This document shows, in pieces, positions 1 to 64,000 of a DNA stretch of 64,000 nt. The stretch lies in NCBI GenBank assembly GCA_017459075.1, contig JAFUDQ010000007.1:1-64000 (forward strand), in the 5' to 3' direction. The stretch is from Bacteroidales bacterium. Lineage in GTDB: Bacteria; Bacteroidota; Bacteroidia; Bacteroidales; UBA932. Position 1 is the stretch's first letter. Each line of letters opens with the position of its first letter. The translations under genes were made by a program, and so were the position numbers. The notes below the pieces were generated by a model. That model did no database searches. It saw nothing but the letters and a program-made list of their open reading frames with translations, and was not told the origin of the DNA.

Positions 1-58
1 AAATCGTCAAAAACAACATGTCAATGAGTGGATAAACGAACGCAATCGCTAGCCAAAG

Positions 59-72
59 CCCTCAGCTGAGGG
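59..72. repeat. 14-bp perfect palindrome
   Basis: CCCTCAGCTGAGGG is a perfect palindrome with no loop, about 70 bases before the alarmone operon. It could be an operator or a chance match. I see no convincing TAnnTTTG box in bases 1-144, and whether the first 50 bases are the 3' end of an upstream gene cannot be decided. Confidence 0.3.
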
Positions 73-144
73 ACTGATTCCGAAAGATTGTATCTGACGG
101 AACGGCTTCCACTCGAATTTATGAATTAATAGAACCTACCATCA

Positions 145-1242
145 ATGAGTAAAAAGGTGAATCTTGACCCGCATGGCGAGGCGATACTGGACCAATACCA
201 CTCCCTTCTTCCCACTTTGGAGAAGATGGAACAGTTCATCCCCGGTAAAATCCGTGACTTCTTTGACGAATCAGGTATAATTGTCTGCTCCCTTGAGCAC
301 CGCATCAAAACGGAGGGCTCCCTTGCCGGCAAACTTGAACTCAAAGGCTCGAAATACAAAGACATCTTTGACCTTACCGACATCCTTGGCCTTCGCGTCA
401 TCACATTCTATATTGACGATGTGGACAAGGTGGCATCGGTAATAGAACGTCTGTTTGAAATAGACTGGGAAAATTCCGTTGACAAACGGAAACTCCATGA
501 AATAGACAGCTTCGGCTACCTGTCACTCCACTATATCTGCCGTATCCCGGAATCACTGTACTGCGACCCTGAATACCCGGACATAAACAAAATCCGCTTC
601 GAGGTTCAGATGAGGACGGTCCTGCAGCATGCCTGGGCCAATATGAACCACGATACAGGCTACAAGAGCGGAGTTGAGGTACCTAAGGAGTACCTCAGGA
701 ACCTGAACCGCCTTGCCGGTATGCTGGAGCTTGCAGACGAGCAGTTCAGCCGCATCCGTTCAGAGCTAACGGACTACCGCCGCCGCGTACAGGCCCTTGT
801 GGCATCCGGCAACCTGGGCGAAGTCCCTCTTGACGGAGACACCTTCCGCAGTTACCTGGAACTGAACCCCTTCGGCCGGCTTAACAGTAAGATAGCCGCG
901 GTGAACCAGGCAGAAATCCAGCCCGTATCCTTGATGCCCTATCTTGCGGTATTCAAAGGCTTGGGATTCAAGACTTTAGGAGATATTAAAACACTCATCA
1001 AAGAATACGGAGAAGCCGCCTATCAGATAGCCTGCTACCAGATTGGCCTCACGGACTTGGATATAATATCGGCCTCACTGGCCCCTCAGGACCTTTGCAT
1101 AGCCTTCGTCCTTAAGAACGGTGGCGGCAAGGCTGGAATAAAATACATCTTCGACACCCTGAACGGGGAATCGGAAAGCAACGACATGCTTGCGGAAATG
1201 CTTGTAGAACAGGCTAAGGACCTGCCTTTCATGAATCAGTAA
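145..1242 (+). CDS. RelA/SpoT-type (p)ppGpp synthetase-domain protein
   Basis: A 365-residue protein with a RelA/SpoT nucleotidyltransferase domain at about residues 45-178. Recognisable are RIKTEGS (53-59), DLTDILGLRV (76-85), FGYLSLHY (123-130) and EVQMRTVLQHAW (153-164), which fit the usual synthetase signatures including the EVQxRT catalytic strand. There is no HD, TGS or ACT domain, so it is a small-alarmone-synthetase type and not a long Rel. The C-terminal half (180-365) is of unknown fold and unusually long for this class. It would transfer pyrophosphate from ATP to GDP/GTP. The stop is one base before the ATG of the HD hydrolase, so the two are almost certainly co-translated. The substrate is inferred from the family. 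Confidence 0.85.
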   Translation: MSKKVNLDPHGEAILDQYHSLLPTLEKMEQFIPGKIRDFFDESGIIVCSLEHRIKTEGSLAGKLELKGSKYKDIFDLTDILGLRVITFYIDDVDKVASVIERLFEIDWENSVDKRKLHEIDSFGYLSLHYICRIPESLYCDPEYPDINKIRFEVQMRTVLQHAWANMNHDTGYKSGVEVPKEYLRNLNRLAGMLELADEQFSRIRSELTDYRRRVQALVASGNLGEVPLDGDTFRSYLELNPFGRLNSKIAAVNQAEIQPVSLMPYLAVFKGLGFKTLGDIKTLIKEYGEAAYQIACYQIGLTDLDIISASLAPQDLCIAFVLKNGGGKAGIKYIFDTLNGESESNDMLAEMLVEQAKDLPFMNQ

Positions 1243-1243
1243 T

Positions 1244-1810
1244 ATGGGAAACGCACCACTTAACACAGACCTTTTGGACAGGGCGATAATCTTCGCCGTC
1301 CGTGCCCATGCCGGAACGGAACGCCGTGGCAAGGGCTTCCCTTACATCATTCACCCGATGGAAGCCGTTGAAATAGTTTCAACGATGACATCGGACCAGG
1401 AACTTTTGGCCGCTGCTGCCCTTCACGATACGGTAGAGGATACCGAAGTCACCGTGGAGCAGATTCGGGAAGAGTTTGGAGACCGCATCGCCTCAATCGT
1501 AGCCGCAGAGTCCGATGATACGGAGAGCGGCCTTAGCTGGCGCGAGCGTAAACAACTGGCGCTGAACAAGTTGGCATCGGCACCAAGAGATGTGAAAATA
1601 GTTGCGATGGGAGACAAACTCTCCAATATGAGGGCCATTGCAAGGGATTATGAGGTTCAGGGAGACGCCCTTTGGTCTCTATTCCATGCCAGCGACCCTT
1701 CTGACCATGCATGGCGCTACCGCAGCCTGCTGGAAGCCTTCCGCGAATTGGAAGGGACTTTTGCCTTTCGTGAATTGGAAACACTTATAAATCAAGTATT
1801 TAACAAATAA
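1244..1810 (+). CDS. HD-domain alarmone hydrolase-like protein (Mesh1/SAH type)
   Basis: A 188-residue single-domain HD phosphohydrolase resembling the hydrolase half of SpoT. H22, H37 in YIIHPMEA, the H61-D62 pair in ALHDTVEDTE and the later GDKLSN motif (D124, N128) supply the expected Mn-binding and guanine-site positions. The family removes the 3'-pyrophosphate of (p)ppGpp. It follows the synthetase by one base and is itself followed by the next ATG after one base, so synthesis and breakdown of the alarmone are encoded side by side on separate polypeptides, where Rel/SpoT has both in one. Activity on another pyrophosphorylated nucleotide is possible. Confidence 0.85.
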   Translation: MGNAPLNTDLLDRAIIFAVRAHAGTERRGKGFPYIIHPMEAVEIVSTMTSDQELLAAAALHDTVEDTEVTVEQIREEFGDRIASIVAAESDDTESGLSWRERKQLALNKLASAPRDVKIVAMGDKLSNMRAIARDYEVQGDALWSLFHASDPSDHAWRYRSLLEAFRELEGTFAFRELETLINQVFNK

Positions 1811-1811
1811 T

Positions 1812-2645
1812 ATGGAAGCCCTTAAAATATCCCTGGATGATTATATCCTTTCCGGCGGCGGAGCCAACGGAGAGAGTTTTGACCATAAGACTGACCCGTC
1901 AGTAATGCTGAAGCTTTACTTCCCTGGTAAGATTCAGCAGCCTCTGGATGAGATGAAGCTTGCCCGTAAGGTTTACGATTTGGGCATTCCCACCCCGGAG
2001 CCGGGAGAATATGTAGTTACGGAAGATGGCAGGTATGGAATAAGGTTCCACCGCATCATCGGCAAAAAATCATATTCAAGGGCAACGGCGGACAGTCCGG
2101 AAAAGGTGGCTTTTTATGCGGAAGATTTTGCAAAAATGTGCCTTAGGCTGCATCAGACGCATGTTGACACCGCCGTTTTTGAAAACGTAAAAGACCGGTA
2201 TTACCGTCTTCTGGAAGAGAATCCGTTCTTTACAAAGGAAGAAAAAGACAAGATAGGGAAGTTTATTGCCGATGTGCCGGATGAAGATACCGCCGTTCAT
2301 GGAGACCTTCAGTACAGCAATGCAATTTTTGTCGGTGACCAGAAATATTTCATAGACCTTGGTGATTTCTGCTACGGAAACCATCTTTTTGACGTGGCGA
2401 TGGTTTATCTTTGCACCTGTTTGGACGGAGAAGACTTCATTAAAGAAACCTTCCACATGTCAAAGGCCCTTGCAATAGAGTTCTGGCGTCAGTTCGCTCC
2501 CGTTTATTTCGGAGCCGATCGTCCTTTGGTAGACATTGAAGAGGAGATTCGTCCTTTCGCCGGACTTAAAACATTGATTATTGAGCGCGATATGCGTCGC
2601 CCGATGCCGGAATTCCGCGCCGCGCTTGAGAATGTATTGAAGTAG
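1812..2645 (+). CDS. Aminoglycoside-phosphotransferase-like kinase (TIGR02172-type)
   Basis: A 277-residue protein-kinase-like fold. VHGDLQYSN (162-170) is the catalytic loop with D165 and N170, and FIDLGD (180-185) carries the metal-binding D182; the N-terminal GGGANGE stretch looks like the glycine-rich loop. It resembles the TIGR02172 group of small APH-like kinases. Its substrate is unknown. Being third in an operon between alarmone enzymes and a PP2C phosphatase/STAS pair, a signalling role is more likely than antibiotic resistance, but this is inferred from position only. Confidence 0.7.
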   Translation: MEALKISLDDYILSGGGANGESFDHKTDPSVMLKLYFPGKIQQPLDEMKLARKVYDLGIPTPEPGEYVVTEDGRYGIRFHRIIGKKSYSRATADSPEKVAFYAEDFAKMCLRLHQTHVDTAVFENVKDRYYRLLEENPFFTKEEKDKIGKFIADVPDEDTAVHGDLQYSNAIFVGDQKYFIDLGDFCYGNHLFDVAMVYLCTCLDGEDFIKETFHMSKALAIEFWRQFAPVYFGADRPLVDIEEEIRPFAGLKTLIIERDMRRPMPEFRAALENVLK

Positions 2646-2649
2646 AACT

Positions 2650-4701
2650 ATGGCCAAGAATTTATACAAGCGTCAGGGTCTCATACTTGTTTTGACGGCA
2701 GCTATCTTGCTGGAAGTCACTTCTCTTGTCCAGTTCCTTTTTGTAAGAAAAGGGCTGCTTGAAGAGGCTGAAGGCCGCGCCCAAAGCGAAATGACGGTTG
2801 CCTGCCTTAAGATAGAGAACACCTCGCTTACCGTAGAAAAAGACACTAAGGGAATCTCCTGGGCTTATGGCGACAGGAACAAGGACGTTGCCGGCTTCAT
2901 GGATCTGGTGCGCATCATGATGGATAACAATCCGGTGATTGTTAACGGGTTCATCGCTTTCAGGGAGGGTTATTTTCCTTCTGAGGGCAAATGGTATGAG
3001 CCCGTGCTGTCCCGGATTGACGGCCAGTACAACCTGCACAACGTTGGTGCGGCAGACCATGACTATTTTAATACAGACTGGTACCGCATAGCGGCGGAAA
3101 CAGGGGATGGCTATTGGAGCGAGCCTTATTTTGACAAGGATGGCGTACAGTCCATGGTCGTTACCTATTCTGTCCCTGTGCACAATTCCAACGGAGAATT
3201 CGTCGGCGTCTTTGGTGTTGATGTAGAGCTGTCATGGCTCCAGAAACTCATAACTGATATCCAGCCTTATGAAGACGCCTACAGCACACTTGTCAGCCGT
3301 GAAGGCCAGATGCTTGCCTGCCCGGCGGAGACCCTCTCGGTGTCAAATGCCCTTCGCTTCGACACTCCCATAGAGAATACCGGATGGAAGATGAGTATAG
3401 TCATCCCGGAGGATGAAATCTTTGCCAATGCACGAAAGGTGAGCTATATCATTCTCCTGCTTCAGATTTTCGGTTTAATCCTTCTGGTACTCATAATCCA
3501 GAGGAGCGCCCGTCAGCAAAAGAAGATGGAGGCTATAAGCATCGGCAGGGAAAAGATGGAGGAAGAGTTGAAAATCGCCCGTGGCATCCAGATGTCCATG
3601 CTGCCAAAAATCTTCCCTCCGTACCCGGACCGCAAGGATATCGACATCTTAGCTTCCATCGTCCCGGCAAAAGAGGTGGGCGGAGACTTGTATGACTTCT
3701 ATCTCAGGGATGATAAATTGTTCTTCTGCATAGGCGACGTCAGCGGCAAAGGTGTGCCTGCGTCTTTGGTAATGGCCGTTACCAGAAGCCTGTTCAGGAC
3801 GGTATCGGCTCATGAAAACAGTCCCGCACGCATTGTTACCGCAATGAATGAAAGTATGTCGGATATGAACGAAAGCAGCATGTTCGTCACGTTTTTCTGC
3901 GGCGTTCTGGATATGGATTACGGTCACCTGCGCTATTGCAATGCCGGCCATAATGCGCCCGTGCTTCTGGGCGGTGAAAAGTCCCTGCTGCCGGTAGTAT
4001 CCAACATTCCTCTTGGTATAATGCCTGGCATGGAATTCAAGGAGCAGGAGGCGGACCTTGGCTATGACGATGCCATTTTCCTTTATACCGATGGCCTCAC
4101 GGAGGCGGAAAACCTTGCCCACGAGCTGTTTGGCGAGGAGAGGATGCTTCAGGCGCTGACCGGTCTCAAGGGCTCGCGGAGGCACATGGAAGAGATGCAG
4201 AAGGCCGTTGCCGCCTTTGTTGGCGATGCTCCCCAGAGTGACGACCTCACAATGCTTATTATCCATTACCTGAATGAAAACCAGCACCCTGAGGCTGAGC
4301 GGCATCTTCTAATCCATAACGATATTCAGCAGATTCCCCAGCTGGCAGAGTTTGTGGAGACGATTGCAGAAGAGAAGAAGCTGGACCACAGCCTTTCACT
4401 GAGCCTGAATCTGGCCTTGGAAGAGGCTGTGACCAATGTCATCATGTACGCTTACCCTGAAGGTACGGACGGGCTGGTGGACATTGAAGCGATTATAAGG
4501 GAAGAGTCCTTGTCCTTTGTGATTACCGACAGCGGCCGTCACTTCGACCCTACTGCAAAGCCTGAGGCCGATATCACCCTTAGTGCGGAAGACAGGCCTA
4601 TCGGCGGACTGGGAATCTATCTGGTCAAGAACATTATGGATACCGTCACCTATGAACGCAAAGACGGTAAGAATATACTTTCAATGACAAAAAATTTATA
4701 G
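2650..4701 (+). CDS. Membrane dCache-SpoIIE (PP2C) phosphatase fused to RsbW-like ATPase domain
   Basis: A 683-residue signalling protein. Order: TM helix (about 11-31), periplasmic dCache-like sensor (about 40-260, with a YWSEPYFDKDG stretch), second TM (about 266-285), coiled linker, SpoIIE-type PP2C phosphatase (about 315-540) and HATPase_c_2/RsbW domain (about 555-680). Metal-binding motifs are GGDLYDF (about 344), GDVSGKG (about 363), TDGLTEAEN (about 480) and SDDLTML (about 530). The ATPase keeps an N box (EEAVTN), a G1 box (DSGRHFDP) and a G2 box (GGLGIYLVKNI). In known partner-switching systems the phosphatase removes a phosphate from a STAS serine and the RsbW-type kinase adds it; here both would sit in one sensor and the STAS partner is the next gene, three bases away. 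Confidence 0.9.
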   Translation: MAKNLYKRQGLILVLTAAILLEVTSLVQFLFVRKGLLEEAEGRAQSEMTVACLKIENTSLTVEKDTKGISWAYGDRNKDVAGFMDLVRIMMDNNPVIVNGFIAFREGYFPSEGKWYEPVLSRIDGQYNLHNVGAADHDYFNTDWYRIAAETGDGYWSEPYFDKDGVQSMVVTYSVPVHNSNGEFVGVFGVDVELSWLQKLITDIQPYEDAYSTLVSREGQMLACPAETLSVSNALRFDTPIENTGWKMSIVIPEDEIFANARKVSYIILLLQIFGLILLVLIIQRSARQQKKMEAISIGREKMEEELKIARGIQMSMLPKIFPPYPDRKDIDILASIVPAKEVGGDLYDFYLRDDKLFFCIGDVSGKGVPASLVMAVTRSLFRTVSAHENSPARIVTAMNESMSDMNESSMFVTFFCGVLDMDYGHLRYCNAGHNAPVLLGGEKSLLPVVSNIPLGIMPGMEFKEQEADLGYDDAIFLYTDGLTEAENLAHELFGEERMLQALTGLKGSRRHMEEMQKAVAAFVGDAPQSDDLTMLIIHYLNENQHPEAERHLLIHNDIQQIPQLAEFVETIAEEKKLDHSLSLSLNLALEEAVTNVIMYAYPEGTDGLVDIEAIIREESLSFVITDSGRHFDPTAKPEADITLSAEDRPIGGLGIYLVKNIMDTVTYERKDGKNILSMTKNL

Positions 4702-4704
4702 AAT

Positions 4705-5010
4705 ATGGAAATAATCATCAACACCCAGGGCTCAGAAACCACGGTTAAACTTATAGGCCGTCTGGACACCCCTGCATCTTTGGAAGCAACTTCCACCCTT
4801 GAACCTCTTCAGGAAAAGGCCGATGGCACTATTATCCTGGATTGTAAAGAGTTAACTTATATCTCCAGCTCCGGTCTCAGGATTTTCCTGACCCTTCGCA
4901 AGGCCGCAGCAGCCAAAGGCGGAAAGGTGATTGTCCGCAGCATCTGCCAGGATATCCGTAATGTTTTCATGATGACGGGTTTCTTGAATCTTTTCCAAAT
5001 AGAAGACTGA
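4705..5010 (+). CDS. STAS-domain anti-sigma-factor-antagonist-like protein
   Basis: A 101-residue single STAS domain of the SpoIIAA/RsbV type. The conserved segment YISSSGLRIFL (about 52-62) contains the serine that is phosphorylated in this family. It is the last gene of the five-gene operon, three bases after the phosphatase/ATPase gene, and is its obvious substrate. No sigma factor or separate anti-sigma factor is encoded nearby, so the final target is not visible in the window. Confidence 0.9.
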   Translation: MEIIINTQGSETTVKLIGRLDTPASLEATSTLEPLQEKADGTIILDCKELTYISSSGLRIFLTLRKAAAAKGGKVIVRSICQDIRNVFMMTGFLNLFQIED

Positions 5011-5020
5011 TTCCTTCAAT

Positions 5021-5059
5021 CGAAAAAGAGGTCGACTTTGTGGGTCGGCCTCTTTTTCG
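5021..5059. terminator. Bidirectional hairpin terminator
   Basis: The arms 5021-5036 and 5044-5059 pair over 16 bp with a single mismatch or wobble around a 7-base loop; the flanks are A-rich on one side and T-rich on the other (CGAAAAAGAGG / CCTCTTTTTCG). It lies between the stop of the STAS gene and the stop of the convergent outer-membrane protein gene, so it can terminate both. Confidence 0.85.
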
Positions 5060-5077
5060 ATATTAGTAAATATGCGT

Positions 5078-5650
5078 TTAGAACCTGTAACCAACGCTCA
5101 GGCTGATTACGGAGCCGTTTTTGTCAAAGATTTTGGAAATGTAGTATTGGTATTCCGCCCTTAGCATAATATTGCCGATGAAGGCATGAACACCGGCCTG
5201 AAGGCCAGCCTGATACCTATTCTGGTCAAGCTCATCTTTGCTGAACCAGTTGTAGTCGCCATATCCTTCAACAGAAGTCTTTCCACTGAGGAACGGGCGG
5301 CAGGCAATACCTATGAAGGGGAAAATGTAAGTATTCTCTGCAGCATCGAACTTGTAAAGCAAATCCATTGCATACTTAAAGCTCAGGGCTTTGTATTTAA
5401 CCCCATCCTCGCTTTTGAAGTTATAAGCAAAATCAATGTTGTAGTCCCAGAAAATGTTTCCCATGTTAATCTGGTTGAGGTCTCCCAAGCCGATATGGAA
5501 TCCTGGCAAGGATTCATCATCAATTTTCATGGAAGTATAACCAGCATAAAGATAGTTGGTAACTTCGCTTTCTCCCCAATACTGGGCGGAAGCATTGATG
5601 CCAAACACTGATACAGCGATTGCGGCAACAAGTAATTTAATGTGTTTCAT
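5078..5650 (-). CDS. Small outer-membrane beta-barrel protein
   Basis: A 190-residue protein beginning MKHIKLLVAAIAVSVFG, a Sec signal peptide cleaved after ASA. The open frame extends 25 codons further upstream, but that part covers the promoter and this start fits the signal peptide. The mature part alternates polar and aromatic residues as in 8-strand barrels and ends in GYRF, the terminal Phe typical of BAM substrates. No enzymatic motif is seen; a porin-like or structural role is the most that can be said. It has its own promoter and is divergent from the sensor kinase. Confidence 0.75.
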   Translation of the reverse strand: MKHIKLLVAAIAVSVFGINASAQYWGESEVTNYLYAGYTSMKIDDESLPGFHIGLGDLNQINMGNIFWDYNIDFAYNFKSEDGVKYKALSFKYAMDLLYKFDAAENTYIFPFIGIACRPFLSGKTSVEGYGDYNWFSKDELDQNRYQAGLQAGVHAFIGNIMLRAEYQYYISKIFDKNGSVISLSVGYRF

Positions 5651-5679
5651 AAGTATGTTGTTTGTGGTCGTATTTTTTG

Positions 5680-5687
5680 CAAATCTA
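5680..5687 (-). promoter_or_regulatory. -7 box of the outer-membrane protein gene
   Basis: On the minus strand TAGATTTG matches TAnnTTTG exactly, 29 bases before the start codon at 5650. No clear -33 element is seen. Confidence 0.55.
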
Positions 5688-5706
5688 CATTTTTTATAGT
5701 TCAGCC

Positions 5707-5727
5707 TTGTGGCGGATTCCACCACAA
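5707..5727. promoter_or_regulatory. Inverted repeat in the divergent promoter region
   Basis: TTGTGG (5707-5712) and CCACAA (5722-5727) form a perfect 6-bp inverted repeat with a 9-base spacer between the two divergent promoters. It is a candidate operator, perhaps for the NarL-type regulator encoded at 8712, but the arms are short. Confidence 0.3.
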
Positions 5728-5763
5728 ACCATTGAATTACAAGGTTTTTTCAGTACTTATTGA

Positions 5764-5771
5764 TACCTTTG
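5764..5771 (+). promoter_or_regulatory. -7 box of the sensor kinase gene (leaderless?)
   Basis: TACCTTTG matches TAnnTTTG exactly and ends only 7 bases before the ATG at 5779. If used, transcription would start at or within a base or two of the start codon, giving a leaderless mRNA. Confidence 0.5.
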
Positions 5772-5778
5772 CAGCAAG

Positions 5779-8715
5779 ATGAGACGCCTTGCTGTCATAT
5801 TATTCTTTATTGTGCCGATGCTGCCGGAAGTCTTGGCCCGGGAGCCCTTACGCTTTGTCAACTTCGGCGCAGCTGACGGCTTGCCTTCCAACACGGTTTA
5901 TGACATTACGCAAGATGCCGATGGTGCTTTGTGGATAGGCACCAGGGGAGGCCTGTGCCGCTTTGACGGAGTGCGGTTCCAGACCGTGTTGCCCGGGAAA
6001 TGGGTAACATCGCTGGCCATTTATGCGGGGAGCCGCCTGTGGGTTGGAACGACCGAAGGTCTGGTGGTGCGCGGCACGGCCTGGGATGATGCCGGGGACG
6101 GCTGGCTGTACGCCCTGCAAGGGCAGCACGTCAGAGCCTTGTGCGCAGACCGTGAGGGCTTTGTATGGGCTGCGACAAAAGACAGCATCCTAGTTCGCCT
6201 GCATTCAGAGAGCGACAAGATAGAAGAAGACCTCCGTCTGCGATATCTTATAGGAGATTTTGAGGGAGATTACCCTGTACAACAGATATTTCCCGACCCT
6301 TCCGGCCGCTTATGGCTTGGCGGAAGAATGGTGCCTTCCCAGGTTGTCCTGGGTTATTTTTCAGTCCTGGAGCCCGGAAAATTAGGCGGCTGGTGGAATA
6401 CTGGCAGCTTTTCATGGAAGGACGGGGCCCTCTTCGCTTATGACGACTACCTTTCCTGCCTCCTGCAATTTGATAATGCCGACAGCACTTTTAAAAACAT
6501 CGGTCGCCTGCCTCTTGCGCATGCAAGGCTGATGACAGATCATCAGGGCCGGCTCTGGGCCGCCGGCTGTTACGGATTATGCCTTGTGGATACGGAGAAA
6601 CCTTCTGAATCACAGATGTTTAAGCATCAGACCGGAGACCCTTCTTCATTGGCTTCTTCCGAGCTTTACAGCATTTTTGAAGACAGTCGGGGAAATATTT
6701 GGGTAGGGGGAGACAATGGCCTTTCCGTGCTAAGCCATGCCCAGCAACAGGTTCAGACCATCTCTTTGCCAAGCAAACAAATAACAGCCTTGATGCAGGC
6801 CTCTGATGGCCGTCTCTGGGTTGGCACAGCCGATGCCGGAGCCTATGTTTTGGGGGATGCCCGGTCAGAGCCGGGCGTGACGGGCCATTTTGTCATGCAT
6901 GACCACATAGATTACCGCCCCGCAGGCCGCCCCAATGAGGGGCACGTTTCCTGCCTTTACGAAGACCGCGGCGGGGCGGTTTATATTGGCCTTTATGCCG
7001 GTTGCGGCTTCAATATATGGGAAAAGGGGAGAGTCCAACGGGGATTTATCAGCGGCCCTGTCCCGGAGCAACAGCGAGTGGTTGCAGAAGGCAACCGCAT
7101 TACTTCCAACTGGATTACAGACTTTCTGGAGGGCCGCGACGGACGCTTCTGGGTTGTGTCATGGGAGGGCGTCGGTCTTAACGAGTGGGACCGCAAAACA
7201 GGGGAAACTCTGCCGGCGGAGTGGCTCAGCCCCTTCAAGTATCCCTCTCCTGACAAAGACTCTGCGGTATACCTTAGTTCCCGTCTTGGAAGCCGCCTTA
7301 TAGAGGATGCCAGGGGCAACCTTGTGTATGGTACCACGGAGGCGGGGCTCAATATAATTGACAGGGATACACGTCTGGTTACCAAGTATTTACATAATCC
7401 GTCCGACAGCCTTTCAATTCCGGATAATTATGTAACTGACCTTTGCCTGGCTTCCGACAGCACCCTTTGGGTGGCTACCCGGCGCGGCTTATGGAGATGC
7501 CCTGTCAGGGCCGGGCATGACGGGAACGTCATTGCAGGCTCCGACAGGCAATCCTTCCTAAGAGGGAAAATGGTACAATCCGTCATTGACGACGCCAAAG
7601 GCCGCATCTGGGCTGGCACGGAAGAAGGCCTGTATTTTATAGACACAGACGGCAGTATAGGCGTAGCCCGTAAAGGCCTTGGCTTCCCCTCGGATATTTA
7701 CGGGGAGCGCGCGGCCAGCAGGCTGTCCGACGGCCGCCTGGCCTTCGGCGGCCCTGAGGGCGCCGCCGTCTTTCATCCGGACAGCCTGCTGGCCCTGGGT
7801 GAATCCGGGAACCTTCTTCTGGCACCACTGGTGCAGCATCGGCACCGCCTGAATCAGGGAGAATGGATTAACGGCAGCTTCACCGGTCTCCCGGACAACG
7901 TTCTCCCGGGGCGGTATGTCCTCGAAGAGCAAAGCTCTGATATTTTCGGCCGATGGGAAAGAGGGGAGACACAGGTGAGCGAAATCCATGTTCCGCTGCC
8001 GCTTATGCTACGCTGGCCTTTCTTACTGCTGTACACCCTTGCCCTTATTGCCGTTATATGGCTTGTTGTCCGCCTAAGGGAACGCCGCCTGCTGGTAAAG
8101 GAACTGGATACGCGAAACCGCTGGTTTTCAATTATTTCGCATGACTTAAGAAACCCTGTCTCCGGGACCCGCCTTCTCTCGCAGCAGCTGTACGAGCAGA
8201 TGGAAAACCTTTCTTCGGAGCAGCTGAAAGAGGGCCTAAAGTCTCTTTCCAAGTCTGCCGGCAACACTTCAACCCTGCTTGAAAGCCTGCTCCTTTGGTC
8301 CCTGAACCAGAAAGGAATGCTGGAGCCTGTTATGAGGGAGGATGAACTATCGGCCCTTGCCGTGGAGGCTAAGGCAAGCGTCTGGGATAACGACATCATA
8401 AAGATAGATATCCCCTCCGGGCTCTATGTGCGGACGGACAGGAATATGCTCCTGACCTGCCTTCGGAATCTTTTGGAAAATGCCGTGAAAGCATCGCCAA
8501 AATCAGTTATCATAAGGAGTGAAGGGGAGAAAGAGCCTCATCGGGCGCGTAAGATTTACATTATCGATGAAGGACCGGGACTGAAGGAGGGCGTCAAGGA
8601 ATGGGGCCATGGCCTGGGGCTCGTAATAACCAGGGAACTTCTTGCAAAGATGGGGGCCTCAATGACTGCCCAAAACAGGCCGGAAGGTGGACTTGAAATA
8701 ACAATTCGCTTATGA
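5779..8715 (+). CDS. Reg_prop/Y_Y_Y sensor histidine kinase
   Basis: A 978-residue membrane sensor kinase. After a signal peptide (about 1-20) come many Reg_prop-type repeats of the form GxLWIGTxxGL, forming a periplasmic beta-propeller platform, then a Y_Y_Y-like domain, one TM helix (about 746-763), a dimerisation helix with SHDLRNP (H about 788) and an ATPase domain with N box LLENAVKAS, G1 DEGPG and G2 GHGLGL. The sensor is built like the bacteroidete hybrid two-component sensors but lacks the receiver and AraC output; its regulator is a separate gene overlapping by 4 bases. Ligands of related sensors are mostly glycan breakdown products; the ligand here is unknown. The CE7 esterase downstream is a plausible target. 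Confidence 0.9.
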   Translation: MRRLAVILFFIVPMLPEVLAREPLRFVNFGAADGLPSNTVYDITQDADGALWIGTRGGLCRFDGVRFQTVLPGKWVTSLAIYAGSRLWVGTTEGLVVRGTAWDDAGDGWLYALQGQHVRALCADREGFVWAATKDSILVRLHSESDKIEEDLRLRYLIGDFEGDYPVQQIFPDPSGRLWLGGRMVPSQVVLGYFSVLEPGKLGGWWNTGSFSWKDGALFAYDDYLSCLLQFDNADSTFKNIGRLPLAHARLMTDHQGRLWAAGCYGLCLVDTEKPSESQMFKHQTGDPSSLASSELYSIFEDSRGNIWVGGDNGLSVLSHAQQQVQTISLPSKQITALMQASDGRLWVGTADAGAYVLGDARSEPGVTGHFVMHDHIDYRPAGRPNEGHVSCLYEDRGGAVYIGLYAGCGFNIWEKGRVQRGFISGPVPEQQRVVAEGNRITSNWITDFLEGRDGRFWVVSWEGVGLNEWDRKTGETLPAEWLSPFKYPSPDKDSAVYLSSRLGSRLIEDARGNLVYGTTEAGLNIIDRDTRLVTKYLHNPSDSLSIPDNYVTDLCLASDSTLWVATRRGLWRCPVRAGHDGNVIAGSDRQSFLRGKMVQSVIDDAKGRIWAGTEEGLYFIDTDGSIGVARKGLGFPSDIYGERAASRLSDGRLAFGGPEGAAVFHPDSLLALGESGNLLLAPLVQHRHRLNQGEWINGSFTGLPDNVLPGRYVLEEQSSDIFGRWERGETQVSEIHVPLPLMLRWPFLLLYTLALIAVIWLVVRLRERRLLVKELDTRNRWFSIISHDLRNPVSGTRLLSQQLYEQMENLSSEQLKEGLKSLSKSAGNTSTLLESLLLWSLNQKGMLEPVMREDELSALAVEAKASVWDNDIIKIDIPSGLYVRTDRNMLLTCLRNLLENAVKASPKSVIIRSEGEKEPHRARKIYIIDEGPGLKEGVKEWGHGLGLVITRELLAKMGASMTAQNRPEGGLEITIRL

Positions 8716-9365
8716 TAAACGTACTTCTGATAGACGATTCGTCCGTCTTCTTAATGGGACTTAAGTTGGCCCTGACGGCTAAAAAAGAGTTCGCATCCAT
8801 AGAGTCCGTCGGCACGCCCGGGGCGGCCGTAGCCTTCCTGAATTCCCATCAGGAGACCGATGTGGCCGTTGTGGATATCACATTGGAATCGGAGACAGAC
8901 GGCCTTACCCTTCTGGGTATCATCCGCGATGCCTTTCCGTCTGTACGTACGCTGGTATTGTCGCATTACAAAAACCCGGCATATATACTAAAGGCCATTA
9001 CCTCCGGAGCCTGCGCCTATCTGGCAAAGGATTCCGCTCCTGAATCTATCGCACAGTCGGTTGCCGATGTCTCTTCCGGAAAGAGCCTGTTTTTTGGAGA
9101 AACCATCGACTCTGCAAAGATAAAGCGCTTGTTTGGCGGGCAGGATAACTTATTGGCCCGCAAGCCGCAGGGGCTGACTCCCCGCGAGCTGGAAGTGCTC
9201 CAGCTAACCACCTCCGGCTACAGCAACACCCAGATTGCATCGGCCTTGGAAATCACTGTAAATACGGTGGATAGCTATAAAGAGCGCATCAAGGGCAAGT
9301 TTGGCCTTGACAGCATTGTGGAATGCGTGGCCCGCGCCGTTGCCGACGGCCTTGTGATTGTTTAG
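8712..9365 (+). CDS. NarL/FixJ-family response regulator
   Basis: A 217-residue regulator with an intact receiver (acidic pair D8-D9, phospho-acceptor D55 in VAVVDITLE, lysine in AYLAKDSAP) and a LuxR-type helix-turn-helix (LTPRELEVLQLTTSGYSNTQ, followed by the recognition helix in VNTVDSYKERIKGKFG). Its ATG overlaps the kinase stop in an ATGA arrangement, so it is the cognate partner of the Reg_prop kinase. Confidence 0.9.
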   Translation: MINVLLIDDSSVFLMGLKLALTAKKEFASIESVGTPGAAVAFLNSHQETDVAVVDITLESETDGLTLLGIIRDAFPSVRTLVLSHYKNPAYILKAITSGACAYLAKDSAPESIAQSVADVSSGKSLFFGETIDSAKIKRLFGGQDNLLARKPQGLTPRELEVLQLTTSGYSNTQIASALEITVNTVDSYKERIKGKFGLDSIVECVARAVADGLVIV

Positions 9366-9388
9366 TTCGCGGATAATTCATATATTTA
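9358..9388 (+). promoter_or_regulatory. Probable promoter of the CE7 esterase gene
   Basis: TTG at 9358-9360 is followed after 20 bases by TATATTTA (9381-9388), 7 of 8 matches to TAnnTTTG. The start codon follows 22 bases later. Confidence 0.45.
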
Positions 9389-9410
9389 CGCTTTAAACCC
9401 ATAAGTGTAT

Positions 9411-10679
9411 ATGAAAAGGCTCCTACTTGCTACAACTCTTGTTCTTATAATGGCAGCATGCTGCCGGACAGAAAACCATCAGCCTACCGGAACGGCTGCA
9501 GATGGCCCCGAATGGCTTTTCCTTGGTAAAGGCCAGATTAACCTAAGCACAAAGGCAGACACCATCGGCACCTTCTGCCTGACGCTGGTTACAGACCGCT
9601 CACTGATGGCCTCGGTTCAGGACACCGTATTCGCGCAGGAAGTCACCATCGGACCGGATAGTTTATTAAACATCGGCCTGGGAGCCATGGAAGCGGGTTT
9701 TTATGAGGTTCGCTATGCAGACAGGCACTTTAGCATAGGTGTGCGCCCGGATGAAGTTGTGAGCGTTCCCGATGCAAAGGAGGATTTTGATGCATTCTGG
9801 GACTCGACGCTCTCAGAGCTGTCAGGGATTCCCCTTGAGGCGAAATGGACGCCCATGCCGGAGAATTCCAACGACATAAGGGAGAGTTTCAAGGTCAGTT
9901 TCAAGTCCCTTGGCGGGGCGGAAGCGGGCGGCATCGTCTGCATCCCCGTTGCGGAAGGAAAATATCCGGTTCATATTCAATATATGGGTTACGGGGCCGA
10001 TGTCTACCCCTTCGACCCTTCGGCAAATCCGGACAGGATTGACTTCCTTGTCAGTGTCCGCGGTCAGGGAATTTTCCGCGAGAGCGAAGGACGGTGGATA
10101 GACCGCGGCCTTGCATCCAAGGAAGAGTTTTATTACCGTGGAGCTTTTGCGGACGTCAAACGGGCCGTGGATTTTGCTGCATCCCTTGAAAAGGCTGATA
10201 CTCAGAAACTTATAGCTTATGGTGAGAGTCAGGGAGGTGCATTTACCGTTGTTTCTGCCGCCCTTGACAGCCGCATCAAAGCCATTGCACCGGCCGTTCC
10301 CTTCATGGGAGACTTCCCGGACTATGGCAGCATCGTTTGGTGGCCCGTCCATGAAGTCCTTGAGGCCGCCGACGCGGAAGGAATACCCCATGAGGCAATT
10401 TATGACCTTCTAAGCTACTTTGATGTGAAGAACTTCGCGCCGCGGGTAAAATGCCCTGCCTACATGTCCTTCGGCCTTCAGGATCCCACCTGCCCGCCTC
10501 ATACGAATTTTGCCATTTACAATAATCTGGGCAGCACAGAAAAGCATTTCCTGTGCGTTCCTACCTGCGGGCATTCAATGTGGCGTGAAGAGGCCTGGCC
10601 CCCTGTCCGGACGGAATTCTTCAATGAAGTCTTAGGCCTGGCTGAGCCGTCTCAACCGACCTCTATTCAAAAGAATTAA
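9411..10679 (+). CDS. CE7-type acetyl-xylan esterase / deacetylase lipoprotein
   Basis: A 422-residue alpha/beta hydrolase of the acetyl-xylan esterase / cephalosporin-C deacetylase family. The start at 9411 gives a lipoprotein signal (MKRLLLATT..., lipobox IMAAC). The nucleophile serine is in GESQGG (about residue 272), the acid in FGLQDPTCPP (about 358) and the histidine in CGHSMW (about 387); RGQG and the YMGYG region fit the oxyanion-hole side. The N-terminal ~120 residues form an extra domain before the catalytic part. It would remove acetyl groups from plant oligosaccharides at the cell envelope. Its 3' end overlaps the convergent LuxR gene by 17 bases. Confidence 0.8.
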   Translation: MKRLLLATTLVLIMAACCRTENHQPTGTAADGPEWLFLGKGQINLSTKADTIGTFCLTLVTDRSLMASVQDTVFAQEVTIGPDSLLNIGLGAMEAGFYEVRYADRHFSIGVRPDEVVSVPDAKEDFDAFWDSTLSELSGIPLEAKWTPMPENSNDIRESFKVSFKSLGGAEAGGIVCIPVAEGKYPVHIQYMGYGADVYPFDPSANPDRIDFLVSVRGQGIFRESEGRWIDRGLASKEEFYYRGAFADVKRAVDFAASLEKADTQKLIAYGESQGGAFTVVSAALDSRIKAIAPAVPFMGDFPDYGSIVWWPVHEVLEAADAEGIPHEAIYDLLSYFDVKNFAPRVKCPAYMSFGLQDPTCPPHTNFAIYNNLGSTEKHFLCVPTCGHSMWREEAWPPVRTEFFNEVLGLAEPSQPTSIQKN

Positions 10680-11256
10680 CGTCTATCAGATTATTAAGCA
10701 GAGCATAAACTGTAAGGCCGGCGACAGTTTTGATTCCGGTCTTGCGGGTTATGTTTTTGCGGTGTGTAATAACCGTGTAGATAGAGATATTGTACTGGTC
10801 TGCAATCTCTTTGTTGAGCATTCCCTTCGCAACTGAAACAAGAATCTCCTTCTCCCTGGCGCTGAGCTCTTCGCCCTCTGTCTTCGGGGAATCATTCTCT
10901 GCGCTTATGGCCTCCCTCACTTTGCGGATAACCGTTGTGGGATCATCATACAGGCCGATGATTTCATCGAACTGCTTCAGGCTCTCTTCGTCGCACAGGC
11001 CGCTTTGGAAGGCAATCACGGAAGCATCGGAATACTCCGAAACGCGGGCCCTCGCCTTATGGCGGGACTCATAGTCAAGAACGGAAGGGTCAAGTATGAT
11101 TGCATCTGCGTCGATGGAGCGCAGGCGTGTCAGGCTGCTCTGCGAAAGGTCCCTCAGTATTCCGGCAACCTGGAACTCGCCAAGGTCTGAAAAAATGCTT
11201 TCCAGCCCCCTGGCGGCTATGATTGAAGGAACTATTACAAGGACTTTCTTACTCAT
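10663..11256 (-). CDS. LuxR-type regulator with degenerate receiver
   Basis: A 197-residue protein from the ATG at 11256 (MSKKVLVIV). The N-terminal part has the receiver fold, but the acidic pair is replaced by VPS and the conserved lysine is missing, although an Asp is kept in IILDPS; it is therefore a pseudo-receiver unlikely to be phosphorylated normally. The C-terminal LuxR HTH is intact (LSAREKEILVSVAKGMLNKE ... TVITHRKNITRKTG). Its ATG overlaps the last 8 bases of the hemerythrin gene, which suggests translational coupling and a functional pair sensing an iron- or redox-linked signal. Confidence 0.8.
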   Translation of the reverse strand: MSKKVLVIVPSIIAARGLESIFSDLGEFQVAGILRDLSQSSLTRLRSIDADAIILDPSVLDYESRHKARARVSEYSDASVIAFQSGLCDEESLKQFDEIIGLYDDPTTVIRKVREAISAENDSPKTEGEELSAREKEILVSVAKGMLNKEIADQYNISIYTVITHRKNITRKTGIKTVAGLTVYALLNNLIDVNSFE

Positions 11257-11953
11257 GGCGCTCAAGTTTGTTAACGGCAGGGACAAGGATGTTGTCCTCT
11301 ATGGAAGTATGTTTCTCCAAGTCTGTGCGCAGCAGGAACAGCTTCAGCAGTACATTGCTGATAGTCAGGTTGTTGCACTCTGCCGGCATATACTTCATGA
11401 CAATATTGATGAGGTCTCCAAGCTTCTCGTCAATGTTGGAGTGGTTCTCCTCAAACTGCTCGATGGAGAAGTTCTTGTCCCCGCCCCTCTGGAGCAGAGT
11501 CGCCACATAAGGAAATACTACTGTTTCCTCATACTGGAAATGCTTGGCCAGCTCTTCTTTATAAGCGGCAAAGAAACCGCGGATGATTTTTTTATGGGCA
11601 GCATCGCAGGGCTCAATCATTTTGCCTATGGCTTCTTCAAGCTCCGTGAGCACTTCGCCGGTATAATAATCGTGGCTCTGGTGCAGATATTTGACGATGT
11701 CCTTGATGCTTACTTTGCGCAAAACCTCGTGGGAAGGCATGTATCCGTCAATTGTATAGACGTTGCAAATGAGCAGGAAAGTATCTGCTGATACACCGGC
11801 TTTTTCGCATACTTCTTCCACAGTTTCTTCTCCGAAGCCGAAGCCCAGCCCAAGTCTTTGCAGAACACCAAGAAGCAGGGAATTGCCTTCCATGAGCTCC
11901 GCCATTTTCATGGAGCTGGAATAGCGTAAAACGGAACCATTCTTTATTGTCAT
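11249..11953 (-). CDS. Hemerythrin (HHE) domain protein, ScdA/YtfE (RIC)-like
   Basis: A 234-residue protein starting MTIKNG at 11953, just behind a good promoter. Residues 15-70 resemble the ScdA_N domain of iron-cluster repair proteins; the rest is a four-helix HHE domain with iron ligands in the pattern H..H (HQSHDYY), HxxxE (HFQYEE), H (ENHSNIDEK) and HxxxED (EKHTSIEDN). RIC proteins handle iron or NO damage at Fe-S centres, and hemerythrins bind O2 or NO. The DNA-binding partner encoded directly downstream suggests a sensing rather than purely repair role. Confidence 0.8.
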   Translation of the reverse strand: MTIKNGSVLRYSSSMKMAELMEGNSLLLGVLQRLGLGFGFGEETVEEVCEKAGVSADTFLLICNVYTIDGYMPSHEVLRKVSIKDIVKYLHQSHDYYTGEVLTELEEAIGKMIEPCDAAHKKIIRGFFAAYKEELAKHFQYEETVVFPYVATLLQRGGDKNFSIEQFEENHSNIDEKLGDLINIVMKYMPAECNNLTISNVLLKLFLLRTDLEKHTSIEDNILVPAVNKLERHE

Positions 11954-11968
11954 ATCTGATATTTTTTG

Positions 11969-11999
11969 CAAAAATAATTTCTTGCCGCCTTTTGTCAAA
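11969..11999 (-). promoter_or_regulatory. Promoter of the hemerythrin-LuxR operon
   Basis: On the minus strand TTTG (11999-11996), 19 bases, then TATTTTTG (11976-11969): a full match to the bacteroidete TTTG-N19-TAnnTTTG pattern. The start codon at 11953 follows 15 bases after the -7 box. This makes the pair independent of the GH92 gene upstream. Confidence 0.75.
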
Positions 12000-12015
12000 T
12001 CCCAATTTGTGGTTA

Positions 12016-14298
12016 TTATTCTGCCGTTGACATGCTGTAAGGCTTGTCTTCAGGTTCTGTTCCGCGGGTGGTTGACGGAGCGTCCGACATGTCGAAGGTG
12101 ATATTTGCGCCGCTAACCAAATCACTGTGGCTGAGGTAGTTGTGAGTCCAACTCTTGCCGTTTACCTTCATGCCGGAGATATAGAAGCGGTCTGCCCCGT
12201 TGTCATTTGCGGTAAGGGTGAAGGAGCCGTCAGGCCTTTTGACCGTAACCTTGTCAAACAGGGGAGTACCGATTGCATACTGGTCCGATGCCGGGCAGAC
12301 GGGATAGAAGCCAAGGGCGCTGAATACGTACCAGGCCGATGTCTGGCCGTTGTCCTCGTCTCCGCAGTAAGCATCGAAGTTGGAATTATAGAACTTCTCC
12401 ATTACCTCGCGAACGCGGGACTGGGTTTTCCAAGGCTGGCCGCTCCAGTCATACAGATAGAGCATGTGCTGGATGGGCTGGTTGCCGTGGGCATAGTTAC
12501 CCATGTTCATTATCTGCATTTCGCGAATCTCATGAATCACGAAGCCATAATAGCTGTCGTCAAAAACAGGAGGCATCGCAAAGACGGTGTCCATCATCGC
12601 ATTGAAGGCATCTTCGCCACCCATAAGGTTTTCAAGGCCCTGGATGTCATGGAATACTGACCATGTATAGTGCAGGGAGTTGCCTTCCGTGAAGTCTCCG
12701 CCCCATTTTACCGGGCTGAACGGCCTGCGGAACTCCCCGTCCTTTGTCTTGCCGTTCATGAGGTTGTATTCTTTGTCAAACAGGTTTGTGTAGTTGAGGG
12801 CTGCCTTCTTGTAAGGTGCCAACTCTTCTTCGCTCTTGCCAAGGGCCTGGCCGAAGCGCCAGATGCACCAGTCGTCATAGGCGTATTCAAGGGTGCGGGC
12901 AGCATCTTCGCGTATTCCTACATCGCAGGGAACATAGCCCAGGGAATCGTAGTATTCCCAGCCAAGGCGGCCTGTTGAACTTACTTCGGGGTGAACCTTA
13001 TGGGCTCCGCTGGTGACGGCTTTCCAAAGCTCCTCGGCATCGTAGCCGCGGATGCCTTTAACGAATGCATCGGCAACGACAGAGGCGGAGTTGTTTCCTA
13101 CCATGCAGCCACGGTGGCCGGGGGATGCCCATTCCGGCAGGAAGCCGCTTTCTTTCCATGTGTTCACAAGGCCTTCCTGCATCTTGGCGCTCTGGTCAGG
13201 ATAAATCAGGTTCAGCAGGGGGAAGAGGCTGCGGAAGGTGTCCCAGAAGCCGGTATCGGCAAAGAGATAGCCTTCGTGAACCTGTCCGTCAAAGGGGCTG
13301 TAGTGGACGCGGGTACCATCGGCAGCAATTTCTGAAAGGTCGCGGGGGAAGAGCAGGCTGCGGTAAAGGCATGAGTAGAAGGTGCGCAGGTGGTCAAGGT
13401 TGCCGTCCTCTGCTTCGATGCGGCCGAGGGTGCTGTTCCAGAGGTCTTTCGCTTCTTTGCAAACGGAGTCGAAGTCTTTGTCTTCCACCTCTTTAAGGTT
13501 GATGCGGGCCTGTTCAAGGCTTATGAATGAGGATGCGATTTTGAGGTTGACTTTCTGCCCGCGGGCGGTTTTGAAGCCTACCATTGCAAGGCTGTGGTCT
13601 GATGCTGCTTCTTCGCTTGCGGAGAGTTTATCATTGGCGATGGTGCCGATGGTTTCAAATGGGGTGTCGGATTTGACGATGAACCAGTTCCTGAAGTTGT
13701 CGGTTACTCCGCCGCAGTTATATGTTGTGTAGCCGATGATGGCATTTTCTTCTTTCAGGACTTTTACGTAAGAGCCTCTGTGATAGGCGTCTACGACAAG
13801 GTAGGACTGTTCTTTTTCAGGGTAGGTAAGCCTGACGGCGGCGGCTCTTGAGGTGGGGGAGAGCTCGGCTACTACGTCATGTTCTGCAAGGTAGATGCTG
13901 TAGTAATAGGGTTTTGCGGTTTCTGCTTTGTGGGAGAACCAGCTTTGGCGGGCTTCTTCGTCCCATACTGGGCCGGTGGTGACGGGCATGAAGCTGAATG
14001 CACCGTAGTCGTTAATCCAGGGGCTGGGCTGGTGGGTTTGCTTGATGCCGCGGATTTTGGTTGCGGAGTAGCTGTAGGTCCATCCGTCGCCGTTTTTACC
14101 GGTCTGGGGTGTCCAGAAGTTCATTCCCCAAGGGACGGCTACTGCGGGATAGGTGTTGCCGGTGGACAGCTCATACTGCGATGCTGTTCCGCACAGGATG
14201 TTTACATATTCTACAGGGTCTGCCTGTGGCTTTTCCTCTTTACTGCAGCACGCTGCCACTACCGCAGCCATCACTGCTAAAATCGCTGTTTTCCTCAT
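12016..14298 (-). CDS. GH92 family exo-alpha-mannosidase lipoprotein
   Basis: A 760-residue calcium-dependent glycoside hydrolase of family 92. The lipoprotein signal ends AVVAACC; the N-terminal beta-sandwich opens with YVNILCGTAS and GNTYPAVAVPWGM, and the (alpha/alpha)6 part carries the family signatures GHRGCMVGNNSASVVADAFV, DWCIWRFGQALGK and the C-terminal GQTSAWYVFSALGFYPVCP. Most members trim alpha-1,2- or other alpha-mannose linkages from host or yeast glycans; linkage cannot be read here. It stands alone, without a SusC/D pair. Confidence 0.9.
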   Translation of the reverse strand: MRKTAILAVMAAVVAACCSKEEKPQADPVEYVNILCGTASQYELSTGNTYPAVAVPWGMNFWTPQTGKNGDGWTYSYSATKIRGIKQTHQPSPWINDYGAFSFMPVTTGPVWDEEARQSWFSHKAETAKPYYYSIYLAEHDVVAELSPTSRAAAVRLTYPEKEQSYLVVDAYHRGSYVKVLKEENAIIGYTTYNCGGVTDNFRNWFIVKSDTPFETIGTIANDKLSASEEAASDHSLAMVGFKTARGQKVNLKIASSFISLEQARINLKEVEDKDFDSVCKEAKDLWNSTLGRIEAEDGNLDHLRTFYSCLYRSLLFPRDLSEIAADGTRVHYSPFDGQVHEGYLFADTGFWDTFRSLFPLLNLIYPDQSAKMQEGLVNTWKESGFLPEWASPGHRGCMVGNNSASVVADAFVKGIRGYDAEELWKAVTSGAHKVHPEVSSTGRLGWEYYDSLGYVPCDVGIREDAARTLEYAYDDWCIWRFGQALGKSEEELAPYKKAALNYTNLFDKEYNLMNGKTKDGEFRRPFSPVKWGGDFTEGNSLHYTWSVFHDIQGLENLMGGEDAFNAMMDTVFAMPPVFDDSYYGFVIHEIREMQIMNMGNYAHGNQPIQHMLYLYDWSGQPWKTQSRVREVMEKFYNSNFDAYCGDEDNGQTSAWYVFSALGFYPVCPASDQYAIGTPLFDKVTVKRPDGSFTLTANDNGADRFYISGMKVNGKSWTHNYLSHSDLVSGANITFDMSDAPSTTRGTEPEDKPYSMSTAE

Positions 14299-14313
14299 AG
14301 TTATTTGTGTTCA

Positions 14314-14434
14314 GATAAACCCATGTTGCTTCATCAAACCCATGCCACCCTCGGCATTGTTAGAGGGAGGGGCCCATCGCTTGCGATGGGAGGGGTGAGC
14401 GAAGCGAAGGTTTGAGAAGCAATATGGGTTTATC
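14314..14434. repeat. Hairpin element with outer stem and two inner hairpins (copy 1)
   Basis: Outer arms 14314-14340 and 14409-14434 are inverted repeats of about 26 bp with one mismatch and one indel. Inside are CCCATCGC-TT-GCGATGGG (14373-14390) and a weaker CCCTC/GAGGG hairpin. It fills the space between the GH92 gene start and the queH stop. A related element lies at 36497-36589. Confidence 0.7.
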
Positions 14435-14435
14435 T

Positions 14436-14981
14436 TTATTCAATAATTCTAATGCTAAATTCACAACCGCAAAAATTTTGGTTATAGAAGTTCTGTTCCT
14501 TGATGATTTCAGAGCGACGCTGCTGGAGGCCCCCCTTCCGCCAGTTCTGCCCCCACCAATGGACCCCGGGAAAAAGCCCGCAGGCAAAACTGCCGGCCGC
14601 ATCCACCTGCTCCAAATCCTTCCAGCGGGACGACGCCAGGCTTGTCGTCAAGGTATCCAGACCATGCTCCCGGGCGTATTTCGCCGCCCGTTCCAGGCGA
14701 AAACGGAAGCAACGCATGCAGCGCTCACCCCGCTCTGGCTCATGCTCGAAGCCCTTTATGGCTTCCCGCCACGCCGCGTGGTCGTAGTCATCCTCTATAA
14801 CCTCTATGCCAAATTTGTCGCAATACCGCTTGCATTCCGCCAGGCGCAGGTCGTATTCTACCTTTGGAACAATGTTAGAATTGGAGAAAAACACCACCGG
14901 TTTTACCCCATCATTGTCCAGTTTTTCTATAATAGCCCCGCTGCACGGCGCGCAGCAAACATGAAGCAACATCTTTTCCAT
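14436..14981 (-). CDS. queH: Epoxyqueuosine reductase QueH
   Basis: A 181-residue DUF208/QueH protein. It has the N-terminal CCAPCSG motif (C9, C10, C13) and the second cysteine pair in GERCMRCFRFRLERAA (C88, C91) that bind the Fe-S cluster and metal in this family. It catalyses the last step of queuosine synthesis, reducing epoxyqueuosine to queuosine in tRNA, replacing the unrelated QueG. It appears to be monocistronic, with a -7 box very close to the ATG. Confidence 0.9.
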   Translation of the reverse strand: MEKMLLHVCCAPCSGAIIEKLDNDGVKPVVFFSNSNIVPKVEYDLRLAECKRYCDKFGIEVIEDDYDHAAWREAIKGFEHEPERGERCMRCFRFRLERAAKYAREHGLDTLTTSLASSRWKDLEQVDAAGSFACGLFPGVHWWGQNWRKGGLQQRRSEIIKEQNFYNQNFCGCEFSIRIIE

Positions 14982-14986
14982 ACCTG

Positions 14987-14994
14987 CAAATATA
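14987..14994 (-). promoter_or_regulatory. -7 box of queH (leaderless?)
   Basis: On the minus strand TATATTTG matches the consensus exactly and ends 5 bases before the ATG at 14981, so the transcript would begin at about the start codon. No good -33 element is visible. Confidence 0.5.
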
Positions 14995-15129
14995 CTAAAA
15001 AGAAAATGTTAGTTTAGCTTTATTTTCCGATATTTGCCGTAGAATTACAGAATACAATGGAAAGCGAAGAATTGAACAAGGTGGAAAATGAGACACGGGA
15101 GTATATGGCCCTCATGGTTTAGCCCTATA
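14995..15129. other. Intergenic space with a 21-codon ORF of uncertain status
   Basis: ATG at 15057 opens MESEELNKVENETREYMALM followed by V and a TAG at 15120-15122. It has no clear promoter and is followed directly by a palindromic repeat. It may be a gene remnant or chance; nothing else is seen here. Confidence 0.2.
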
Positions 15130-15204
15130 TTGATTATCAAGTACTTACGCATTTCAACTTAGCAAATATTGCCAAGTTGAATCATGTAACTCATTGATAA
15201 TCAA
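15130..15204. repeat. 75-bp palindromic extragenic repeat, copy A
   Basis: Bounded by TTGATTATCAA (15130-15140) and TTGATAATCAA (15194-15204), with inner arms CAACTTAGCAA and TTGCCAAGTTG. The whole element is an imperfect palindrome. In reverse complement it matches copies at 36623-36696 and 40185-40249. Confidence 0.8.
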
Positions 15205-15270
15205 CAATAGCATCCTAAAACGAGTTGTCCCTCAATCCCCAAAGACTTAACCTCGTCCTGGTTTCTGCTT

Positions 15271-15760
15271 TTATAAGTTTAAGTACTTTTTTGCTGCATC
15301 GAGAATGGCCTCATCGCTTTCTGCATCAAACGATGTTAACATGTAATAAGACATTGTCAGAAAACTGTCCGTATCCATATAAGAGATATCTTTCCGAATG
15401 TCTTTCTGCGTATGTTTCCAGCCATATATCATTGTCTGATATGCCTTTGTGAGCATAGTACGCAATGGGTGATTTTCGATGGACTGTAATAAGTATGCAC
15501 GATACCCTAAATTATCTTTCTGTCTTTGATATTCGTAATACCATTTGTTTAAGGAAGGCTGACTGAGCTGTCCTATGCACACATATTACCTGCGTATTTA
15601 CATTTTGCTACTGAAACACAGAGTCCAAGCACTCTTCAACAAAAGCCCAGTTGTAATAGCACGGAATAATGACAGATATACCTTTATTCAATGACTCATT
15701 CCCCATAGGATGACGTTCCATCCTATGGGGAAATCCGTATTTTAAATTATCGTCTTTCAT
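15271..15760 (-). pseudogene. Glycosyltransferase family 2 gene, internally deleted
   Basis: Starting from an ATG at 15760 that overlaps the previous stop (ATGA), 50 codons read MKDDNLKYGFPHRMERHPMG, then a typical GT2 opening SVIIPCYYNWAFVEECLDSV, and end at a TAG (15608-15610). A second fragment in another frame (15582-15271, about 103 codons, ending AKKYLNL) is likely the C-terminal remnant. An intact GT2 has about 250-330 residues, so the catalytic core (DXD region) is missing. A perfect 12-bp inverted repeat (15701-15712/15719-15730) lies inside the first fragment. That the second fragment belongs to the same gene is inferred from order and strand. Confidence 0.6.
15701..15730. repeat. 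Perfect 12-bp hairpin in the GT2 remnant
   Basis: CCCCATAGGATG, a 6-base loop, and CATCCTATGGGG. It lies about 30 bases after the ATG of the decayed glycosyltransferase on the minus strand. It has no T-tract, so a terminator is unlikely; it could be an inserted palindrome or a translation-control hairpin. Confidence 0.5.
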
Positions 15761-16560
15761 TTGAATCCCTGTTTTAGTGCTTTAGAAACATTCTTGGCAA
15801 TATTCAGGCGTCCTTCTCGCTGTGTAATTCTGACATTATCCTGCTCTAATAAAGTGATAACATACTCCCAAAGAAGCCTTGCTTCTTCCCAGGCATCATC
15901 TGTATATAAAGCATTGGCTACATTTTCTGCCGCGGATACAAGCATGGCCCGTAGCATATCGCTGCCGTTTTTATTCAGGTTGTTGCAAATGGTTAAGTAT
16001 AGCCCCAAGTGGTTGTTAAACCGCTGCATACACTGGATTTTCTTTTCTTCAAGATCTTTCTTCTTTCCTTTCAGTTCCTTAAGGCGCGCTTGAAGCTTTA
16101 CCTGGGCTTTTGACCTTGTGCTCTCAAAACAATCTTGCACTTCGAGGATGTCGTCTTCAATATAGGACAGGTATGTATCCAAATATCGTCTTTTTGATAG
16201 GAAAGATTCAAATCGATTGATGATCCATCGTGCCGTAAAACTGGTTTCCGCATTCTGCTGAGGGATGGAAAGAATTGCGTAAAATCGCTCAATGTATTCT
16301 TCAAATTCACCTAGTACGATTGCTGCATCCCAAGAATAAATGCGCTGTTGGGGAACCTGATGAAAAGCCAGCTCAAGATTCTTTAGGTTGGAAACGACTT
16401 GCATATCTGACAAATCGATGCCTTTTTGGACCAGATCTTCCAATGTGTCCAGAACTGCGGTAAGATGTTCCCTTAGGAAGGCTGGCATTTCTGACTGCCC
16501 GACCTCCTGCTTTTCAGCCTCCTTTATGAGGCGTTTAATGAATGGCCATCCTTTGTTCAT
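15757..16560 (-). CDS. Unknown helical protein of the FtsZ/ZapA-like cluster
   Basis: A 267-residue protein that I do not recognise. It is predicted largely helical, without signal peptide or membrane segment, and has a long charged coiled-coil-like stretch around residues 145-180 (LQARLKELKGKKKDLEEKK). It is translationally coupled on both sides: its ATG overlaps the stop of the frameshifted extension of the ZapA-like gene, and its stop overlaps the ATG of the GT2 remnant. Base composition is visibly AT-richer than the flanking sus and malQ genes. A cytoplasmic structural or adaptor role fits but is not shown. Confidence 0.6.
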   Translation of the reverse strand: MNKGWPFIKRLIKEAEKQEVGQSEMPAFLREHLTAVLDTLEDLVQKGIDLSDMQVVSNLKNLELAFHQVPQQRIYSWDAAIVLGEFEEYIERFYAILSIPQQNAETSFTARWIINRFESFLSKRRYLDTYLSYIEDDILEVQDCFESTRSKAQVKLQARLKELKGKKKDLEEKKIQCMQRFNNHLGLYLTICNNLNKNGSDMLRAMLVSAAENVANALYTDDAWEEARLLWEYVITLLEQDNVRITQREGRLNIAKNVSKALKQGFK

Positions 16561-16710
16561 TGTATTTCCTCCATGATAGTTATGCTTGTTTTATAATCAA
16601 ATGTTATGAGTCGGGCAATCGAAGCAACATGGCCAATATAGTTTATTGACCATGTTTTTGAATATTTCTTTACATTTTCCTCAAGTTCTTTAAGCGAGGT
16701 TTGGCCTCTG
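16557..16710 (-). pseudogene. Frame-shifted 3' extension of the ZapA-like gene
   Basis: Beyond the TAG at 16711-16713 the neighbouring frame stays open for about 50 codons (LSRGQTSLKELEENVKKYSK ... TIMEEIQ) and ends in a TGA overlapping the ATG of the next gene, as real genes in this cluster do. The frame has no ATG, GTG or TTG start of its own. Removing one base in the CTTCCTTCTT run before the TAG would join it to the ZapA-like frame as a 181-residue protein. An assembly error would look the same. Confidence 0.5.
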
Positions 16711-17103
16711 CTAAGAAGGAAGATACATTTGAAGCAGCATGATGCGTGACAGCTCTTCGGTTGATTTGTCAGGGTATCTTGCTAATAAACTGAGATATCT
16801 TTTATCAAGGTCTTTTTCTACTTGTTTTAAGATAGTTTTTGCTTGTTCTGTAGTTGAGATTGTAAACTCTCTGCTAATAACTTTTATCTTTATGCGTGTT
16901 GATGGTGCCCCTGAGGGGATATCATGTTTCTTCACTTCTGCCTGAAGAACCAAGTACAAAATCTTGCTCGTTTCATCCATGTCAGGATTGGTATTTGCAA
17001 GAGACTCGTAAGCAGAGTTAATAGCGGCAACTGCACTTTCTGTGGCTTCGGACTCTTCCAGTAGGAATTCCTTTCCGACGATAGAATAATATTTCGTAAA
17101 CAT
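16711..17103 (-). CDS. ZapA-like protein with two tandem ZapA-type units
   Basis: A 130-residue protein made of two segments with the same pattern: KYYSIVGKEFLLEESEATES (about 4-23) with the following helix, and RIKIKVISREFTISTTEQAK (about 68-87) with its helix. Each matches the ZapA plan: a beta-hairpin with GREY/GREF, then E-rich residues and a helix with the spacing of cell-division ZapA. Typical ZapA is 85-110 residues with one unit. ZapA bundles FtsZ filaments; here the preceding gene encodes an FtsZ-like C-terminal domain. The gene probably continued in another frame to 16557. The assignment rests on pattern comparison by eye. Confidence 0.5.
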   Translation of the reverse strand: MFTKYYSIVGKEFLLEESEATESAVAAINSAYESLANTNPDMDETSKILYLVLQAEVKKHDIPSGAPSTRIKIKVISREFTISTTEQAKTILKQVEKDLDKRYLSLLARYPDKSTEELSRIMLLQMYLPS

Positions 17104-17129
17104 TTAGTTTATCAGATTATTTCTATTTA

Positions 17130-17657
17130 CTATGAATGGAGTATGAGGATGCTGGCTTGTAGGCTGCGGCAGTATGGTTGGCGATAGTCCGGGATGGTAG
17201 AGCCGAAAATGAGCCGGGCGCGCTTCCCGAAACAGGTCTTCATCGCTTCACGGAAATCATCGTAATAACAAGCATCCAGACGGCAGTCATCTTCTGATGA
17301 GGCAAAAAGGAGCATAACATAATCACCATCGCGGATTACGCCGCTAAGGGCAGCTTCTGCTCCGTCAATCAATTCATCTACCTCCCAACCATCGGCTCCA
17401 ACCGTCGGAAGTATGACCAGCTCCTTGTTCTTACGGAATAAAGTCCTGAAATCATTCGGATCCACAGTTGGTCTGCCATGATACTTAGATTCCATGTGAT
17501 CCCAAAACAAATTGAGATAATTCATAGCCTCTTCTTCATCACGGATAATTGTCATTTCATCTATTTTAAGAAGAGCCTCGGTGCTATAGTTGTAAGATTC
17601 GTCTAAAGGGATGAAATCGTCAGATATGTAATCTGGATTATTAGTCGCTTTACTCAT
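17130..17657 (-). CDS. FtsZ C-terminal-domain-only protein (predicted)
   Basis: A 175-residue protein matching FtsZ from helix H7 onward. A helix-rich segment (about 35-63) is followed by PTVDPNDFRTLFRKNKELVI, which parallels the FtsZ T7-loop region (NVDFADVRTV), then an alternating strand/helix part ending GKRARLIFGSTIPDYRQ, close to the FtsZ segment with IIFGAxID, and a final strand. The GTP-binding domain with the GGGTGTG loop is absent and there is no space for it: the malQ stop lies 58 bases upstream. It therefore cannot bind GTP alone, but isolated FtsZ C-terminal domains can fold and cap filaments. It heads an AT-rich cluster with a ZapA-like protein. The family call is by eye and needs a profile search. 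Confidence 0.55.
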   Translation of the reverse strand: MSKATNNPDYISDDFIPLDESYNYSTEALLKIDEMTIIRDEEEAMNYLNLFWDHMESKYHGRPTVDPNDFRTLFRKNKELVILPTVGADGWEVDELIDGAEAALSGVIRDGDYVMLLFASSEDDCRLDACYYDDFREAMKTCFGKRARLIFGSTIPDYRQPYCRSLQASILILHS

Positions 17658-17715
17658 ATAATCTACTTTAAAATTGGTTAAAAAAGAGAAGATGGCTCAG
17701 AAAGTACCCCTAGTC

Positions 17716-20286
17716 CTATTTTCCCCTGCCGGAGGCGGATATCATGCCAGAGAGCTTCTGGGTGAAGCTGCGGTTGGCGATGAGGTCCTCAAGGGTTATG
17801 TGCATGCGGTAACGCCAGTAGAAGCGGGGGATGGCAGGCACGTTGATGCGCTCATCGGCCGGGTCTCCGGGATATCGCAAGTCTTCGTCAGTTGCAAGGT
17901 AGTCCTGCAGCGGCAGGATGCAAAGCATTGCGGGAGAATCCAGATGCGATTTCACAATCATTTCTGCAACCCAGGGCTCGCAGAACCAAGGCATATCGTC
18001 TCCGCGGTGCAGCATATTGCGCCAGAAATGCTCCGTAACCTCGCGGTCTTCCTCCCACCATGCGCGGATGTTGGAAGTGTCGTGAGTACCGGTTGCGCAA
18101 ACGCAGCGGTAAGGATAAACTGCCGGATTCGCAAACTCTTCAGTAACGCTCTTTGGCATACGCTGGATTTCAAGCGACAAGATTCCAAGTTCGTTCATTA
18201 CGGAAGGAACGCATTCCGGAATCATTCCAAGGTCCTCGCCACAGGTAAGCATGCCGGTAGAAGAGAGGATTGAAGGCAGTTTGAACATTGCAGAATCCCG
18301 CCAGAAGTCATTGTGACGGCGATAGAAGAAATCATCGTGCAGGCGTGTGAAAGCCTCTTTCTGTCCGTCATTCAGGCAGCGGAAAGCATAGGAATTCTGT
18401 GCAGAAATCCTCGGGTGCCAATAGCCCTTCTTGCGGGGGTCTTCAACAAACAGGACATCGTCCAAAAGAGCCAGAAGGCCATTCTTAATATCCTCATCCT
18501 CAACTGTTTCCACAACCTTGCGCTGGGTGGAGACCTCCGGTGCAAGTGCGCCGTCAACAATGTATTTCTGACGGACCACATCGGCCTTGACGCCAAAAAT
18601 CTCGTTCAGTATCCAGTCGTAGAGCAGAGGTTTGCTATAAAGTCCTGAACTGATGTTGAATCCGTTTGCAGCCAGCTCGTCCTCAGAGAACGGCAGGGCC
18701 GGGTTAAAGTGGCCAAGAAGGCCGTGAACAGCATCCATCGGAATCTCCCAGATTCGGAAGAAACCAAGGATATGGTCAATGCGGAAGGCGTCAAAATACT
18801 CGCTCATCTTGTGCATGCGGGCCTTCCACCAGGCAAAGCCGTCCTCTGACATCTTCTCCCAGTTATATGTGGGGAAACCCCAGTTCTGGCCAAGAGTAGA
18901 GAAGGCATCCGGCGGTGCTCCTGCCTGTGAATCAAGATGATACAGCTCCGGATAAACCCAGGCGTCAACGCTTGTGCGGCTTATGCCGATAGGCAGGTCT
19001 CCCTTAAGGGCAACACCCTTGGAATGAGCATAGGCCACAACTTCCTTAAGCTGCTTGTCAAGATGGAACTGGACAAAATAGTGATAACCTACCTCTTCCT
19101 GATGCTCCCTGGCCCATTTTGCAACGGCCTTTGGAGAATAATTCGCCATCTTTCCCCATTTGGAGAAGTCCGGGGTCTTATATTTGTCCCTGAGGCAGCA
19201 GAAAACGGCATAAGGCTCAAGCCAGGAAACATTGGCATCGTAGAACTTCTTGAAGGCCGTGCTTGCCAGAACCTTGCGTCCTGAGGCAGACTCATAAACC
19301 TCCTTCAGCAGGGCGTTTTTGGCAGAGTTAACCTTCTCATAATCAATTTTCGGAAGGGCGTTCAGTTCTTCCTGAAGAGCCTTGTATTCCTTGTTTTCCT
19401 TTACTCCGGCAGCTGGCAGGTGAATAAACTGCGGATGCAGGGCGAAGGTGGTGTTGGCGTTGTAAGGATAAGAATCCGTCCATGAATGTGTCATGGTAGT
19501 GTCATTGATAGGCAGCAGCTGAATCACATTCTGGCCGGTCTCTGCTGCCCAGTCAACAAGAAGTTTTATATCGTTGAACTCTCCTACGCCAAAGCCCTCA
19601 CGGCTGCGAAGTGAGAATACAGGAACGGCAACACCGGCTCCACGCCAGTTGTTACGCTTGAAAACAGGCTCAGGCTCATTAACAATGACATGAGCGCTCC
19701 CGGCATCATCGGCATTATAATATCTGTTAACGCCGCTTTCCCACTGAACGGGGATAAAAGGATCGTCACTGATTATCAGGAACTTATATTCAAAAGAAGC
19801 ATCGCCCGGCAGGCTGATTTTCCATACAGGGAAGGCCGATGAGTCCATTGGCACGGGGCTGCCCCAGTCGTTGAAATCGCCGCTAATGGCAAGGCGCTCG
19901 CCGGGGCGCAGGGTAGGTGCGCAAACGTTCAGGGCGAGGTAGCCGGAAGCGGAGCGCTTCCCCTCATCGCTACGCTTGAAGATCACATCCTTGAAAAAGC
20001 CGGTCTTGAATGGAGCGTTCTCTGAAACGTCATTCCATTTGTCCTTGATTAGCAGTTCCTTAACGGCCCTGCTGCTGTAGCTGTGGCCGGAAGCCTCACA
20101 GCGAAGCTGCTTCCCGGCCTCGTCGCAAAGCAGGAAACAGTACTCACCGCTTGACGGCATATCTTCAAGGGTGAGGGTCCACAAGCCGTCTTCGTGCCCT
20201 TCCATAGGATACTGTCGGCCTTCTGTAACCAAGACCAATCTTTGCCCCCATAGGGCCCTGTAATTGAGTGAAATTCTGATGCGCAT
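17716..20286 (-). CDS. malQ: 4-alpha-glucanotransferase, CBM20-GH77 (MalQ)
   Basis: An 856-residue cytoplasmic amylomaltase of the bacteroidete type: two N-terminal starch-binding (CBM20-like) domains (about 1-110 and 120-220; the second with SGDFNDWG) and a GH77 catalytic domain. Signatures are GDLPIGISRTSVDAW, the nucleophile D504 in FDAFRIDHILG, E684 in CGEDLGMIP and THDTSNIRAWWEED. It disproportionates maltodextrins, releasing glucose. No signal peptide. It starts 15 bases after the OPA-family transporter, so both share a transcript, and it completes the starch pathway encoded from 25462 onward. Confidence 0.93.
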   Translation of the reverse strand: MRIRISLNYRALWGQRLVLVTEGRQYPMEGHEDGLWTLTLEDMPSSGEYCFLLCDEAGKQLRCEASGHSYSSRAVKELLIKDKWNDVSENAPFKTGFFKDVIFKRSDEGKRSASGYLALNVCAPTLRPGERLAISGDFNDWGSPVPMDSSAFPVWKISLPGDASFEYKFLIISDDPFIPVQWESGVNRYYNADDAGSAHVIVNEPEPVFKRNNWRGAGVAVPVFSLRSREGFGVGEFNDIKLLVDWAAETGQNVIQLLPINDTTMTHSWTDSYPYNANTTFALHPQFIHLPAAGVKENKEYKALQEELNALPKIDYEKVNSAKNALLKEVYESASGRKVLASTAFKKFYDANVSWLEPYAVFCCLRDKYKTPDFSKWGKMANYSPKAVAKWAREHQEEVGYHYFVQFHLDKQLKEVVAYAHSKGVALKGDLPIGISRTSVDAWVYPELYHLDSQAGAPPDAFSTLGQNWGFPTYNWEKMSEDGFAWWKARMHKMSEYFDAFRIDHILGFFRIWEIPMDAVHGLLGHFNPALPFSEDELAANGFNISSGLYSKPLLYDWILNEIFGVKADVVRQKYIVDGALAPEVSTQRKVVETVEDEDIKNGLLALLDDVLFVEDPRKKGYWHPRISAQNSYAFRCLNDGQKEAFTRLHDDFFYRRHNDFWRDSAMFKLPSILSSTGMLTCGEDLGMIPECVPSVMNELGILSLEIQRMPKSVTEEFANPAVYPYRCVCATGTHDTSNIRAWWEEDREVTEHFWRNMLHRGDDMPWFCEPWVAEMIVKSHLDSPAMLCILPLQDYLATDEDLRYPGDPADERINVPAIPRFYWRYRMHITLEDLIANRSFTQKLSGMISASGRGK

Positions 20287-20301
20287 ATATCTAAATATTT
20301 A

Positions 20302-21669
20302 TTATTCAACTACTTTCTTATGAAGACGATGCCAAGCTGCAACCGGCAGCAGGAAGGACAGCAGGCAGGCTGCCATCCAGAAATACGCTGTAGCCGTGAA
20401 GTCGTATCCGCCGTCGTGGCTGCCATGCTGGATAAGGAAGCCACTCACGACGCTTTGTATCCCCGCGGCCACATAACTGATGATTCCAACTATGCCAAGG
20501 GCTGTTCCCGTTGCCTTTCGCGGGACGATGTCAAGGGCCATAAGGCCGGCAACTATGCAGAACACCATTCCTATCGCAAGGCTGAAGAGGGATACGTAAA
20601 CGATATTTATAAGATATCCGCCCCCGGTAAAGAGGAACATTGACAATGCAAAAAGGCATACAAGACCGGACAGAATTACCGGAATGATGCGGCTTCCCTT
20701 GAAGACACGGTCCGATATCCACCCTGCCAGCAGGGTGCCGGCGATGCCGAAGGCCTCAGAGAACGAAATAATCTGCGGAGCCTGAATCTCCGAGAAGCCT
20801 TTGCCCTCTTCCAGATACAGGATTCCCCAATCGCTGATGGCATACTGGGTAATATAGACGAAGGCGCTGGAAAGGGCGATAACCCAGATTCCGGGGTTCT
20901 TGAAAACATATTTCTGAAGCTCCCTGGTGGGCATTTTGTCTGCCTTGGACACATTGTCCCCGGTGATTTCCTGAATCGACGGAAGCCCCTGGCTCTCAGG
21001 ATTATCCTTTACGAAACAGAGTATTATAAGGAAGCCTGCAAGACCGGCAATGGCGGACAGTATGAAGCCGAACTGCCATCCCAGCCAGCTTACAATAAAG
21101 CCAAGCAGGATAAATGAAACCGTCTTTCCAAGGTAAGGAGTGGAACTCAGGATGCTGTAATATGTACCCCTTTGCTTAAGGGAGAACCATCTGGACAGGC
21201 TGATGACTGCCGGCGGCGCTCCCATTGACTGCGCCCAGCCGTTCACTCCCCAGCAAACGGAAAAAAGGATGAACATAATGATGCCGGAGGCGACGGACAC
21301 CATCGGCTGCACAAGGCCCAACAGACCCATAATAAGATTAATGAGGGCCGATATTCCCAGGCCTGCGGCCATGAACCGCTTAATATTGCAATAGTCGCAG
21401 ATTATTCCGTTGATAAACTTTCCAGCCGCATATACAAGCAGGAAGGCAGAGCCGATAATGCCAAGTTCCCCGGCGGAAAAAATGCCTTCGTCAATGAGCG
21501 GTTTTTTGACAACGCTCATTGCCAGGCGGCACATATAGAATATGCTGTAGGCTGCGGTTACTCCCCAGAAAGTGCTGTTCCTCAAGTGTTTATATACACT
21601 TGGCACAGCATCCTGCGACACCTTTTCTGGTGACGGCTTGGAGATTCGGAAGTAACTGTACAGACTCAT
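20302..21669 (-). CDS. OPA-family MFS transporter (GlpT/UhpT-like)
   Basis: A 455-residue, 12-TM carrier of the organophosphate:phosphate antiporter family. The first helices contain YSIFYMCRLAMSVVKKPLID, the motif area of GlpT and UhpT, and WGVNGWAQSMGAPP and SRWFSLKQRGTYYS fit helices IV-V and the cytoplasmic loop. It probably exchanges a phosphorylated C3 or C6 compound for phosphate; the substrate cannot be told. Co-transcribed with malQ. The start at 21669 lies inside a long inverted repeat. Confidence 0.85.
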   Translation of the reverse strand: MSLYSYFRISKPSPEKVSQDAVPSVYKHLRNSTFWGVTAAYSIFYMCRLAMSVVKKPLIDEGIFSAGELGIIGSAFLLVYAAGKFINGIICDYCNIKRFMAAGLGISALINLIMGLLGLVQPMVSVASGIIMFILFSVCWGVNGWAQSMGAPPAVISLSRWFSLKQRGTYYSILSSTPYLGKTVSFILLGFIVSWLGWQFGFILSAIAGLAGFLIILCFVKDNPESQGLPSIQEITGDNVSKADKMPTRELQKYVFKNPGIWVIALSSAFVYITQYAISDWGILYLEEGKGFSEIQAPQIISFSEAFGIAGTLLAGWISDRVFKGSRIIPVILSGLVCLFALSMFLFTGGGYLINIVYVSLFSLAIGMVFCIVAGLMALDIVPRKATGTALGIVGIISYVAAGIQSVVSGFLIQHGSHDGGYDFTATAYFWMAACLLSFLLPVAAWHRLHKKVVE

Positions 21670-21700
21670 TTCTTACATTGTTTCCTACAAATGTAAGAAA
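21669..21700. promoter_or_regulatory. 12-13 bp inverted repeat over the OPA transporter start and -7 box
   Basis: TTTCTTACATTG (21669-21680) and CAAATGTAAGAAA (21688-21700) are inverted repeats with a single-base indel, 7 bases apart. One arm contains the -7 box and the other touches the start codon, so it could be an operator or a 5'-leader hairpin. Confidence 0.55.
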
Positions 21701-21718
21701 GTGTTTTGAATTGTTCAA
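21688..21718 (-). promoter_or_regulatory. Promoter of the OPA transporter-malQ operon
   Basis: On the minus strand TTG (21718-21716), 20 bases, then TACATTTG (21695-21688), a full TAnnTTTG match. The ATG follows 18 bases later. Confidence 0.7.
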
Positions 21719-23073
21719 GCCTTTTTGGATTCTGCTGCTCCTTTTGCGAAAACTATGGACAGGCAGGTGATGAAAAACAGCACGAGAGGATAGTACAGAT
21801 ACCTGATGATTGAAAGAGCTCCGACTCCTGCAAGCCCCGCTGCCATAAGGAGCTGGGCGCCATAGGGCAGGATGCCCTGGACAATACATGAGAATGTATC
21901 CAAGAGGCTCGCCGTACGGCGGGGCCTGAGGCCATATTTTTCCGTGATGTTACGGGCTATCTCTCCTGTGGAAATAATTGCTATAGTGTTATTTGCAGTG
22001 CAAAGGTTGGCAAGGCTCACAAGCGCTGCGATGCAAAGTTCAGCTCCCCTACGGCCCTTGATTCGGGACGTCAGCCGCGCAACCACAAAGTCTATTCCTC
22101 CGTTGTAACGGATTATTTCAAGCACACCTCCTGCCAGCATCGTCACAATAATCAAATCGCCCATGGAGGCTATTCCGCGGCCGATGGATTCAAGGTAACC
22201 CACCCATCCGAAGTCTCCGCATGCAAAGCCGATGATGCCGTTAATCACGATTCCAAGCAGCAGGACAACCATTACGTTTATTCCGCCAATGGCCAGCGCT
22301 ATGACTGCCAGGTACGGAAGCACTTTTACTATGTTGATATCTCCGGAAGAGGCAATTTCCGTGGCACCGGAACCGGCTATGACATAAATAACGCAGACAA
22401 TTATCGCGGCTGGAAGGGCCAGGGCCAGGTTGGCCTTGAATTTTTCTGACATTTTGCAGCCCTGAGTCCTGGTAGCGGCAATTGTCGTATCAGAAATGAA
22501 TGACAGGTTGTCGCCAAAAAAAGCTCCTCCTGTAATAGCCGCAGCCATCATTGCGATATCGATCCCGGCCGGCTCGGACAGGCCTGCTGCAATAGGCATT
22601 AGGGCCGCGATTGTACCGACGCTGGTTCCCACCGCCATCGACACTAAACAGGAAGCCACGAACATGCCTGCAAGAAGAAGGTTTCCGGGCAGTAAAGAGG
22701 TTGTCAGGGTCACTGTGGCGTCTACTGCGCCGATTTCCTTGGCTGTGCTGGCAAAGGCTCCCGCAAGTACGAAAATCCAAATCATCAGCAGGACGCTCTT
22801 GTTGCCGGCGCCTTCAGAGAATATCACAACGCGGCGGTCAAGGTCTCCGCCGCGGCTTATTGCAATGGCATAAACTGCGGCAATCAGGAAGGCAGAGACG
22901 ATAGGGACCTTGTAGAAATCGCCTGCAACAATGGAGGATACGAGATAAACCACCAGGAAAACGGCCAGTGGACTTAGGGCCATCCAGTTGTTATGAGGCC
23001 TCAGGCTCTGTGGCCGGTGCTGGGACAAAGTCTTGCCCAACTCCCTTAAATATCGGTAAGGAGTAACTGTCAT
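21715..23073 (-). CDS. NhaC-family Na+/H+ antiporter
   Basis: A 452-residue polytopic protein of the NhaC family. GTSVGTIAALMPIAAGL, the GGAFFGDNLSFISDTTIAA segment with its conserved Asp residues, and a C-terminal TANNTIAIISTG region are typical. It exchanges sodium (or a related solute such as malate/lactate in some members) for protons at the inner membrane. It has its own promoter inside the 3' end of the LytTR gene. ATG at 23073 gives a cytosolic tail of about 30 residues; an internal Met at 31 is the alternative start. Confidence 0.88.
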   Translation of the reverse strand: MTVTPYRYLRELGKTLSQHRPQSLRPHNNWMALSPLAVFLVVYLVSSIVAGDFYKVPIVSAFLIAAVYAIAISRGGDLDRRVVIFSEGAGNKSVLLMIWIFVLAGAFASTAKEIGAVDATVTLTTSLLPGNLLLAGMFVASCLVSMAVGTSVGTIAALMPIAAGLSEPAGIDIAMMAAAITGGAFFGDNLSFISDTTIAATRTQGCKMSEKFKANLALALPAAIIVCVIYVIAGSGATEIASSGDINIVKVLPYLAVIALAIGGINVMVVLLLGIVINGIIGFACGDFGWVGYLESIGRGIASMGDLIIVTMLAGGVLEIIRYNGGIDFVVARLTSRIKGRRGAELCIAALVSLANLCTANNTIAIISTGEIARNITEKYGLRPRRTASLLDTFSCIVQGILPYGAQLLMAAGLAGVGALSIIRYLYYPLVLFFITCLSIVFAKGAAESKKA

Positions 23074-23117
23074 TTATATAGGTGTTCTGTGTGGCTTAGG
23101 CAAGGCTCTTGCGGCTG

Positions 23118-23150
23118 CAAAGATACAAATTATTTGGATTATTCGTCAAT
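23118..23150 (-). promoter_or_regulatory. Promoter of the nhaC-type gene
   Basis: On the minus strand TTGA near 23149-23146 and TATCTTTG (23125-23118), about 20 bases apart, both matching the bacteroidete consensus. It overlaps the last codons of the LytTR regulator gene. Confidence 0.65.
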
Positions 23151-23918
23151 CCAGGAGAGGAAGGCTTCGGTGTGGGAGCGGGAGACTTCCGGGGAGGCCG
23201 CGCCCCGACCCGCTCCAGTACCGGGTTCAAGGGCCAGTTCTATGCGCAGGCGGCCGCCAAGTAGTTTGGTAAGGCTGCCCACCGCCTTTCTTGAGACGAT
23301 GGCGCTGCGGGAAATCTTGAAGAACTGCGACGGGTCTAGCTTGGAGGCGATGCTGTCCAGGGACTCGTCAATCATATAATGCTCTCCCTTGCGAGTCAGA
23401 ATGTGGTTCAGCTTTTCTTCCGAGTAGATATATGCAACATCTGCTGTGCGCAGTGGAACCAAATGGTCCCCGAAGGGAACCAGCAGGGTCTCCTTCCACG
23501 AAGGACGCGACGGCTGAAGCGAAGCCAGCAACTTGTCAATGTCTATTGTCTGTCCTTCTGAAATCCTCTCCCGGCAGCGCTCCACGGCCCTTCTTAGGGC
23601 GGCTGGTTCCAGGGGTTTCAGGAGGTAATCCACGGAATTCACCTCAAAAGCCTTCACAGCATAGTTGTCGTAGGCCGTAGTCATGATAACCGGAGCCGTA
23701 ACCCGAATCTGCCTGAAAATCTCAAAACATTTGCCATCGGACAGCTCCACGTCCATGAATATCATGTCCGGCTTGTTAGCCGGGTTGGAAAGCCATTCAA
23801 CGGCCCCGGCCACGCTCATGGCCGAGCCCACGACGGTAATGTCCGGGAATAATTCTGCAAGGGTGGCTACAAGGGCCTCGCGGGCCATTATTTCATCTTC
23901 AATAATAAATGCCTTCAT
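23139..23918 (-). CDS. LytTR-family response regulator
   Basis: A 259-residue regulator: receiver domain (acidic pair in IIEDE, phospho-Asp in MIFMDVELSDG, lysine in YLLKPLEP) and LytTR DNA-binding domain (about 145-250; VAYIYSEEKLNHILTRKG, FFKISRSAIVSRKAV). Near the C-terminus a Gly/Ala-rich insertion (EPGTGAGRGAASPE) interrupts the last beta-hairpin, which is unusual. It follows the kinase gene by 2 bases. LytTR proteins bind direct repeats; none is obvious in the 25283-25461 region. Confidence 0.9.
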   Translation of the reverse strand: MKAFIIEDEIMAREALVATLAELFPDITVVGSAMSVAGAVEWLSNPANKPDMIFMDVELSDGKCFEIFRQIRVTAPVIMTTAYDNYAVKAFEVNSVDYLLKPLEPAALRRAVERCRERISEGQTIDIDKLLASLQPSRPSWKETLLVPFGDHLVPLRTADVAYIYSEEKLNHILTRKGEHYMIDESLDSIASKLDPSQFFKISRSAIVSRKAVGSLTKLLGGRLRIELALEPGTGAGRGAASPEVSRSHTEAFLSWIDE

Positions 23919-23920
23919 GG

Positions 23921-25282
23921 TTACAACAGGGGTAAGGAGACCGAGTGAACATCGGCCGTGTCAATAATTTCTATGTCTTTGCCTCCGTTGGCTAAGTAAT
24001 TCTGTCTTATGTATTTAAGCCCCAGGCCGGTGGATTCAGACTTGCTTACCTTCGGATGCCGGTTGTTGGATACGGTAATCCTGTCATCATCGGCCTTGAT
24101 GATAATCTTCAATGGGTCGTTTTCAGAGATGGAATTATGCTTGTAGGCGTTTTCCACCAGCATCTGCACTGAATATTTAACAACGTACCGGTTCTTGGCG
24201 GCATCGGCAATGACAGTATCCACAAACATCCCGGAGGGGAAGCGCACCTTCAGCAAATCCGTATACATGTTAACGTATTCCAACTCTTCGGAAAGGGGAA
24301 TCAGGGACTCATTCTCATTGTTGAGCATGTACCTGTACATCTGCGCCAGCTTGCGGTTGAAGCTGCGGGCTTCGGCCGTCTTTCCCTGGGCCACAAGGGC
24401 GTCCAGTACATTCAGGCAGTTGAATAGGAAGTGCGGGTTCACCTGCTGCTTGAGATTGTGGTATTCCATCTGGGCGATGAGGCTTTTTGTGCGCTCCGCC
24501 TCCATCTCACGCCTTGTCGATGTTACATAATAAATAAGGTAGATGATGGAATATGTGACGACCTGTGCTATAAACGAAAGAATCAGTAGCTCAAGGCAAA
24601 GGGGAAGCGTAAAGGGTACTTCATATTTTGTGGGTAAGCCTATCGCCATCATCATTACGCAGACGGCGGGGCTGACCAAGAACAGCAGCAGATGCCAAAT
24701 AAGGGAGACCCTGCGGCTCTTGAAACCTCCCGCGCTGTGCACGCGGTGAAGAAGTATAACGTTGACGCAAATCAGAATCAGAAGAACTCCTGAATTGGAA
24801 ACCAGCATTGCTACCGCCTCTGACAGCTGTACGCTTTCAAAAACCTGGCTGGAGGACAGCAGACCTATGATTATCCTGGCAATCAGCACTACCAGAATGG
24901 CGACCCACAGCCATCGGTCTTTGATATCTCGTCCTTCACGTTTATTCCCCGGTACAAGCAGTACGATAGACCATCCAAGCACTTCTGTGGTTATAAAAGT
25001 TGAGGCTGCATGGGTCAGGAAGCCGATGTCCGTGAGCAGGTTGAAGCCTGCGGCGATGGCCATGCCCAAAACGTAACCCAAAATATTTACAAGGACTACG
25101 CTGATTGCCGTGAATTCTACGGACAACTCCTTTATGTTGCAAAGCAGTACCGTCATGGCCATTGTCCAGACGGTAAGGAAAATGGAGTCGTCAACCCCGG
25201 CCGCCAGGCAAAGCATGGTTGTGGCGGCGTGCAGAATCGCAAACCCGTGAATCACCAGACTGTTGTCGTACTTAATGACCAT
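23921..25282 (-). CDS. LytS-type membrane sensor histidine kinase
   Basis: A 453-residue kinase with about seven to eight N-terminal TM helices (1-240), a coiled linker (EMEAERTKSLIAQMEYHNLK) and a His_kinase domain with NPHFLFNCLNVLDALV (phospho-acceptor H) followed by an HATPase (VENAYKHN, STGLGLKYIRQNY). No extracellular sensor domain is visible, so it senses within or at the membrane. Divergent from the starch locus across 179 bases and paired with the LytTR gene downstream, it is the nearest regulatory system to the locus. Confidence 0.9.
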   Translation of the reverse strand: MVIKYDNSLVIHGFAILHAATTMLCLAAGVDDSIFLTVWTMAMTVLLCNIKELSVEFTAISVVLVNILGYVLGMAIAAGFNLLTDIGFLTHAASTFITTEVLGWSIVLLVPGNKREGRDIKDRWLWVAILVVLIARIIIGLLSSSQVFESVQLSEAVAMLVSNSGVLLILICVNVILLHRVHSAGGFKSRRVSLIWHLLLFLVSPAVCVMMMAIGLPTKYEVPFTLPLCLELLILSFIAQVVTYSIIYLIYYVTSTRREMEAERTKSLIAQMEYHNLKQQVNPHFLFNCLNVLDALVAQGKTAEARSFNRKLAQMYRYMLNNENESLIPLSEELEYVNMYTDLLKVRFPSGMFVDTVIADAAKNRYVVKYSVQMLVENAYKHNSISENDPLKIIIKADDDRITVSNNRHPKVSKSESTGLGLKYIRQNYLANGGKDIEIIDTADVHSVSLPLL

Positions 25283-25304
25283 AAGAGGTTAGTTTTTAAG
25301 TGCT

Positions 25305-25312
25305 CAAATATA
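25305..25312 (-). promoter_or_regulatory. -7 box of the lytS/lytTR operon
   Basis: On the minus strand TATATTTG, 22 bases before the kinase start codon at 25282. No clear -33 element. Confidence 0.5.
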
Positions 25313-25332
25313 GTTATTTTTTGCATTAAGGA

Positions 25333-25358
25333 GGGAACTTTGTGCACAAAAAGGTCCC
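25333..25358. promoter_or_regulatory. Operator-like palindrome between lytS and the starch locus
   Basis: TTTGTGCACAAA (25339-25350) is a perfect 12-bp palindrome inside a longer imperfect one (GGGAAC ... GGTCCC). It lies between the divergent promoters and is a candidate regulator site. Confidence 0.45.
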
Positions 25359-25407
25359 AAAACAATACCGTTCATCCTGAAAAATCAACCGTTCGTCGGA
25401 ATTAAAC

Positions 25408-25453
25408 CGTTTTTTTAAAACGATGTAGGTATATTTGCTTGTTAAAAACGTTT
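25408..25453 (+). promoter_or_regulatory. Starch-locus promoter with two CG-type palindromes
   Basis: The -7 box TATATTTG is at 25430-25437. CGTTTT/AAAACG (25408-25422) overlaps the -33 area and a palindrome with core AAACGTTT (25446-25453) sits at the transcript start, 8 bases before the ATG of the MFS gene. CG-centred palindromes of this kind are typical of LacI/GalR repressors. A similar site is at 58298-58309. Confidence 0.55.
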
Positions 25454-25461
25454 AAGAGACG

Positions 25462-26838
25462 ATGAAACGTAAACCTAAATTATCATTCTGGCAGATATGG
25501 AACCTCAGTTTCGGGTTCCTGGGAGTCCAGATTGGCTATTCACTGCAGAACAGCAATACCTCCGGAATGCTCAAGTCATTCGGAGCAGACCTCAGCAGCC
25601 TCAGTCTTTTCTGGCTGGCAGCCCCGCTTGCAGGGCTTGTTGTGCAGCCCATTATCGGTATGTTCTCCGATGGTACATGGACTAAACTTGGCCGCAGGCG
25701 CCCTTACATCCTTCTGGGTGCCGTGATATCAACCATAGCGCTGATTCTAATGCCTAACTGCCCCAGCCTGCTGGCCTTTGCGCCGCTGCTGATGGGTGCC
25801 CTTGTGTTCCTTTTCATGGACCTTTCGTTCAATATCACCATGCAGCCTTTCAGGGCCCTGGTTACCGATATGCTGGACGACAGTCAGAAAACCCAGGGCT
25901 TCGTAGTCCAGACCTTCCTTATCAACCTTGGTTCCGTAATCGGAGCTTTGCTTCCACTCATCATGACCAATGTCTTTGGTGCATCGGACGAGGAGGTGCC
26001 CGGACAGGCAATGCAGCACGTTGCATGGTCATATTACGCAGGTGCAGCCATCCTCTTCCTCTCTGTGCTTGTAACCGTTTTCAAGGTTAAGGAATATCCT
26101 CCCAAGGAGTTCGCAGAATACAGTGCGGCGGAAGGTCAGGAAGCTGCTCCGGCAGAGCCCAAAAAGAGCTTCTGGCAGCTTCTGAAGACCACTCCCAAGA
26201 CTATGATTCAGCTTGGCGTAGTACAGTTCTTCTCATGGGCGGCCCTCTTCCTTATGTGGAATTATCTTCAGCCCCTTGTAACGCGCGCCTTCATTTCAGA
26301 CAGCGCAGTGCTCAACGGTGAGGCCCAGACCTGGACCGGCGTCCTGAACGCCGTATATCCGGTATCGGCTTGTATAATTTCCCTCCTTATGACAAGGCTT
26401 GCCGCTAAGTACGGAAACAAGACAGTCTATGCCCTCTGCCTTCTGTGCGGCGCCGTAGGCTATGCCTCCCTGGCTTTCTGCACTGGCAAGGTGGCCATGA
26501 TTTTCCCTATGATTCTTATAGGTATCGCGTGGGCAGGCGTGCTCGCAATGCCTTATTCAATACTTTCCCGCGCCATTGACGCACGAAGCAGCGGTGCCTA
26601 CATGGGCATCTTCAACTTCACCGTTACCATCCCTCAGATCTGCATGGGTCTTCTGGGTGGTGTGATGGTAAGCCTGCTCCGCGGCGTGCTCGTACCCGGC
26701 GGAAAGGCTGTTTACGAGAGTCTTGACACTGTTTCCAAGGCTCATGCAGACAGCACGGTAGCTGTAGGAATGTTCATCATCGCCGCAATCTTCATGGCAA
26801 TGGGCAGCATCGCCGTAAGATTCGTGAAAGAGAAATAA
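25462..26838 (+). CDS. MFS (GPH/SLC45-like) maltodextrin-type transporter
   Basis: A 458-residue 12-TM carrier. KLSFWQIWNLSFGFLGVQIG, the loop SDGTWTKLGRRRPYI and FNITMQPFRALVTDM match the sugar-specific MFS branch that includes plant sucrose carriers and bacteroidete maltose transporters. First gene of the starch locus, 36 bases before susC, so it most likely imports maltose or maltodextrins from the periplasm. Substrate is inferred from context. Confidence 0.85.
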   Translation: MKRKPKLSFWQIWNLSFGFLGVQIGYSLQNSNTSGMLKSFGADLSSLSLFWLAAPLAGLVVQPIIGMFSDGTWTKLGRRRPYILLGAVISTIALILMPNCPSLLAFAPLLMGALVFLFMDLSFNITMQPFRALVTDMLDDSQKTQGFVVQTFLINLGSVIGALLPLIMTNVFGASDEEVPGQAMQHVAWSYYAGAAILFLSVLVTVFKVKEYPPKEFAEYSAAEGQEAAPAEPKKSFWQLLKTTPKTMIQLGVVQFFSWAALFLMWNYLQPLVTRAFISDSAVLNGEAQTWTGVLNAVYPVSACIISLLMTRLAAKYGNKTVYALCLLCGAVGYASLAFCTGKVAMIFPMILIGIAWAGVLAMPYSILSRAIDARSSGAYMGIFNFTVTIPQICMGLLGGVMVSLLRGVLVPGGKAVYESLDTVSKAHADSTVAVGMFIIAAIFMAMGSIAVRFVKEK

Positions 26839-26874
26839 CTAATACTAATTCAAATAATAAAAACTACACTCCAA

Positions 26875-29800
26875 ATGAAAAAGATTCTAACCGCAGTAGT
26901 TGTCCTGCTCACAAGCCTGGCTGCTACTACTATGTCCGCCCAGGGTGGATATCAGGTTAAGGGAGTCGTGGTCGACGCAATGGGTCCTGTAATCGGTGCA
27001 ACCGTACTGGAGCAGGGAACCACAAACGGTACTTCTACCGGTTTGGACGGAGACTACGTACTCAACGTCTCTTCGGCGGATGCAACCGTAGTTTTCAGCT
27101 GCATCGGTTATTCCACCTTGACATTCAAGGCATCGGAAGTTCCTGCAACTGTAACCTTCGCAGAGGATGAAAACTTCCTCAATGAAGTGGTTGTCATCGG
27201 TTACGGTACTGTCAAGAAGAACGACATGACAGGTTCCGTTACCGCCATCAAGACAGAAGAAATCAACAGAGGTGCAATCGTTTCCACCCAGGACATGCTC
27301 AAGGGTAAGGTTGCAGGTCTGCAGATTATCTCCGGTGACGGCCGTCCCGGTGCAGGTTCCACCATCCGTATCCGCGGAGCTGCATCCCTTAACGCATCCA
27401 ACAACCCTCTTATCGTTATCGACGGCGTTCCGCTAGCAGATAACGCTGGTGAAGGTATGACCAACCCTCTTGAGGCTGTCAACTCAAACGATATCGAGAG
27501 CTTCACTGTCCTCAAGGATGCTTCTTCCGCAGCAATCTACGGTTCACGTGCATCAAACGGTGTCATCATCATCACAACCAAGAAGGGAACTGGTACCGAC
27601 GGCGAGCCCAAGATTTCTTACAACGGCAGCTTCAGCCTTTCACACAATGTCAACAAACTTGACATTATGAATGCCGATGAGTACAGGAATTTCGTTTATG
27701 CTACCTATCCTGCTGATACTGACAACGGTGCCGGTTTCCGCAACAAGCTTGGTCATTATAACACCAACTGGTATGACCAGATTTTCCGTACCGCCCTTGC
27801 CCAGGACCACAACCTCAGCGCTTACGGCACACTGAAAGGGCTGCCTTACCGCCTCTCCTTCGGTTATCTTGGTCAGGAAGGTACCCTCAAGACCTCTTAT
27901 TATAAGAAAGGTACCATCGACCTCTCCCTCAGTCCCAAGTTCCTTGACGACCATCTTTCAGTAAACCTCAACGGCAAGGGTGTCTTCACACAGGAAGACA
28001 AGGCCGATGGTGGCGCAGTTGGCACAGCAGCCTTCTACAACCCTACAATGCCTGTTTACGCATACGATGCAAGAGGCCAGGTTGACTATACAACCACCAA
28101 CGGCTGGTTCAACTATGGTAACGGTTCCGGTGATGCCTTCACCCCTGACAACCTTGCAGCAGCCAACCCTCTGGATATGCTCTATGGCAACCGTGACCTC
28201 GCCAAGGCTTACCGCTTCATCGGCAATGCACAGTTCGACTATAAGCTCCACGGCTTCGAAGACCTCCGCTTCAACCTGAACCTTGGTCTTGATATGTCCC
28301 ACACCAACGGCAAAGTTGGTTCCCTCCCCGGTTCCTACAATGCTTACAAGGATACAGAGAACCCCCGCATTGGCCAGTACACAGACTGGTTCCACCTCAG
28401 GAGCAACGCCCTTCTGGAGTTCTATGCAAACTACAACCATGAGTTCGGCAAACACCATGTAGATGTTATGGCAGGTTACTCCTGGCAGCATTTCTATGGC
28501 AAGGACCGCGACGTTTCCAAGTTCAATGTAACCAACGAGATTAAACTCAATGTCGGTGAAACCGCTATCGAGCGCTATCCTTACTGGAAGACAGAGAACT
28601 ACCTTGTTTCCTTCTACGGCCGTATCAATTACTCATACGACTCACGTTACCTCCTCACCTTCACACTCCGTGACGATGGTTCTTCACGTTTCTCTCCTGA
28701 TACCCGCTGGGGTCTCTTCCCTTCAGCAGCTCTGGCATGGAACGTTAAGCAGGAGCACTTCCTGAAGGATGTAAACCTTCTGTCTGCCCTCAAGTTCCGT
28801 GCATCATGGGGTCAGACCGGTCAGCAGGAAATCGGTTCCAACTATCCTTACCTTGCTTCTTATTACCTTTCAACCGACGTTTACCACAGGTATAACATGG
28901 GTGGCAATTCATATGCATTCGTTCTCTCCCCGGGAGCTTATGACCCGGACATCAAGTGGGAGACCACCACAACCTACAACGCCGGTTTGGACTTCGGCTT
29001 CCTCTCTGACCGCATCACCGGTAGCGTGGATGTTTACCGCCGTGACACCAAGGACCTCCTGAACACCGTTCTTACTCCTATGGGTGCAAACTTTGGTAAC
29101 TCCCTCCTTACCAACATCGGTTCAATGCGCAACCAGGGTGTCGAGTTCGCACTGAATGTAATTCCTGTCGAGACTGACGACATGTCCCTCTCACTCGGCT
29201 TCAACGGTACATTCCAGAATATCGAATTCACCAAGCTGAATAATACCGACGATCCTAATTACGCTATCGAGACCAGCGGAATCAGCGGCGGTACCGGTAA
29301 CACCATCGCCCGCCACATGGTAGGCTATGCTCCTTTCACCTTCTATCCTTACAAACAGCTCTATGACCACACTGGCAAACCTATCCAGAACGGTTTCGTA
29401 GATATGGACGGTGACGGTGAAATCACAACCGCAGACCGCTACATGAGCGACAAGAGCCCTAATCCGGACTTCTTCTACGGTGTAAACCTCAAGTTCTCTT
29501 ACAAGAACTGGGACTTCGGCTTCAACGGCCACGGCTCAGTAGGCAACTGGGTATTCAACAACGTCAAGGGCGGCGGCTCTTCTGCAAACTATGTTGCAGC
29601 CAACGTTTCCGTTGACAACTACCTCAGGTATGTAAAGGAGACCGGCTTCACAGGAACCAACTCAATCGAGCAGTACACAACCGACCTCTTCCTTGAGGAT
29701 GCTTCCTTCTTCCGCGTAGACGACATCAACCTTGGTTACACCTTCCCTGAGTTCAAATGCTGGAAGAACGCCAAGCTTCGTCTTGCCCTCTCTGTCCAGA

Positions 29801-29922
29801 ACGTATTCGTTATCACGAACTACAGCGGCCTGGATCCTGAGATTCCGAGCGAGAACGGTGTGGATTCATCAATCTGGCCCCGTCCCCGTACCTATTCACT
29901 CCGTGTAAATCTTAACTTCTAG
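26875..29922 (+). CDS. susC: SusC-like TonB-dependent transporter
   Basis: A 1015-residue outer-membrane transporter: signal peptide (1-22), CarboxypepD_reg-like domain (about 26-100; GVVVDAMGPVIGATV), the SusC signature VVVIGYGTVKKNDMTGSV before the plug (about 105-230, with STIRIRGAASLNASNNPLIV), and a 22-strand barrel ending in LRVNLNF. With SusD it forms the lidded importer for oligosaccharides; the surrounding amylases point to starch breakdown products. It ends 11 bases before the susD start. Confidence 0.95.
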   Translation: MKKILTAVVVLLTSLAATTMSAQGGYQVKGVVVDAMGPVIGATVLEQGTTNGTSTGLDGDYVLNVSSADATVVFSCIGYSTLTFKASEVPATVTFAEDENFLNEVVVIGYGTVKKNDMTGSVTAIKTEEINRGAIVSTQDMLKGKVAGLQIISGDGRPGAGSTIRIRGAASLNASNNPLIVIDGVPLADNAGEGMTNPLEAVNSNDIESFTVLKDASSAAIYGSRASNGVIIITTKKGTGTDGEPKISYNGSFSLSHNVNKLDIMNADEYRNFVYATYPADTDNGAGFRNKLGHYNTNWYDQIFRTALAQDHNLSAYGTLKGLPYRLSFGYLGQEGTLKTSYYKKGTIDLSLSPKFLDDHLSVNLNGKGVFTQEDKADGGAVGTAAFYNPTMPVYAYDARGQVDYTTTNGWFNYGNGSGDAFTPDNLAAANPLDMLYGNRDLAKAYRFIGNAQFDYKLHGFEDLRFNLNLGLDMSHTNGKVGSLPGSYNAYKDTENPRIGQYTDWFHLRSNALLEFYANYNHEFGKHHVDVMAGYSWQHFYGKDRDVSKFNVTNEIKLNVGETAIERYPYWKTENYLVSFYGRINYSYDSRYLLTFTLRDDGSSRFSPDTRWGLFPSAALAWNVKQEHFLKDVNLLSALKFRASWGQTGQQEIGSNYPYLASYYLSTDVYHRYNMGGNSYAFVLSPGAYDPDIKWETTTTYNAGLDFGFLSDRITGSVDVYRRDTKDLLNTVLTPMGANFGNSLLTNIGSMRNQGVEFALNVIPVETDDMSLSLGFNGTFQNIEFTKLNNTDDPNYAIETSGISGGTGNTIARHMVGYAPFTFYPYKQLYDHTGKPIQNGFVDMDGDGEITTADRYMSDKSPNPDFFYGVNLKFSYKNWDFGFNGHGSVGNWVFNNVKGGGSSANYVAANVSVDNYLRYVKETGFTGTNSIEQYTTDLFLEDASFFRVDDINLGYTFPEFKCWKNAKLRLALSVQNVFVITNYSGLDPEIPSENGVDSSIWPRPRTYSLRVNLNF

Positions 29923-29926
29923 GAGG
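29921..29926 (+). promoter_or_regulatory. Shine-Dalgarno site of susD
   Basis: A full AGGAGG begins in the susC stop codon and stands 7 bases before ATG 29934. This is rare in this genome type and favours 29934 over the ATG at 29928, which is only one base away from it. Confidence 0.65.
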
Positions 29927-29933
29927 AATGACA

Positions 29934-31574
29934 ATGAAAAAGATATACTACATACTTGCAACAGCAGTTACTACAGTTCTTTTTGCAGCCTGCACAAAAG
30001 ACCTTAACACTCTGCCGCTGAACCCGACCGATACTACGTCCGAGACTGCTTACACCGCTCAGGAGGATTCATATCTGTCCGGTCTTGCAAAGATTTACTT
30101 CCAGTTCGTTTCCAACGATCTTACAGACCTCCAGCTCAGCGACGGTGGTGCATCGGAGCTTATCCGTGCATACTGGAGCCTGAACGAGGTTTCTACAGAC
30201 GCTGCAAAATGCGCATGGAACGGTGATGCATGGGTTGCCGCAGTCAACACCAACACCTGGTCAGACGCCAACAACGATGCTTCTTACGCCGTTTATGTAC
30301 GTACAATGCAGGGCGTTACCTTCGTAAACGAGTTCCTCCGCCAGACCACTGACTCCAAGCTCAGTGACCGTGGCTGCTCGGAGGCCGTAAAGGCAAGCGT
30401 AGCTGCAATGCGCGCAGAGGCTCGTTTCCTCCGTGCTTACTTCTATTGGATGGCGATGGATGTATTCGGCGCCGTTCCTTTCACAACTGAGGATTCACCC
30501 TTCGGTGCCGTTAACCCGGAGCAGGCTACCCGCGCAGAGGTCTTCCAGTACATCGTAGATGAACTGACTGACCTTGCATCAGACGGCAGCGCCCTGCCCG
30601 CAGCACGCACCAACTATCCCCGTGCAGACAAAGGTTCAGCCCTCGGTCTCCTTGCCCGTGTTTACCTCAATGCAGAGGTTTACAGCGGCACCCCTATGTG
30701 GGCAGAGGCAAAGGCTACCTGCGACCGTATTTTCTCAATGGGTTACGATGTAGCAAGCAACTATGCCGATGTTTTCCGTGGCGACAACGGCCAGAATCCC
30801 GACGTCCTCAAGGAAATGCTTTGGGCAGTTGACTACAATGCAGACAACACCCAGACTTACGGTGGCACCACCCTTCTTACCTTCGCAGCCATCGCTTCCG
30901 ACGATGTTACCGATTCAAGCCACCTCAATGGCGTGAACGGCGGCTGGGGCGGTATGCGTGTCCCTTATGACTATGTAGAGAAGTACTTCAGGGTATCCGG
31001 CCAGGATTATGGTACAGGCGAATACACCATTACCGACAAGCGTGGCCAGTTCTTCTACATCAACGGCCGCAGCGAGGTTATTGAAGACCTCTCCAAGTTC
31101 CTTGAGGGCTGGAGCTGCTTCAAGTACAACAACATTCCTCACGACAAGACCGCAGAGCAGTTCAACGAGACCGCAAAAATCAAGGGCTTCAGCGACATCG
31201 ACTTCCCTATGATCCGTCTCGGAGAAATCATCCTTATCTATGCAGAGGCCTGCATGCACACAAACAATGCTTCCGCAGCTCTTCCTTATCTTAAGAAGCT
31301 CTCTGACCGTGCCGGCGTTGCAGCTCCTACAGAGATTACCCAGGACTTCCTGGTAGCAGAGCGCGCACGTGAGCTTATGTGGGAAGGACACCGCAGGACG
31401 GACCTTATCCGTTTCGGTCTCTACAATTCCTCTTCATTCCTGTGGCCTTGGAAGGGCAATTCAATGCTTGGTCAGGGCTTTGACTCTCATCTTAATATCT
31501 TTGCAGTTCCCGCTTCCGAGCTCGGCTCCAACCCTAATCTGAAGCAGAACCCTGGTTACGGAAAACAGCAATAA
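29934..31574 (+). CDS. susD: SusD-like surface starch-binding lipoprotein
   Basis: A 546-residue lipoprotein (MKKIYYILATAVTTVLFAAC, Cys 20) with the SusD/RagB TPR-based fold: the early LPLNPTDTTSETAY region, MRAEARFLRAYFYWMAMDVFGAVPF, ADKGSALGLLARVYLNAEVY and the C-terminal RARELMWEGHRRTDLIRFG. It caps SusC and captures the glycan. Immediately downstream of susC with a strong ribosome-binding site, in keeping with equal or higher expression. Confidence 0.95.
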   Translation: MKKIYYILATAVTTVLFAACTKDLNTLPLNPTDTTSETAYTAQEDSYLSGLAKIYFQFVSNDLTDLQLSDGGASELIRAYWSLNEVSTDAAKCAWNGDAWVAAVNTNTWSDANNDASYAVYVRTMQGVTFVNEFLRQTTDSKLSDRGCSEAVKASVAAMRAEARFLRAYFYWMAMDVFGAVPFTTEDSPFGAVNPEQATRAEVFQYIVDELTDLASDGSALPAARTNYPRADKGSALGLLARVYLNAEVYSGTPMWAEAKATCDRIFSMGYDVASNYADVFRGDNGQNPDVLKEMLWAVDYNADNTQTYGGTTLLTFAAIASDDVTDSSHLNGVNGGWGGMRVPYDYVEKYFRVSGQDYGTGEYTITDKRGQFFYINGRSEVIEDLSKFLEGWSCFKYNNIPHDKTAEQFNETAKIKGFSDIDFPMIRLGEIILIYAEACMHTNNASAALPYLKKLSDRAGVAAPTEITQDFLVAERARELMWEGHRRTDLIRFGLYNSSSFLWPWKGNSMLGQGFDSHLNIFAVPASELGSNPNLKQNPGYGKQQ

Positions 31575-31586
31575 TAACTGACTACT

Positions 31587-34139
31587 ATGAAAATTAAGAA
31601 ATACATATTGATGATGGCTGCAGCAGTCTTCGGATTTACTGCCTGCCAGAATGAACTGGAAGAGGTTCGCCTTCTGGACCCTTCAGAGGTAGTCGCTCCT
31701 GTTCTGCACGAGATTCCTTCAGAGATTGTCATCACTCCTGACAACATGTCGGAGACCTTCACAATCTCCTGGGACAAGGCATACTTCGGCCAGCCCGTAC
31801 AGTACACATATAATGTTTATGCTACTGGAAACGGCGGCAGCCTTATAAAGCTTTACGGCCCTCTTAAAGACACCAAGGTTGATGTCGTTTATGAAGATTT
31901 CAACCAGCTGGTTACTACCGATGCTGCAAAGGGCGGCCTTGGCCTCATTGCCGGCGAAGAGAATGAAGTATCCTTCACCGTAGGTGCAACCGTAGGTAAC
32001 GGATATCAGACCTTCTACTCAAACTATGCCAATGCAGTGGTTACTCCTACCCAGGCAGAGCGCGTTTACAAGACTGTATGGCTCCCTGGTACAGCCAATG
32101 GCTGGGATCACTCAAAGGCTCAGTTCCTCTTCTGCTACGCAGAGGATGACAACACCTTCGTAGGTACCACAGACTTCGGCGAGGACTTCGCATCCAACCA
32201 GTTCAAACTTACCGGTGCCGCAGCTTGGGGTGACGATACAGGTAACTGGGGTATGGCAGATCCTTCAGCAGCAGCTGAATCAGCCAGCATCACCCTCCTC
32301 AACGGCTCAAATGACAATATCAGCATTTACACAGCCCACAGGTATTACAACTTCACCTTCACAAAGAACGACCTCGTACTCAAGAAGAACGAAGGCTTCG
32401 ACCAGGTTGGTGTGATTGGCCTTAATGGCGACTGGAATACCGATATCGTCATGACCCTCAGCAAGAAGCAGAAATTCTATGCCGACATCGACGCAACCTC
32501 TGACACAGAGTTCAAGTTCCGTCTTGATGCCGCATGGGGTACCAACTGGGGCGGTGACATGGAAGGCCTTGCAAAGGACGGTGCAAACATCGCCGTAAAG
32601 GCCGGTCAGTACCGTGTTTACCTTGACCTTAACGACTGGAACAAGCCTACCTGCAAGCTGGATGCTTCAATGTACGGCAAGGACGAGGATGTTGAGGAAC
32701 CTGAACCTCCTGTAACCTACACCGGATGGGGAATTATCGGTGACTTCAACAACTGGGACGGCGACGCTCGCATGACAGAGAAGGGCGGCGTTTGGACAGG
32801 CTACTTCACAAACGTAGAGAACGGTGGCTTCAAGCTCCGTAAGGATGCAGACTGGGCAGAGAACTACGGTGGCAACATGGTATCCCTTGGTGAGCCTTTC
32901 GATGCTGTTGCCGGCGGTGACAACCTGTCTACACCTGCTGCAGGCTTCTACAAGGTAGTCCTTGACCTTAGCGGCGATACTCCCAAGATTACCGTTTCCG
33001 ACGGTACCGTATGGTCACTCATCGGTGTTGGCGGCGACTGGGAGAACGATATCGATATGGAACTGACCGATGGCAAGTGGGTAAGCCCTGCTACAACCAT
33101 CTCCGGTGAGTTCAAGCTCCGTTACAATCACGGTTGGGACGAGAACCGCGGTGGCGCCTTCGTTTCCGTAGGTACTGCATTCACAGCAGAGCCCGGTGGC
33201 TCAAACATCAACGTTCCCGAGGGTGAGTACATAGTTACTTACGATCCTGCTGCAGAGACCATCCTTATTGAGGGAGCCCTTCCTTCAAATACTTGGTCAC
33301 TCATTGGTGTGAATGGCGACTGGAACAACGATATCTTCATGAGCGAGCTTGGTTCAGGCCTTTGGATCAGCCCTGTAGTTGAGTTCGGCGGTGAGTTCAA
33401 ACTCCGCTTCGACCATGGCTGGGATGTAAACCGTGGCGGTACCTTCGAGAAGACCGGTGCACGCTTTGCAGTTACCAACGGCGGCTCCAACATCAATGTT
33501 CCCGACGGTAAGTACCAGATTATCTACAACCCTGCCCTTGAGACAGTTACCGTTAATACAACTGCTTCCAACTGGTCTGTTATCGGTGAGGTAGAGGGTC
33601 ACAGCTGGGATTTCGATATCTATATGAGTGAGGTTAGCAACCAGGTATTCGAGAGCGATGTATTCCGCGCAAACGCTGGCTTCAAGATTCGTTACAACGG
33701 CGGTTGGGATGTTAACCGTGGCGGTACTTTCGCTGCTGACGGAACTGATTTCACAGCAGTTGATGGTGGTAGCAACATTGACCTTGGAGACTACAAGGGA
33801 CAGCTTGTAAAGATTTCTTACAACTTTGTAAGCGAAACACTGAACGTTAAGGTTGCATGGTGTATCATTGGTGAAGTTAACGGCACCTCATGGGGTGAGG
33901 ACTTCGCTATGACAGAAACCTCAAACGGCGTTTGGGAAGGTTCCGTAGTTGTAAATGGTGGCTTCAAGATCCGCAAGAGCGGCAACTGGGACATCAACCG
34001 TGGCGGTACCCTTGCAAGCCTTGGTACAGCATTCTCTGTTACCAACAACGGAGACAACATCAGCGTTCCTGAGACAGGAAAGAGCTACAAGATTGTCTAT
34101 AAGGTGGCTGACGAGACCATAACAGTTACTGAAAACTAA
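31587..34139 (+). CDS. SusE/SusF-like lipoprotein with seven starch-binding-type repeats
   Basis: An 850-residue surface lipoprotein (lipobox GFTAC, Cys 20). Residues 38-155 form the SusE N-terminal domain (FTISWDKAYFG ... YTYNVYAT). Then come seven beta-sandwich units at about 160-268, 272-364, 379-472, 476-563, 570-658, 663-756 and 758-850; units 2-7 share the pattern IGxxGDWNxDI, FKLR or FKIR, W-x-x-N-x-GG and GGxNIxVP. The first unit is more divergent. SusE of B. thetaiotaomicron has two and SusF three such domains, so this protein is a single expanded replacement. The repeats, chiefly the Trp, Lys/Arg and Asn positions, would hold starch at the surface. It occupies the susE/susF place, directly after susD. 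Confidence 0.9.
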   Translation: MKIKKYILMMAAAVFGFTACQNELEEVRLLDPSEVVAPVLHEIPSEIVITPDNMSETFTISWDKAYFGQPVQYTYNVYATGNGGSLIKLYGPLKDTKVDVVYEDFNQLVTTDAAKGGLGLIAGEENEVSFTVGATVGNGYQTFYSNYANAVVTPTQAERVYKTVWLPGTANGWDHSKAQFLFCYAEDDNTFVGTTDFGEDFASNQFKLTGAAAWGDDTGNWGMADPSAAAESASITLLNGSNDNISIYTAHRYYNFTFTKNDLVLKKNEGFDQVGVIGLNGDWNTDIVMTLSKKQKFYADIDATSDTEFKFRLDAAWGTNWGGDMEGLAKDGANIAVKAGQYRVYLDLNDWNKPTCKLDASMYGKDEDVEEPEPPVTYTGWGIIGDFNNWDGDARMTEKGGVWTGYFTNVENGGFKLRKDADWAENYGGNMVSLGEPFDAVAGGDNLSTPAAGFYKVVLDLSGDTPKITVSDGTVWSLIGVGGDWENDIDMELTDGKWVSPATTISGEFKLRYNHGWDENRGGAFVSVGTAFTAEPGGSNINVPEGEYIVTYDPAAETILIEGALPSNTWSLIGVNGDWNNDIFMSELGSGLWISPVVEFGGEFKLRFDHGWDVNRGGTFEKTGARFAVTNGGSNINVPDGKYQIIYNPALETVTVNTTASNWSVIGEVEGHSWDFDIYMSEVSNQVFESDVFRANAGFKIRYNGGWDVNRGGTFAADGTDFTAVDGGSNIDLGDYKGQLVKISYNFVSETLNVKVAWCIIGEVNGTSWGEDFAMTETSNGVWEGSVVVNGGFKIRKSGNWDINRGGTLASLGTAFSVTNNGDNISVPETGKSYKIVYKVADETITVTEN

Positions 34140-34156
34140 ACCTAAACTTCTTTCGG

Positions 34157-34182
34157 GTCGGAGCCCTTGACCGGGCTCCGAC
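34157..34182 (+). terminator. Intercistronic hairpin between susE/F and susG
   Basis: GTCGGAGCCC, loop TTGACC, GGGCTCCGAC: a perfect 10-bp stem, 21 bases before the susG start codon. It lacks a strong T-run. It may act as a partial terminator or protect the 3' end of the susC-susE/F message, lowering susG output. Confidence 0.55.
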
Positions 34183-34203
34183 TTGCTAATTATACTTTTT
34201 GAT

Positions 34204-36492
34204 ATGAAGAAATTACTACTCCTGGCGATTTCCGCCGTCCTGTTGCTCTCCGCCTGCGGCGGAAGCAGCGAACCCGACAAGCCCTCTGTAGTCCCGGCAA
34301 TAAGCCTGTCAACCACAAGCGTCACCCTTGACGCCAGCGGAGCGGTTTCAACAGTAACTCTTACCGCCAATGTAGCCTGGAGCGCATCGCTCTCTGAAAA
34401 CTGGGTAAGTGTATCCCCGCTTTCCGGAAACGGCAATGCAACACTCAATGTATCGGCTCAGGCCAATACCGGCACCGCCCGCACCGCAACCGTCACAATC
34501 AAGGACGCAGATGGCAAACTGCCCAGAACCTTCTCTGTAATACAGTCAGAGGCTGGTGCAGTTGACATCGTCCCGGCTCCTGACGCCTTCGACGGTACAA
34601 AGCGCAGCGGCCTTACTTATCAGATTCTGGTTTACAGTTTCGCGGACAGCGATGGTGACGGAGTCGGAGACTTCAAGGGAATCGAATCCAAGCTGGATTA
34701 CCTTGACGGCCTGGGAGTAACCGCTCTCTGGCTTAGCCCTGCTCATCCCACTTCTTCATATCACGGCTACGATGTGAATGATTACAATACCCTGAATCCG
34801 CTTTACGGTAGCGCCCACACAAGCGCCAGCGCAGAGGAGGACTTCAGGAGCCTGTGTACTGCCGCCAAGGCAAAGGGCATCACCATTTATATGGACTATG
34901 TCCTGAACCATTCCGGCAAGGATAATGAGTGGTTCAAGAGTGTGCTCAGCAACCCCACGGGAAGCGAATACAAAGAGTATTATGTGCTTTCTTCCGATCC
35001 TGATGCCGATGTTGCCGCTGGCAAAATCGACAATTATGGCGGAGCCTCAAGTCCCGGAATGGGCGGCTGGCACCAGATTTCAGGAGGCGGCAACGTAGGT
35101 TACAAGGGCCGTCTGCATTTCAAACTTGACTGGACCGGAGCTACAAAATACATTACCGTAACTGAAACCACGGATGCTGTGCAGAGCTCGAATTCTGCTG
35201 CGACAAAGTGGCTCTGGATTGGCACTAACGGCCATCTGGAGGGTCTCTATGAGACATCGGCAAACATCTTTGAAATCACTCTGGATGTAGACACGGACTG
35301 GGGCTTCCTCGTCCGCACATCATCTACTTCATGGGACGGCGGCACGAAGTACGGTGGCAAGGCCGGAGCCAGCAAAGTCACCTTCGGCCAGCCACTTGCA
35401 TTGGATAATTCTACTGCATCCAACATCGTCTTTGGTGAAGCGACATATTATTTTGCAAGCTTCGATACTTCAATGCCTGACCTTAACTATGGCAAGTATA
35501 CTGATGCCAAGAATTCCAAGGCTTTTGAAGCAATCGCAAAGACTGTTGACAAATGGATTGGCTTTGGAATCGGAGGCCTTCGCCTTGATGCTGTAATCTG
35601 GATTTACCAGAGCAATAACGGCAATGCCAACCCTGAGTTCCTGCGCCAGTGGTATGAGCGTTGCAACACGGCATATCATGCAGCCGGACATTCCGACGAC
35701 TTCTTCATGGTAGGCGAGACCTGGCTTGGGCATGATGTGGAGCGTACTTATTACAAGGGCCTGCCTTCTTGCTTCGAGTTTGAGTTCTTCGGCCAGGTTA
35801 CCAATGCCATCAACAATAAGAATGCAAACCAGTTTGCCAAGAATGTGGCAGGTTACATTACTTCCCACAAGGCTGTACGTTCCGATGCCGTTACTTCCAT
35901 CTTCCTTACCAATCACGACCAGAACCGTGCGGCCGAGGACCTTGGTAAGAGCGCTGCAAAGGAAAAGCAGGCTGCTGCGATGCTTCTGACAAGTGCCGGC
36001 AAGCCTTATATTTATCAGGGTGAGGAGCTGGGCTACTGGGGTACCAAGAGCGGTGGCGATGAGTATGTGCGTACTCCTATTAAGTGGACCAAGACTGGCG
36101 ATGTGGCTTCAAAGCTTCTGGGTTCCAAGGTGGATAATTCAATGTTGTCGTCTTCAATCTCTGTTGAGGCCCAGAGTGAGACTGAGAGTTCGCTCCTTAA
36201 TGTTTACAAGGCTTTTGCAAAGGTTCGCAATACTTATCCGGCCCTTGCAAATGGCACTATGACTGAGCACGGGACTTATAACAGTTCCAATGGTACCTAT
36301 CCTACTATTGCCTGCTGGTATATGACTTCCGGCAGCGACAAGATGCTTGTTGTCCACAACACTGATACTTCGGCAAAGAATCTTGCTTTCACCGATGACC
36401 TCAGCAAGCCGGTGGCCCTTCTGGGTACCGCTGCACTTCGTGGCAACACCCTCACCATCGGCGCAAACAGCTCTGTTGTTTTCAAATTATAA
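34204..36492 (+). CDS. susG: SusG-like alpha-amylase: BACON domain plus GH13 with inserted domain
   Basis: A 762-residue lipoprotein (MKKLLLLAISAVLLLSAC). The ATG at 34204 fits the signal; in-frame TTG further upstream is unlikely. A BACON-type domain (about 35-120: TSVTLDASGAVS ... WVSVSPLSGNG) precedes GH13. Catalytic residues are present: D462 (LRLDAV), E505 (VGETWLG), D572 (FLTNHDQNR); region I reads DYVLNHSG. Between about 270 and 420 a beta-rich insertion interrupts the barrel at the place where SusG carries CBM58. It is the surface endo-amylase. B. thetaiotaomicron SusG has no BACON domain, so that part is an addition. Confidence 0.9.
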   Translation: MKKLLLLAISAVLLLSACGGSSEPDKPSVVPAISLSTTSVTLDASGAVSTVTLTANVAWSASLSENWVSVSPLSGNGNATLNVSAQANTGTARTATVTIKDADGKLPRTFSVIQSEAGAVDIVPAPDAFDGTKRSGLTYQILVYSFADSDGDGVGDFKGIESKLDYLDGLGVTALWLSPAHPTSSYHGYDVNDYNTLNPLYGSAHTSASAEEDFRSLCTAAKAKGITIYMDYVLNHSGKDNEWFKSVLSNPTGSEYKEYYVLSSDPDADVAAGKIDNYGGASSPGMGGWHQISGGGNVGYKGRLHFKLDWTGATKYITVTETTDAVQSSNSAATKWLWIGTNGHLEGLYETSANIFEITLDVDTDWGFLVRTSSTSWDGGTKYGGKAGASKVTFGQPLALDNSTASNIVFGEATYYFASFDTSMPDLNYGKYTDAKNSKAFEAIAKTVDKWIGFGIGGLRLDAVIWIYQSNNGNANPEFLRQWYERCNTAYHAAGHSDDFFMVGETWLGHDVERTYYKGLPSCFEFEFFGQVTNAINNKNANQFAKNVAGYITSHKAVRSDAVTSIFLTNHDQNRAAEDLGKSAAKEKQAAAMLLTSAGKPYIYQGEELGYWGTKSGGDEYVRTPIKWTKTGDVASKLLGSKVDNSMLSSSISVEAQSETESSLLNVYKAFAKVRNTYPALANGTMTEHGTYNSSNGTYPTIACWYMTSGSDKMLVVHNTDTSAKNLAFTDDLSKPVALLGTAALRGNTLTIGANSSVVFKL

Positions 36493-36496
36493 TATA

Positions 36497-36589
36497 TGAT
36501 GGAGTATGGGGGTTCTGAAACCCCCGCCGGCCAAAGGCCGGCACCCCCTAGCCGGGGGTGGCACGATTCAGAACCCCCACACTCCATCA
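36497..36589. repeat. Hairpin element with outer stem and two inner hairpins (copy 2)
   Basis: Outer arms 36497-36519 and 36567-36589 are inverted repeats of 23 bp with one mismatch. They enclose GCCGGCC-AAA-GGCCGGC (36526-36542) and CACCCCC-N5-GGGGGTG (36542-36560), so the strand can fold as a three-way junction. Plan and a TGCCACCC-CGGC core resemble the element at 14314-14434. Confidence 0.75.
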
Positions 36590-36622
36590 ATAAAAGCTGA
36601 TCGGCTTAAAAAGAATAACGAC

Positions 36623-36696
36623 TGATTATCAATGAGTTATGTGTTTTAACTTAGCAAAATTGACGGAGTTAAAATAAGTAAGTGCTTGATAATCAA
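36623..36696. repeat. 74-bp palindromic extragenic repeat, copy B
   Basis: Bounded by TGATTATCAA (36623-36632) and TTGATAATCAA (36686-36696), with the core TTTTAACTTAGCAAAATT and its partner. It lies between susG and the second amylase, 15 bases before the latter's start, in opposite orientation to copy A. Confidence 0.8.
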
Positions 36697-36711
36697 TGAA
36701 TATATAATTTT

Positions 36712-38214
36712 ATGAAAAAGATAATAGCAATAGTTGCAGCGGCGGTAGCAGTGCTTGCATGCTGCAAGAAACAGGAAGTAAAGTCACTTCATCCGGAGTG
36801 GACATATAACTCAGTAGTGTACGAAGTAAACATCCGTCAGTTCTCACCCGAAGGCACCTTCAAAGGCGTAGAAGCACAGCTGCCCCGCCTCAAAGACCTT
36901 GGCGTAGACATACTGTGGCTCATGCCTATGTACGAAATCGGTACCGAAGGCCGCAAGGGCACCCTTGGCTCATACTACGCTATCTCTGACTACAAGAAAG
37001 TCAACCCTGAATTCGGAACGATGGAAGATTTCCAGAGCCTTCTTGACGCCGCCCATGCGTCAGGGTTCAAGGTAATCCTGGACTGGGTTGCCAACCAGAC
37101 CGCTCCGGACAACGTATGGATGACTGAAAAGCCTGCAAACTTTTATGAGCGCGACTCACTTGGCAATGCCATCTGGGAATATGACTGGACTGACACCCGC
37201 TCTCTTAATTATGACAACGAGGAAGTTTGGTGGGCACAGGACGACGCTATGCGTTTCTGGCTTGAAAAGGGCGTAGACGGCTTCCGCTGCGATGCCGCCG
37301 GCGAGGTTCCTGCTGACTTCTGGCTTGGAATCCTGCCCAAGATGAATGCTGATTACCCGGAGATTTACCTTCTTGCAGAGGCCGAGAGGGAGAACCTTTC
37401 AGACCCTACGGTAACCTTCGATGCAAATTACGCCTGGGAGCTTCATCACCTTCTTAACAGCTTGGCAAAGGGCAGCAAGACCGTAAAGGATTTGCAGGAA
37501 TATGTTGCCCGTGATGCCAGCCGCTTCCCCAAGGAGGCTTACCGTCTTACCTTCACATCCAACCATGATGAGAACTCCTGGTCCGGTACCGAGTTCGAGC
37601 GTGAAGGAGCTGCCGCAGATGCCTGCGCTGTGCTTTGCTTCACCCTTCCCGGCAGCCAGCCCCTCATCTACACCGGTCAGGAAATAGGCCTGGACCGCCG
37701 TCTGGCCTTCTTTGAGAAGGACCCTATTACAGACTGGTCCGCCAATGACTACACCACTTTCTGGAAAACCCTTGTAGACCTTAAGCACAACAATGCAGCC
37801 CTTGCCGCCGGCGAGCGCGGAGGTGATATCGTATGGGACGATGCTCCCGAGGGCATCGTTGCCTTCCACCGTGAGGTCGATGGTAACAAAGTCATCGTAA
37901 TGGCCAACTTCGGCGTCGTAAGAGCTGAAGCATGTGGTGTCATTTCGAGCTCTTCTTCTGTCATTTCGAGCTCTTCTTCTGTCATTTCGAGCTCTTCTTC
38001 TGTCATTTCGAGCGAAGTCGAGAAATCTCCATCCAATGACAACCGCCCAGCAGGCGATGTGGTAGCCGAGCCTTTCCAAAACCTTAAGGCCGCCCCCGTC
38101 ACTACAACTATCACCCTGGACGGCGAATATAAAGATGTATTCAAGAACACCACTGTAAGCGGCGACACCACCGTCACCCTTGCTCCCGGTGAATTCATCG
38201 TATTGACTAAATAA
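36712..38214 (+). CDS. GH13 alpha-amylase-family lipoprotein with a translated repeat insert
   Basis: A 500-residue lipoprotein (lipobox AVLACC) of GH13. Catalytic residues: D194 (GFRCDAA), E223 (LLAEAE), D286 (TSNHDENS). In region I the usual NH is NQ (Q129 in DWVANQTA), an uncommon change in a substrate-contacting position. Residues about 409-440 are low-complexity VISSSSS repeats followed by SEVEKSPS, encoded by an extragenic repeat read in frame; the C-terminal beta domain resumes afterwards (TITLDGEYKDVF ... PGEFIVLTK). It probably cleaves maltodextrins in the periplasm. Whether the inserted loop harms folding is unknown, but the frame is intact. Confidence 0.85.
   Translation: MKKIIAIVAAAVAVLACCKKQEVKSLHPEWTYNSVVYEVNIRQFSPEGTFKGVEAQLPRLKDLGVDILWLMPMYEIGTEGRKGTLGSYYAISDYKKVNPEFGTMEDFQSLLDAAHASGFKVILDWVANQTAPDNVWMTEKPANFYERDSLGNAIWEYDWTDTRSLNYDNEEVWWAQDDAMRFWLEKGVDGFRCDAAGEVPADFWLGILPKMNADYPEIYLLAEAERENLSDPTVTFDANYAWELHHLLNSLAKGSKTVKDLQEYVARDASRFPKEAYRLTFTSNHDENSWSGTEFEREGAAADACAVLCFTLPGSQPLIYTGQEIGLDRRLAFFEKDPITDWSANDYTTFWKTLVDLKHNNAALAAGERGGDIVWDDAPEGIVAFHREVDGNKVIVMANFGVVRAEACGVISSSSSVISSSSSVISSSSSVISSEVEKSPSNDNRPAGDVVAEPFQNLKAAPVTTTITLDGEYKDVFKNTTVSGDTTVTLAPGEFIVLTK
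37938..38030. repeat. Tandem 21-bp repeat plus TGTCATTTCGA-type extragenic repeat inside a gene
   Basis: Three perfect 21-bp copies start at 37938, 37959 and 37980 (each TGTCATTTCGAGC then TCTTCTTC), followed by a related 30-base unit (38001-38030) ending AGTCGAGAAATCTCC. The last unit is the full extragenic repeat also found at 49705-49734. The 21-bp period keeps the frame. Confidence 0.9.
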
Positions 38215-38220
38215 TTGAAT

Positions 38221-40167
38221 ATGAAACGATTGCTCCTTTTTGCAGCCGCTGCTGCCTTTGCCGTTTCCTGCGGCAGTTCAGTAGTTTTTGACCCCGAGTC
38301 AGTACAAGACGCTCCGAAAGGAGCAATTGTCCATGTTGAACCTCCCTGCTGGTGGACCGGTATGAAAACCGGCCTCCAGCTACTTGTAAACGGCCCTGAA
38401 ATATCGGCATATAATAAAGTCAGCTTTGAAGGGCTCGAAGGCATAAGCGTAGCCAAAGTGACGTCGGCCGACAGTCCTAATTACCTGTTCGTAGATGTGA
38501 ATATTGCATCATCGGCAAAAGACGGACAGGGGTGGCTGGTCTTTGAAAACGGCGGCGGTGAGAAGTTTAAATATCCCTACAGCATTGGCTTAAAAGCTGG
38601 TGGGCAGAAGGAGAGTTTCACCACCGCGGATATGATTTACCTGATTTTCCCGGACCGCTTTGCCAATGGAGACCCGTCCAATGACAGCGACCCGCAGATG
38701 CAGGAGACGGCTGCGCGGGATGTGAATTTGGGCCGCCACGGAGGCGATATCCAGGGTATAATCGACCATCTTGACTATATAGCAGGTCTTGGTGCTACCG
38801 CAATTTGGTGCACTCCGATGCTTGTAGATGACCAGCGTCGTGAATCTTACCATGGCTATGCCTGTGGCGATTATTATAAAATCGACCCCCGAATGGGCAG
38901 CAACGCCCTTTACAAGGAGTTCGTGGATAAGGCTCATGAAAAGGGGTTGAAAGTTATCATGGATATCGTCACAAATCATTGTGGCACAAACCATTGGTGG
39001 ATGAAGGACCTGCCTTTCAAGGACTGGGTTCATGTGTTTGACAAATACACCGGTACCAATGTGGCCTTCTCTACCAACATGGATCCCAATGCTTCCAAGT
39101 ATGACCTGAATCTTCAGGAAAGTGGATGGTTCGTGCCCAGCATGCCGGATATGAACCTTGATAATCCCTTCATGCTCAGGTACTTCCAGCAGTGGGCCGC
39201 TTGGTGGATAGAGTACGCCGGCCTTGACGGACTGCGTGTGGACACCTATCCTTACAATGAAAAGGACCCTATGAGCCAGTGGTGTGCTTCTGTTACTGCG
39301 GAGTATCCTTGGATAAATATTGTGGGCGAATGCTGGACTATGTCTTACCCCCAGCTGGCTTACTGGCAGTCCGGTGCAGCTAATGCCGATGGCTTTGACA
39401 GCAACCTTCCTTCAATAATGGATTTCCCCCTGTGTGAGGCACTTACGGCTGCAATTAACGAGGACGGGGACAACCCTGGCTGGGGACGTGGCATGACCCG
39501 TATCTATGACTGCCTTAGCCATGATTTCGTTTACGCAGACTTAAGTCACATGATGACTTTCTTTGCAAACCATGACCACGGACGTATGGGCGATACCTTC
39601 AATCATGACCCTGCAAAGATGAAGATTGCCCTGGCTCTTCTTGCCACCATCCGCGGAATCCCCCAGCTTTATAATGGCGATGAGATGATGTTCTCTCATG
39701 TGCCGGGAAATGACTGGAGTGACGGTGCCAAGCGCATAGACTTCCCCGGTGGCTGGGAGGGCGATGCTTACAATCTGTTTACCCCGGAAGGTCGCGCGGC
39801 AGCATCGGTCCGAGATGCCGGAAAGAACTGGCCTTCAGCTGCTTACACTAATGCTGAGGAGCTTTACAACTATACTTCCAGGCTCTTTAACTGGCGCAAA
39901 GGCAAGACTGTGCTTCATAGCGGCAAGACTATGCATTTCCTTGGCAGGGACAATACCTACGCCTTCTTCCGTTACAATGATGCCGATGCGGTCTTTGTCT
40001 ACATCAATAATTCCAACTCAGGGAAGACTGTTCCTTGGGAGCATTATGCAGAGATTGCTCCCGCTTCCGTCCCTGCCCGCGATGTCCTGACCGGAGCCGA
40101 TGTCACCCTGGATGCTTCTTTGACCGTCCCGGCCCATACAGCCTTTATTGCAGAATATAAAAGGTAA
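38221..40167 (+). CDS. susA: SusA-like neopullulanase/cyclomaltodextrinase (GH13)
   Basis: A 648-residue GH13 enzyme with an N-terminal cyclomaltodextrinase-type beta domain (about 25-115) and barrel with D341 (GLRVDTY), E370 (IVGECWT), D452 (FANHDHGR) and region I DIVTNHCG. It resembles SusA, which cuts imported maltooligosaccharides in the periplasm. The signal ends FAVSC, a plausible lipobox, so it may be membrane-anchored and not free. ATG 38221 is taken as start. It follows the second amylase by 6 bases. Confidence 0.88.
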   Translation: MKRLLLFAAAAAFAVSCGSSVVFDPESVQDAPKGAIVHVEPPCWWTGMKTGLQLLVNGPEISAYNKVSFEGLEGISVAKVTSADSPNYLFVDVNIASSAKDGQGWLVFENGGGEKFKYPYSIGLKAGGQKESFTTADMIYLIFPDRFANGDPSNDSDPQMQETAARDVNLGRHGGDIQGIIDHLDYIAGLGATAIWCTPMLVDDQRRESYHGYACGDYYKIDPRMGSNALYKEFVDKAHEKGLKVIMDIVTNHCGTNHWWMKDLPFKDWVHVFDKYTGTNVAFSTNMDPNASKYDLNLQESGWFVPSMPDMNLDNPFMLRYFQQWAAWWIEYAGLDGLRVDTYPYNEKDPMSQWCASVTAEYPWINIVGECWTMSYPQLAYWQSGAANADGFDSNLPSIMDFPLCEALTAAINEDGDNPGWGRGMTRIYDCLSHDFVYADLSHMMTFFANHDHGRMGDTFNHDPAKMKIALALLATIRGIPQLYNGDEMMFSHVPGNDWSDGAKRIDFPGGWEGDAYNLFTPEGRAAASVRDAGKNWPSAAYTNAEELYNYTSRLFNWRKGKTVLHSGKTMHFLGRDNTYAFFRYNDADAVFVYINNSNSGKTVPWEHYAEIAPASVPARDVLTGADVTLDASLTVPAHTAFIAEYKR

Positions 40168-40184
40168 GCTCGTGTTGATTATCA

Positions 40185-40249
40185 ATGAGTTAGACAATTC
40201 AACTTAGCAAATTTTACCAAGTTAAAATGCGTAAGTAATTGAAAATCAG
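40185..40249. repeat. 65-bp palindromic extragenic repeat, copy C
   Basis: Starts TTGATTATCAATGAGTTA (40185-40202) and runs through CAACTTAGCAAATTTTACC to a degenerate right end TTGAAAATCA. Same orientation as copy B. It lies in the 109-base gap between susA and susB. Confidence 0.75.
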
Positions 40250-40276
40250 TGAAACTATAGAATTACAGTTTGTATA

Positions 40277-42553
40277 ATGAAAGCGATATTTAAGAGCATT
40301 TTAGCCGTTTTGGCCGCTACCGTTATTTGCGGATGCGCCGGAACTGTTTCAAGACAGTCAAGCCTTGAGGGCGAAACCCTGGCCAGCCCTGACGGCCATT
40401 TGAAGCTGACCGTCGTTCTTAATGCCGATGGTACCCCTATGTACGCCCTTGACAAGGATAGTATTAAGGTTGTACTTCCGTCAAAACTTGGTTTTGAACT
40501 CTTTGGAAAAGAGCCTGATTTGCAGACAGGTTTTTCTGTCAAAGAGGTTAAGAGGGACAGCTTTGACGAGGTCTGGACCCCGGTCTGGGGAGAAGAGGCT
40601 CAGATTCGCAATCATTATAACGAACTCCTCATTGCCCTTAACCGTGAGGATGGAACGGCCATGGACATCCGCTTCCGCCTTTATGACGACGGTCTTGGCT
40701 TCCGCTATGAGTTCCCGGTAGAGAACAAGCTTACGTATTTCTCTATCAAAGAAGAGCTTACGGAGTTTGCTATGACCGGGGATCATACCGCATGGTGGAT
40801 TCCCGGAGACTATGATACGCAGGAATACAATTATACAGAAAGCCGCCTTTCAGAGGTCCGCGGCAAGTATGAAAGCATGCGAATCCATAACGCATCGGCC
40901 GAAGGTTTCTCGCCGACAGGCGTGCAGACCGCCCTCCAGCTTAAGACCGATGACGGCCTGTATCTTAACATTCATGAGGCAGAGGTTGTAGACTATCCTA
41001 CCACCAACCTTGATCTGGATGACAAGAACTTTGTCTTCCGTACCTGGCTAACTCCTGACGCAGAAGGAGTTAAGGGCCGTCTCCAGGCTCCATGCAAGAC
41101 TCCTTGGCGTACAATAATGGTGGTGGAAAAGGCTACAGATGTGCTTGCAAGCCGCCTTATCCTTAACCTTAACGAGCCTTGCGCCCTTGAGGATGTTAGC
41201 TGGATTCACCCTGTAAAATACATGGGCGTTTGGTGGGAGATGATTACCGGAAAAAGCGCCTGGTCTTATACGAATGACTATCCTTCAGTCCAGCTTGGCG
41301 CAACGGATTACTCCAAGGCAAAGCCTCACAGCCGCCACGGAGCGAACAATGAAAACGTCCGCAGACACATCGATTTTGCTGCAGAAAACGGCTTTGACGC
41401 CATTCTGGTAGAGGGCTGGAACGAAGGCTGGGAAGACTGGTACGGCCATAAGAAAGACTTTGTCTTTGACTTCCAGACACCGTATCCGGACTTTGACATA
41501 GCCGCTCTTAACGCCTATGCCCATTCCAAGGGTATCCGCCTTGTCATGCATCATGAAACCTCCTCATCTACACTTAATTACGAGCGTTTTATTGAGCCGG
41601 CCTATGACCTTATGAACAAGTACGGCTATAACTCCGTAAAGAGCGGGTATGTCGGTGATATCATCCCTTACGGAGAGCATCATTACAGCCAGCCTCTTAT
41701 CAATCACTATCTTCTTTGCATCAAGAAGGCTGCTGAGCATCACATTATGGTTAACGCCCATGAGGCTGTACGTCCTACCGGACTCTGCCGCACGTGGCCT
41801 AACCACATCGGCAATGAAGCGGCGATGGGAACAGAGTACCGTGCCGGAATCCATGCAGGTCATGCAACCGTGCTGCCGTTTACCCGTCTCCAAGGTGGCC
41901 CCATGGACTATACTCCTGGTATTTTTGAGATGGATATGTCCAAGATTGTGCCCACGGAGCATGGAAAGATGCAGATGACAATTGCCAATCAGTTAGGTAT
42001 TTACGTTACTTTCTACTCTCCGCTCCAGATGGCTGCTGACTTCCCTGAGCATTACCAGCGCTTCATGGATGCCTTCCAGTTCATTAAGGATGTAGCTGTT
42101 GATTGGGACAAGAGTGTTTATCTTGACGCAGAGCCCGGCGCATACATTGTTACCGCCCGCCATCCCAAGCTGGCCTCCCTTAACAAGGCCCAGGAGAGCG
42201 TCGCAACTCTTAAAGATGGTAAGAAAAATGCCGTCAGCGGGGCCGCAAAGTATGTTTATGCCCTTCCGGAGAATGCTACGGCCGCAGACCTTGCCCGTAC
42301 AAAGGCTCATGACGTATGGTATGTTGGCGGCGTGAATGATGAGAACGCCCGCGAGGTTCAAGTTGCCTTTGACTTCCTGAAACCGGGGGTTAACTATGAG
42401 GCCGATATTTACCTTGACGGTGACGATGCTGACTACGAGACCGCTCCCCAGTCCTACAAGATAGAGAAGCGGACCCTCACCTCCACCGACCGCCTGACCA
42501 TCCGCATGGCCCGCGGCGGCGGCTTCGCCATCTCCCTCCGCGAACTCTTTTAA
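40277..42553 (+). CDS. susB: SusB-like GH97 alpha-glucosidase
   Basis: A 758-residue GH97 enzyme with lipoprotein-like signal (ICGC). The N-terminal beta-supersandwich (about 30-300) is followed by the barrel. E427 (HHETSS), E496 (NAHEAVRP) and E520 (AAMGTEY) correspond with a constant offset of 12 to E439, E508 and E532, the calcium/water-activating and acid residues of the inverting B. thetaiotaomicron SusB. It releases glucose from the non-reducing ends of maltooligosaccharides in the periplasm. Last gene of the starch locus. Confidence 0.92.
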   Translation: MKAIFKSILAVLAATVICGCAGTVSRQSSLEGETLASPDGHLKLTVVLNADGTPMYALDKDSIKVVLPSKLGFELFGKEPDLQTGFSVKEVKRDSFDEVWTPVWGEEAQIRNHYNELLIALNREDGTAMDIRFRLYDDGLGFRYEFPVENKLTYFSIKEELTEFAMTGDHTAWWIPGDYDTQEYNYTESRLSEVRGKYESMRIHNASAEGFSPTGVQTALQLKTDDGLYLNIHEAEVVDYPTTNLDLDDKNFVFRTWLTPDAEGVKGRLQAPCKTPWRTIMVVEKATDVLASRLILNLNEPCALEDVSWIHPVKYMGVWWEMITGKSAWSYTNDYPSVQLGATDYSKAKPHSRHGANNENVRRHIDFAAENGFDAILVEGWNEGWEDWYGHKKDFVFDFQTPYPDFDIAALNAYAHSKGIRLVMHHETSSSTLNYERFIEPAYDLMNKYGYNSVKSGYVGDIIPYGEHHYSQPLINHYLLCIKKAAEHHIMVNAHEAVRPTGLCRTWPNHIGNEAAMGTEYRAGIHAGHATVLPFTRLQGGPMDYTPGIFEMDMSKIVPTEHGKMQMTIANQLGIYVTFYSPLQMAADFPEHYQRFMDAFQFIKDVAVDWDKSVYLDAEPGAYIVTARHPKLASLNKAQESVATLKDGKKNAVSGAAKYVYALPENATAADLARTKAHDVWYVGGVNDENAREVQVAFDFLKPGVNYEADIYLDGDDADYETAPQSYKIEKRTLTSTDRLTIRMARGGGFAISLRELF

Positions 42554-42561
42554 GCAGAAAA

Positions 42562-42593
42562 TTTTGTTTTGAGCGGGGGATTGAGTATCTTTA
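42562..42593 (+). promoter_or_regulatory. Probable promoter of the MBL hydrolase gene
   Basis: TTTTG (42562-42566), 19 bases, TATCTTTA (42586-42593; 7 of 8 matches to TAnnTTTG), and 21 bases to the ATG. Confidence 0.5.
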
Positions 42594-42614
42594 TGGCTCG
42601 TTCAAGACAAAATT

Positions 42615-43319
42615 ATGCTTAATATAAAGAAATTCGTTTTTAATCTTCTGGGAGAAAACAGTTATCTCCTGTGGGATGATACCAGGGAAGGCGTCATCGT
42701 AGACCCAGGTTGCCTTGTTGAAGACGAGGTCCGCGAGCTCCTTCTGTATATCACAAACCACGGCATCGTTCCAACGAAGATACTGCTTACCCACGGACAC
42801 TTCGATCATATCTACGGTGCAGAATTCCTGGCAGAAAGGCTTGGTCTTAAGATACTTATGTCCAAGGCCGATGATGACCTTGTGCAAAACGGAAACGTCA
42901 AGCTGACAAATTCCTACCATCTGCCTGCCGCACCAACCGGCTTTGAATACGAAGTAATCAAGGAAGGCGATACAGTCACCGTCGGCAACACAACTTACGA
43001 AGTGATTGAAACCCCCGGCCACACCTACGGAGGCGTATGCTACTATTGCAAGGAAGAGAAGATATTGCTGACGGGGGACACCCTGTTTGCCGGCACCATC
43101 GGCCGTACAGATTCGCAGTGGGGAGACTACGACAAGCTGATACTTAACATTATGGACAAGCTGATGGGACTTGAGGGCGATGTGGAAATCCTGCCCGGTC
43201 ACGGCCCCTCTTCCAACATCGGCTACGAAAGAACCCACAACCCCTTCCTTCAGCCTTTCAATGAGCCGGACGGGGATATCGACAACGAAGACGGGCTTTA
43301 TATTCAGGGAGAGATTTAA
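42615..43319 (+). CDS. Metallo-beta-lactamase-fold hydrolase (glyoxalase II-like)
   Basis: A 234-residue MBL-fold protein with the zinc motif THGHFDH (about 52-58), a later ETPGHTYGG and a terminal LPGHGPSSN. The arrangement matches the YcbL/glyoxalase-II-like group of thioester hydrolases. Substrate not determinable. Eleven bases separate it from uvrA. Confidence 0.85.
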   Translation: MLNIKKFVFNLLGENSYLLWDDTREGVIVDPGCLVEDEVRELLLYITNHGIVPTKILLTHGHFDHIYGAEFLAERLGLKILMSKADDDLVQNGNVKLTNSYHLPAAPTGFEYEVIKEGDTVTVGNTTYEVIETPGHTYGGVCYYCKEEKILLTGDTLFAGTIGRTDSQWGDYDKLILNIMDKLMGLEGDVEILPGHGPSSNIGYERTHNPFLQPFNEPDGDIDNEDGLYIQGEI

Positions 43320-43330
43320 GGATAGCGGCG

Positions 43331-46132
43331 ATGAAGAAAGAGTATCTTAGCATACGCGGCGCGGCAGCGCATAACCTGAAAGGGGACAACGTAGACATCC
43401 CCCGCGGGGAATTCGTGGTTGTTACCGGACTTAGCGGCAGCGGAAAATCCTCCCTTGCCTTTGATACAATATATGCAGAGGGCCAGAGACGCTATATGGA
43501 CACCCTGAGCCCCTATGCAAAGCATTTCATGGGCATTCTGGAACGCCCGGAGGTAGAGGAAATAAAGGGCCTGAGCCCCATTATTGCCATTGAACAGAAG
43601 TCTACCGGCAACAATCCCCGCTCCACTGTGGGCACCATTACGGAAGTCTATGATTTCCTGCGACTTCTGTACGCCAGGGCCTCAAAAGCCTTCTCTCCTG
43701 AGACCGGCCTGGAAATGGTCCGCTACACTGACGAACAGATAGTGGAACTCATTCTTTCCGAATACAAAGGACGCAAATGCTATCTTCTGGCCCCGGTTGT
43801 CCGCGGGCGAAAGGGCCATTACAAGGAGCTCTTCGAGCAGATGCGCCGAAGGGGCTACACCCAGGCCTTGGTGGACGGAGAAATAGTTGAACTTAAGGAC
43901 GTTACCCAGCTGGACAGATACAAAGCCCACTTCATAGACCTTGTGGTTGACCGCCTGAAGCCGGACGGAACAGACCTTAAACGCATCCGCGACTCCGTAA
44001 TGCGCGCCCTCTCTTACGGCAAAGGCTCCGCAGCGGTAATGGATTTGGAAACAGGCAAAATCAGGCATTTCTCAAAGCATCTGGTGGACCCAGAAAGCGG
44101 CCTCTCGCTTCAGGAACCAGCCCCTCACAGCTTCTCCTTCAACTCTCCGGAAGGCTACTGCCCGCATTGCAAGGGCATGGGCCAGATAGTCGACGTCAAC
44201 ATAGACACCATCATCCCGAACCGCGGCCTTTCCATCGCCGAAGGCGGCATCGTCCCCCTTGGCAAGGTGCGTGAGAACAAGAAATACGATGTCGTCCGCG
44301 CCATCGCCAGAAAGCATAATTTTTCAATTTACGATCCGATTGCTACACTTCCGGACGATGTCGTCAGCCTCCTGGTCTTCGGGTCCGATGACCTTTACCG
44401 CATTGGCGACGGTGCCAGTTCGGAAATGGTTTCTTACTCAGGTGTGGTTGCAGATATCGAAGAGAAAGTCGTCTGCCCCGTCTGCCACGGCAGCCGTCTC
44501 AATGCCAATGCCGAATGCTTCAGGATAGACGGAAAAACCATTACAGAGGTATCTGCAATGGAGATTAGCGCCCTTCAAAAATGGCTGGACAGCCTTGACA
44601 GCGTACTGGACGAAAGGCAGAAAACCATCGCCAGGGATATCCTCAAGGAACTGAAGGAAAGGGTTCGCTTTATGATGGATGTGGGCTTGGAATACCTCTC
44701 CCTGGACCGTCCGACGGCCTCTCTCTCAGGAGGGGAGAGTCAGAGAATCCGCCTTGCCACGCAGATTGGTTCCAAACTGGTCAATGTACTTTACATCCTG
44801 GATGAGCCTTCCATCGGCCTGCATCAAAGGGATAACCGCAAACTCATCGCATCGCTGAAAAAGCTTCGCGATGAGGGAAATTCCATAATGGTCGTGGAGC
44901 ATGACACAGAGACTATGCTTAGCTCCGACTGGCTTGTGGATGTGGGACCGGGAGCAGGGGAGCAGGGCGGCAGAATCTGCCTCAGCGGCCCCACAAAGGA
45001 GCTCGTCGCCGGAAAGAAGCCCGCAAAAGACGTGGCGGAGCACTGCATCATCGGCCCTTCACTTACTCTTGATTACCTGCAGGGACGCAAAGAAATTGAA
45101 ATTCCGAAAGTCCGCCGCAGCGGCAATGGGAAATACATCGGCATAAGGGGCGCAAGGGGAAATAACCTCAAAAACCTGAATGTGGATATCCCGCTTGGCT
45201 GTTTCGTGGGTATCGCAGGGGTCAGCGGCAGCGGAAAATCCTCTCTCATCGGGGAGACTCTTGTGCCGTGGCTAAAGAATCATCTTTATAATGGCAAAGG
45301 CCATGTCCTGGATTGCGACGGCATTGTAGGTCTTGAAAACATAGACAAGCTCATAGAAATAGACCAGAGCCCCATTGGAAAGACTCCAAGGAGCAATCCG
45401 GCTACGTTTACAGGCGTATTCGGGGACATCAGGACCCTTTTTGCTGAGACAGTGGATGCAAAGGTGCGTGGTTTTGACGCCGGGCATTTCTCCTTCAATG
45501 TGCCGGGCGGGCGCTGCGAGGCCTGCAAGGGTGCCGGAATCAAGGTGATAGAAATGAACTTCCTGCCTTCTGTCAATGTGGTTTGCGACGAGTGCCGCGG
45601 CCACCGGTACAAGGACGACACCCTTGCCGTTCATTACAAGGGCAAGAATATCAATGACATACTTGAGATGCCTATTGCCGAGGCTTACGAGTTCTTCAAG
45701 CCGGTGCCTAAGATTGCCCAGAAGCTTGGGGCGATGGTGGACGTAGGCCTTGGATATGTTCATCTGGGACAGTCCGCCGTTACGCTTTCCGGTGGCGAAA
45801 GCCAGCGTATGAAGCTGGCCGCGGAACTCTTCCGGAAGTCTACCGGCAATACGCTTTACATTCTGGATGAACCTACCACAGGCCTTCATCCGGACGACAT
45901 AAAAGTGCTGCTTGCAGTGCTGCAAAAACTTGTAGAACAAGGAAATACGGTAATAATTACGGAACATAACCTGGATGTGCTGAAGTCTGTGGATTATATC
46001 CTTGACCTTGGCCCGGAGGGTGGCCGTGGGGGCGGCAGGGTAGTCGCCCATGGTACGCCGGAAGAGCTTGCAGAGAATGCTGACTCCGTCACAGGCCCGT
46101 TCCTGAAAGAAATACTGACATGGAAAAAGTAG
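43331..46132 (+). CDS. uvrA: Excinuclease ABC subunit A (UvrA)
   Basis: A 933-residue UvrA, near the usual length. Two ABC modules each have GxSGSGKSSL Walker A loops (starts near residues 34 and 630), LSGGESQR signatures and ILDEP Walker B motifs. The zinc modules CPHC..., CPVC... and CEAC...CDEC are present, and the UvrB-interaction region (GHYKELFEQMRRRGY) is kept, so it is the repair UvrA and not the short UvrA2. It detects bulky DNA lesions with UvrB. Its last 13 bases overlap the nucleoside kinase gene. Confidence 0.95.
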   Translation: MKKEYLSIRGAAAHNLKGDNVDIPRGEFVVVTGLSGSGKSSLAFDTIYAEGQRRYMDTLSPYAKHFMGILERPEVEEIKGLSPIIAIEQKSTGNNPRSTVGTITEVYDFLRLLYARASKAFSPETGLEMVRYTDEQIVELILSEYKGRKCYLLAPVVRGRKGHYKELFEQMRRRGYTQALVDGEIVELKDVTQLDRYKAHFIDLVVDRLKPDGTDLKRIRDSVMRALSYGKGSAAVMDLETGKIRHFSKHLVDPESGLSLQEPAPHSFSFNSPEGYCPHCKGMGQIVDVNIDTIIPNRGLSIAEGGIVPLGKVRENKKYDVVRAIARKHNFSIYDPIATLPDDVVSLLVFGSDDLYRIGDGASSEMVSYSGVVADIEEKVVCPVCHGSRLNANAECFRIDGKTITEVSAMEISALQKWLDSLDSVLDERQKTIARDILKELKERVRFMMDVGLEYLSLDRPTASLSGGESQRIRLATQIGSKLVNVLYILDEPSIGLHQRDNRKLIASLKKLRDEGNSIMVVEHDTETMLSSDWLVDVGPGAGEQGGRICLSGPTKELVAGKKPAKDVAEHCIIGPSLTLDYLQGRKEIEIPKVRRSGNGKYIGIRGARGNNLKNLNVDIPLGCFVGIAGVSGSGKSSLIGETLVPWLKNHLYNGKGHVLDCDGIVGLENIDKLIEIDQSPIGKTPRSNPATFTGVFGDIRTLFAETVDAKVRGFDAGHFSFNVPGGRCEACKGAGIKVIEMNFLPSVNVVCDECRGHRYKDDTLAVHYKGKNINDILEMPIAEAYEFFKPVPKIAQKLGAMVDVGLGYVHLGQSAVTLSGGESQRMKLAAELFRKSTGNTLYILDEPTTGLHPDDIKVLLAVLQKLVEQGNTVIITEHNLDVLKSVDYILDLGPEGGRGGGRVVAHGTPEELAENADSVTGPFLKEILTWKK

Positions 46133-47817
46133 AAATATTGTGTGAGAACCTTGGGCGGAAGATTTCCGTAGACAAGGGTACGTCCTTGCTTGAAATTGCA
46201 AAAGAGTTCTGTCCTACGGTGACTGACCCCAAGACTAAGAGGAAGTTCCCGGTGCTTGCCGCTTATGTAGACCATAAGCTTAAGGAGCTGACATTCAATG
46301 TAATGACAACTTATAAGGTGGAGTTTTTGGGGTATTGCCATGCCGACGGCCGCCGCACCTACCTCCGCTCTGTCTGCTTCCTTTTGCAGAAGGTCGTCCG
46401 TGAGCAGTTTCCGGAACGGACCCTTATCATTGACCATACTCTGCCCAGCGGAATGTACTGCGAGATTCTGGAGTCTCCCCATGGCAGGCCGATGCTTCTT
46501 TCGGAGGAGCAGATAGCTGCCCTTGATGCGCGGATGCATGAGCTTGCCGCAGCCGGTCTTCCTTTTAAGAAAGAAAGGAGCATGGCAGAAGATGCCCGTA
46601 GCCTTTACCTGTCCCAGGGGCAGCCGGACAAGGCCGCCCTTCTTGACAGCCTTGGCAAATATACCTGCAATCTTTATGAGCTTGATGGCTGCAAAGACTC
46701 TTTCCATGGCCCCCTGGCACCATCTACAGACCTTCTTACAAAATTCGCCCTGACTCCTTTCGGGGACGGCTTTTGCCTTCAGCCCCCGGTCATAGGGAAT
46801 TTCAATAAGCTGATGCCTATGCAGCGCCAGTCAAAGATTGCTGCTGCGCTCAAGGAGTATTCCAACTGGTGCAACATAATAAAAATCAATGGCTTGGGCC
46901 AGCTTAACAGCGCAATCCTTGAGGGTCGGGCCAAAGACCTTATCAATATTTCAGAGGCTTTCGGCGCCCGGAAATATGCCGCTATCGCAGATGAAATCCA
47001 GAGGCGTGATGCCAAGATAGTTTTCATTGCAGGCCCGTCTTCCAGCGGAAAGACCTCGTCTTCGCTGCGCATCGCCCTTCAGTGCCGCGTGCTTGGCCTT
47101 AATCCAAAGGTCATAGAACTTGACAATTATTTTGTAGATCGGGACTGTACGCCCAAGGATGAAAACGGGGAGTATGACTTCGAGTCGCTCTATGCGATGG
47201 ATTTGGAACTGCTTAACGCTCAGCTTGTTGCGCTTCTTGCGGGAGAGGAAGTTGAGATTCCGAAGTTCGATTTCAAAACCGGCAGTCGCGTTGCCGGCGG
47301 CGGCCGCAAGATGCGCCTGGAAGAAGGGGATATCCTCATCGCCGAAGGCATTCATGCCCTTAATCCGGAAATGACGCCGTCCGTGCCGCAGGATAAGATT
47401 TTCCGCGTGTACGCATCGGCCCTCACTTCCCTTAACATCGACGAAAACAACAATATTTCAACATCGGACAACCGCCTGCTGCGAAGAATGATTCGTGACA
47501 ACAGGGTTCGCGGCATATCTCCGGAAGACACAATCCTCCGTTGGCACAGCGTCCGCAGGGGAGAGTCCCGCAACATTTTCCCTTTCCAGGAGAATGCCGA
47601 TGCCATCTTCAATTCCGCCCTTATTTTTGAACTTCCGATGCTTAAGTATTATGCCACTCCGCTGCTTCAGAGGATACATCCGTCCTCTCCGGCATACCCT
47701 GAGGCCGTGCGTCTTCTGAAGTTCCTTGGCTACATTGTGTCCCTGTCTCCAGAGGAGATTGCAGCTATTCCGCCGACATCAATTATGAGAGAATTTATTG
47801 GCGGACAGACATTGTAA
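46120..47817 (+). CDS. Nucleoside kinase with TGS/ThrRS-like N-terminus
   Basis: A 565-residue protein common in Bacteroidetes: a TGS-like domain (1-70), a threonyl-tRNA-synthetase second-domain-like region (about 75-200) and a uridine-kinase-type P-loop domain (Walker A GPSSSGKTSSS near 306; ELDNYFVDRD; IAEGIHALNP). It probably phosphorylates uridine or another nucleoside; the role of the N-terminal tRNA-synthetase-like part is unknown. The start inside uvrA implies coupled translation. Confidence 0.85.
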   Translation: MEKVEILCENLGRKISVDKGTSLLEIAKEFCPTVTDPKTKRKFPVLAAYVDHKLKELTFNVMTTYKVEFLGYCHADGRRTYLRSVCFLLQKVVREQFPERTLIIDHTLPSGMYCEILESPHGRPMLLSEEQIAALDARMHELAAAGLPFKKERSMAEDARSLYLSQGQPDKAALLDSLGKYTCNLYELDGCKDSFHGPLAPSTDLLTKFALTPFGDGFCLQPPVIGNFNKLMPMQRQSKIAAALKEYSNWCNIIKINGLGQLNSAILEGRAKDLINISEAFGARKYAAIADEIQRRDAKIVFIAGPSSSGKTSSSLRIALQCRVLGLNPKVIELDNYFVDRDCTPKDENGEYDFESLYAMDLELLNAQLVALLAGEEVEIPKFDFKTGSRVAGGGRKMRLEEGDILIAEGIHALNPEMTPSVPQDKIFRVYASALTSLNIDENNNISTSDNRLLRRMIRDNRVRGISPEDTILRWHSVRRGESRNIFPFQENADAIFNSALIFELPMLKYYATPLLQRIHPSSPAYPEAVRLLKFLGYIVSLSPEEIAAIPPTSIMREFIGGQTL

Positions 47818-47829
47818 AGAAATTTTTGC

Positions 47830-47837
47830 TACATTTG
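47830..47837 (+). promoter_or_regulatory. -7 box before the deoxynucleoside kinase pair
   Basis: TACATTTG matches TAnnTTTG exactly, 26 bases before ATG 47864. No well-spaced -33 element is visible. Confidence 0.4.
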
Positions 47838-47863
47838 TAGGTAAGCAAAGAAATCATCCGGAA

Positions 47864-48502
47864 ATGCATATAGGAATAGCAGGAAATATCGGCAGCGGAA
47901 AGACCACCCTGACGCGAAAACTGGCAGAATATTACGGCTGGACGCCAAAATATGAGTCTGTCACTTACAATCCTTATCTTGAGGATTATTACAAGGACAT
48001 CGCACGGTGGTCCTTCAACCTTGAGATTTATTTTCTTGAGCAGAGGTTTGCGGATATCATCGATATCGCCAAGAGCCGGAAGGTTATCATCCAGGACAGG
48101 ACTATCTTCGAGGGCGTGTATATTTTCGTCGCCAACAACTATGAGATGGGAAACCTGTCTAAGAGGGATTTCGATACCTATATGCGTCTGTTTGAGATGA
48201 TGATGTCTACGGTGAAGTACCCTGACCTTATGATTTATCTCCGTTCCAGTGTGCCGCATCTTGTTTCGCAGATACAGAAGCGCGGCCGTGACTATGAGCA
48301 GAGCATCGGGCTTGATTACCTGAAGGGCCTTAATGACAAGTATGAGAAATTCATTGGAGAGGATTACAAGGGCCATGTGCTTACCATTGACGCAGACAAC
48401 CTGGACTTTGAAAACCGCCCGGAAGACTTTGCTTTTATTACGGACAAGATAGATTCAGAGCTCTTCGGCCTGTTTGGCAAAGAGGGCTTATCAATAGTGT
48501 AA
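47864..48502 (+). CDS. Deoxynucleoside kinase (first of tandem pair)
   Basis: A 212-residue dNK-family kinase from ATG 47864, the start that puts the P-loop (GIAGNIGSGKTTL) at the N-terminus as in relatives; longer upstream reading is noise. Other motifs: IIQDRTIFEG (DRS-type base-recognition loop) and QKRGRDYEQS lid. It phosphorylates a purine or pyrimidine deoxynucleoside for salvage. A paralogue of similar length follows 21 bases later. Confidence 0.9.
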   Translation: MHIGIAGNIGSGKTTLTRKLAEYYGWTPKYESVTYNPYLEDYYKDIARWSFNLEIYFLEQRFADIIDIAKSRKVIIQDRTIFEGVYIFVANNYEMGNLSKRDFDTYMRLFEMMMSTVKYPDLMIYLRSSVPHLVSQIQKRGRDYEQSIGLDYLKGLNDKYEKFIGEDYKGHVLTIDADNLDFENRPEDFAFITDKIDSELFGLFGKEGLSIV

Positions 48503-48523
48503 ATAAGTAAAAATCAATATATT

Positions 48524-49144
48524 ATGCATATCGCGATAGCTGGAAACATCGGTAGTGGCAAAACTACCCTCACCAAGATGCTGGCGGCTCATTACGGATG
48601 GACGCCAAAGTTTGAGTCTGTAGACTATAATCCTTATCTGGCAGATTTTTATGAAGATATGGAGCGCTGGTCCTTTAACCTTCAGGTTTATTTCCTGAAC
48701 AAGCGTTTCAAGGATGTTGTGGATATTTCCAAGACCGATGATGTCATTATCCAGGACCGTACCATCTATGAGGATGCCCGTATTTTCGCGCCGAACCTTC
48801 ATGCCATGGGGCTGATGTCTACCCGCGACTTTGAAAATTATTCAGATCTCTTTGACCTGATGATGTCCCTGGTTAATCCGCCGGATCTGCTCATTTACCT
48901 TCGCAGTTCCATTCCCAACCTTGTTTCCCAGATTCAGAAGCGTGGCCGCGAGTATGAGAAGAGTATCCGTATTGACTACCTGACTGGCCTTAATGAGCGT
49001 TATGAGAACTGGATTGCAGACTACAAGGCTAATCTTCTTGTTGTGGATGCCGACAAAATCAAGTTTGGCAACAGGCCGGAGGATTTCCAGCAGGTTACTG
49101 ATATGATTGACGGCCAGATGTATGGTCTTTTCCCTCAGAAATAG
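48524..49144 (+). CDS. Deoxynucleoside kinase (second of tandem pair)
   Basis: A 206-residue paralogue of the preceding gene, with GNIGSGKTTL, IIQDRTIYED and QKRGREYEKS. The two share most motif residues but differ throughout, so this is an old duplication. In Gram-positives such pairs split dA/dG/dC specificities and may form mixed dimers; that is a possibility here, not shown. Confidence 0.9.
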   Translation: MHIAIAGNIGSGKTTLTKMLAAHYGWTPKFESVDYNPYLADFYEDMERWSFNLQVYFLNKRFKDVVDISKTDDVIIQDRTIYEDARIFAPNLHAMGLMSTRDFENYSDLFDLMMSLVNPPDLLIYLRSSIPNLVSQIQKRGREYEKSIRIDYLTGLNERYENWIADYKANLLVVDADKIKFGNRPEDFQQVTDMIDGQMYGLFPQK

Positions 49145-49153
49145 TTTTGGGCC

Positions 49154-49585
49154 ATGAAAAAGTTTTTGCTTGTACTGGGACTTCTGATTGCCGGGGCTAT
49201 TGCGGTTTCGGCCCAGAATTTAAAGTCTATTACTTCTCAGGTTCGTGAGATTTCCGATGCTGACTGGACCAATTTTAAGATTGTACGTCCGGTCGTGATT
49301 GATTTCTATGCCGATTGGTGCGGTCCCTGCCGCAAGCTTGGTCCGCATTTGGACCGCTTGTCCATAGAGTACAAGGGGCGCGTGGACTTCCTTCGCATCA
49401 ATGTGGACAAGAATAACAAGTGGGCTTCGGAGTATGGCATCAAGTCCATTCCTTACCTTCTCTGGGTTAGTGGCATTGGTGACGACGGAGTCCTTGATTC
49501 CAGTAACACCCTTGGCTACATGGACTACGACAAGCTGAAAAATCTGGTAGAAACCCTACTTAAAAACAGGAACAAAACCCATTAA
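49154..49585 (+). CDS. Secreted thioredoxin-fold protein
   Basis: A 143-residue protein with a signal peptide (MKKFLLVLGLLIAGAIAVSA) and a thioredoxin domain containing the active site WCGPC in DFYADWCGPCRKLGP. It is an exported disulfide oxidoreductase, probably periplasmic. Nine bases after the second kinase gene. Confidence 0.88.
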   Translation: MKKFLLVLGLLIAGAIAVSAQNLKSITSQVREISDADWTNFKIVRPVVIDFYADWCGPCRKLGPHLDRLSIEYKGRVDFLRINVDKNNKWASEYGIKSIPYLLWVSGIGDDGVLDSSNTLGYMDYDKLKNLVETLLKNRNKTH

Positions 49586-49612
49586 GAGTCCTCTGGCTTT
49601 CCAACGCTCAAG

Positions 49613-49653
49613 AACCATGTATTTTGGAAACTTACGCTCCAGAATACATGGTT
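49613..49653. terminator. 15-bp hairpin between convergent genes
   Basis: AACCATGTATTTTGG (49613-49627) and CCAGAATACATGGTT (49639-49653) pair over 15 bp with one wobble and an 11-base loop. It stands between the thioredoxin-like gene and the convergent permease gene and may serve as a bidirectional terminator or be a mobile hairpin. Confidence 0.55.
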
Positions 49654-49685
49654 TCTTTCGCTCCGCGATGCCCCCGCACTCATCC

Positions 49686-49734
49686 TGTCATTTCGATGAT
49701 TTCCTGTCATTTCGACCGAAGTGGAGAAATCTCA
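49686..49734. repeat. TGTCATTTCGA-type extragenic repeat, one partial and one full unit
   Basis: A partial unit (TGTCATTTCGATGATTTCC) starts at 49686 and a full 30-base unit follows at 49705-49734, differing from the amylase copy at only a few positions. The last bases supply the TGA stop of the permease gene on the minus strand. Confidence 0.8.
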
Positions 49735-50931
49735 GGCCTGCTGGCGTTTCAGGTGGCGGTTTTCTACGTAGACGGCGATGCAGGCCGTTATGAAGTAGAA
49801 GACTGTCTGGATGAAGAGGCCGGTCATCTGGGTCTGGGCTGCGGTAAGGTCTCCGCCGGCACTGCTCATGTTGATGTAGGCCTGGGCCCCGAATGTGCTG
49901 GGGAAGATGTAGGAGAACAGCTTCCAGAAGCCCGGGAATGCGCTGTATGGCCACGAGGACCCTGTCAGGAACAGGCAAATCGGCGACAAAAACAAGAACA
50001 AAACGAAAACCGTCTCCCTCTTGTTTACAAAAGTGCTCCAAGTCATGCAGAAGTAAACGCAGTCCGTGACAAAGAGCAAGATAAGCATCATAATGTCAAG
50101 GAACTGGCCCCTCAGAGGCATACCGAAGATAGCCGGAACAATAAAGGAAATATATATTCCTATACCCATGTAAATGAGCCAGTAAGCCCAGCCGCGGCCA
50201 AGCACCGTCCTCATGATTCCATGGGTGTAAGGATTCCCCTTCAAAAGAGCAAAACTACGCTTCTGCTCCCTCAGGGTACCTGCAAGCAGGGTCATTCCGT
50301 AGAACATAGTCTGCTGAATAATTACAAGCAGGATAGCCGCCAACAGGAAAATACTGTAAGAGAACGTAGCATTGTAAGGATTATTCTCTTCATAAGGAAC
50401 AGCCTGAACCAGCGCAGAAGCCTCCTGCCCTGTGAACCCGGCAGCCGCATAGCGCTCTTTCTGAATCTCTGAAAGCTCACTAAGCATAACATGATTCGCT
50501 GCCATGAGGGCATTCTTGTAATAGAGGAAGCTGCTCATGACGCAGTAAACACTCACGGTAGCCGTTTCCATCCGCGCAAGTTTCTCACCAAAATCAGCCG
50601 GGAAATAGAAGATACCGTTCACCTTACGCTCCTCCAGAAGCTGACGGGCCTCCAGCATATCGGCGCATCTGAAGGCAACATCGACCTCACGGGTAGCATC
50701 GACCTCGCGTGTGAAACGTCTGCTCTCTGAACAACCGGCCTCGTCTACAACGGCCACCGGAGTATCCTCAAGGACGCCGTTCAGATAAACCACATTGTAA
50801 AGGAGCGGATAAATTAGGCCTGCCACAAAGAAAATAAGCAGCACGCCGCCGTCCTTGAAAATGAGCTTCAGCTCATGGACGCCAAGGTCCAGGACATCCT
50901 GGCACCAGTCTCGTATGAATGAAAATTTCAT
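49732..50931 (-). CDS. ABC-2 type permease (second of pair)
   Basis: A 399-residue membrane protein of the ABC-2 (YhhJ/YbhR) type: an N-terminal TM helix, a large periplasmic domain (about 50-180) and five C-terminal TM helices. It pairs with the next permease to export an unknown substrate through the HlyD/TolC chain. No ATPase gene is present in the operon, which is common for this bacteroidete arrangement. The stop codon lies inside an extragenic repeat. Confidence 0.85.
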   Translation of the reverse strand: MKFSFIRDWCQDVLDLGVHELKLIFKDGGVLLIFFVAGLIYPLLYNVVYLNGVLEDTPVAVVDEAGCSESRRFTREVDATREVDVAFRCADMLEARQLLEERKVNGIFYFPADFGEKLARMETATVSVYCVMSSFLYYKNALMAANHVMLSELSEIQKERYAAAGFTGQEASALVQAVPYEENNPYNATFSYSIFLLAAILLVIIQQTMFYGMTLLAGTLREQKRSFALLKGNPYTHGIMRTVLGRGWAYWLIYMGIGIYISFIVPAIFGMPLRGQFLDIMMLILLFVTDCVYFCMTWSTFVNKRETVFVLFLFLSPICLFLTGSSWPYSAFPGFWKLFSYIFPSTFGAQAYINMSSAGGDLTAAQTQMTGLFIQTVFYFITACIAVYVENRHLKRQQA

Positions 50932-50937
50932 AGCCGC

Positions 50938-52107
50938 TTATTCTTTAGGGTAATTCTGATAAATGTAGGCCTTCTTCAGGCGAATCATAACCGCCAGGGG
51001 CAGGAACTGGAAAAGCATCAAGTGAATGGCCTCAGGCCACCATGACGCAGGCCCGGTCCCAAGAATGACCTCGTCTGTATAAATCAGGAAGTAATGCCTT
51101 AGCGGGAAGGCCTGGGCAAGACCTCGGATTGCCGGATGCATTGCTTCTATCGGCAATGTAAAACCGGCGAAGGAGATAGCCAGGACGCTGTATAGGGCAC
51201 CGATACTAAGCGCCAGGCGTGGCACCGGAAGGCAGCCAATAATAAAAATCGCCACAGCCTCGCTGGCAAGAACCAGAAGGATAATGGCCGGGAACATGTT
51301 CCATACGCTGCCGGCAATAGGGAAGTGCATCCAGTCGTAAAGCAGGAACACCAGCGACATGCCTATAGCTGTGAAAAGAGCCGTGTAAACCAGCAGTTTT
51401 CCGCCAAGGACGGTAACAATCGAACCGCCACCTGTGCGCAGCAAGTGACGGGAAGTCCCGTATTTGAGCTCGCTGCCAAGTGAGTATATAAGCAGGATGA
51501 TGACTATCATTTCCAGAACGGCCGGAAGCATCATGTTACTTATATAATAATTGTAGCTGGTGTACGCGTTGCCAATCTGGTGAGTGTCCACCTGAATTGG
51601 TTTGATACGTCCCATAATCTGGTCTTCGTTCACACCCTTGGCGCGGAGCACCTTGCGCTGCACAGCTCCGTTAGTCAGGTTAATCATCGTCAGGATATCC
51701 TTGTAGGCAAGGGAACCGCCAAGGAAGTACATCCCGTTAAGATAATATGTGAACACCGGCTGGCGGCTGGCGGAAACATCGGCATACATGCCTTTGGGAA
51801 TGACGCAGAAGGAAGTGATTTCACCGCGCTGCATGGCAAGCCTGGCCTCGGCGAAGGTGTCAAACTTCACCGTTTTCCCCAGCTGCGTTGCATCCAGCTG
51901 CCTTGCGAACTGCCGTGACATGGAAGAGTTGTCATTGTCTACTATTCCGATGGGCAGGTCATGAGGCAGGCCGTCTCCGAAGAAGGTCAGAAAGAACACC
52001 GCACAGAACGTAATAACCCCGACGGAGCCAAGGAAGTACACAGGACGTTTCTTGTGTACTTCAATCTCCCTGAAGGCTACTGCGCGGATATTTTTCCAGA
52101 AATTCAT
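50938..52107 (-). CDS. ABC-2 type permease (first of pair)
   Basis: A 389-residue ABC-2 permease with the same layout: TM at about 20-40, periplasmic domain, and five TM helices (about 175-370). A motif LPIGIVDNDNSSMSRQFARQ is typical of the drug/lipid exporter subfamily. Its ATG overlaps the end of the HlyD gene by one base and 6 bases separate it from the second permease. Confidence 0.85.
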   Translation of the reverse strand: MNFWKNIRAVAFREIEVHKKRPVYFLGSVGVITFCAVFFLTFFGDGLPHDLPIGIVDNDNSSMSRQFARQLDATQLGKTVKFDTFAEARLAMQRGEITSFCVIPKGMYADVSASRQPVFTYYLNGMYFLGGSLAYKDILTMINLTNGAVQRKVLRAKGVNEDQIMGRIKPIQVDTHQIGNAYTSYNYYISNMMLPAVLEMIVIILLIYSLGSELKYGTSRHLLRTGGGSIVTVLGGKLLVYTALFTAIGMSLVFLLYDWMHFPIAGSVWNMFPAIILLVLASEAVAIFIIGCLPVPRLALSIGALYSVLAISFAGFTLPIEAMHPAIRGLAQAFPLRHYFLIYTDEVILGTGPASWWPEAIHLMLFQFLPLAVMIRLKKAYIYQNYPKE

Positions 52108-53102
52108 TATTCAATACCTTTAAGAATTGCGGACATTCCGGGACGAAGGCCCTGTACAGTCTCTGTAGGAACAGCCCTTACCTCGAAGGTCTTGGCATCG
52201 TACATCGAGGTCTCCTTTGTAGCCTTCCAGGTAGCATAAGAATCCAGGACGGCCAGGTAACTTACGGTAGCCTTGATTTCCTTGCCGTCAAGGGCGGGAA
52301 TGGCAACTGTAATCTCAGCACCCTGGGTAAGGCCGTGAAGATAGTCCTCACGAACATTGAATGTGAACCATACATCGCTGAGGTCTACAACCGTCATGAT
52401 AGGTGAACCGGTACCTACGAGCTCTCCTGTCTTGGGGAAAATCTCTGCAATGATACCATCGGCCGGGGAAGTAAGATAAAGCTCACCAAGGTAGCCTTCA
52501 ACCTCCTGAAGGGCGCCGTTAGCCCTCTGTACAAGGGCCTCAGCGGCAGCCTTGTCCTCTGAGCGGGCACCGGCTACAGCCATGTCGTACTGGCTCTTTG
52601 CGGCCTTAGCCTGTGCTACGGAAGCATCGTAACGGGCCTTGGTCTCATCATACTTCTGGGCGGAAACAACCTTCTGGTCATACAGTTTCTGAACCCTCTC
52701 GAAGCTCTTCTTCATTACATCCTCCTGTACAAGAGCCTGCTGCCAGAGTTCGTAAGCCCCGGTAATCTGCTCCTGACGGGCTCCGTTTGCAGCCTTGCTC
52801 TGCTGCGCCTTTGCTGCGGCAACTGCTCCGCGGGCCTGTGCCAGCTTCGCACGAACCTCCGGAGAATCAATGTTAACAACTGTATCGCCTTTGTGGACAG
52901 CCTGTCCCTCACGGACATAAAGTTCCTCTATACGTCCCGGAACCTTTCCGGAAACGCGGTACTCGCTGGCCTCAACCTCTCCCTGAATAACCAGAGCCTT
53001 AGGTTTTGAAACAATGTAACCGATGATTGCAATAACAAAAATGATGGCGATTAGGGCTATGATGCCTACTGCCAGATTGGCTTGATTCTTTTTCTGTGCC
53101 AT
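52107..53102 (-). CDS. HlyD/EmrA-type membrane fusion protein
   Basis: A 331-residue periplasmic adaptor: one N-terminal TM anchor (about 11-32), a biotinyl-lipoyl-like half (VSGKVPGRIEELYVREGQAV), a long Ala/Lys-rich helical hairpin (about 85-195), the second lipoyl half (GIIAEIFPKTGELV) and a beta-barrel domain. It bridges the permeases to the TolC-like channel. Confidence 0.9.
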   Translation of the reverse strand: MAQKKNQANLAVGIIALIAIIFVIAIIGYIVSKPKALVIQGEVEASEYRVSGKVPGRIEELYVREGQAVHKGDTVVNIDSPEVRAKLAQARGAVAAAKAQQSKAANGARQEQITGAYELWQQALVQEDVMKKSFERVQKLYDQKVVSAQKYDETKARYDASVAQAKAAKSQYDMAVAGARSEDKAAAEALVQRANGALQEVEGYLGELYLTSPADGIIAEIFPKTGELVGTGSPIMTVVDLSDVWFTFNVREDYLHGLTQGAEITVAIPALDGKEIKATVSYLAVLDSYATWKATKETSMYDAKTFEVRAVPTETVQGLRPGMSAILKGIE

Positions 53103-53142
53103 ATCTTAAATATCTTATATTCAATTATTTATGCCGATGTTT

Positions 53143-54654
53143 TTAATATGCAGAGCCCTGTGCCTGCTTAAGGGCGAGGGTATTGATTTGCAGCTCTATG
53201 CCTGCGTCGATGAGGTCTGACTTCGCCTTGAGCCATGCGCTCTGGGCAGCCAGCGCCACATTTGTGGTAATGACTCCTTCTTCAAAGCCGATGCTAGCCT
53301 GGCGCATATTCTCTTCTGCGCTTGAAAGGGCGCTCTCTGCCATGTTGAGTTTGTCAAGAGCCTCTTTCTGCTGCTTGCTGAGCTGGCTTACCTGAAGCGA
53401 TACCATCTCTTTTGCATCCTGAAGCTGGAGCTTGTAGAGACTGGCCTCTGCCTTAGCCTTGCGGGTCTTGTTGAGGCGCTCGAAACCATGGAAGATAGGA
53501 ATGTTAACCATGACTCCGGCGTTAAGCATTCCGCCCCACTCCTTGTTGAATCCGTTGTACGGGTTAGGATTGGAAAGAACGTAATTGACGGTAAGGGCAA
53601 CATGCGGAAGCATGTCTGCGCGAACAACCTTCACCTTGTTGTCGTAAATCTCACCTGCAAGCTCAAGGCTCTTGATTTCAGGCCTGTCGGCGTAAACCTG
53701 GTCCATGCTTTTCTCAGACGGCAGAACGGGACGGGCAACATCCTCTGAAAGCTCGTCATCAAGGACGATGTCGCTGTCAAGAGGCAGGCCTATCTGCTTG
53801 CATAGCAGCATCTTGGCAAGGGAAAGACCGTTCTTTGCCTTGCTCAGGAGCATATCGGCCTCATTGGCCTTAACCTTAACCTGAAGGACATCGGAACCGG
53901 TGTACATTCCTTCATCGGCAGCAATCTGGGCATCGCGTTCCATCTTGTGAAGAAGGTCTGCATAAACCTCTGCAGTGCGCTCTTTTGCGGCGATGGAAAC
54001 AATCTGCCAGTAGGCTTTGTCAACGTCGGAGATGAGCTGGCGCTGGGAGATGTCGTATTTGCTCTTGGAAAGTTCTTCCGCCAGGGCGGCTATCTTGTTG
54101 GCAGCTATGATTTTACCACCCATGAAAATGGGCTGCTGCAATGAAATTGCCCCGACGAACATGTTTTCAATGTCTACATGGAAGCTTTTGTCAATTTCCT
54201 GTCCAAGGGCGCCGATGGTGCTGGCGATATCCGTCTGTCCCAGCTGTGTCATGACAAGCTGCCACATTGGACTTGACATATATTCCTGCGCAAGAGCCGG
54301 GTTGCTCATGATTGCCTGCTGGAGGCTCTGCATGGTGGCGTTCATCTTGCCGCCGACTGCGGTGCCAAGGCCCTGAAGGCGGGCAGACATATCATTGTTA
54401 ATAAGGGCGATGTCTTGGTTGTTGTGCATGTAAGCCCCTGTAACTGAAATATTTGGGAAGTAATTTGCAAGGGCGATTTTACGATCGTATCCGGCCATTT
54501 CTATCTTGGTCTGGGTCTGTTTAAGTTCCAGGTTCCCTTCAAGGGCCATCCTCCTGCAATCTTCCAAAGACAGCCGCTGCTGGGCAGACAAAATTGCAGA
54601 ACTTGCAATTACTACTGCCAGAGCCGTAGTCAGGATTTTGGATTTATGTATCAT
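53143..54654 (-). CDS. TolC-family outer-membrane efflux protein
   Basis: A 503-residue OEP protein starting at ATG 54654 (MIHKSKILTTALAVVIASSA), which gives a clear signal peptide; the open frame extends upstream without one. Two repeats of coiled helices with the OEP start (LSLEDCRRMALEGNLELKQT) and ending with an ALKQAQGSAY tail. First gene of the four-gene exporter operon. Confidence 0.9.
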   Translation of the reverse strand: MIHKSKILTTALAVVIASSAILSAQQRLSLEDCRRMALEGNLELKQTQTKIEMAGYDRKIALANYFPNISVTGAYMHNNQDIALINNDMSARLQGLGTAVGGKMNATMQSLQQAIMSNPALAQEYMSSPMWQLVMTQLGQTDIASTIGALGQEIDKSFHVDIENMFVGAISLQQPIFMGGKIIAANKIAALAEELSKSKYDISQRQLISDVDKAYWQIVSIAAKERTAEVYADLLHKMERDAQIAADEGMYTGSDVLQVKVKANEADMLLSKAKNGLSLAKMLLCKQIGLPLDSDIVLDDELSEDVARPVLPSEKSMDQVYADRPEIKSLELAGEIYDNKVKVVRADMLPHVALTVNYVLSNPNPYNGFNKEWGGMLNAGVMVNIPIFHGFERLNKTRKAKAEASLYKLQLQDAKEMVSLQVSQLSKQQKEALDKLNMAESALSSAEENMRQASIGFEEGVITTNVALAAQSAWLKAKSDLIDAGIELQINTLALKQAQGSAY

Positions 54655-54713
54655 GTCTTTATATATTTTTTCTTTTTTCCAAGTTGCTATTTTGCCGCAA
54701 AAAGTGGGCCGAA

Positions 54714-54747
54714 TTGCTTCTTTCAAAGAGATTTCTTACCTTTGAAA
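54714..54747 (+). promoter_or_regulatory. AraC-gene promoter overlapped by an inverted repeat
   Basis: TTG (54714-54716), 20 bases, TACCTTTG (54737-54744) fit the consensus. TTTCAAAG (54721-54728) and CTTTGAAA (54740-54747) form a perfect 8-bp inverted repeat across the spacer and -7 box, a likely autoregulatory or repressor site. Confidence 0.65.
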
Positions 54748-54761
54748 TGTTTTAGTTGCTT

Positions 54762-55532
54762 ATGAAGAATATTTCAGCCCCTTTTGTACTTAGGGAACTT
54801 AATACCATCGGCTATAAAGAAGCCCCCGACGAACCTGCACGAGCCTTCGCGCAGTGGTCATTCCTTTATCTGATTTCCGGGGAGGTGCTGACCTACACGG
54901 GAGGGGAGTCCATCCTTTGCGGCAGTCACAATATACTGCTTGTTCCTCCCGGCACGGAATTCCGCGTCCGCTGGTACAAAGACAGCATAGGCTATACCGG
55001 CGGCTTTGAAGAGGCATCCCTGAAAGACAGGAGCCTGCCGCTGCTGAGGCTTACCAGCCCCAGGAAAGTGAGGATTTCTTATTCCGATGAGATTTTTGCC
55101 GATGAGCTTATGGCTGCCCTGTCAAGGCATCTTTCCGTACCTGAAATCGCTGCCTCTTGCATAGATTTGCTTCTCAGCCTTCTTCAGCCGGCTGAAGAAA
55201 CGGGCAGCACTATAAGCCGAGTATTTCTGGACGATATTTTCAGTGGTGCTCCTGTTTGCGGAGGGCCGCAGCTGTATGCCGGAAGGCAGGGAATCAGGGA
55301 GGCGGACCTGAACCGGGTGCTCAAAGAAGAAACCGGCCGTACTGCTGGTGACTGGATTGCCGTTGCCCGTATATCCCTTGCAAAGCGGTATTTACGTGAC
55401 CCGTCGCTGTCAATGGCGGAAGTAAGTGAGCGCGTGGGGCTTGACGATCAGTCCTATTTTGCGAGGTTTTTTCGCAAACTGGAGGGTGTGACGCCATCTG
55501 AATTCAGAAAGGATATTTTCAAAAAGTCCTAA
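54762..55532 (+). CDS. AraC-family transcriptional regulator
   Basis: A 256-residue regulator from ATG 54762, with an N-terminal cupin-like ligand domain (CGSHNILLVPPGTEFRVRWY) and a C-terminal pair of HTH motifs (LNRVLKEETGRTAGDWI; MAEVSERVGLDDQSYFARFF) ending FRKLEGVTPSEFRKD. It is divergent from the exporter operon and 55 bases before a TonB receptor gene; either could be its target. Confidence 0.88.
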   Translation: MKNISAPFVLRELNTIGYKEAPDEPARAFAQWSFLYLISGEVLTYTGGESILCGSHNILLVPPGTEFRVRWYKDSIGYTGGFEEASLKDRSLPLLRLTSPRKVRISYSDEIFADELMAALSRHLSVPEIAASCIDLLLSLLQPAEETGSTISRVFLDDIFSGAPVCGGPQLYAGRQGIREADLNRVLKEETGRTAGDWIAVARISLAKRYLRDPSLSMAEVSERVGLDDQSYFARFFRKLEGVTPSEFRKDIFKKS

Positions 55533-55551
55533 AACTGCTTGGATAATCCTA

Positions 55552-55580
55552 TTGTATCAGGACAAAATGATGTAGTTTTG
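55552..55580 (+). promoter_or_regulatory. Promoter of the TonB receptor gene (leaderless?)
   Basis: TTG (55552-55554), 18 bases, TAGTTTTG (55573-55580, full match). The ATG at 55588 is only 7 bases beyond the -7 box. Confidence 0.6.
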
Positions 55581-55587
55581 CATCGTT

Positions 55588-57804
55588 ATGAATATTTTTG
55601 CCGCTATATGTTTGTCCTGCGCTATCGCCGCCGGTCCCGGAGAAGGGGACAGGACGGACACATTGTCGGCTTCCGTAGTGACGGTTTCCAAACTTAACGC
55701 GGTGCTGGAAATGGCTTCCGCCCCTGTGGTTTCAATTTCCGGACGTGAAGTGCAGCAGCGCAGCCTGAGCAGTCCGAAGACCCTGTCGTCCCTCATTCCG
55801 AATCTGCATATTCCGGAATACGGCTCTGCCATGACTTCCACTATCTATGCCCGCGGCCTTGGCTCCAGGATGGAGAACCCTTCCATCGGCCTGTATGTAG
55901 ATGAGATTCCGGTCCTGGACAAAAATATGTTTGACACGGATTTCCTGGATGTAGAGAGGGTGGATTATGTAAGCGGCCCGCAGGGTACACTCTTTGGCAG
56001 GAACGCCATGGTGGGAGTGCTTTCCGTGACTACAAAGAACCCATCGGCATTCGAAACGGGGAGCGCTCATTTGAGTTTCGGAAGCGGCGGGACCTTTGAC
56101 GCTGCTGCCCTGTGGCAGAGTGAAACCCTTGTGTTCTCGGCCAGGGCCTTCCATACAAACGGCTTATATACAAACACTTACAATGATAATAAAATAGACG
56201 GAGGAAGCGGCCTTTCTTTCCGGTTGAAATATCGGCCTTACCGGGGAGCAGGCCGCTCTTCTGACTATTCTCTTTGGGTTTCTTATCTTGATCAGGGCGG
56301 CTGGCCCTACCGGTTGTATGACGGTGGCGATGTTGCCCCGGTGGCGTACAATGACAACTGCAATTACCGCCGTCTGTCCGTCCTTGCCGGAGCGGCGGAG
56401 GGCTTCAAGGTTGGATTGCATGACTTAAAGAGCGTCTTTTCTCTGCAACTTCTTGGAGACAAGATGAATCTTGACCAGGATTTTACTTCTGCGCGAATGT
56501 TTACCTTGGAACAGAGGCAGAGGCAAATAGCTGTTACAGAGGAACTTATATTTCGTCCTTCAATAGATGTTGACTGGTGGGACTCCCAAAGCGGACTGTT
56601 CCTGTTCGGAAAGTACAACAGGATGCATGCTCCCGTGCATTTTTTTGAAGATGGCATTGAAAACCTGATTCTTGGGAATGCGAATGCCCATATTCCGCAG
56701 TCTATCGGATACCTTGATTTTCAGGAGGATGACTTTGTGATAGGCAGCGATTTTGACCTTTTCTACCAGAATGCCGCTATCTATCATGAGTCGTGGTTTA
56801 CATTCGGCAAATGGAGGTTTACAGCCGGCCTCAGGGCTGATTTTGAATATCAGCACATGAAGTACGACAGCAATTCCCTGATTCATTTCGCCCTGCTTCC
56901 AAGGATGACTGAATTCCGGGAGCTGCCTTCTGTTTATAAGGGTAATACCCATAATTCTTGGCTCCAGATAGTGCCAAAGGTGGCCGTCCGCTACGGCGAT
57001 GAGCGTGATTACGTGTTCGCATCGGCCTCAAAAGGCTTCAGGGCCGGTGGCTTCAATACCCAGATATTCTCCGACATCCTCCAGGGACAGATGACGTCGG
57101 ACCTTATGAACAGCATGGGAGTGCATGTGGATGGGATGGGGGAGAGCCAGAATGTGAAAACCACTGCTTACAAACCTGAAGAAAGCTGGAATTTTGAGGT
57201 TGGGGGCAGGACATCCCTTACATCCGGAAGCCATCTTTTCGTACTGTCGGCATCGGTATTTGACATTGAATGCAGGAATCAGCAGATAACTGTTTTTCCT
57301 CCCGGCAAGAACACGGGCCGAATGATGGCAAATGCCGGTCGCTCACGCAGTTACGGGGCAGAGCTTAGCGCTTCGTGGCTGTGGAACAGCTGGCGGGCAG
57401 ACCTTCGCGGAGGCTATTCCCACGCCGCTTTCGTCCGGTACGATGACAACCAGAACGACTATTCCGGGAACTGTATTCCTTATGTGCCCTCAGCTACCTG
57501 GCATGCCGCCCTCGGCCGGCGGTTCGATGTCGACTGCGGCAGCTTTGAAGGTGTGGACCTGACGCTATCGGCCTCCGGATGCGGAAAGATTTGGTGGAAT
57601 GAAGAGAATTCACTTTCCCAGCCTGCATATTGTTTATTAGGGGCCGATGTTACCTTGTTATTTTATAAGTTTGATATCTTTGCACACTTTTCCAATCTGA
57701 CGGATAAGGACTACAGTGTTTTTTGTTTCAAGTCCGTCGGAAATACGTTTTTGCAGAAGGGGCGCCCTCGCTGCTTCAACGCCGGAATCAGAATAAAATT
57801 TTAA
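55588..57804 (+). CDS. TonB-dependent outer-membrane receptor
   Basis: A 738-residue receptor without the SusC-type N-terminal extension: short signal peptide, plug domain (about 35-155; YGSAMTSTIYARGLGSR, DVERVDYVSGPQGTLFGRNA) and barrel ending in RCFNAGIRIKF. No SusD partner, so it probably takes up a small cargo such as a siderophore, vitamin or metal chelate; cargo unknown. It is 13 bases before the lipoprotein gene and likely co-expressed. Confidence 0.88.
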   Translation: MNIFAAICLSCAIAAGPGEGDRTDTLSASVVTVSKLNAVLEMASAPVVSISGREVQQRSLSSPKTLSSLIPNLHIPEYGSAMTSTIYARGLGSRMENPSIGLYVDEIPVLDKNMFDTDFLDVERVDYVSGPQGTLFGRNAMVGVLSVTTKNPSAFETGSAHLSFGSGGTFDAAALWQSETLVFSARAFHTNGLYTNTYNDNKIDGGSGLSFRLKYRPYRGAGRSSDYSLWVSYLDQGGWPYRLYDGGDVAPVAYNDNCNYRRLSVLAGAAEGFKVGLHDLKSVFSLQLLGDKMNLDQDFTSARMFTLEQRQRQIAVTEELIFRPSIDVDWWDSQSGLFLFGKYNRMHAPVHFFEDGIENLILGNANAHIPQSIGYLDFQEDDFVIGSDFDLFYQNAAIYHESWFTFGKWRFTAGLRADFEYQHMKYDSNSLIHFALLPRMTEFRELPSVYKGNTHNSWLQIVPKVAVRYGDERDYVFASASKGFRAGGFNTQIFSDILQGQMTSDLMNSMGVHVDGMGESQNVKTTAYKPEESWNFEVGGRTSLTSGSHLFVLSASVFDIECRNQQITVFPPGKNTGRMMANAGRSRSYGAELSASWLWNSWRADLRGGYSHAAFVRYDDNQNDYSGNCIPYVPSATWHAALGRRFDVDCGSFEGVDLTLSASGCGKIWWNEENSLSQPAYCLLGADVTLLFYKFDIFAHFSNLTDKDYSVFCFKSVGNTFLQKGRPRCFNAGIRIKF

Positions 57805-57817
57805 AAAAGTATACATA

Positions 57818-58270
57818 ATGAAAAAGTTTTTTGCTCTTATTGCCGCAGCTCTGCTGCTTGTTTCCTGTGGTAGCAGCTCAAAAGATGATACAGAGGGGAC
57901 TCTTGAGACTGGAATTAACAATTTCAAAGGCACCATGGTAGTGACTTTCCAGGGAGAAGACGTCAGCACCCCTGATGTTGTCATCAGTATACATAAGGGA
58001 ACTTCCACTGCCGATATCCTTTTCAATAAGGTTAAGTTTGTGCCTCAAATGCCTGTAACACTGGATATTACGGTGCCTGGCGTCACCGTTAAGAGAAGCG
58101 GCAGTACCGACGTCCTGTCCGGTAACAATATCCTTCCTACCGTAGGTGCCATCCCCTATGAGCAGTACAATGTGACAGATCTTTCCGGAAGTGTTAAGAG
58201 CGGCTATCTTGAGCTCCAGCTTAACTTTGGACCTTACCCCACAAGGTTCCTCGGTTCGCAAATTGAGTAA
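57818..58270 (+). CDS. Small lipoprotein, calycin-like
   Basis: A 150-residue lipoprotein (ALLLVSC, Cys 17) whose mature part is predicted all-beta, in the style of calycin-like Bacteroidetes lipoproteins. It lies directly after the TonB receptor and could assist it in binding cargo. No catalytic motif is visible. Confidence 0.6.
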   Translation: MKKFFALIAAALLLVSCGSSSKDDTEGTLETGINNFKGTMVVTFQGEDVSTPDVVISIHKGTSTADILFNKVKFVPQMPVTLDITVPGVTVKRSGSTDVLSGNNILPTVGAIPYEQYNVTDLSGSVKSGYLELQLNFGPYPTRFLGSQIE

Positions 58271-58297
58271 CATTCTGCGCTAAAAGTATTTCCTATT

Positions 58298-58337
58298 AAA
58301 AACGTTTTTTGTATATTTGTTCGCTAATTGTGAACAA
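58298..58337 (+). promoter_or_regulatory. Promoter with CG palindrome and inverted repeat before the hexose MFS
   Basis: AAAAACGTTTTT (58298-58309) is a 12-bp palindrome just before the -7 box TATATTTG (58312-58319). TTGTTC (58317-58322) and GAACAA (58332-58337) form a second inverted repeat at the transcript start. The CG palindrome resembles the one at the starch-locus promoter (25446-25453). Confidence 0.6.
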
Positions 58338-58360
58338 ATAACAATTTAAATTATACGTTT

Positions 58361-59620
58361 ATGTCAAAGAAAAATGGAAATATCGTAGCGGTTATCACTA
58401 TGATATTCTTGTTCGGAATGATTTCATTCGTTACGAACCTTGCCGCCCCTATCGGCAACATCTGGAAAATGCAGCCCGGTATTGACGGTTCCAATACCCT
58501 CGGTATGATGGGTAACATGATGAACTTCCTTGCCTATGCCATCATGGGTATTCCCGCAGGAAGGATGCTTACAAAATTCGGATACAAGAAGACAGCCCTC
58601 ATAGCCATTGCAGTTGGCTTCGTGGGCGTTTTTGTTCAGTTCCTGTCCGGCGTTTCAGTAAGTTTCGTAGTATATCTGCTGGGTGCATTCATCTGCGGTT
58701 TCTCAGTATGTATGCTCAACACCGTGGTTAACCCTATGCTTAAGATTCTGGGTGGTAAGAAGTCCAACCAGTACATCCAGATTGGAGGTACATTCAACTC
58801 TCTCATGGGTACCGTTACTCCTATGCTTGTAGGTGTTCTCATCGGCCAGCTTACAAAAGAGTCCGTCATCAGCGACGTAAACCCTGTTCTCTTTATTGCA
58901 ATGGGTGTGTTCGCAGCAGCATTCGTAATCCTTAACTTCATCAAGATTGAAGATCCTGAAGGTGTTAAGTCCGACGGTAAGGCTGCAAGCCCATGGAAGT
59001 TCAAACACTTCATCTATGGCATCATCGCCATCTTTATCTATGTAGGTGTAGAGGTTGGTATCCCCGGAACCCTCAATTTCTATCTTTCAGATACTGCAAA
59101 TGGTGCAGGTCTTGATTCTTCAATCGCAGTCAAGATTGCCGGTTTCGTAGCAGGTACTTACTGGTTCATGATGCTCGTCGGCCGTTTCACTTCCAGTTTC
59201 ATCAGCGGAAAGGTTTCTGCCCGTACCCAGCTTACATGCGTATCTGTAGTGGCTATCGTTCTTTGCGTTGCCGCTATGTTCATTCCCGCAGCTAACACCA
59301 CCAAGATGCCCGTATTCACCGGCAGTGGTTTCGATATGGCAGTTGTTCCTGTTTCTGCACTTCTTCTTGTGCTTTGCGGTCTTTGCACCTCTGTTATGTG
59401 GGGAACAATCTTCGACCTTGCAGTTGAAGGCCTTGGCACAGCTACCAACCAGGCTTCAGGTATCTTCATGGCAATGGTTGTCGGTGGAGGTATCCTTCCT
59501 CTTCTCCAGAACTTCATTGCAGACAAAGCCGGTTACATGCCCAGCTATTGGGTAATCGTCGCAGGTCTTGCATTCATCCTCTTCTTCGCAGTTGTAGGTT
59601 CAAAGATCAAGAAGGCATAA
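58361..59620 (+). CDS. MFS hexose transporter (FucP/GluP-like)
   Basis: A 419-residue 12-TM carrier of the FHS group. GMISFVTNLAAPIG, GIPAGRMLTKFGYKKT and FNSLMGTVTPMLVG fit glucose/galactose or fucose permeases of Bacteroidetes. The ROK kinase gene 21 bases downstream suggests glucose (or a related hexose) as substrate, i.e. the product of SusB. Confidence 0.85.
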   Translation: MSKKNGNIVAVITMIFLFGMISFVTNLAAPIGNIWKMQPGIDGSNTLGMMGNMMNFLAYAIMGIPAGRMLTKFGYKKTALIAIAVGFVGVFVQFLSGVSVSFVVYLLGAFICGFSVCMLNTVVNPMLKILGGKKSNQYIQIGGTFNSLMGTVTPMLVGVLIGQLTKESVISDVNPVLFIAMGVFAAAFVILNFIKIEDPEGVKSDGKAASPWKFKHFIYGIIAIFIYVGVEVGIPGTLNFYLSDTANGAGLDSSIAVKIAGFVAGTYWFMMLVGRFTSSFISGKVSARTQLTCVSVVAIVLCVAAMFIPAANTTKMPVFTGSGFDMAVVPVSALLLVLCGLCTSVMWGTIFDLAVEGLGTATNQASGIFMAMVVGGGILPLLQNFIADKAGYMPSYWVIVAGLAFILFFAVVGSKIKKA

Positions 59621-59641
59621 CCTTATAAACCACAGTTATTT

Positions 59642-60601
59642 ATGGCACAGGAACTTGTATTGGGAATTGATATCGGCGGACAGACCACCAAATGCGGCGT
59701 TGTAGACGCCCGCGGAGCCGTTCTGGCACAGACTGTAATCCGCTCGGACACTTATGATAACGTAGAACCTTATATCGCAGAGCTCGCAGATGCCCTTAAC
59801 CGCATCATCAAGGAAGCCGGCGCAGAGGGCCGCATCCGCGGTATCGGCGTAGGAGCACCTAACGGTAACTATTATACCGGAACAATAGAGAATGCAGTTA
59901 ATCTTACATGGGGCGGCAGCAACACCATCGAGTTTGCAAAACTGCTGTCAAAGGCCATGAAGGGCATTCCTGTTTCCCTTACCAATGATGCAAACGCCGC
60001 AGCTATGGGCGAAATGACCTATGGCGCAGCAAAGGGTATGAAGAACTTCATTATGATTACCCTTGGCACCGGTGTGGGTTCAGGTATTGTTATCGACGGC
60101 AAGATTGTTTACGGTCACGACGGCTTTGCCGGAGAGCTTGGCCACGTTGCAGCAGTACGCCATAACGGACGTCCTTGCAACTGCGGGAAGACCGGCTGCC
60201 TTGAGACTTACTGCTCTGCAACTGGCGTTGCACGTACGGCACGCGAGTGGCTCCAGCTCAGCGACGAGCCTTCTCTCCTGCGCGGCATAGAGAACATCTC
60301 TTCCAAGGATGTTTACGATGCAGCCAAGGAAGGTGACAAGCTTGCCCTTAAGATTTTCGAGTTCACGGGCCGCATGCTTGGCGAGTGCTTCGCAGACTTC
60401 GTTGCATTCAGCGCCCCTGAGGCTATCGTGCTCTTCGGCGGACTTGCACGCAGCAAGGAGTTCCTGCGCGAGCCTATTGAGAACAGCATGAACGCCAATC
60501 TTCTCCCTCTCTGGAAGAACAAAGTCAAGATTGTGTTCTCCCAGCTTAAGGAGTCCGATGCCGCCATCCTTGGTGCATCAGCCCTCGCCTGGGAGCTGTA
60601 G
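59642..60601 (+). CDS. ROK-family sugar kinase, probable glucokinase
   Basis: A 319-residue ROK protein without an HTH, so a kinase and not a repressor. ATP-binding DIGGQTTKCG near the N-terminus, GTGVGSGIVIDG, and the zinc motif GELGHVAAV...CNCGKTGCLETY are intact. It most likely makes glucose-6-phosphate. Co-transcribed with the MFS gene and ended by the hairpin at 60621. Confidence 0.88.
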   Translation: MAQELVLGIDIGGQTTKCGVVDARGAVLAQTVIRSDTYDNVEPYIAELADALNRIIKEAGAEGRIRGIGVGAPNGNYYTGTIENAVNLTWGGSNTIEFAKLLSKAMKGIPVSLTNDANAAAMGEMTYGAAKGMKNFIMITLGTGVGSGIVIDGKIVYGHDGFAGELGHVAAVRHNGRPCNCGKTGCLETYCSATGVARTAREWLQLSDEPSLLRGIENISSKDVYDAAKEGDKLALKIFEFTGRMLGECFADFVAFSAPEAIVLFGGLARSKEFLREPIENSMNANLLPLWKNKVKIVFSQLKESDAAILGASALAWEL

Positions 60602-60620
60602 AGCTTCGCTTAACAATAAA

Positions 60621-60652
60621 AAAGAGCCTGTCGGTAATCCGGCAGGCTCTTT
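60621..60652. terminator. Bidirectional terminator after the ROK kinase
   Basis: AAAGAGCCTGTCGG, loop TAAT, CCGGCAGGCTCTTT: a 14-bp stem with one wobble, flanked by A-run and T-run. Convergent genes end on both sides. Confidence 0.85.
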
Positions 60653-60662
60653 CAGTTAGTTA

Positions 60663-63545
60663 TTACCAAACCATATTCCAGGCGGCGCTTTGGGCGCGCT
60701 GGTTGTGGGTTGCGTTCATTTTTCCGAAGTTCCATTTTATGCCAAAGAGTATGTACCTGCCCATTACAAGACGATATGAATCCTCCTCGTAGTTGGATGT
60801 TGTAGTGTGGGTGAGGCTGCGGGTTTTGTTAAGTATGTCGTGAATCGTTACGCTAAGGTTGAATGCGCCGATGTTCTTTGAAACAGAGGCGTTCCACTGC
60901 CATTCCGGCCTGCCGTATCCTGCGGAATAACCCTTATAGAAGACATATTTAATGTCCGTGTTAAACTCTAGCTCATGACGGGTAGTGTACGAAGCCTGAC
61001 CTGTAATCTCAGAATCAAGGGTGTTCATATTGATGTCCGGATTAAGGGAATAGCGTGCGATATGGCCGTTAGTCGCGGCGCCGGCGCTGAAGGAATAATT
61101 ATCCTGGTTGTATTTGACGCGGAACCGGGCGTACGGGGTAAAGAAGTTGGTCCGGCTCTCCCTGAAGCCGCTTTGGCCGGAGTAGAAAAGGTCTCCGCCG
61201 GCGCTGCCCCAGAAGGTGTCCATAAACGCGGTATAATCAAAATTGTCCTTGTCTATACCGCCCAGGATGCCCTTTGCCTGGTAAGTGGTGGAAACCGCGT
61301 AGCCTGCGCCGGCGCCAAGGCTCAGGGTCCAGTTCTTCTTAGACTCCAGCGGCATGGTGTAGTTTGCGGTAAGGCTTCCGCTGAAGTTAGGCTTCCTGGA
61401 ATTCACGGGGATGGAATACATTATACCGTCGGCATCGTACCACTGGGCAGAGACTACAGGTTTCGCGTTCAATTGTCCAAAAAGATAAACCATCAAGGTG
61501 GTGAAGTTGGTCCTGTCGTTTCCCTCCCAGTTAGCGCTGAAGTAAGTGTAGCTGTAAGGCTTCAGGTAAACGTTGCCCAGGCCAATACGGGAAGGATTGG
61601 TGATGGTGAGCGCCGGGAGCATCCTGGATGCGGAAGGGCGTCCGCTGTATCCGTAAACAGAAGCCGAGATACGGTTGATGCCTGCCATGTGCTGGAAGCG
61701 CAGGGTAGGTGTTACGAACCATTGCCACTCATCCTTTCCCGTTGTCTCTTCTATCCCGAAGCTCTTGGAGAAGGTCTCGTTCTGAACACCGCTCAGCTTG
61801 GCTCCAAGGGTAATCCAGCTGCTCTTGCCAAATTTGTACTGTAGGGTAAAATCGTAGCTTTGGTTCAGGTAATCGCTCTTGTTCTCTGAAGAATAATAGT
61901 CGTTGAAACCGTTCAGGTCAAAGGCGTCTTTGCTCCTTACGGTATGGGCGTAATTCCACATTCCCGTAGCTGCAAGTGTCCATTTTGCGCTTAAGGGTTC
62001 AGTAAAGCGTACGGAGCCGCCAAAGCCGTAGGACTTGTCGTCGGTGTCGTACTGCATATACCGGGAATCTTCCCCGCCGGCCACTTTCAGGAGTGAAGAC
62101 TCGTCGCTGTTGCCGTCCGTAAGGCTGTAATTGACATCCAGGGAAAGACGTACGGAGCGGCCCTTCTTACCCCGGAGATTCCTGAAGGTGGCGTCGGAGT
62201 TAAAACCTGTACTCTTGATTTTTTCTACGGAATGTTCAGAACTCTCCGATCTGTTCACAAAGGTTCCCAGGCGGTTCGTTTCAGATGTCCCGTTGCTGAA
62301 GGAATCCGTTTTGCTGAACCGGAAAGACGGCCTTACGTGGAACCACAGGTTTCCCTTTTCCTTTTTAAGCTCCGCATTGGCGGCAAACGAATTTGCATAC
62401 TGCCGCCCGCTGTCGTCGCCAAGCGTAGACAAATCCCCTGATTCATTGTAAGTTGTGCGGTCCGTGCGGGTTGCCGATTCAGTATCGCCATACTTGTAAT
62501 TGGCACTGACAGTTGTTTCTACATCCTTGACCCGGGAAGTATTGACATTCACTCCAAGTTGCGCGGCCGATGTAATCCCTTGTTGCAATGAAGTCCTTTC
62601 ACCGTCGGCGTTGATCATCACTATCGCGGCGTTGGCATCATTGACATTCTGCCCGTTGCCTATTACGGTTACCTGGTCCTTTTCATTATACGCCGATACC
62701 AGCGCGTTGGCACTGTACAGCAAGCCGCGGTCGTCCCTTAACACATCGTTATTCTTGCCGATGGTCGCTCCTCCCTTTATGGCGGCGTTGCCGAACCAAC
62801 CCTGTTCATACTCTTTTTTGAGGCCTACATCCAGGACTTTTTCCCTTGTGCCGTCCTGTACGCCTGTGGAGCGGGTGGACTCCGACTCGCGGTCTATCAC
62901 TCGAATCTTGTCCACCACCGCCGCCGGCAGGTTGTTAAGCGCCGTGGACTGGTCCCCGAAGAAGAAAGTCCTGCCGCCTACGGTCAGTTTGTCGATGGAT
63001 TCCCCGTTGAACTTCACCTTGCCCTCGTCCGTGATTTCCATACCGGGCATGCGTTGCAGAAGGTCTTTAAGCATTGCATTCGCTCCTACCCTGAAGGACG
63101 ATGCGTTGAATTCCACCGTGTCCTGTTTTATAACGATGGGATTGCCGACATCGGTGACAACGGCGGCCTGCAGGAACTGCAAGTCCTGTTTAAGCTTTAC
63201 GGTTCCGATGTCTACCCGCCGCTCACGGAAGTAGCGTTCTTTAAGCATCGGCACATACCCCATCATTTCAATGTGAAGGACATAGCTGCCGTAAGGCACC
63301 TCATCCAGCTTGGCCTGTCCTTTGGCATCGGTCAGGGTGAAGTTGGTTATGGTCGTGTCCTTGGACGGAATCAGGTATACCGATGCAAAGGGCACCGGCT
63401 CGTTGGTCAGGGAGTCGACAACCGTGGCGCGGATTTCCGACAGCCTTCCCTGGAACATGCTGTCGTTAAGGATTACAACCTGTGCCCGGGTCATTAAGCC
63501 CAGACAAAAAACGGCCGTCAGCGATAGTAGGATGCGGGTTTTCAT
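60663..63545 (-). CDS. Large outer-membrane beta-barrel protein (TonB-receptor-like, OMP_b-brl type)
   Basis: A 960-residue protein with signal peptide (MKTRILLSLTAVFCLGLMTRA), a CarboxypepD_reg-like domain (about 40-120; VVDSLTNEPVPFASVYLIPS), a plug-like segment (about 125-225; LKDLLQRMPGMEITDEGKV) and a long barrel. It lacks the SusC signature and a TonB box is not obvious; such proteins resemble PF14905-type barrels of unknown function. Its ATG overlaps the stop of the TPR gene (ATGA), so the two are coupled. Confidence 0.8.
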   Translation of the reverse strand: MKTRILLSLTAVFCLGLMTRAQVVILNDSMFQGRLSEIRATVVDSLTNEPVPFASVYLIPSKDTTITNFTLTDAKGQAKLDEVPYGSYVLHIEMMGYVPMLKERYFRERRVDIGTVKLKQDLQFLQAAVVTDVGNPIVIKQDTVEFNASSFRVGANAMLKDLLQRMPGMEITDEGKVKFNGESIDKLTVGGRTFFFGDQSTALNNLPAAVVDKIRVIDRESESTRSTGVQDGTREKVLDVGLKKEYEQGWFGNAAIKGGATIGKNNDVLRDDRGLLYSANALVSAYNEKDQVTVIGNGQNVNDANAAIVMINADGERTSLQQGITSAAQLGVNVNTSRVKDVETTVSANYKYGDTESATRTDRTTYNESGDLSTLGDDSGRQYANSFAANAELKKEKGNLWFHVRPSFRFSKTDSFSNGTSETNRLGTFVNRSESSEHSVEKIKSTGFNSDATFRNLRGKKGRSVRLSLDVNYSLTDGNSDESSLLKVAGGEDSRYMQYDTDDKSYGFGGSVRFTEPLSAKWTLAATGMWNYAHTVRSKDAFDLNGFNDYYSSENKSDYLNQSYDFTLQYKFGKSSWITLGAKLSGVQNETFSKSFGIEETTGKDEWQWFVTPTLRFQHMAGINRISASVYGYSGRPSASRMLPALTITNPSRIGLGNVYLKPYSYTYFSANWEGNDRTNFTTLMVYLFGQLNAKPVVSAQWYDADGIMYSIPVNSRKPNFSGSLTANYTMPLESKKNWTLSLGAGAGYAVSTTYQAKGILGGIDKDNFDYTAFMDTFWGSAGGDLFYSGQSGFRESRTNFFTPYARFRVKYNQDNYSFSAGAATNGHIARYSLNPDINMNTLDSEITGQASYTTRHELEFNTDIKYVFYKGYSAGYGRPEWQWNASVSKNIGAFNLSVTIHDILNKTRSLTHTTTSNYEEDSYRLVMGRYILFGIKWNFGKMNATHNQRAQSAAWNMVW

Positions 63546-64000
63546 TTCTTTGCGTTTGGTTCGTCCATAAACAGCTGGGCTTTCACGTACCTGATGGCAG
63601 TCTCTACGAACTTGTACCCTTTGGTGCCCGGTTTGCCAACCTCAAGGTATTTTTGGTACCACTCAAGGGCGTTCCTGTAGTCTTTTTTTGATTCGTAGCA
63701 ATAGCCGATGGTGGACAGTATGGAGAATGACTTGGGGTTGAGCCTGTAGGCTTCCTTGAAGTGCTCTATGGCCCGCTCATGGTCTCCCGCGTCCTTAAAA
63801 TACCCCTGTCCGTATTGCTGGTGCAGGCGTGACAAAAACTCCGGGTCCGGTTGAAGCCTGTCCCAAACCTTGTCCAGCCATGGTTTCACCCCTGTTTCAA
63901 AAGGACGGAAGGCCTCTGCTTTTACCGCCCCAATATAGAAGGCCAGGTTTACATCGGAAGAATCAATCTGCCAGGCGGCCAGGAACTCCTTCTCCGCCCT
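63542..64000 (-). CDS. TPR-repeat protein (5' end outside the window)
   Basis: About 152 codons remain open to the window edge, reading AEKEFLAAWQIDSSDVNLAF ... MDEPNAKK. At least two TPR units are seen (ERAIEHFKEAYRLNPKSFSI; YRNALEWYQKYLEVG). The start lies beyond base 64000. It is coupled to the barrel protein and may be a periplasmic partner; localisation cannot be judged without the N-terminus. Confidence 0.75.
   Translation of the reverse strand, partial: RAEKEFLAAWQIDSSDVNLAFYIGAVKAEAFRPFETGVKPWLDKVWDRLQPDPEFLSRLHQQYGQGYFKDAGDHERAIEHFKEAYRLNPKSFSILSTIGYCYESKKDYRNALEWYQKYLEVGKPGTKGYKFVETAIRYVKAQLFMDEPNAKK

Follow-up and report, generated by a model that had tools for sequence, protein, structure and literature searches.

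The question raised by this locus is whether a short run of minus-strand genes, the first encoding an FtsZ-like product that has no GTPase domain and the second a ZapA-like product, represents a set of proteins directed at the bacterial division ring or the residue of an operon that no longer matters to the cell. The cluster lies in a 64-kb window (the whole stretch of DNA analysed) between malQ (GH77, 17716-20286) on one side and queH (14436-14981) on the other, and all four ORFs proposed for it by an initial sequence-only reading were recovered in our ORF list. Transcription runs through P0001, P0002 and P0003 and then the glycosyltransferase pieces, with the features arranged as follows:

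17130..17657, minus strand: P0001, 175 aa, a low-confidence N-terminal tail of ~35 residues followed by a fold that is likely FtsZ C-terminal-domain-like
17449..17468 (accurate to a few bases), minus strand: T7-loop-like segment TVDPND of P0001, residues 64-69, placed by alignment
16711..17103, minus strand: P0002, 130 aa, ZapA-like, with unit 2 at residues 71-126 and unit 1 proposed from an internal repeat
16560..16733, minus strand: open frame in +1 to P0002, possibly a lost C-terminal part of P0002, in ATGA overlap with P0003
15757..16560, minus strand: P0003, 267 aa, predicted all-helical, without a Pfam or NCBIfam family
15608..15760, minus strand: start of a putative glycosyltransferase family 2 pseudogene, 50 codons and then TAG, its ATG overlapping the P0003 stop
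15271..15582, minus strand: P0004, 103 aa, out-of-frame tail of the glycosyltransferase pseudogene, assigned by eye

The description of the cluster as AT-richer than its surroundings is borne out, with GC per kilobase at 0.38, 0.40 and 0.47 across 15-18 kb as against 0.48-0.55 in the 4 kb on each side. Third-position GC is 0.46 in P0001, 0.36 in P0002 and 0.44 in P0003, compared with 0.60-0.66 in malQ, queH and GH92, and the low values of both measures suggest a foreign origin for the cluster. The codon-position GC pattern of P0001-P0003 is gene-like, with position 2 lowest. The genes had also been called tightly coupled, which holds for the ATGA overlap at the end of the run and less so for its beginning, where the gaps measure 26 and 150 bases. 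The neighbours examined comprise malQ (GH77), an MFS transporter, queH and GH92. No flanking direct repeats were found, only short two-copy families inside the island; the 64-kb window contains no tRNA genes, and promoter-like and terminator-like sites did not rise above shuffle level.

The source assembly consists of 53 contigs, with an estimated contamination of 8.16%. A palindromic repeat of ~75 bases occurs at 15130-15204, 36623-36697 and 40173-40248, all three window copies lying between ORFs, and is found at 19 places in its own genome (79-88% identity, better strand) on many contigs; in 40 relatives the matches were all weak and for the most part short. For the copy adjoining the cluster, folding is much stronger than for shuffles (z -7.5). 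Because copies of this repeat adjoin the cluster and recur on the same contig, they argue against a misplaced contig. Elsewhere in the window, a LuxR-type regulator ORF overlaps an upstream same-strand hemerythrin-domain ORF (10663-11998), forming a possible sensor-regulator pair.

P0001 had been read as an FtsZ C-terminal domain standing alone. The first half of this claim is clear: the N-terminal GTP-binding domain of FtsZ, with its tubulin signature, is absent from the 175-residue product, and the end of malQ, only 58 bases upstream, leaves no space for one. The identity of what remains is favoured by the predicted fold and by pairwise alignment, and disfavoured by the lack of any family or profile match. 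No FtsZ match was obtained in Pfam (where P0001 matched nothing at E up to 5), PHROGs, NCBIfam, PDB sequences or PADLOC; a profile built from 30 FtsZ sequences left P0001 undetected, and ~26 of 1001 shuffled or reversed controls scored above it against the FtsZ domain profile. Its AlphaFold model (template-free, single-sequence, pLDDT 55) displays, between H7 and the last strand, the layout of an FtsZ C-terminal domain, and FtsZ, TubZ or tubulin accounted for 49 of the 50 structural rows listed in a structure search with this model. Foldseek returned no match under E 0.001, with ThiL first by E-value and RidA-type chains also scoring among the matches listed; in a viral library of models, RusA- and YjgF-type proteins came first and a phage FtsZ 39th.

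Pairwise alignment, which covered FtsZ domains only, gave residues 36-175 of P0001 a mean local score of 57.6 against 30 FtsZ C-terminal domains, compared with 36.7 for shuffles. This mean was reached by none of 500 shuffles, the global alignment by none of 300 and the best single P0001-FtsZ pair by 2 of 500. Among 121 chunks from window ORFs, P0001 had the top z (6.7; next 3.7), a lead that lies in the shuffle z, its raw mean of 57.6 being barely above the next at 56.4. Against 15 non-redundant FtsZ domains it scored 57.0, and a score of 55 was reached by none of 446 control chunks, a count made after excluding seven own-locus records and those frames that carry the FtsZ glycine motif; three repeats of 30 shuffles each placed its z at 8.9-14.5, with 2 of the 446 control chunks above 6 (7.4 and 6.8). 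The control sets take in mechanical ORFs, which are possibly not genes. Masking the two best motifs of P0001 lowered its raw score to 38.0 and its z to 4.3, indicating that a large share of the FtsZ signal sits in these two motifs.

The T7 loop of FtsZ carries the motif NxDxxD. In our alignment, TVDPNDFRT of P0001 lies on NVDFADVRT of FtsZ, so that Asp66 and Asp69 align with the two T7 aspartates and Thr takes the place of the FtsZ Asn, and RLIFGSTIPD lies on NVIFGAVIKD. A candidate FtsZ tail-hook motif in P0001 (FxP[ILMV][DE]) was rejected: 6 of 418 ORFs contain it and no collected FtsZ tail does, so it is no better than chance and carries no weight. P0001 resembles the FtsZ C-terminal domain (PF12327 region) in its predicted helix and strand order from H7 onward, in two aspartates that align with those of the T7 loop and in an FGS-type strand motif, whereas it differs from FtsZ in having no GTPase domain, no significant profile score and no T7 Asn, and in stopping at the last strand without the C-terminal linker and tail. 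We regard P0001 as quite probably a relative of the FtsZ C-terminal domain, on evidence that is suggestive and short of proof, as the related RidA and ThiL folds match too.

The two ZapA-type units claimed for P0002 fared unequally, the second passing a Pfam cut-off and the first depending on likeness between the two halves only. Residues 71-126 matched PF05164 at 27.1 bits in the protein search (cut-off 23.8) and at 22.1 bits, under the cut-off, in the six-frame genome search. The C-terminal half scored above 500 of 500 shuffles against four ZapA-like sequences, which form the whole comparison set, because 12 of the 16 loci tried yielded no sequence that passed the filter; P0002 had no match among PDB sequences at E up to 10. 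P0002 is ZapA-like in its second half. The N-terminal half did not rise above chance against the same four sequences (107 of 500 shuffles as high), and its likeness to the C-terminal half was equalled by none of 1000 shuffles. Because the C-terminal half is ZapA-like and the N-terminal half resembles it, P0002 is likely a doubled ZapA head in one chain.

The PF05164 match stops at profile position 56 of 88 and P0002 ends four residues on, so the long C-terminal helix of ZapA is missing. Behind P0002, a +1 open frame of 74 codons, counted from the previous stop, reaches the P0003 start in the ATGA overlap; base shuffling left its last 58 codons without a stop in 46 cases of 5000. The frame matches no Pfam family and bears no likeness to ZapA (323 of 500 shuffles as high), and a frameshift shortening P0002 at its end is therefore possible at most. 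Relative to ZapA (PF05164), P0002 agrees in its second half, which exceeds the Pfam cut-off and aligns to the four ZapA-like sequences, and differs in its two likely heads per chain and in lacking the long C-terminal helix in the present frame.

The third product had been described as a helical protein without a known family, which fits its model, all-helical at pLDDT 53.5 with two helices of >40 residues, and the absence of any notable hit in Pfam or NCBIfam; among PHROGs, the top match (E 0.0036) is to a family without known function. The P0003 stop overlaps the glycosyltransferase start as ATGA. That gene is broken in the way first suggested, with 50 codons, a stop, and then a tail in another frame, the middle being missing, and by its reading frames it is a pseudogene; the stub matches GT2 at a sub-threshold 15.8 bits (cut-off 23.3) over profile positions 1-21 of 168. 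A perfect 14-base inverted repeat (15699-15732) sits within the beginning of the pseudogene and, as RNA, has a better fold than any of 200 shuffles (z -4.9).

The four-gene neighbourhood did not reappear in other Bacteroidales genomes: the collections searched yielded no relative of any of the four products, and hence no conserved neighbourhood. Homologue counts take in the own genome, which matches itself every time, and the scans reach close relatives only. On this footing, P0001 was found in 1 of 61 relatives (its own genome alone) and in 3 of 393 genomes of the order, the two others, weak matches (E 0.004 and 0.007), being rejected after ORF inspection placed one in a helicase-like frame and the other in a stop-containing stretch. 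P0002 matched in 4 of 299 family genomes; by eye, two of the others look like the usual zapA, with an RNase-Y-like gene downstream, and the remaining one falls in an unrelated frame. For P0003 (2 of 295 genomes) and P0004 (3 of 295) the matches outside the own genome were likewise rejected, the former lying by eye inside a GrpE-like frame and the latter being weak and dismissed after ORF inspection. Phages and plasmids gave no match to P0001, P0002 or P0003, and viral contigs no relative of these three; in genome contigs, none of 41 pattern stretches for P0001 and 128 for P0003 was confirmed.

Second zapA copies were also considered as a lead to the cluster and abandoned. Two PF05164 matches (E up to 0.05) occurred in 11 of 247 order genomes, the own genome included; on repeat search only one of the ten others (G382) had a second match above the cut-off, and this match has, by eye, translation-factor- and ribosomal-protein-like neighbours. 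ORFs were inspected at three of these ten (L055, L059 and L062), and the rest were judged by score and frame size. The C-terminal part of malQ was matched in 39 of 41 genus genomes; 30 malQ loci were retrieved, and in the 29 from other species of the genus the ~1.5 kb of flank contained no queH and none of the four products, so no empty site is demonstrable there. A known anti-phage defence system was rejected on PADLOC, with no match for P0001 or P0004 and weak partial matches for P0002 and P0003 (best E 0.0021). Within the open-access literature searched (most subscription journals lying outside it), no title or abstract opening listed describes stand-alone FtsZ C-terminal domains, FtsZ-like proteins without a GTPase domain, neighbourhoods of FtsZ and ZapA paralogues, or FtsZ decoys.

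The host retains an FtsZ and a ZapA of its own: a single FtsZ_C match falls in a 490-codon frame of a different contig, and an ordinary zapA lies away from the cluster, adjoining an RNase-Y-like gene (named by eye), as the P0002 gene does not. In a phylum sample of 61 genomes, two (G762 and G778) carry two FtsZ_C matches each above cut-off, showing that their genus includes second FtsZ-like proteins. MciZ, Kil, KilR, CbtA and SulA are, as P0001 and P0002 would be if read correctly, small proteins acting on FtsZ assembly, and none of them is known to derive from FtsZ. The FtsZl1 and FtsZl2 families, in excerpts of PMC2875224, are likewise extra FtsZ-superfamily proteins besides conventional FtsZ, whereas they are defined there by the nucleotide-binding domain that P0001 lacks and so present the reverse case; FtsZl1 operons carry vWA-domain genes in those excerpts, and none was identified in this cluster.

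According to excerpts of PMC8936486, the upper of two FtsZ subunits contributes its T7 loop (D210 and D213 in S. aureus) to finish the active site at the nucleotide of the lower one, monomers are proposed to join via their GTP-bound top face, and MciZ caps the bottom face, whereas P0001 would itself present such a face. ZapA grips the FtsZ N-terminal tail and FtsZ residues 33-55 (excerpts of PMC12216130), and Phe2 of this tail matters in E. coli too (excerpts of PMC12754632). The two FtsZ domains are called independently folding in an excerpt of PMC7327170, in keeping with the initial assertion that isolated C-terminal domains fold; the accompanying assertion that they block filament growth found no support in the literature on FtsZ consulted.

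The explanation we tentatively prefer is a horizontally acquired, partly decayed operon in which P0001 and P0002 could be dominant-negative parts of the Z ring. P0001 is likely a stand-alone FtsZ C-terminal (GTPase-activating) domain, and P0002 a single-chain double ZapA head, ZapA-like in its second half and likely doubled. The T7 face of P0001, with both aspartates, would engage the nucleotide face of host FtsZ, covering the GTP-bound top face, either on free monomers or where a filament end is exposed, and might set off GTP hydrolysis while adding no length to the filament. P0002, without the long C-terminal helix of ZapA, would bind FtsZ tails and form no filament-cross-linking tetramer, and the Z ring would be weakened by the pair, each acting as a dominant-negative version of one of its components. 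P0003 could, at a guess, be a coiled-coil partner, and the glycosyltransferase is dead. Direct contact between P0001 and P0002 by the known ZapA-FtsZ mode is not expected, because P0001 has neither the FtsZ N-terminal tail nor residues 33-55. A more specific version, which we consider rather doubtful, is a Z-ring antagonist made from Z-ring parts and carried as a transferable cassette, a lone GTPase-activating domain plus a ZapA head pair, with P0001 titrating and discharging GTP-bound FtsZ and the head pair filling FtsZ tails without cross-linking. Standing against a Z-ring role are the occurrence of the cluster in one genome only, in an assembly with 8.16% estimated contamination, the missing family or profile match, low pLDDT and T7 Asn-to-Thr change of P0001, its drop in score on masking, the lead of ThiL in Foldseek and of RusA- and YjgF-type proteins in the viral library, and the signs of decay, evident in the glycosyltransferase pseudogene and possible, as a frameshift, in P0002.

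About equally likely is a functionless remnant, a decaying acquired operon none of whose genes matters to the cell now, with P0001 and P0002 perhaps shortened leftovers and P0001 perhaps that of a full FtsZ-like protein minus its GTPase domain. The glycosyltransferase stub, with its stop, missing middle and out-of-frame tail, is what such decay would leave, and the shifted frame behind P0002, which ends exactly at the P0003 start and whose final 58 codons are seldom open in shuffles, points the same way, although this frame shows no ZapA likeness. The genomes searched gave no relative, which also fits a remnant, whereas P0001, P0002 and P0003 are all open with gene-like codon-position GC, and P0001 has kept both T7 aspartates.

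It is unlikely that P0001 instead has another chorismate-mutase-like fold (RidA, or the ThiL/PurM N-terminal type) or an unrelated one, with P0002 and P0003 serving as glycosyltransferase partners in a surface glycan and no link to division. The rank of ThiL in Foldseek, the RidA-type chains among the matches listed, the YjgF- and RusA-type proteins leading the viral models and the absence of a sequence match to FtsZ speak for such a fold; for a polysaccharide locus, the sole support is the glycosyltransferase stub to which P0003 is translationally coupled. FtsZ-type polymerisation requires the nucleotide-binding domain, which counts against the least probable explanation, that P0001 assembles with P0002 and P0003 into a separate complex not aimed at the host Z ring, for instance a doubled ZapA head scaffold holding P0001, as gene adjacency and the long predicted helices of P0003 might suggest. 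P0001 also lacks the parts of FtsZ described as ZapA-bound in PMC12216130, and its hook-like motif carries no weight here.

Were the cluster a remnant, it would still point to an unknown intact operon elsewhere. If the preferred explanation of a Z-ring-interfering operon is true, it would be an instance from nature of a dominant-negative pair, an FtsZ C-terminal domain working by itself next to a remodelled ZapA, and would supply a natural protein for asking whether a lone T7 face sequesters FtsZ or stimulates its GTPase. The two proteins would then represent a new kind of division inhibitor.
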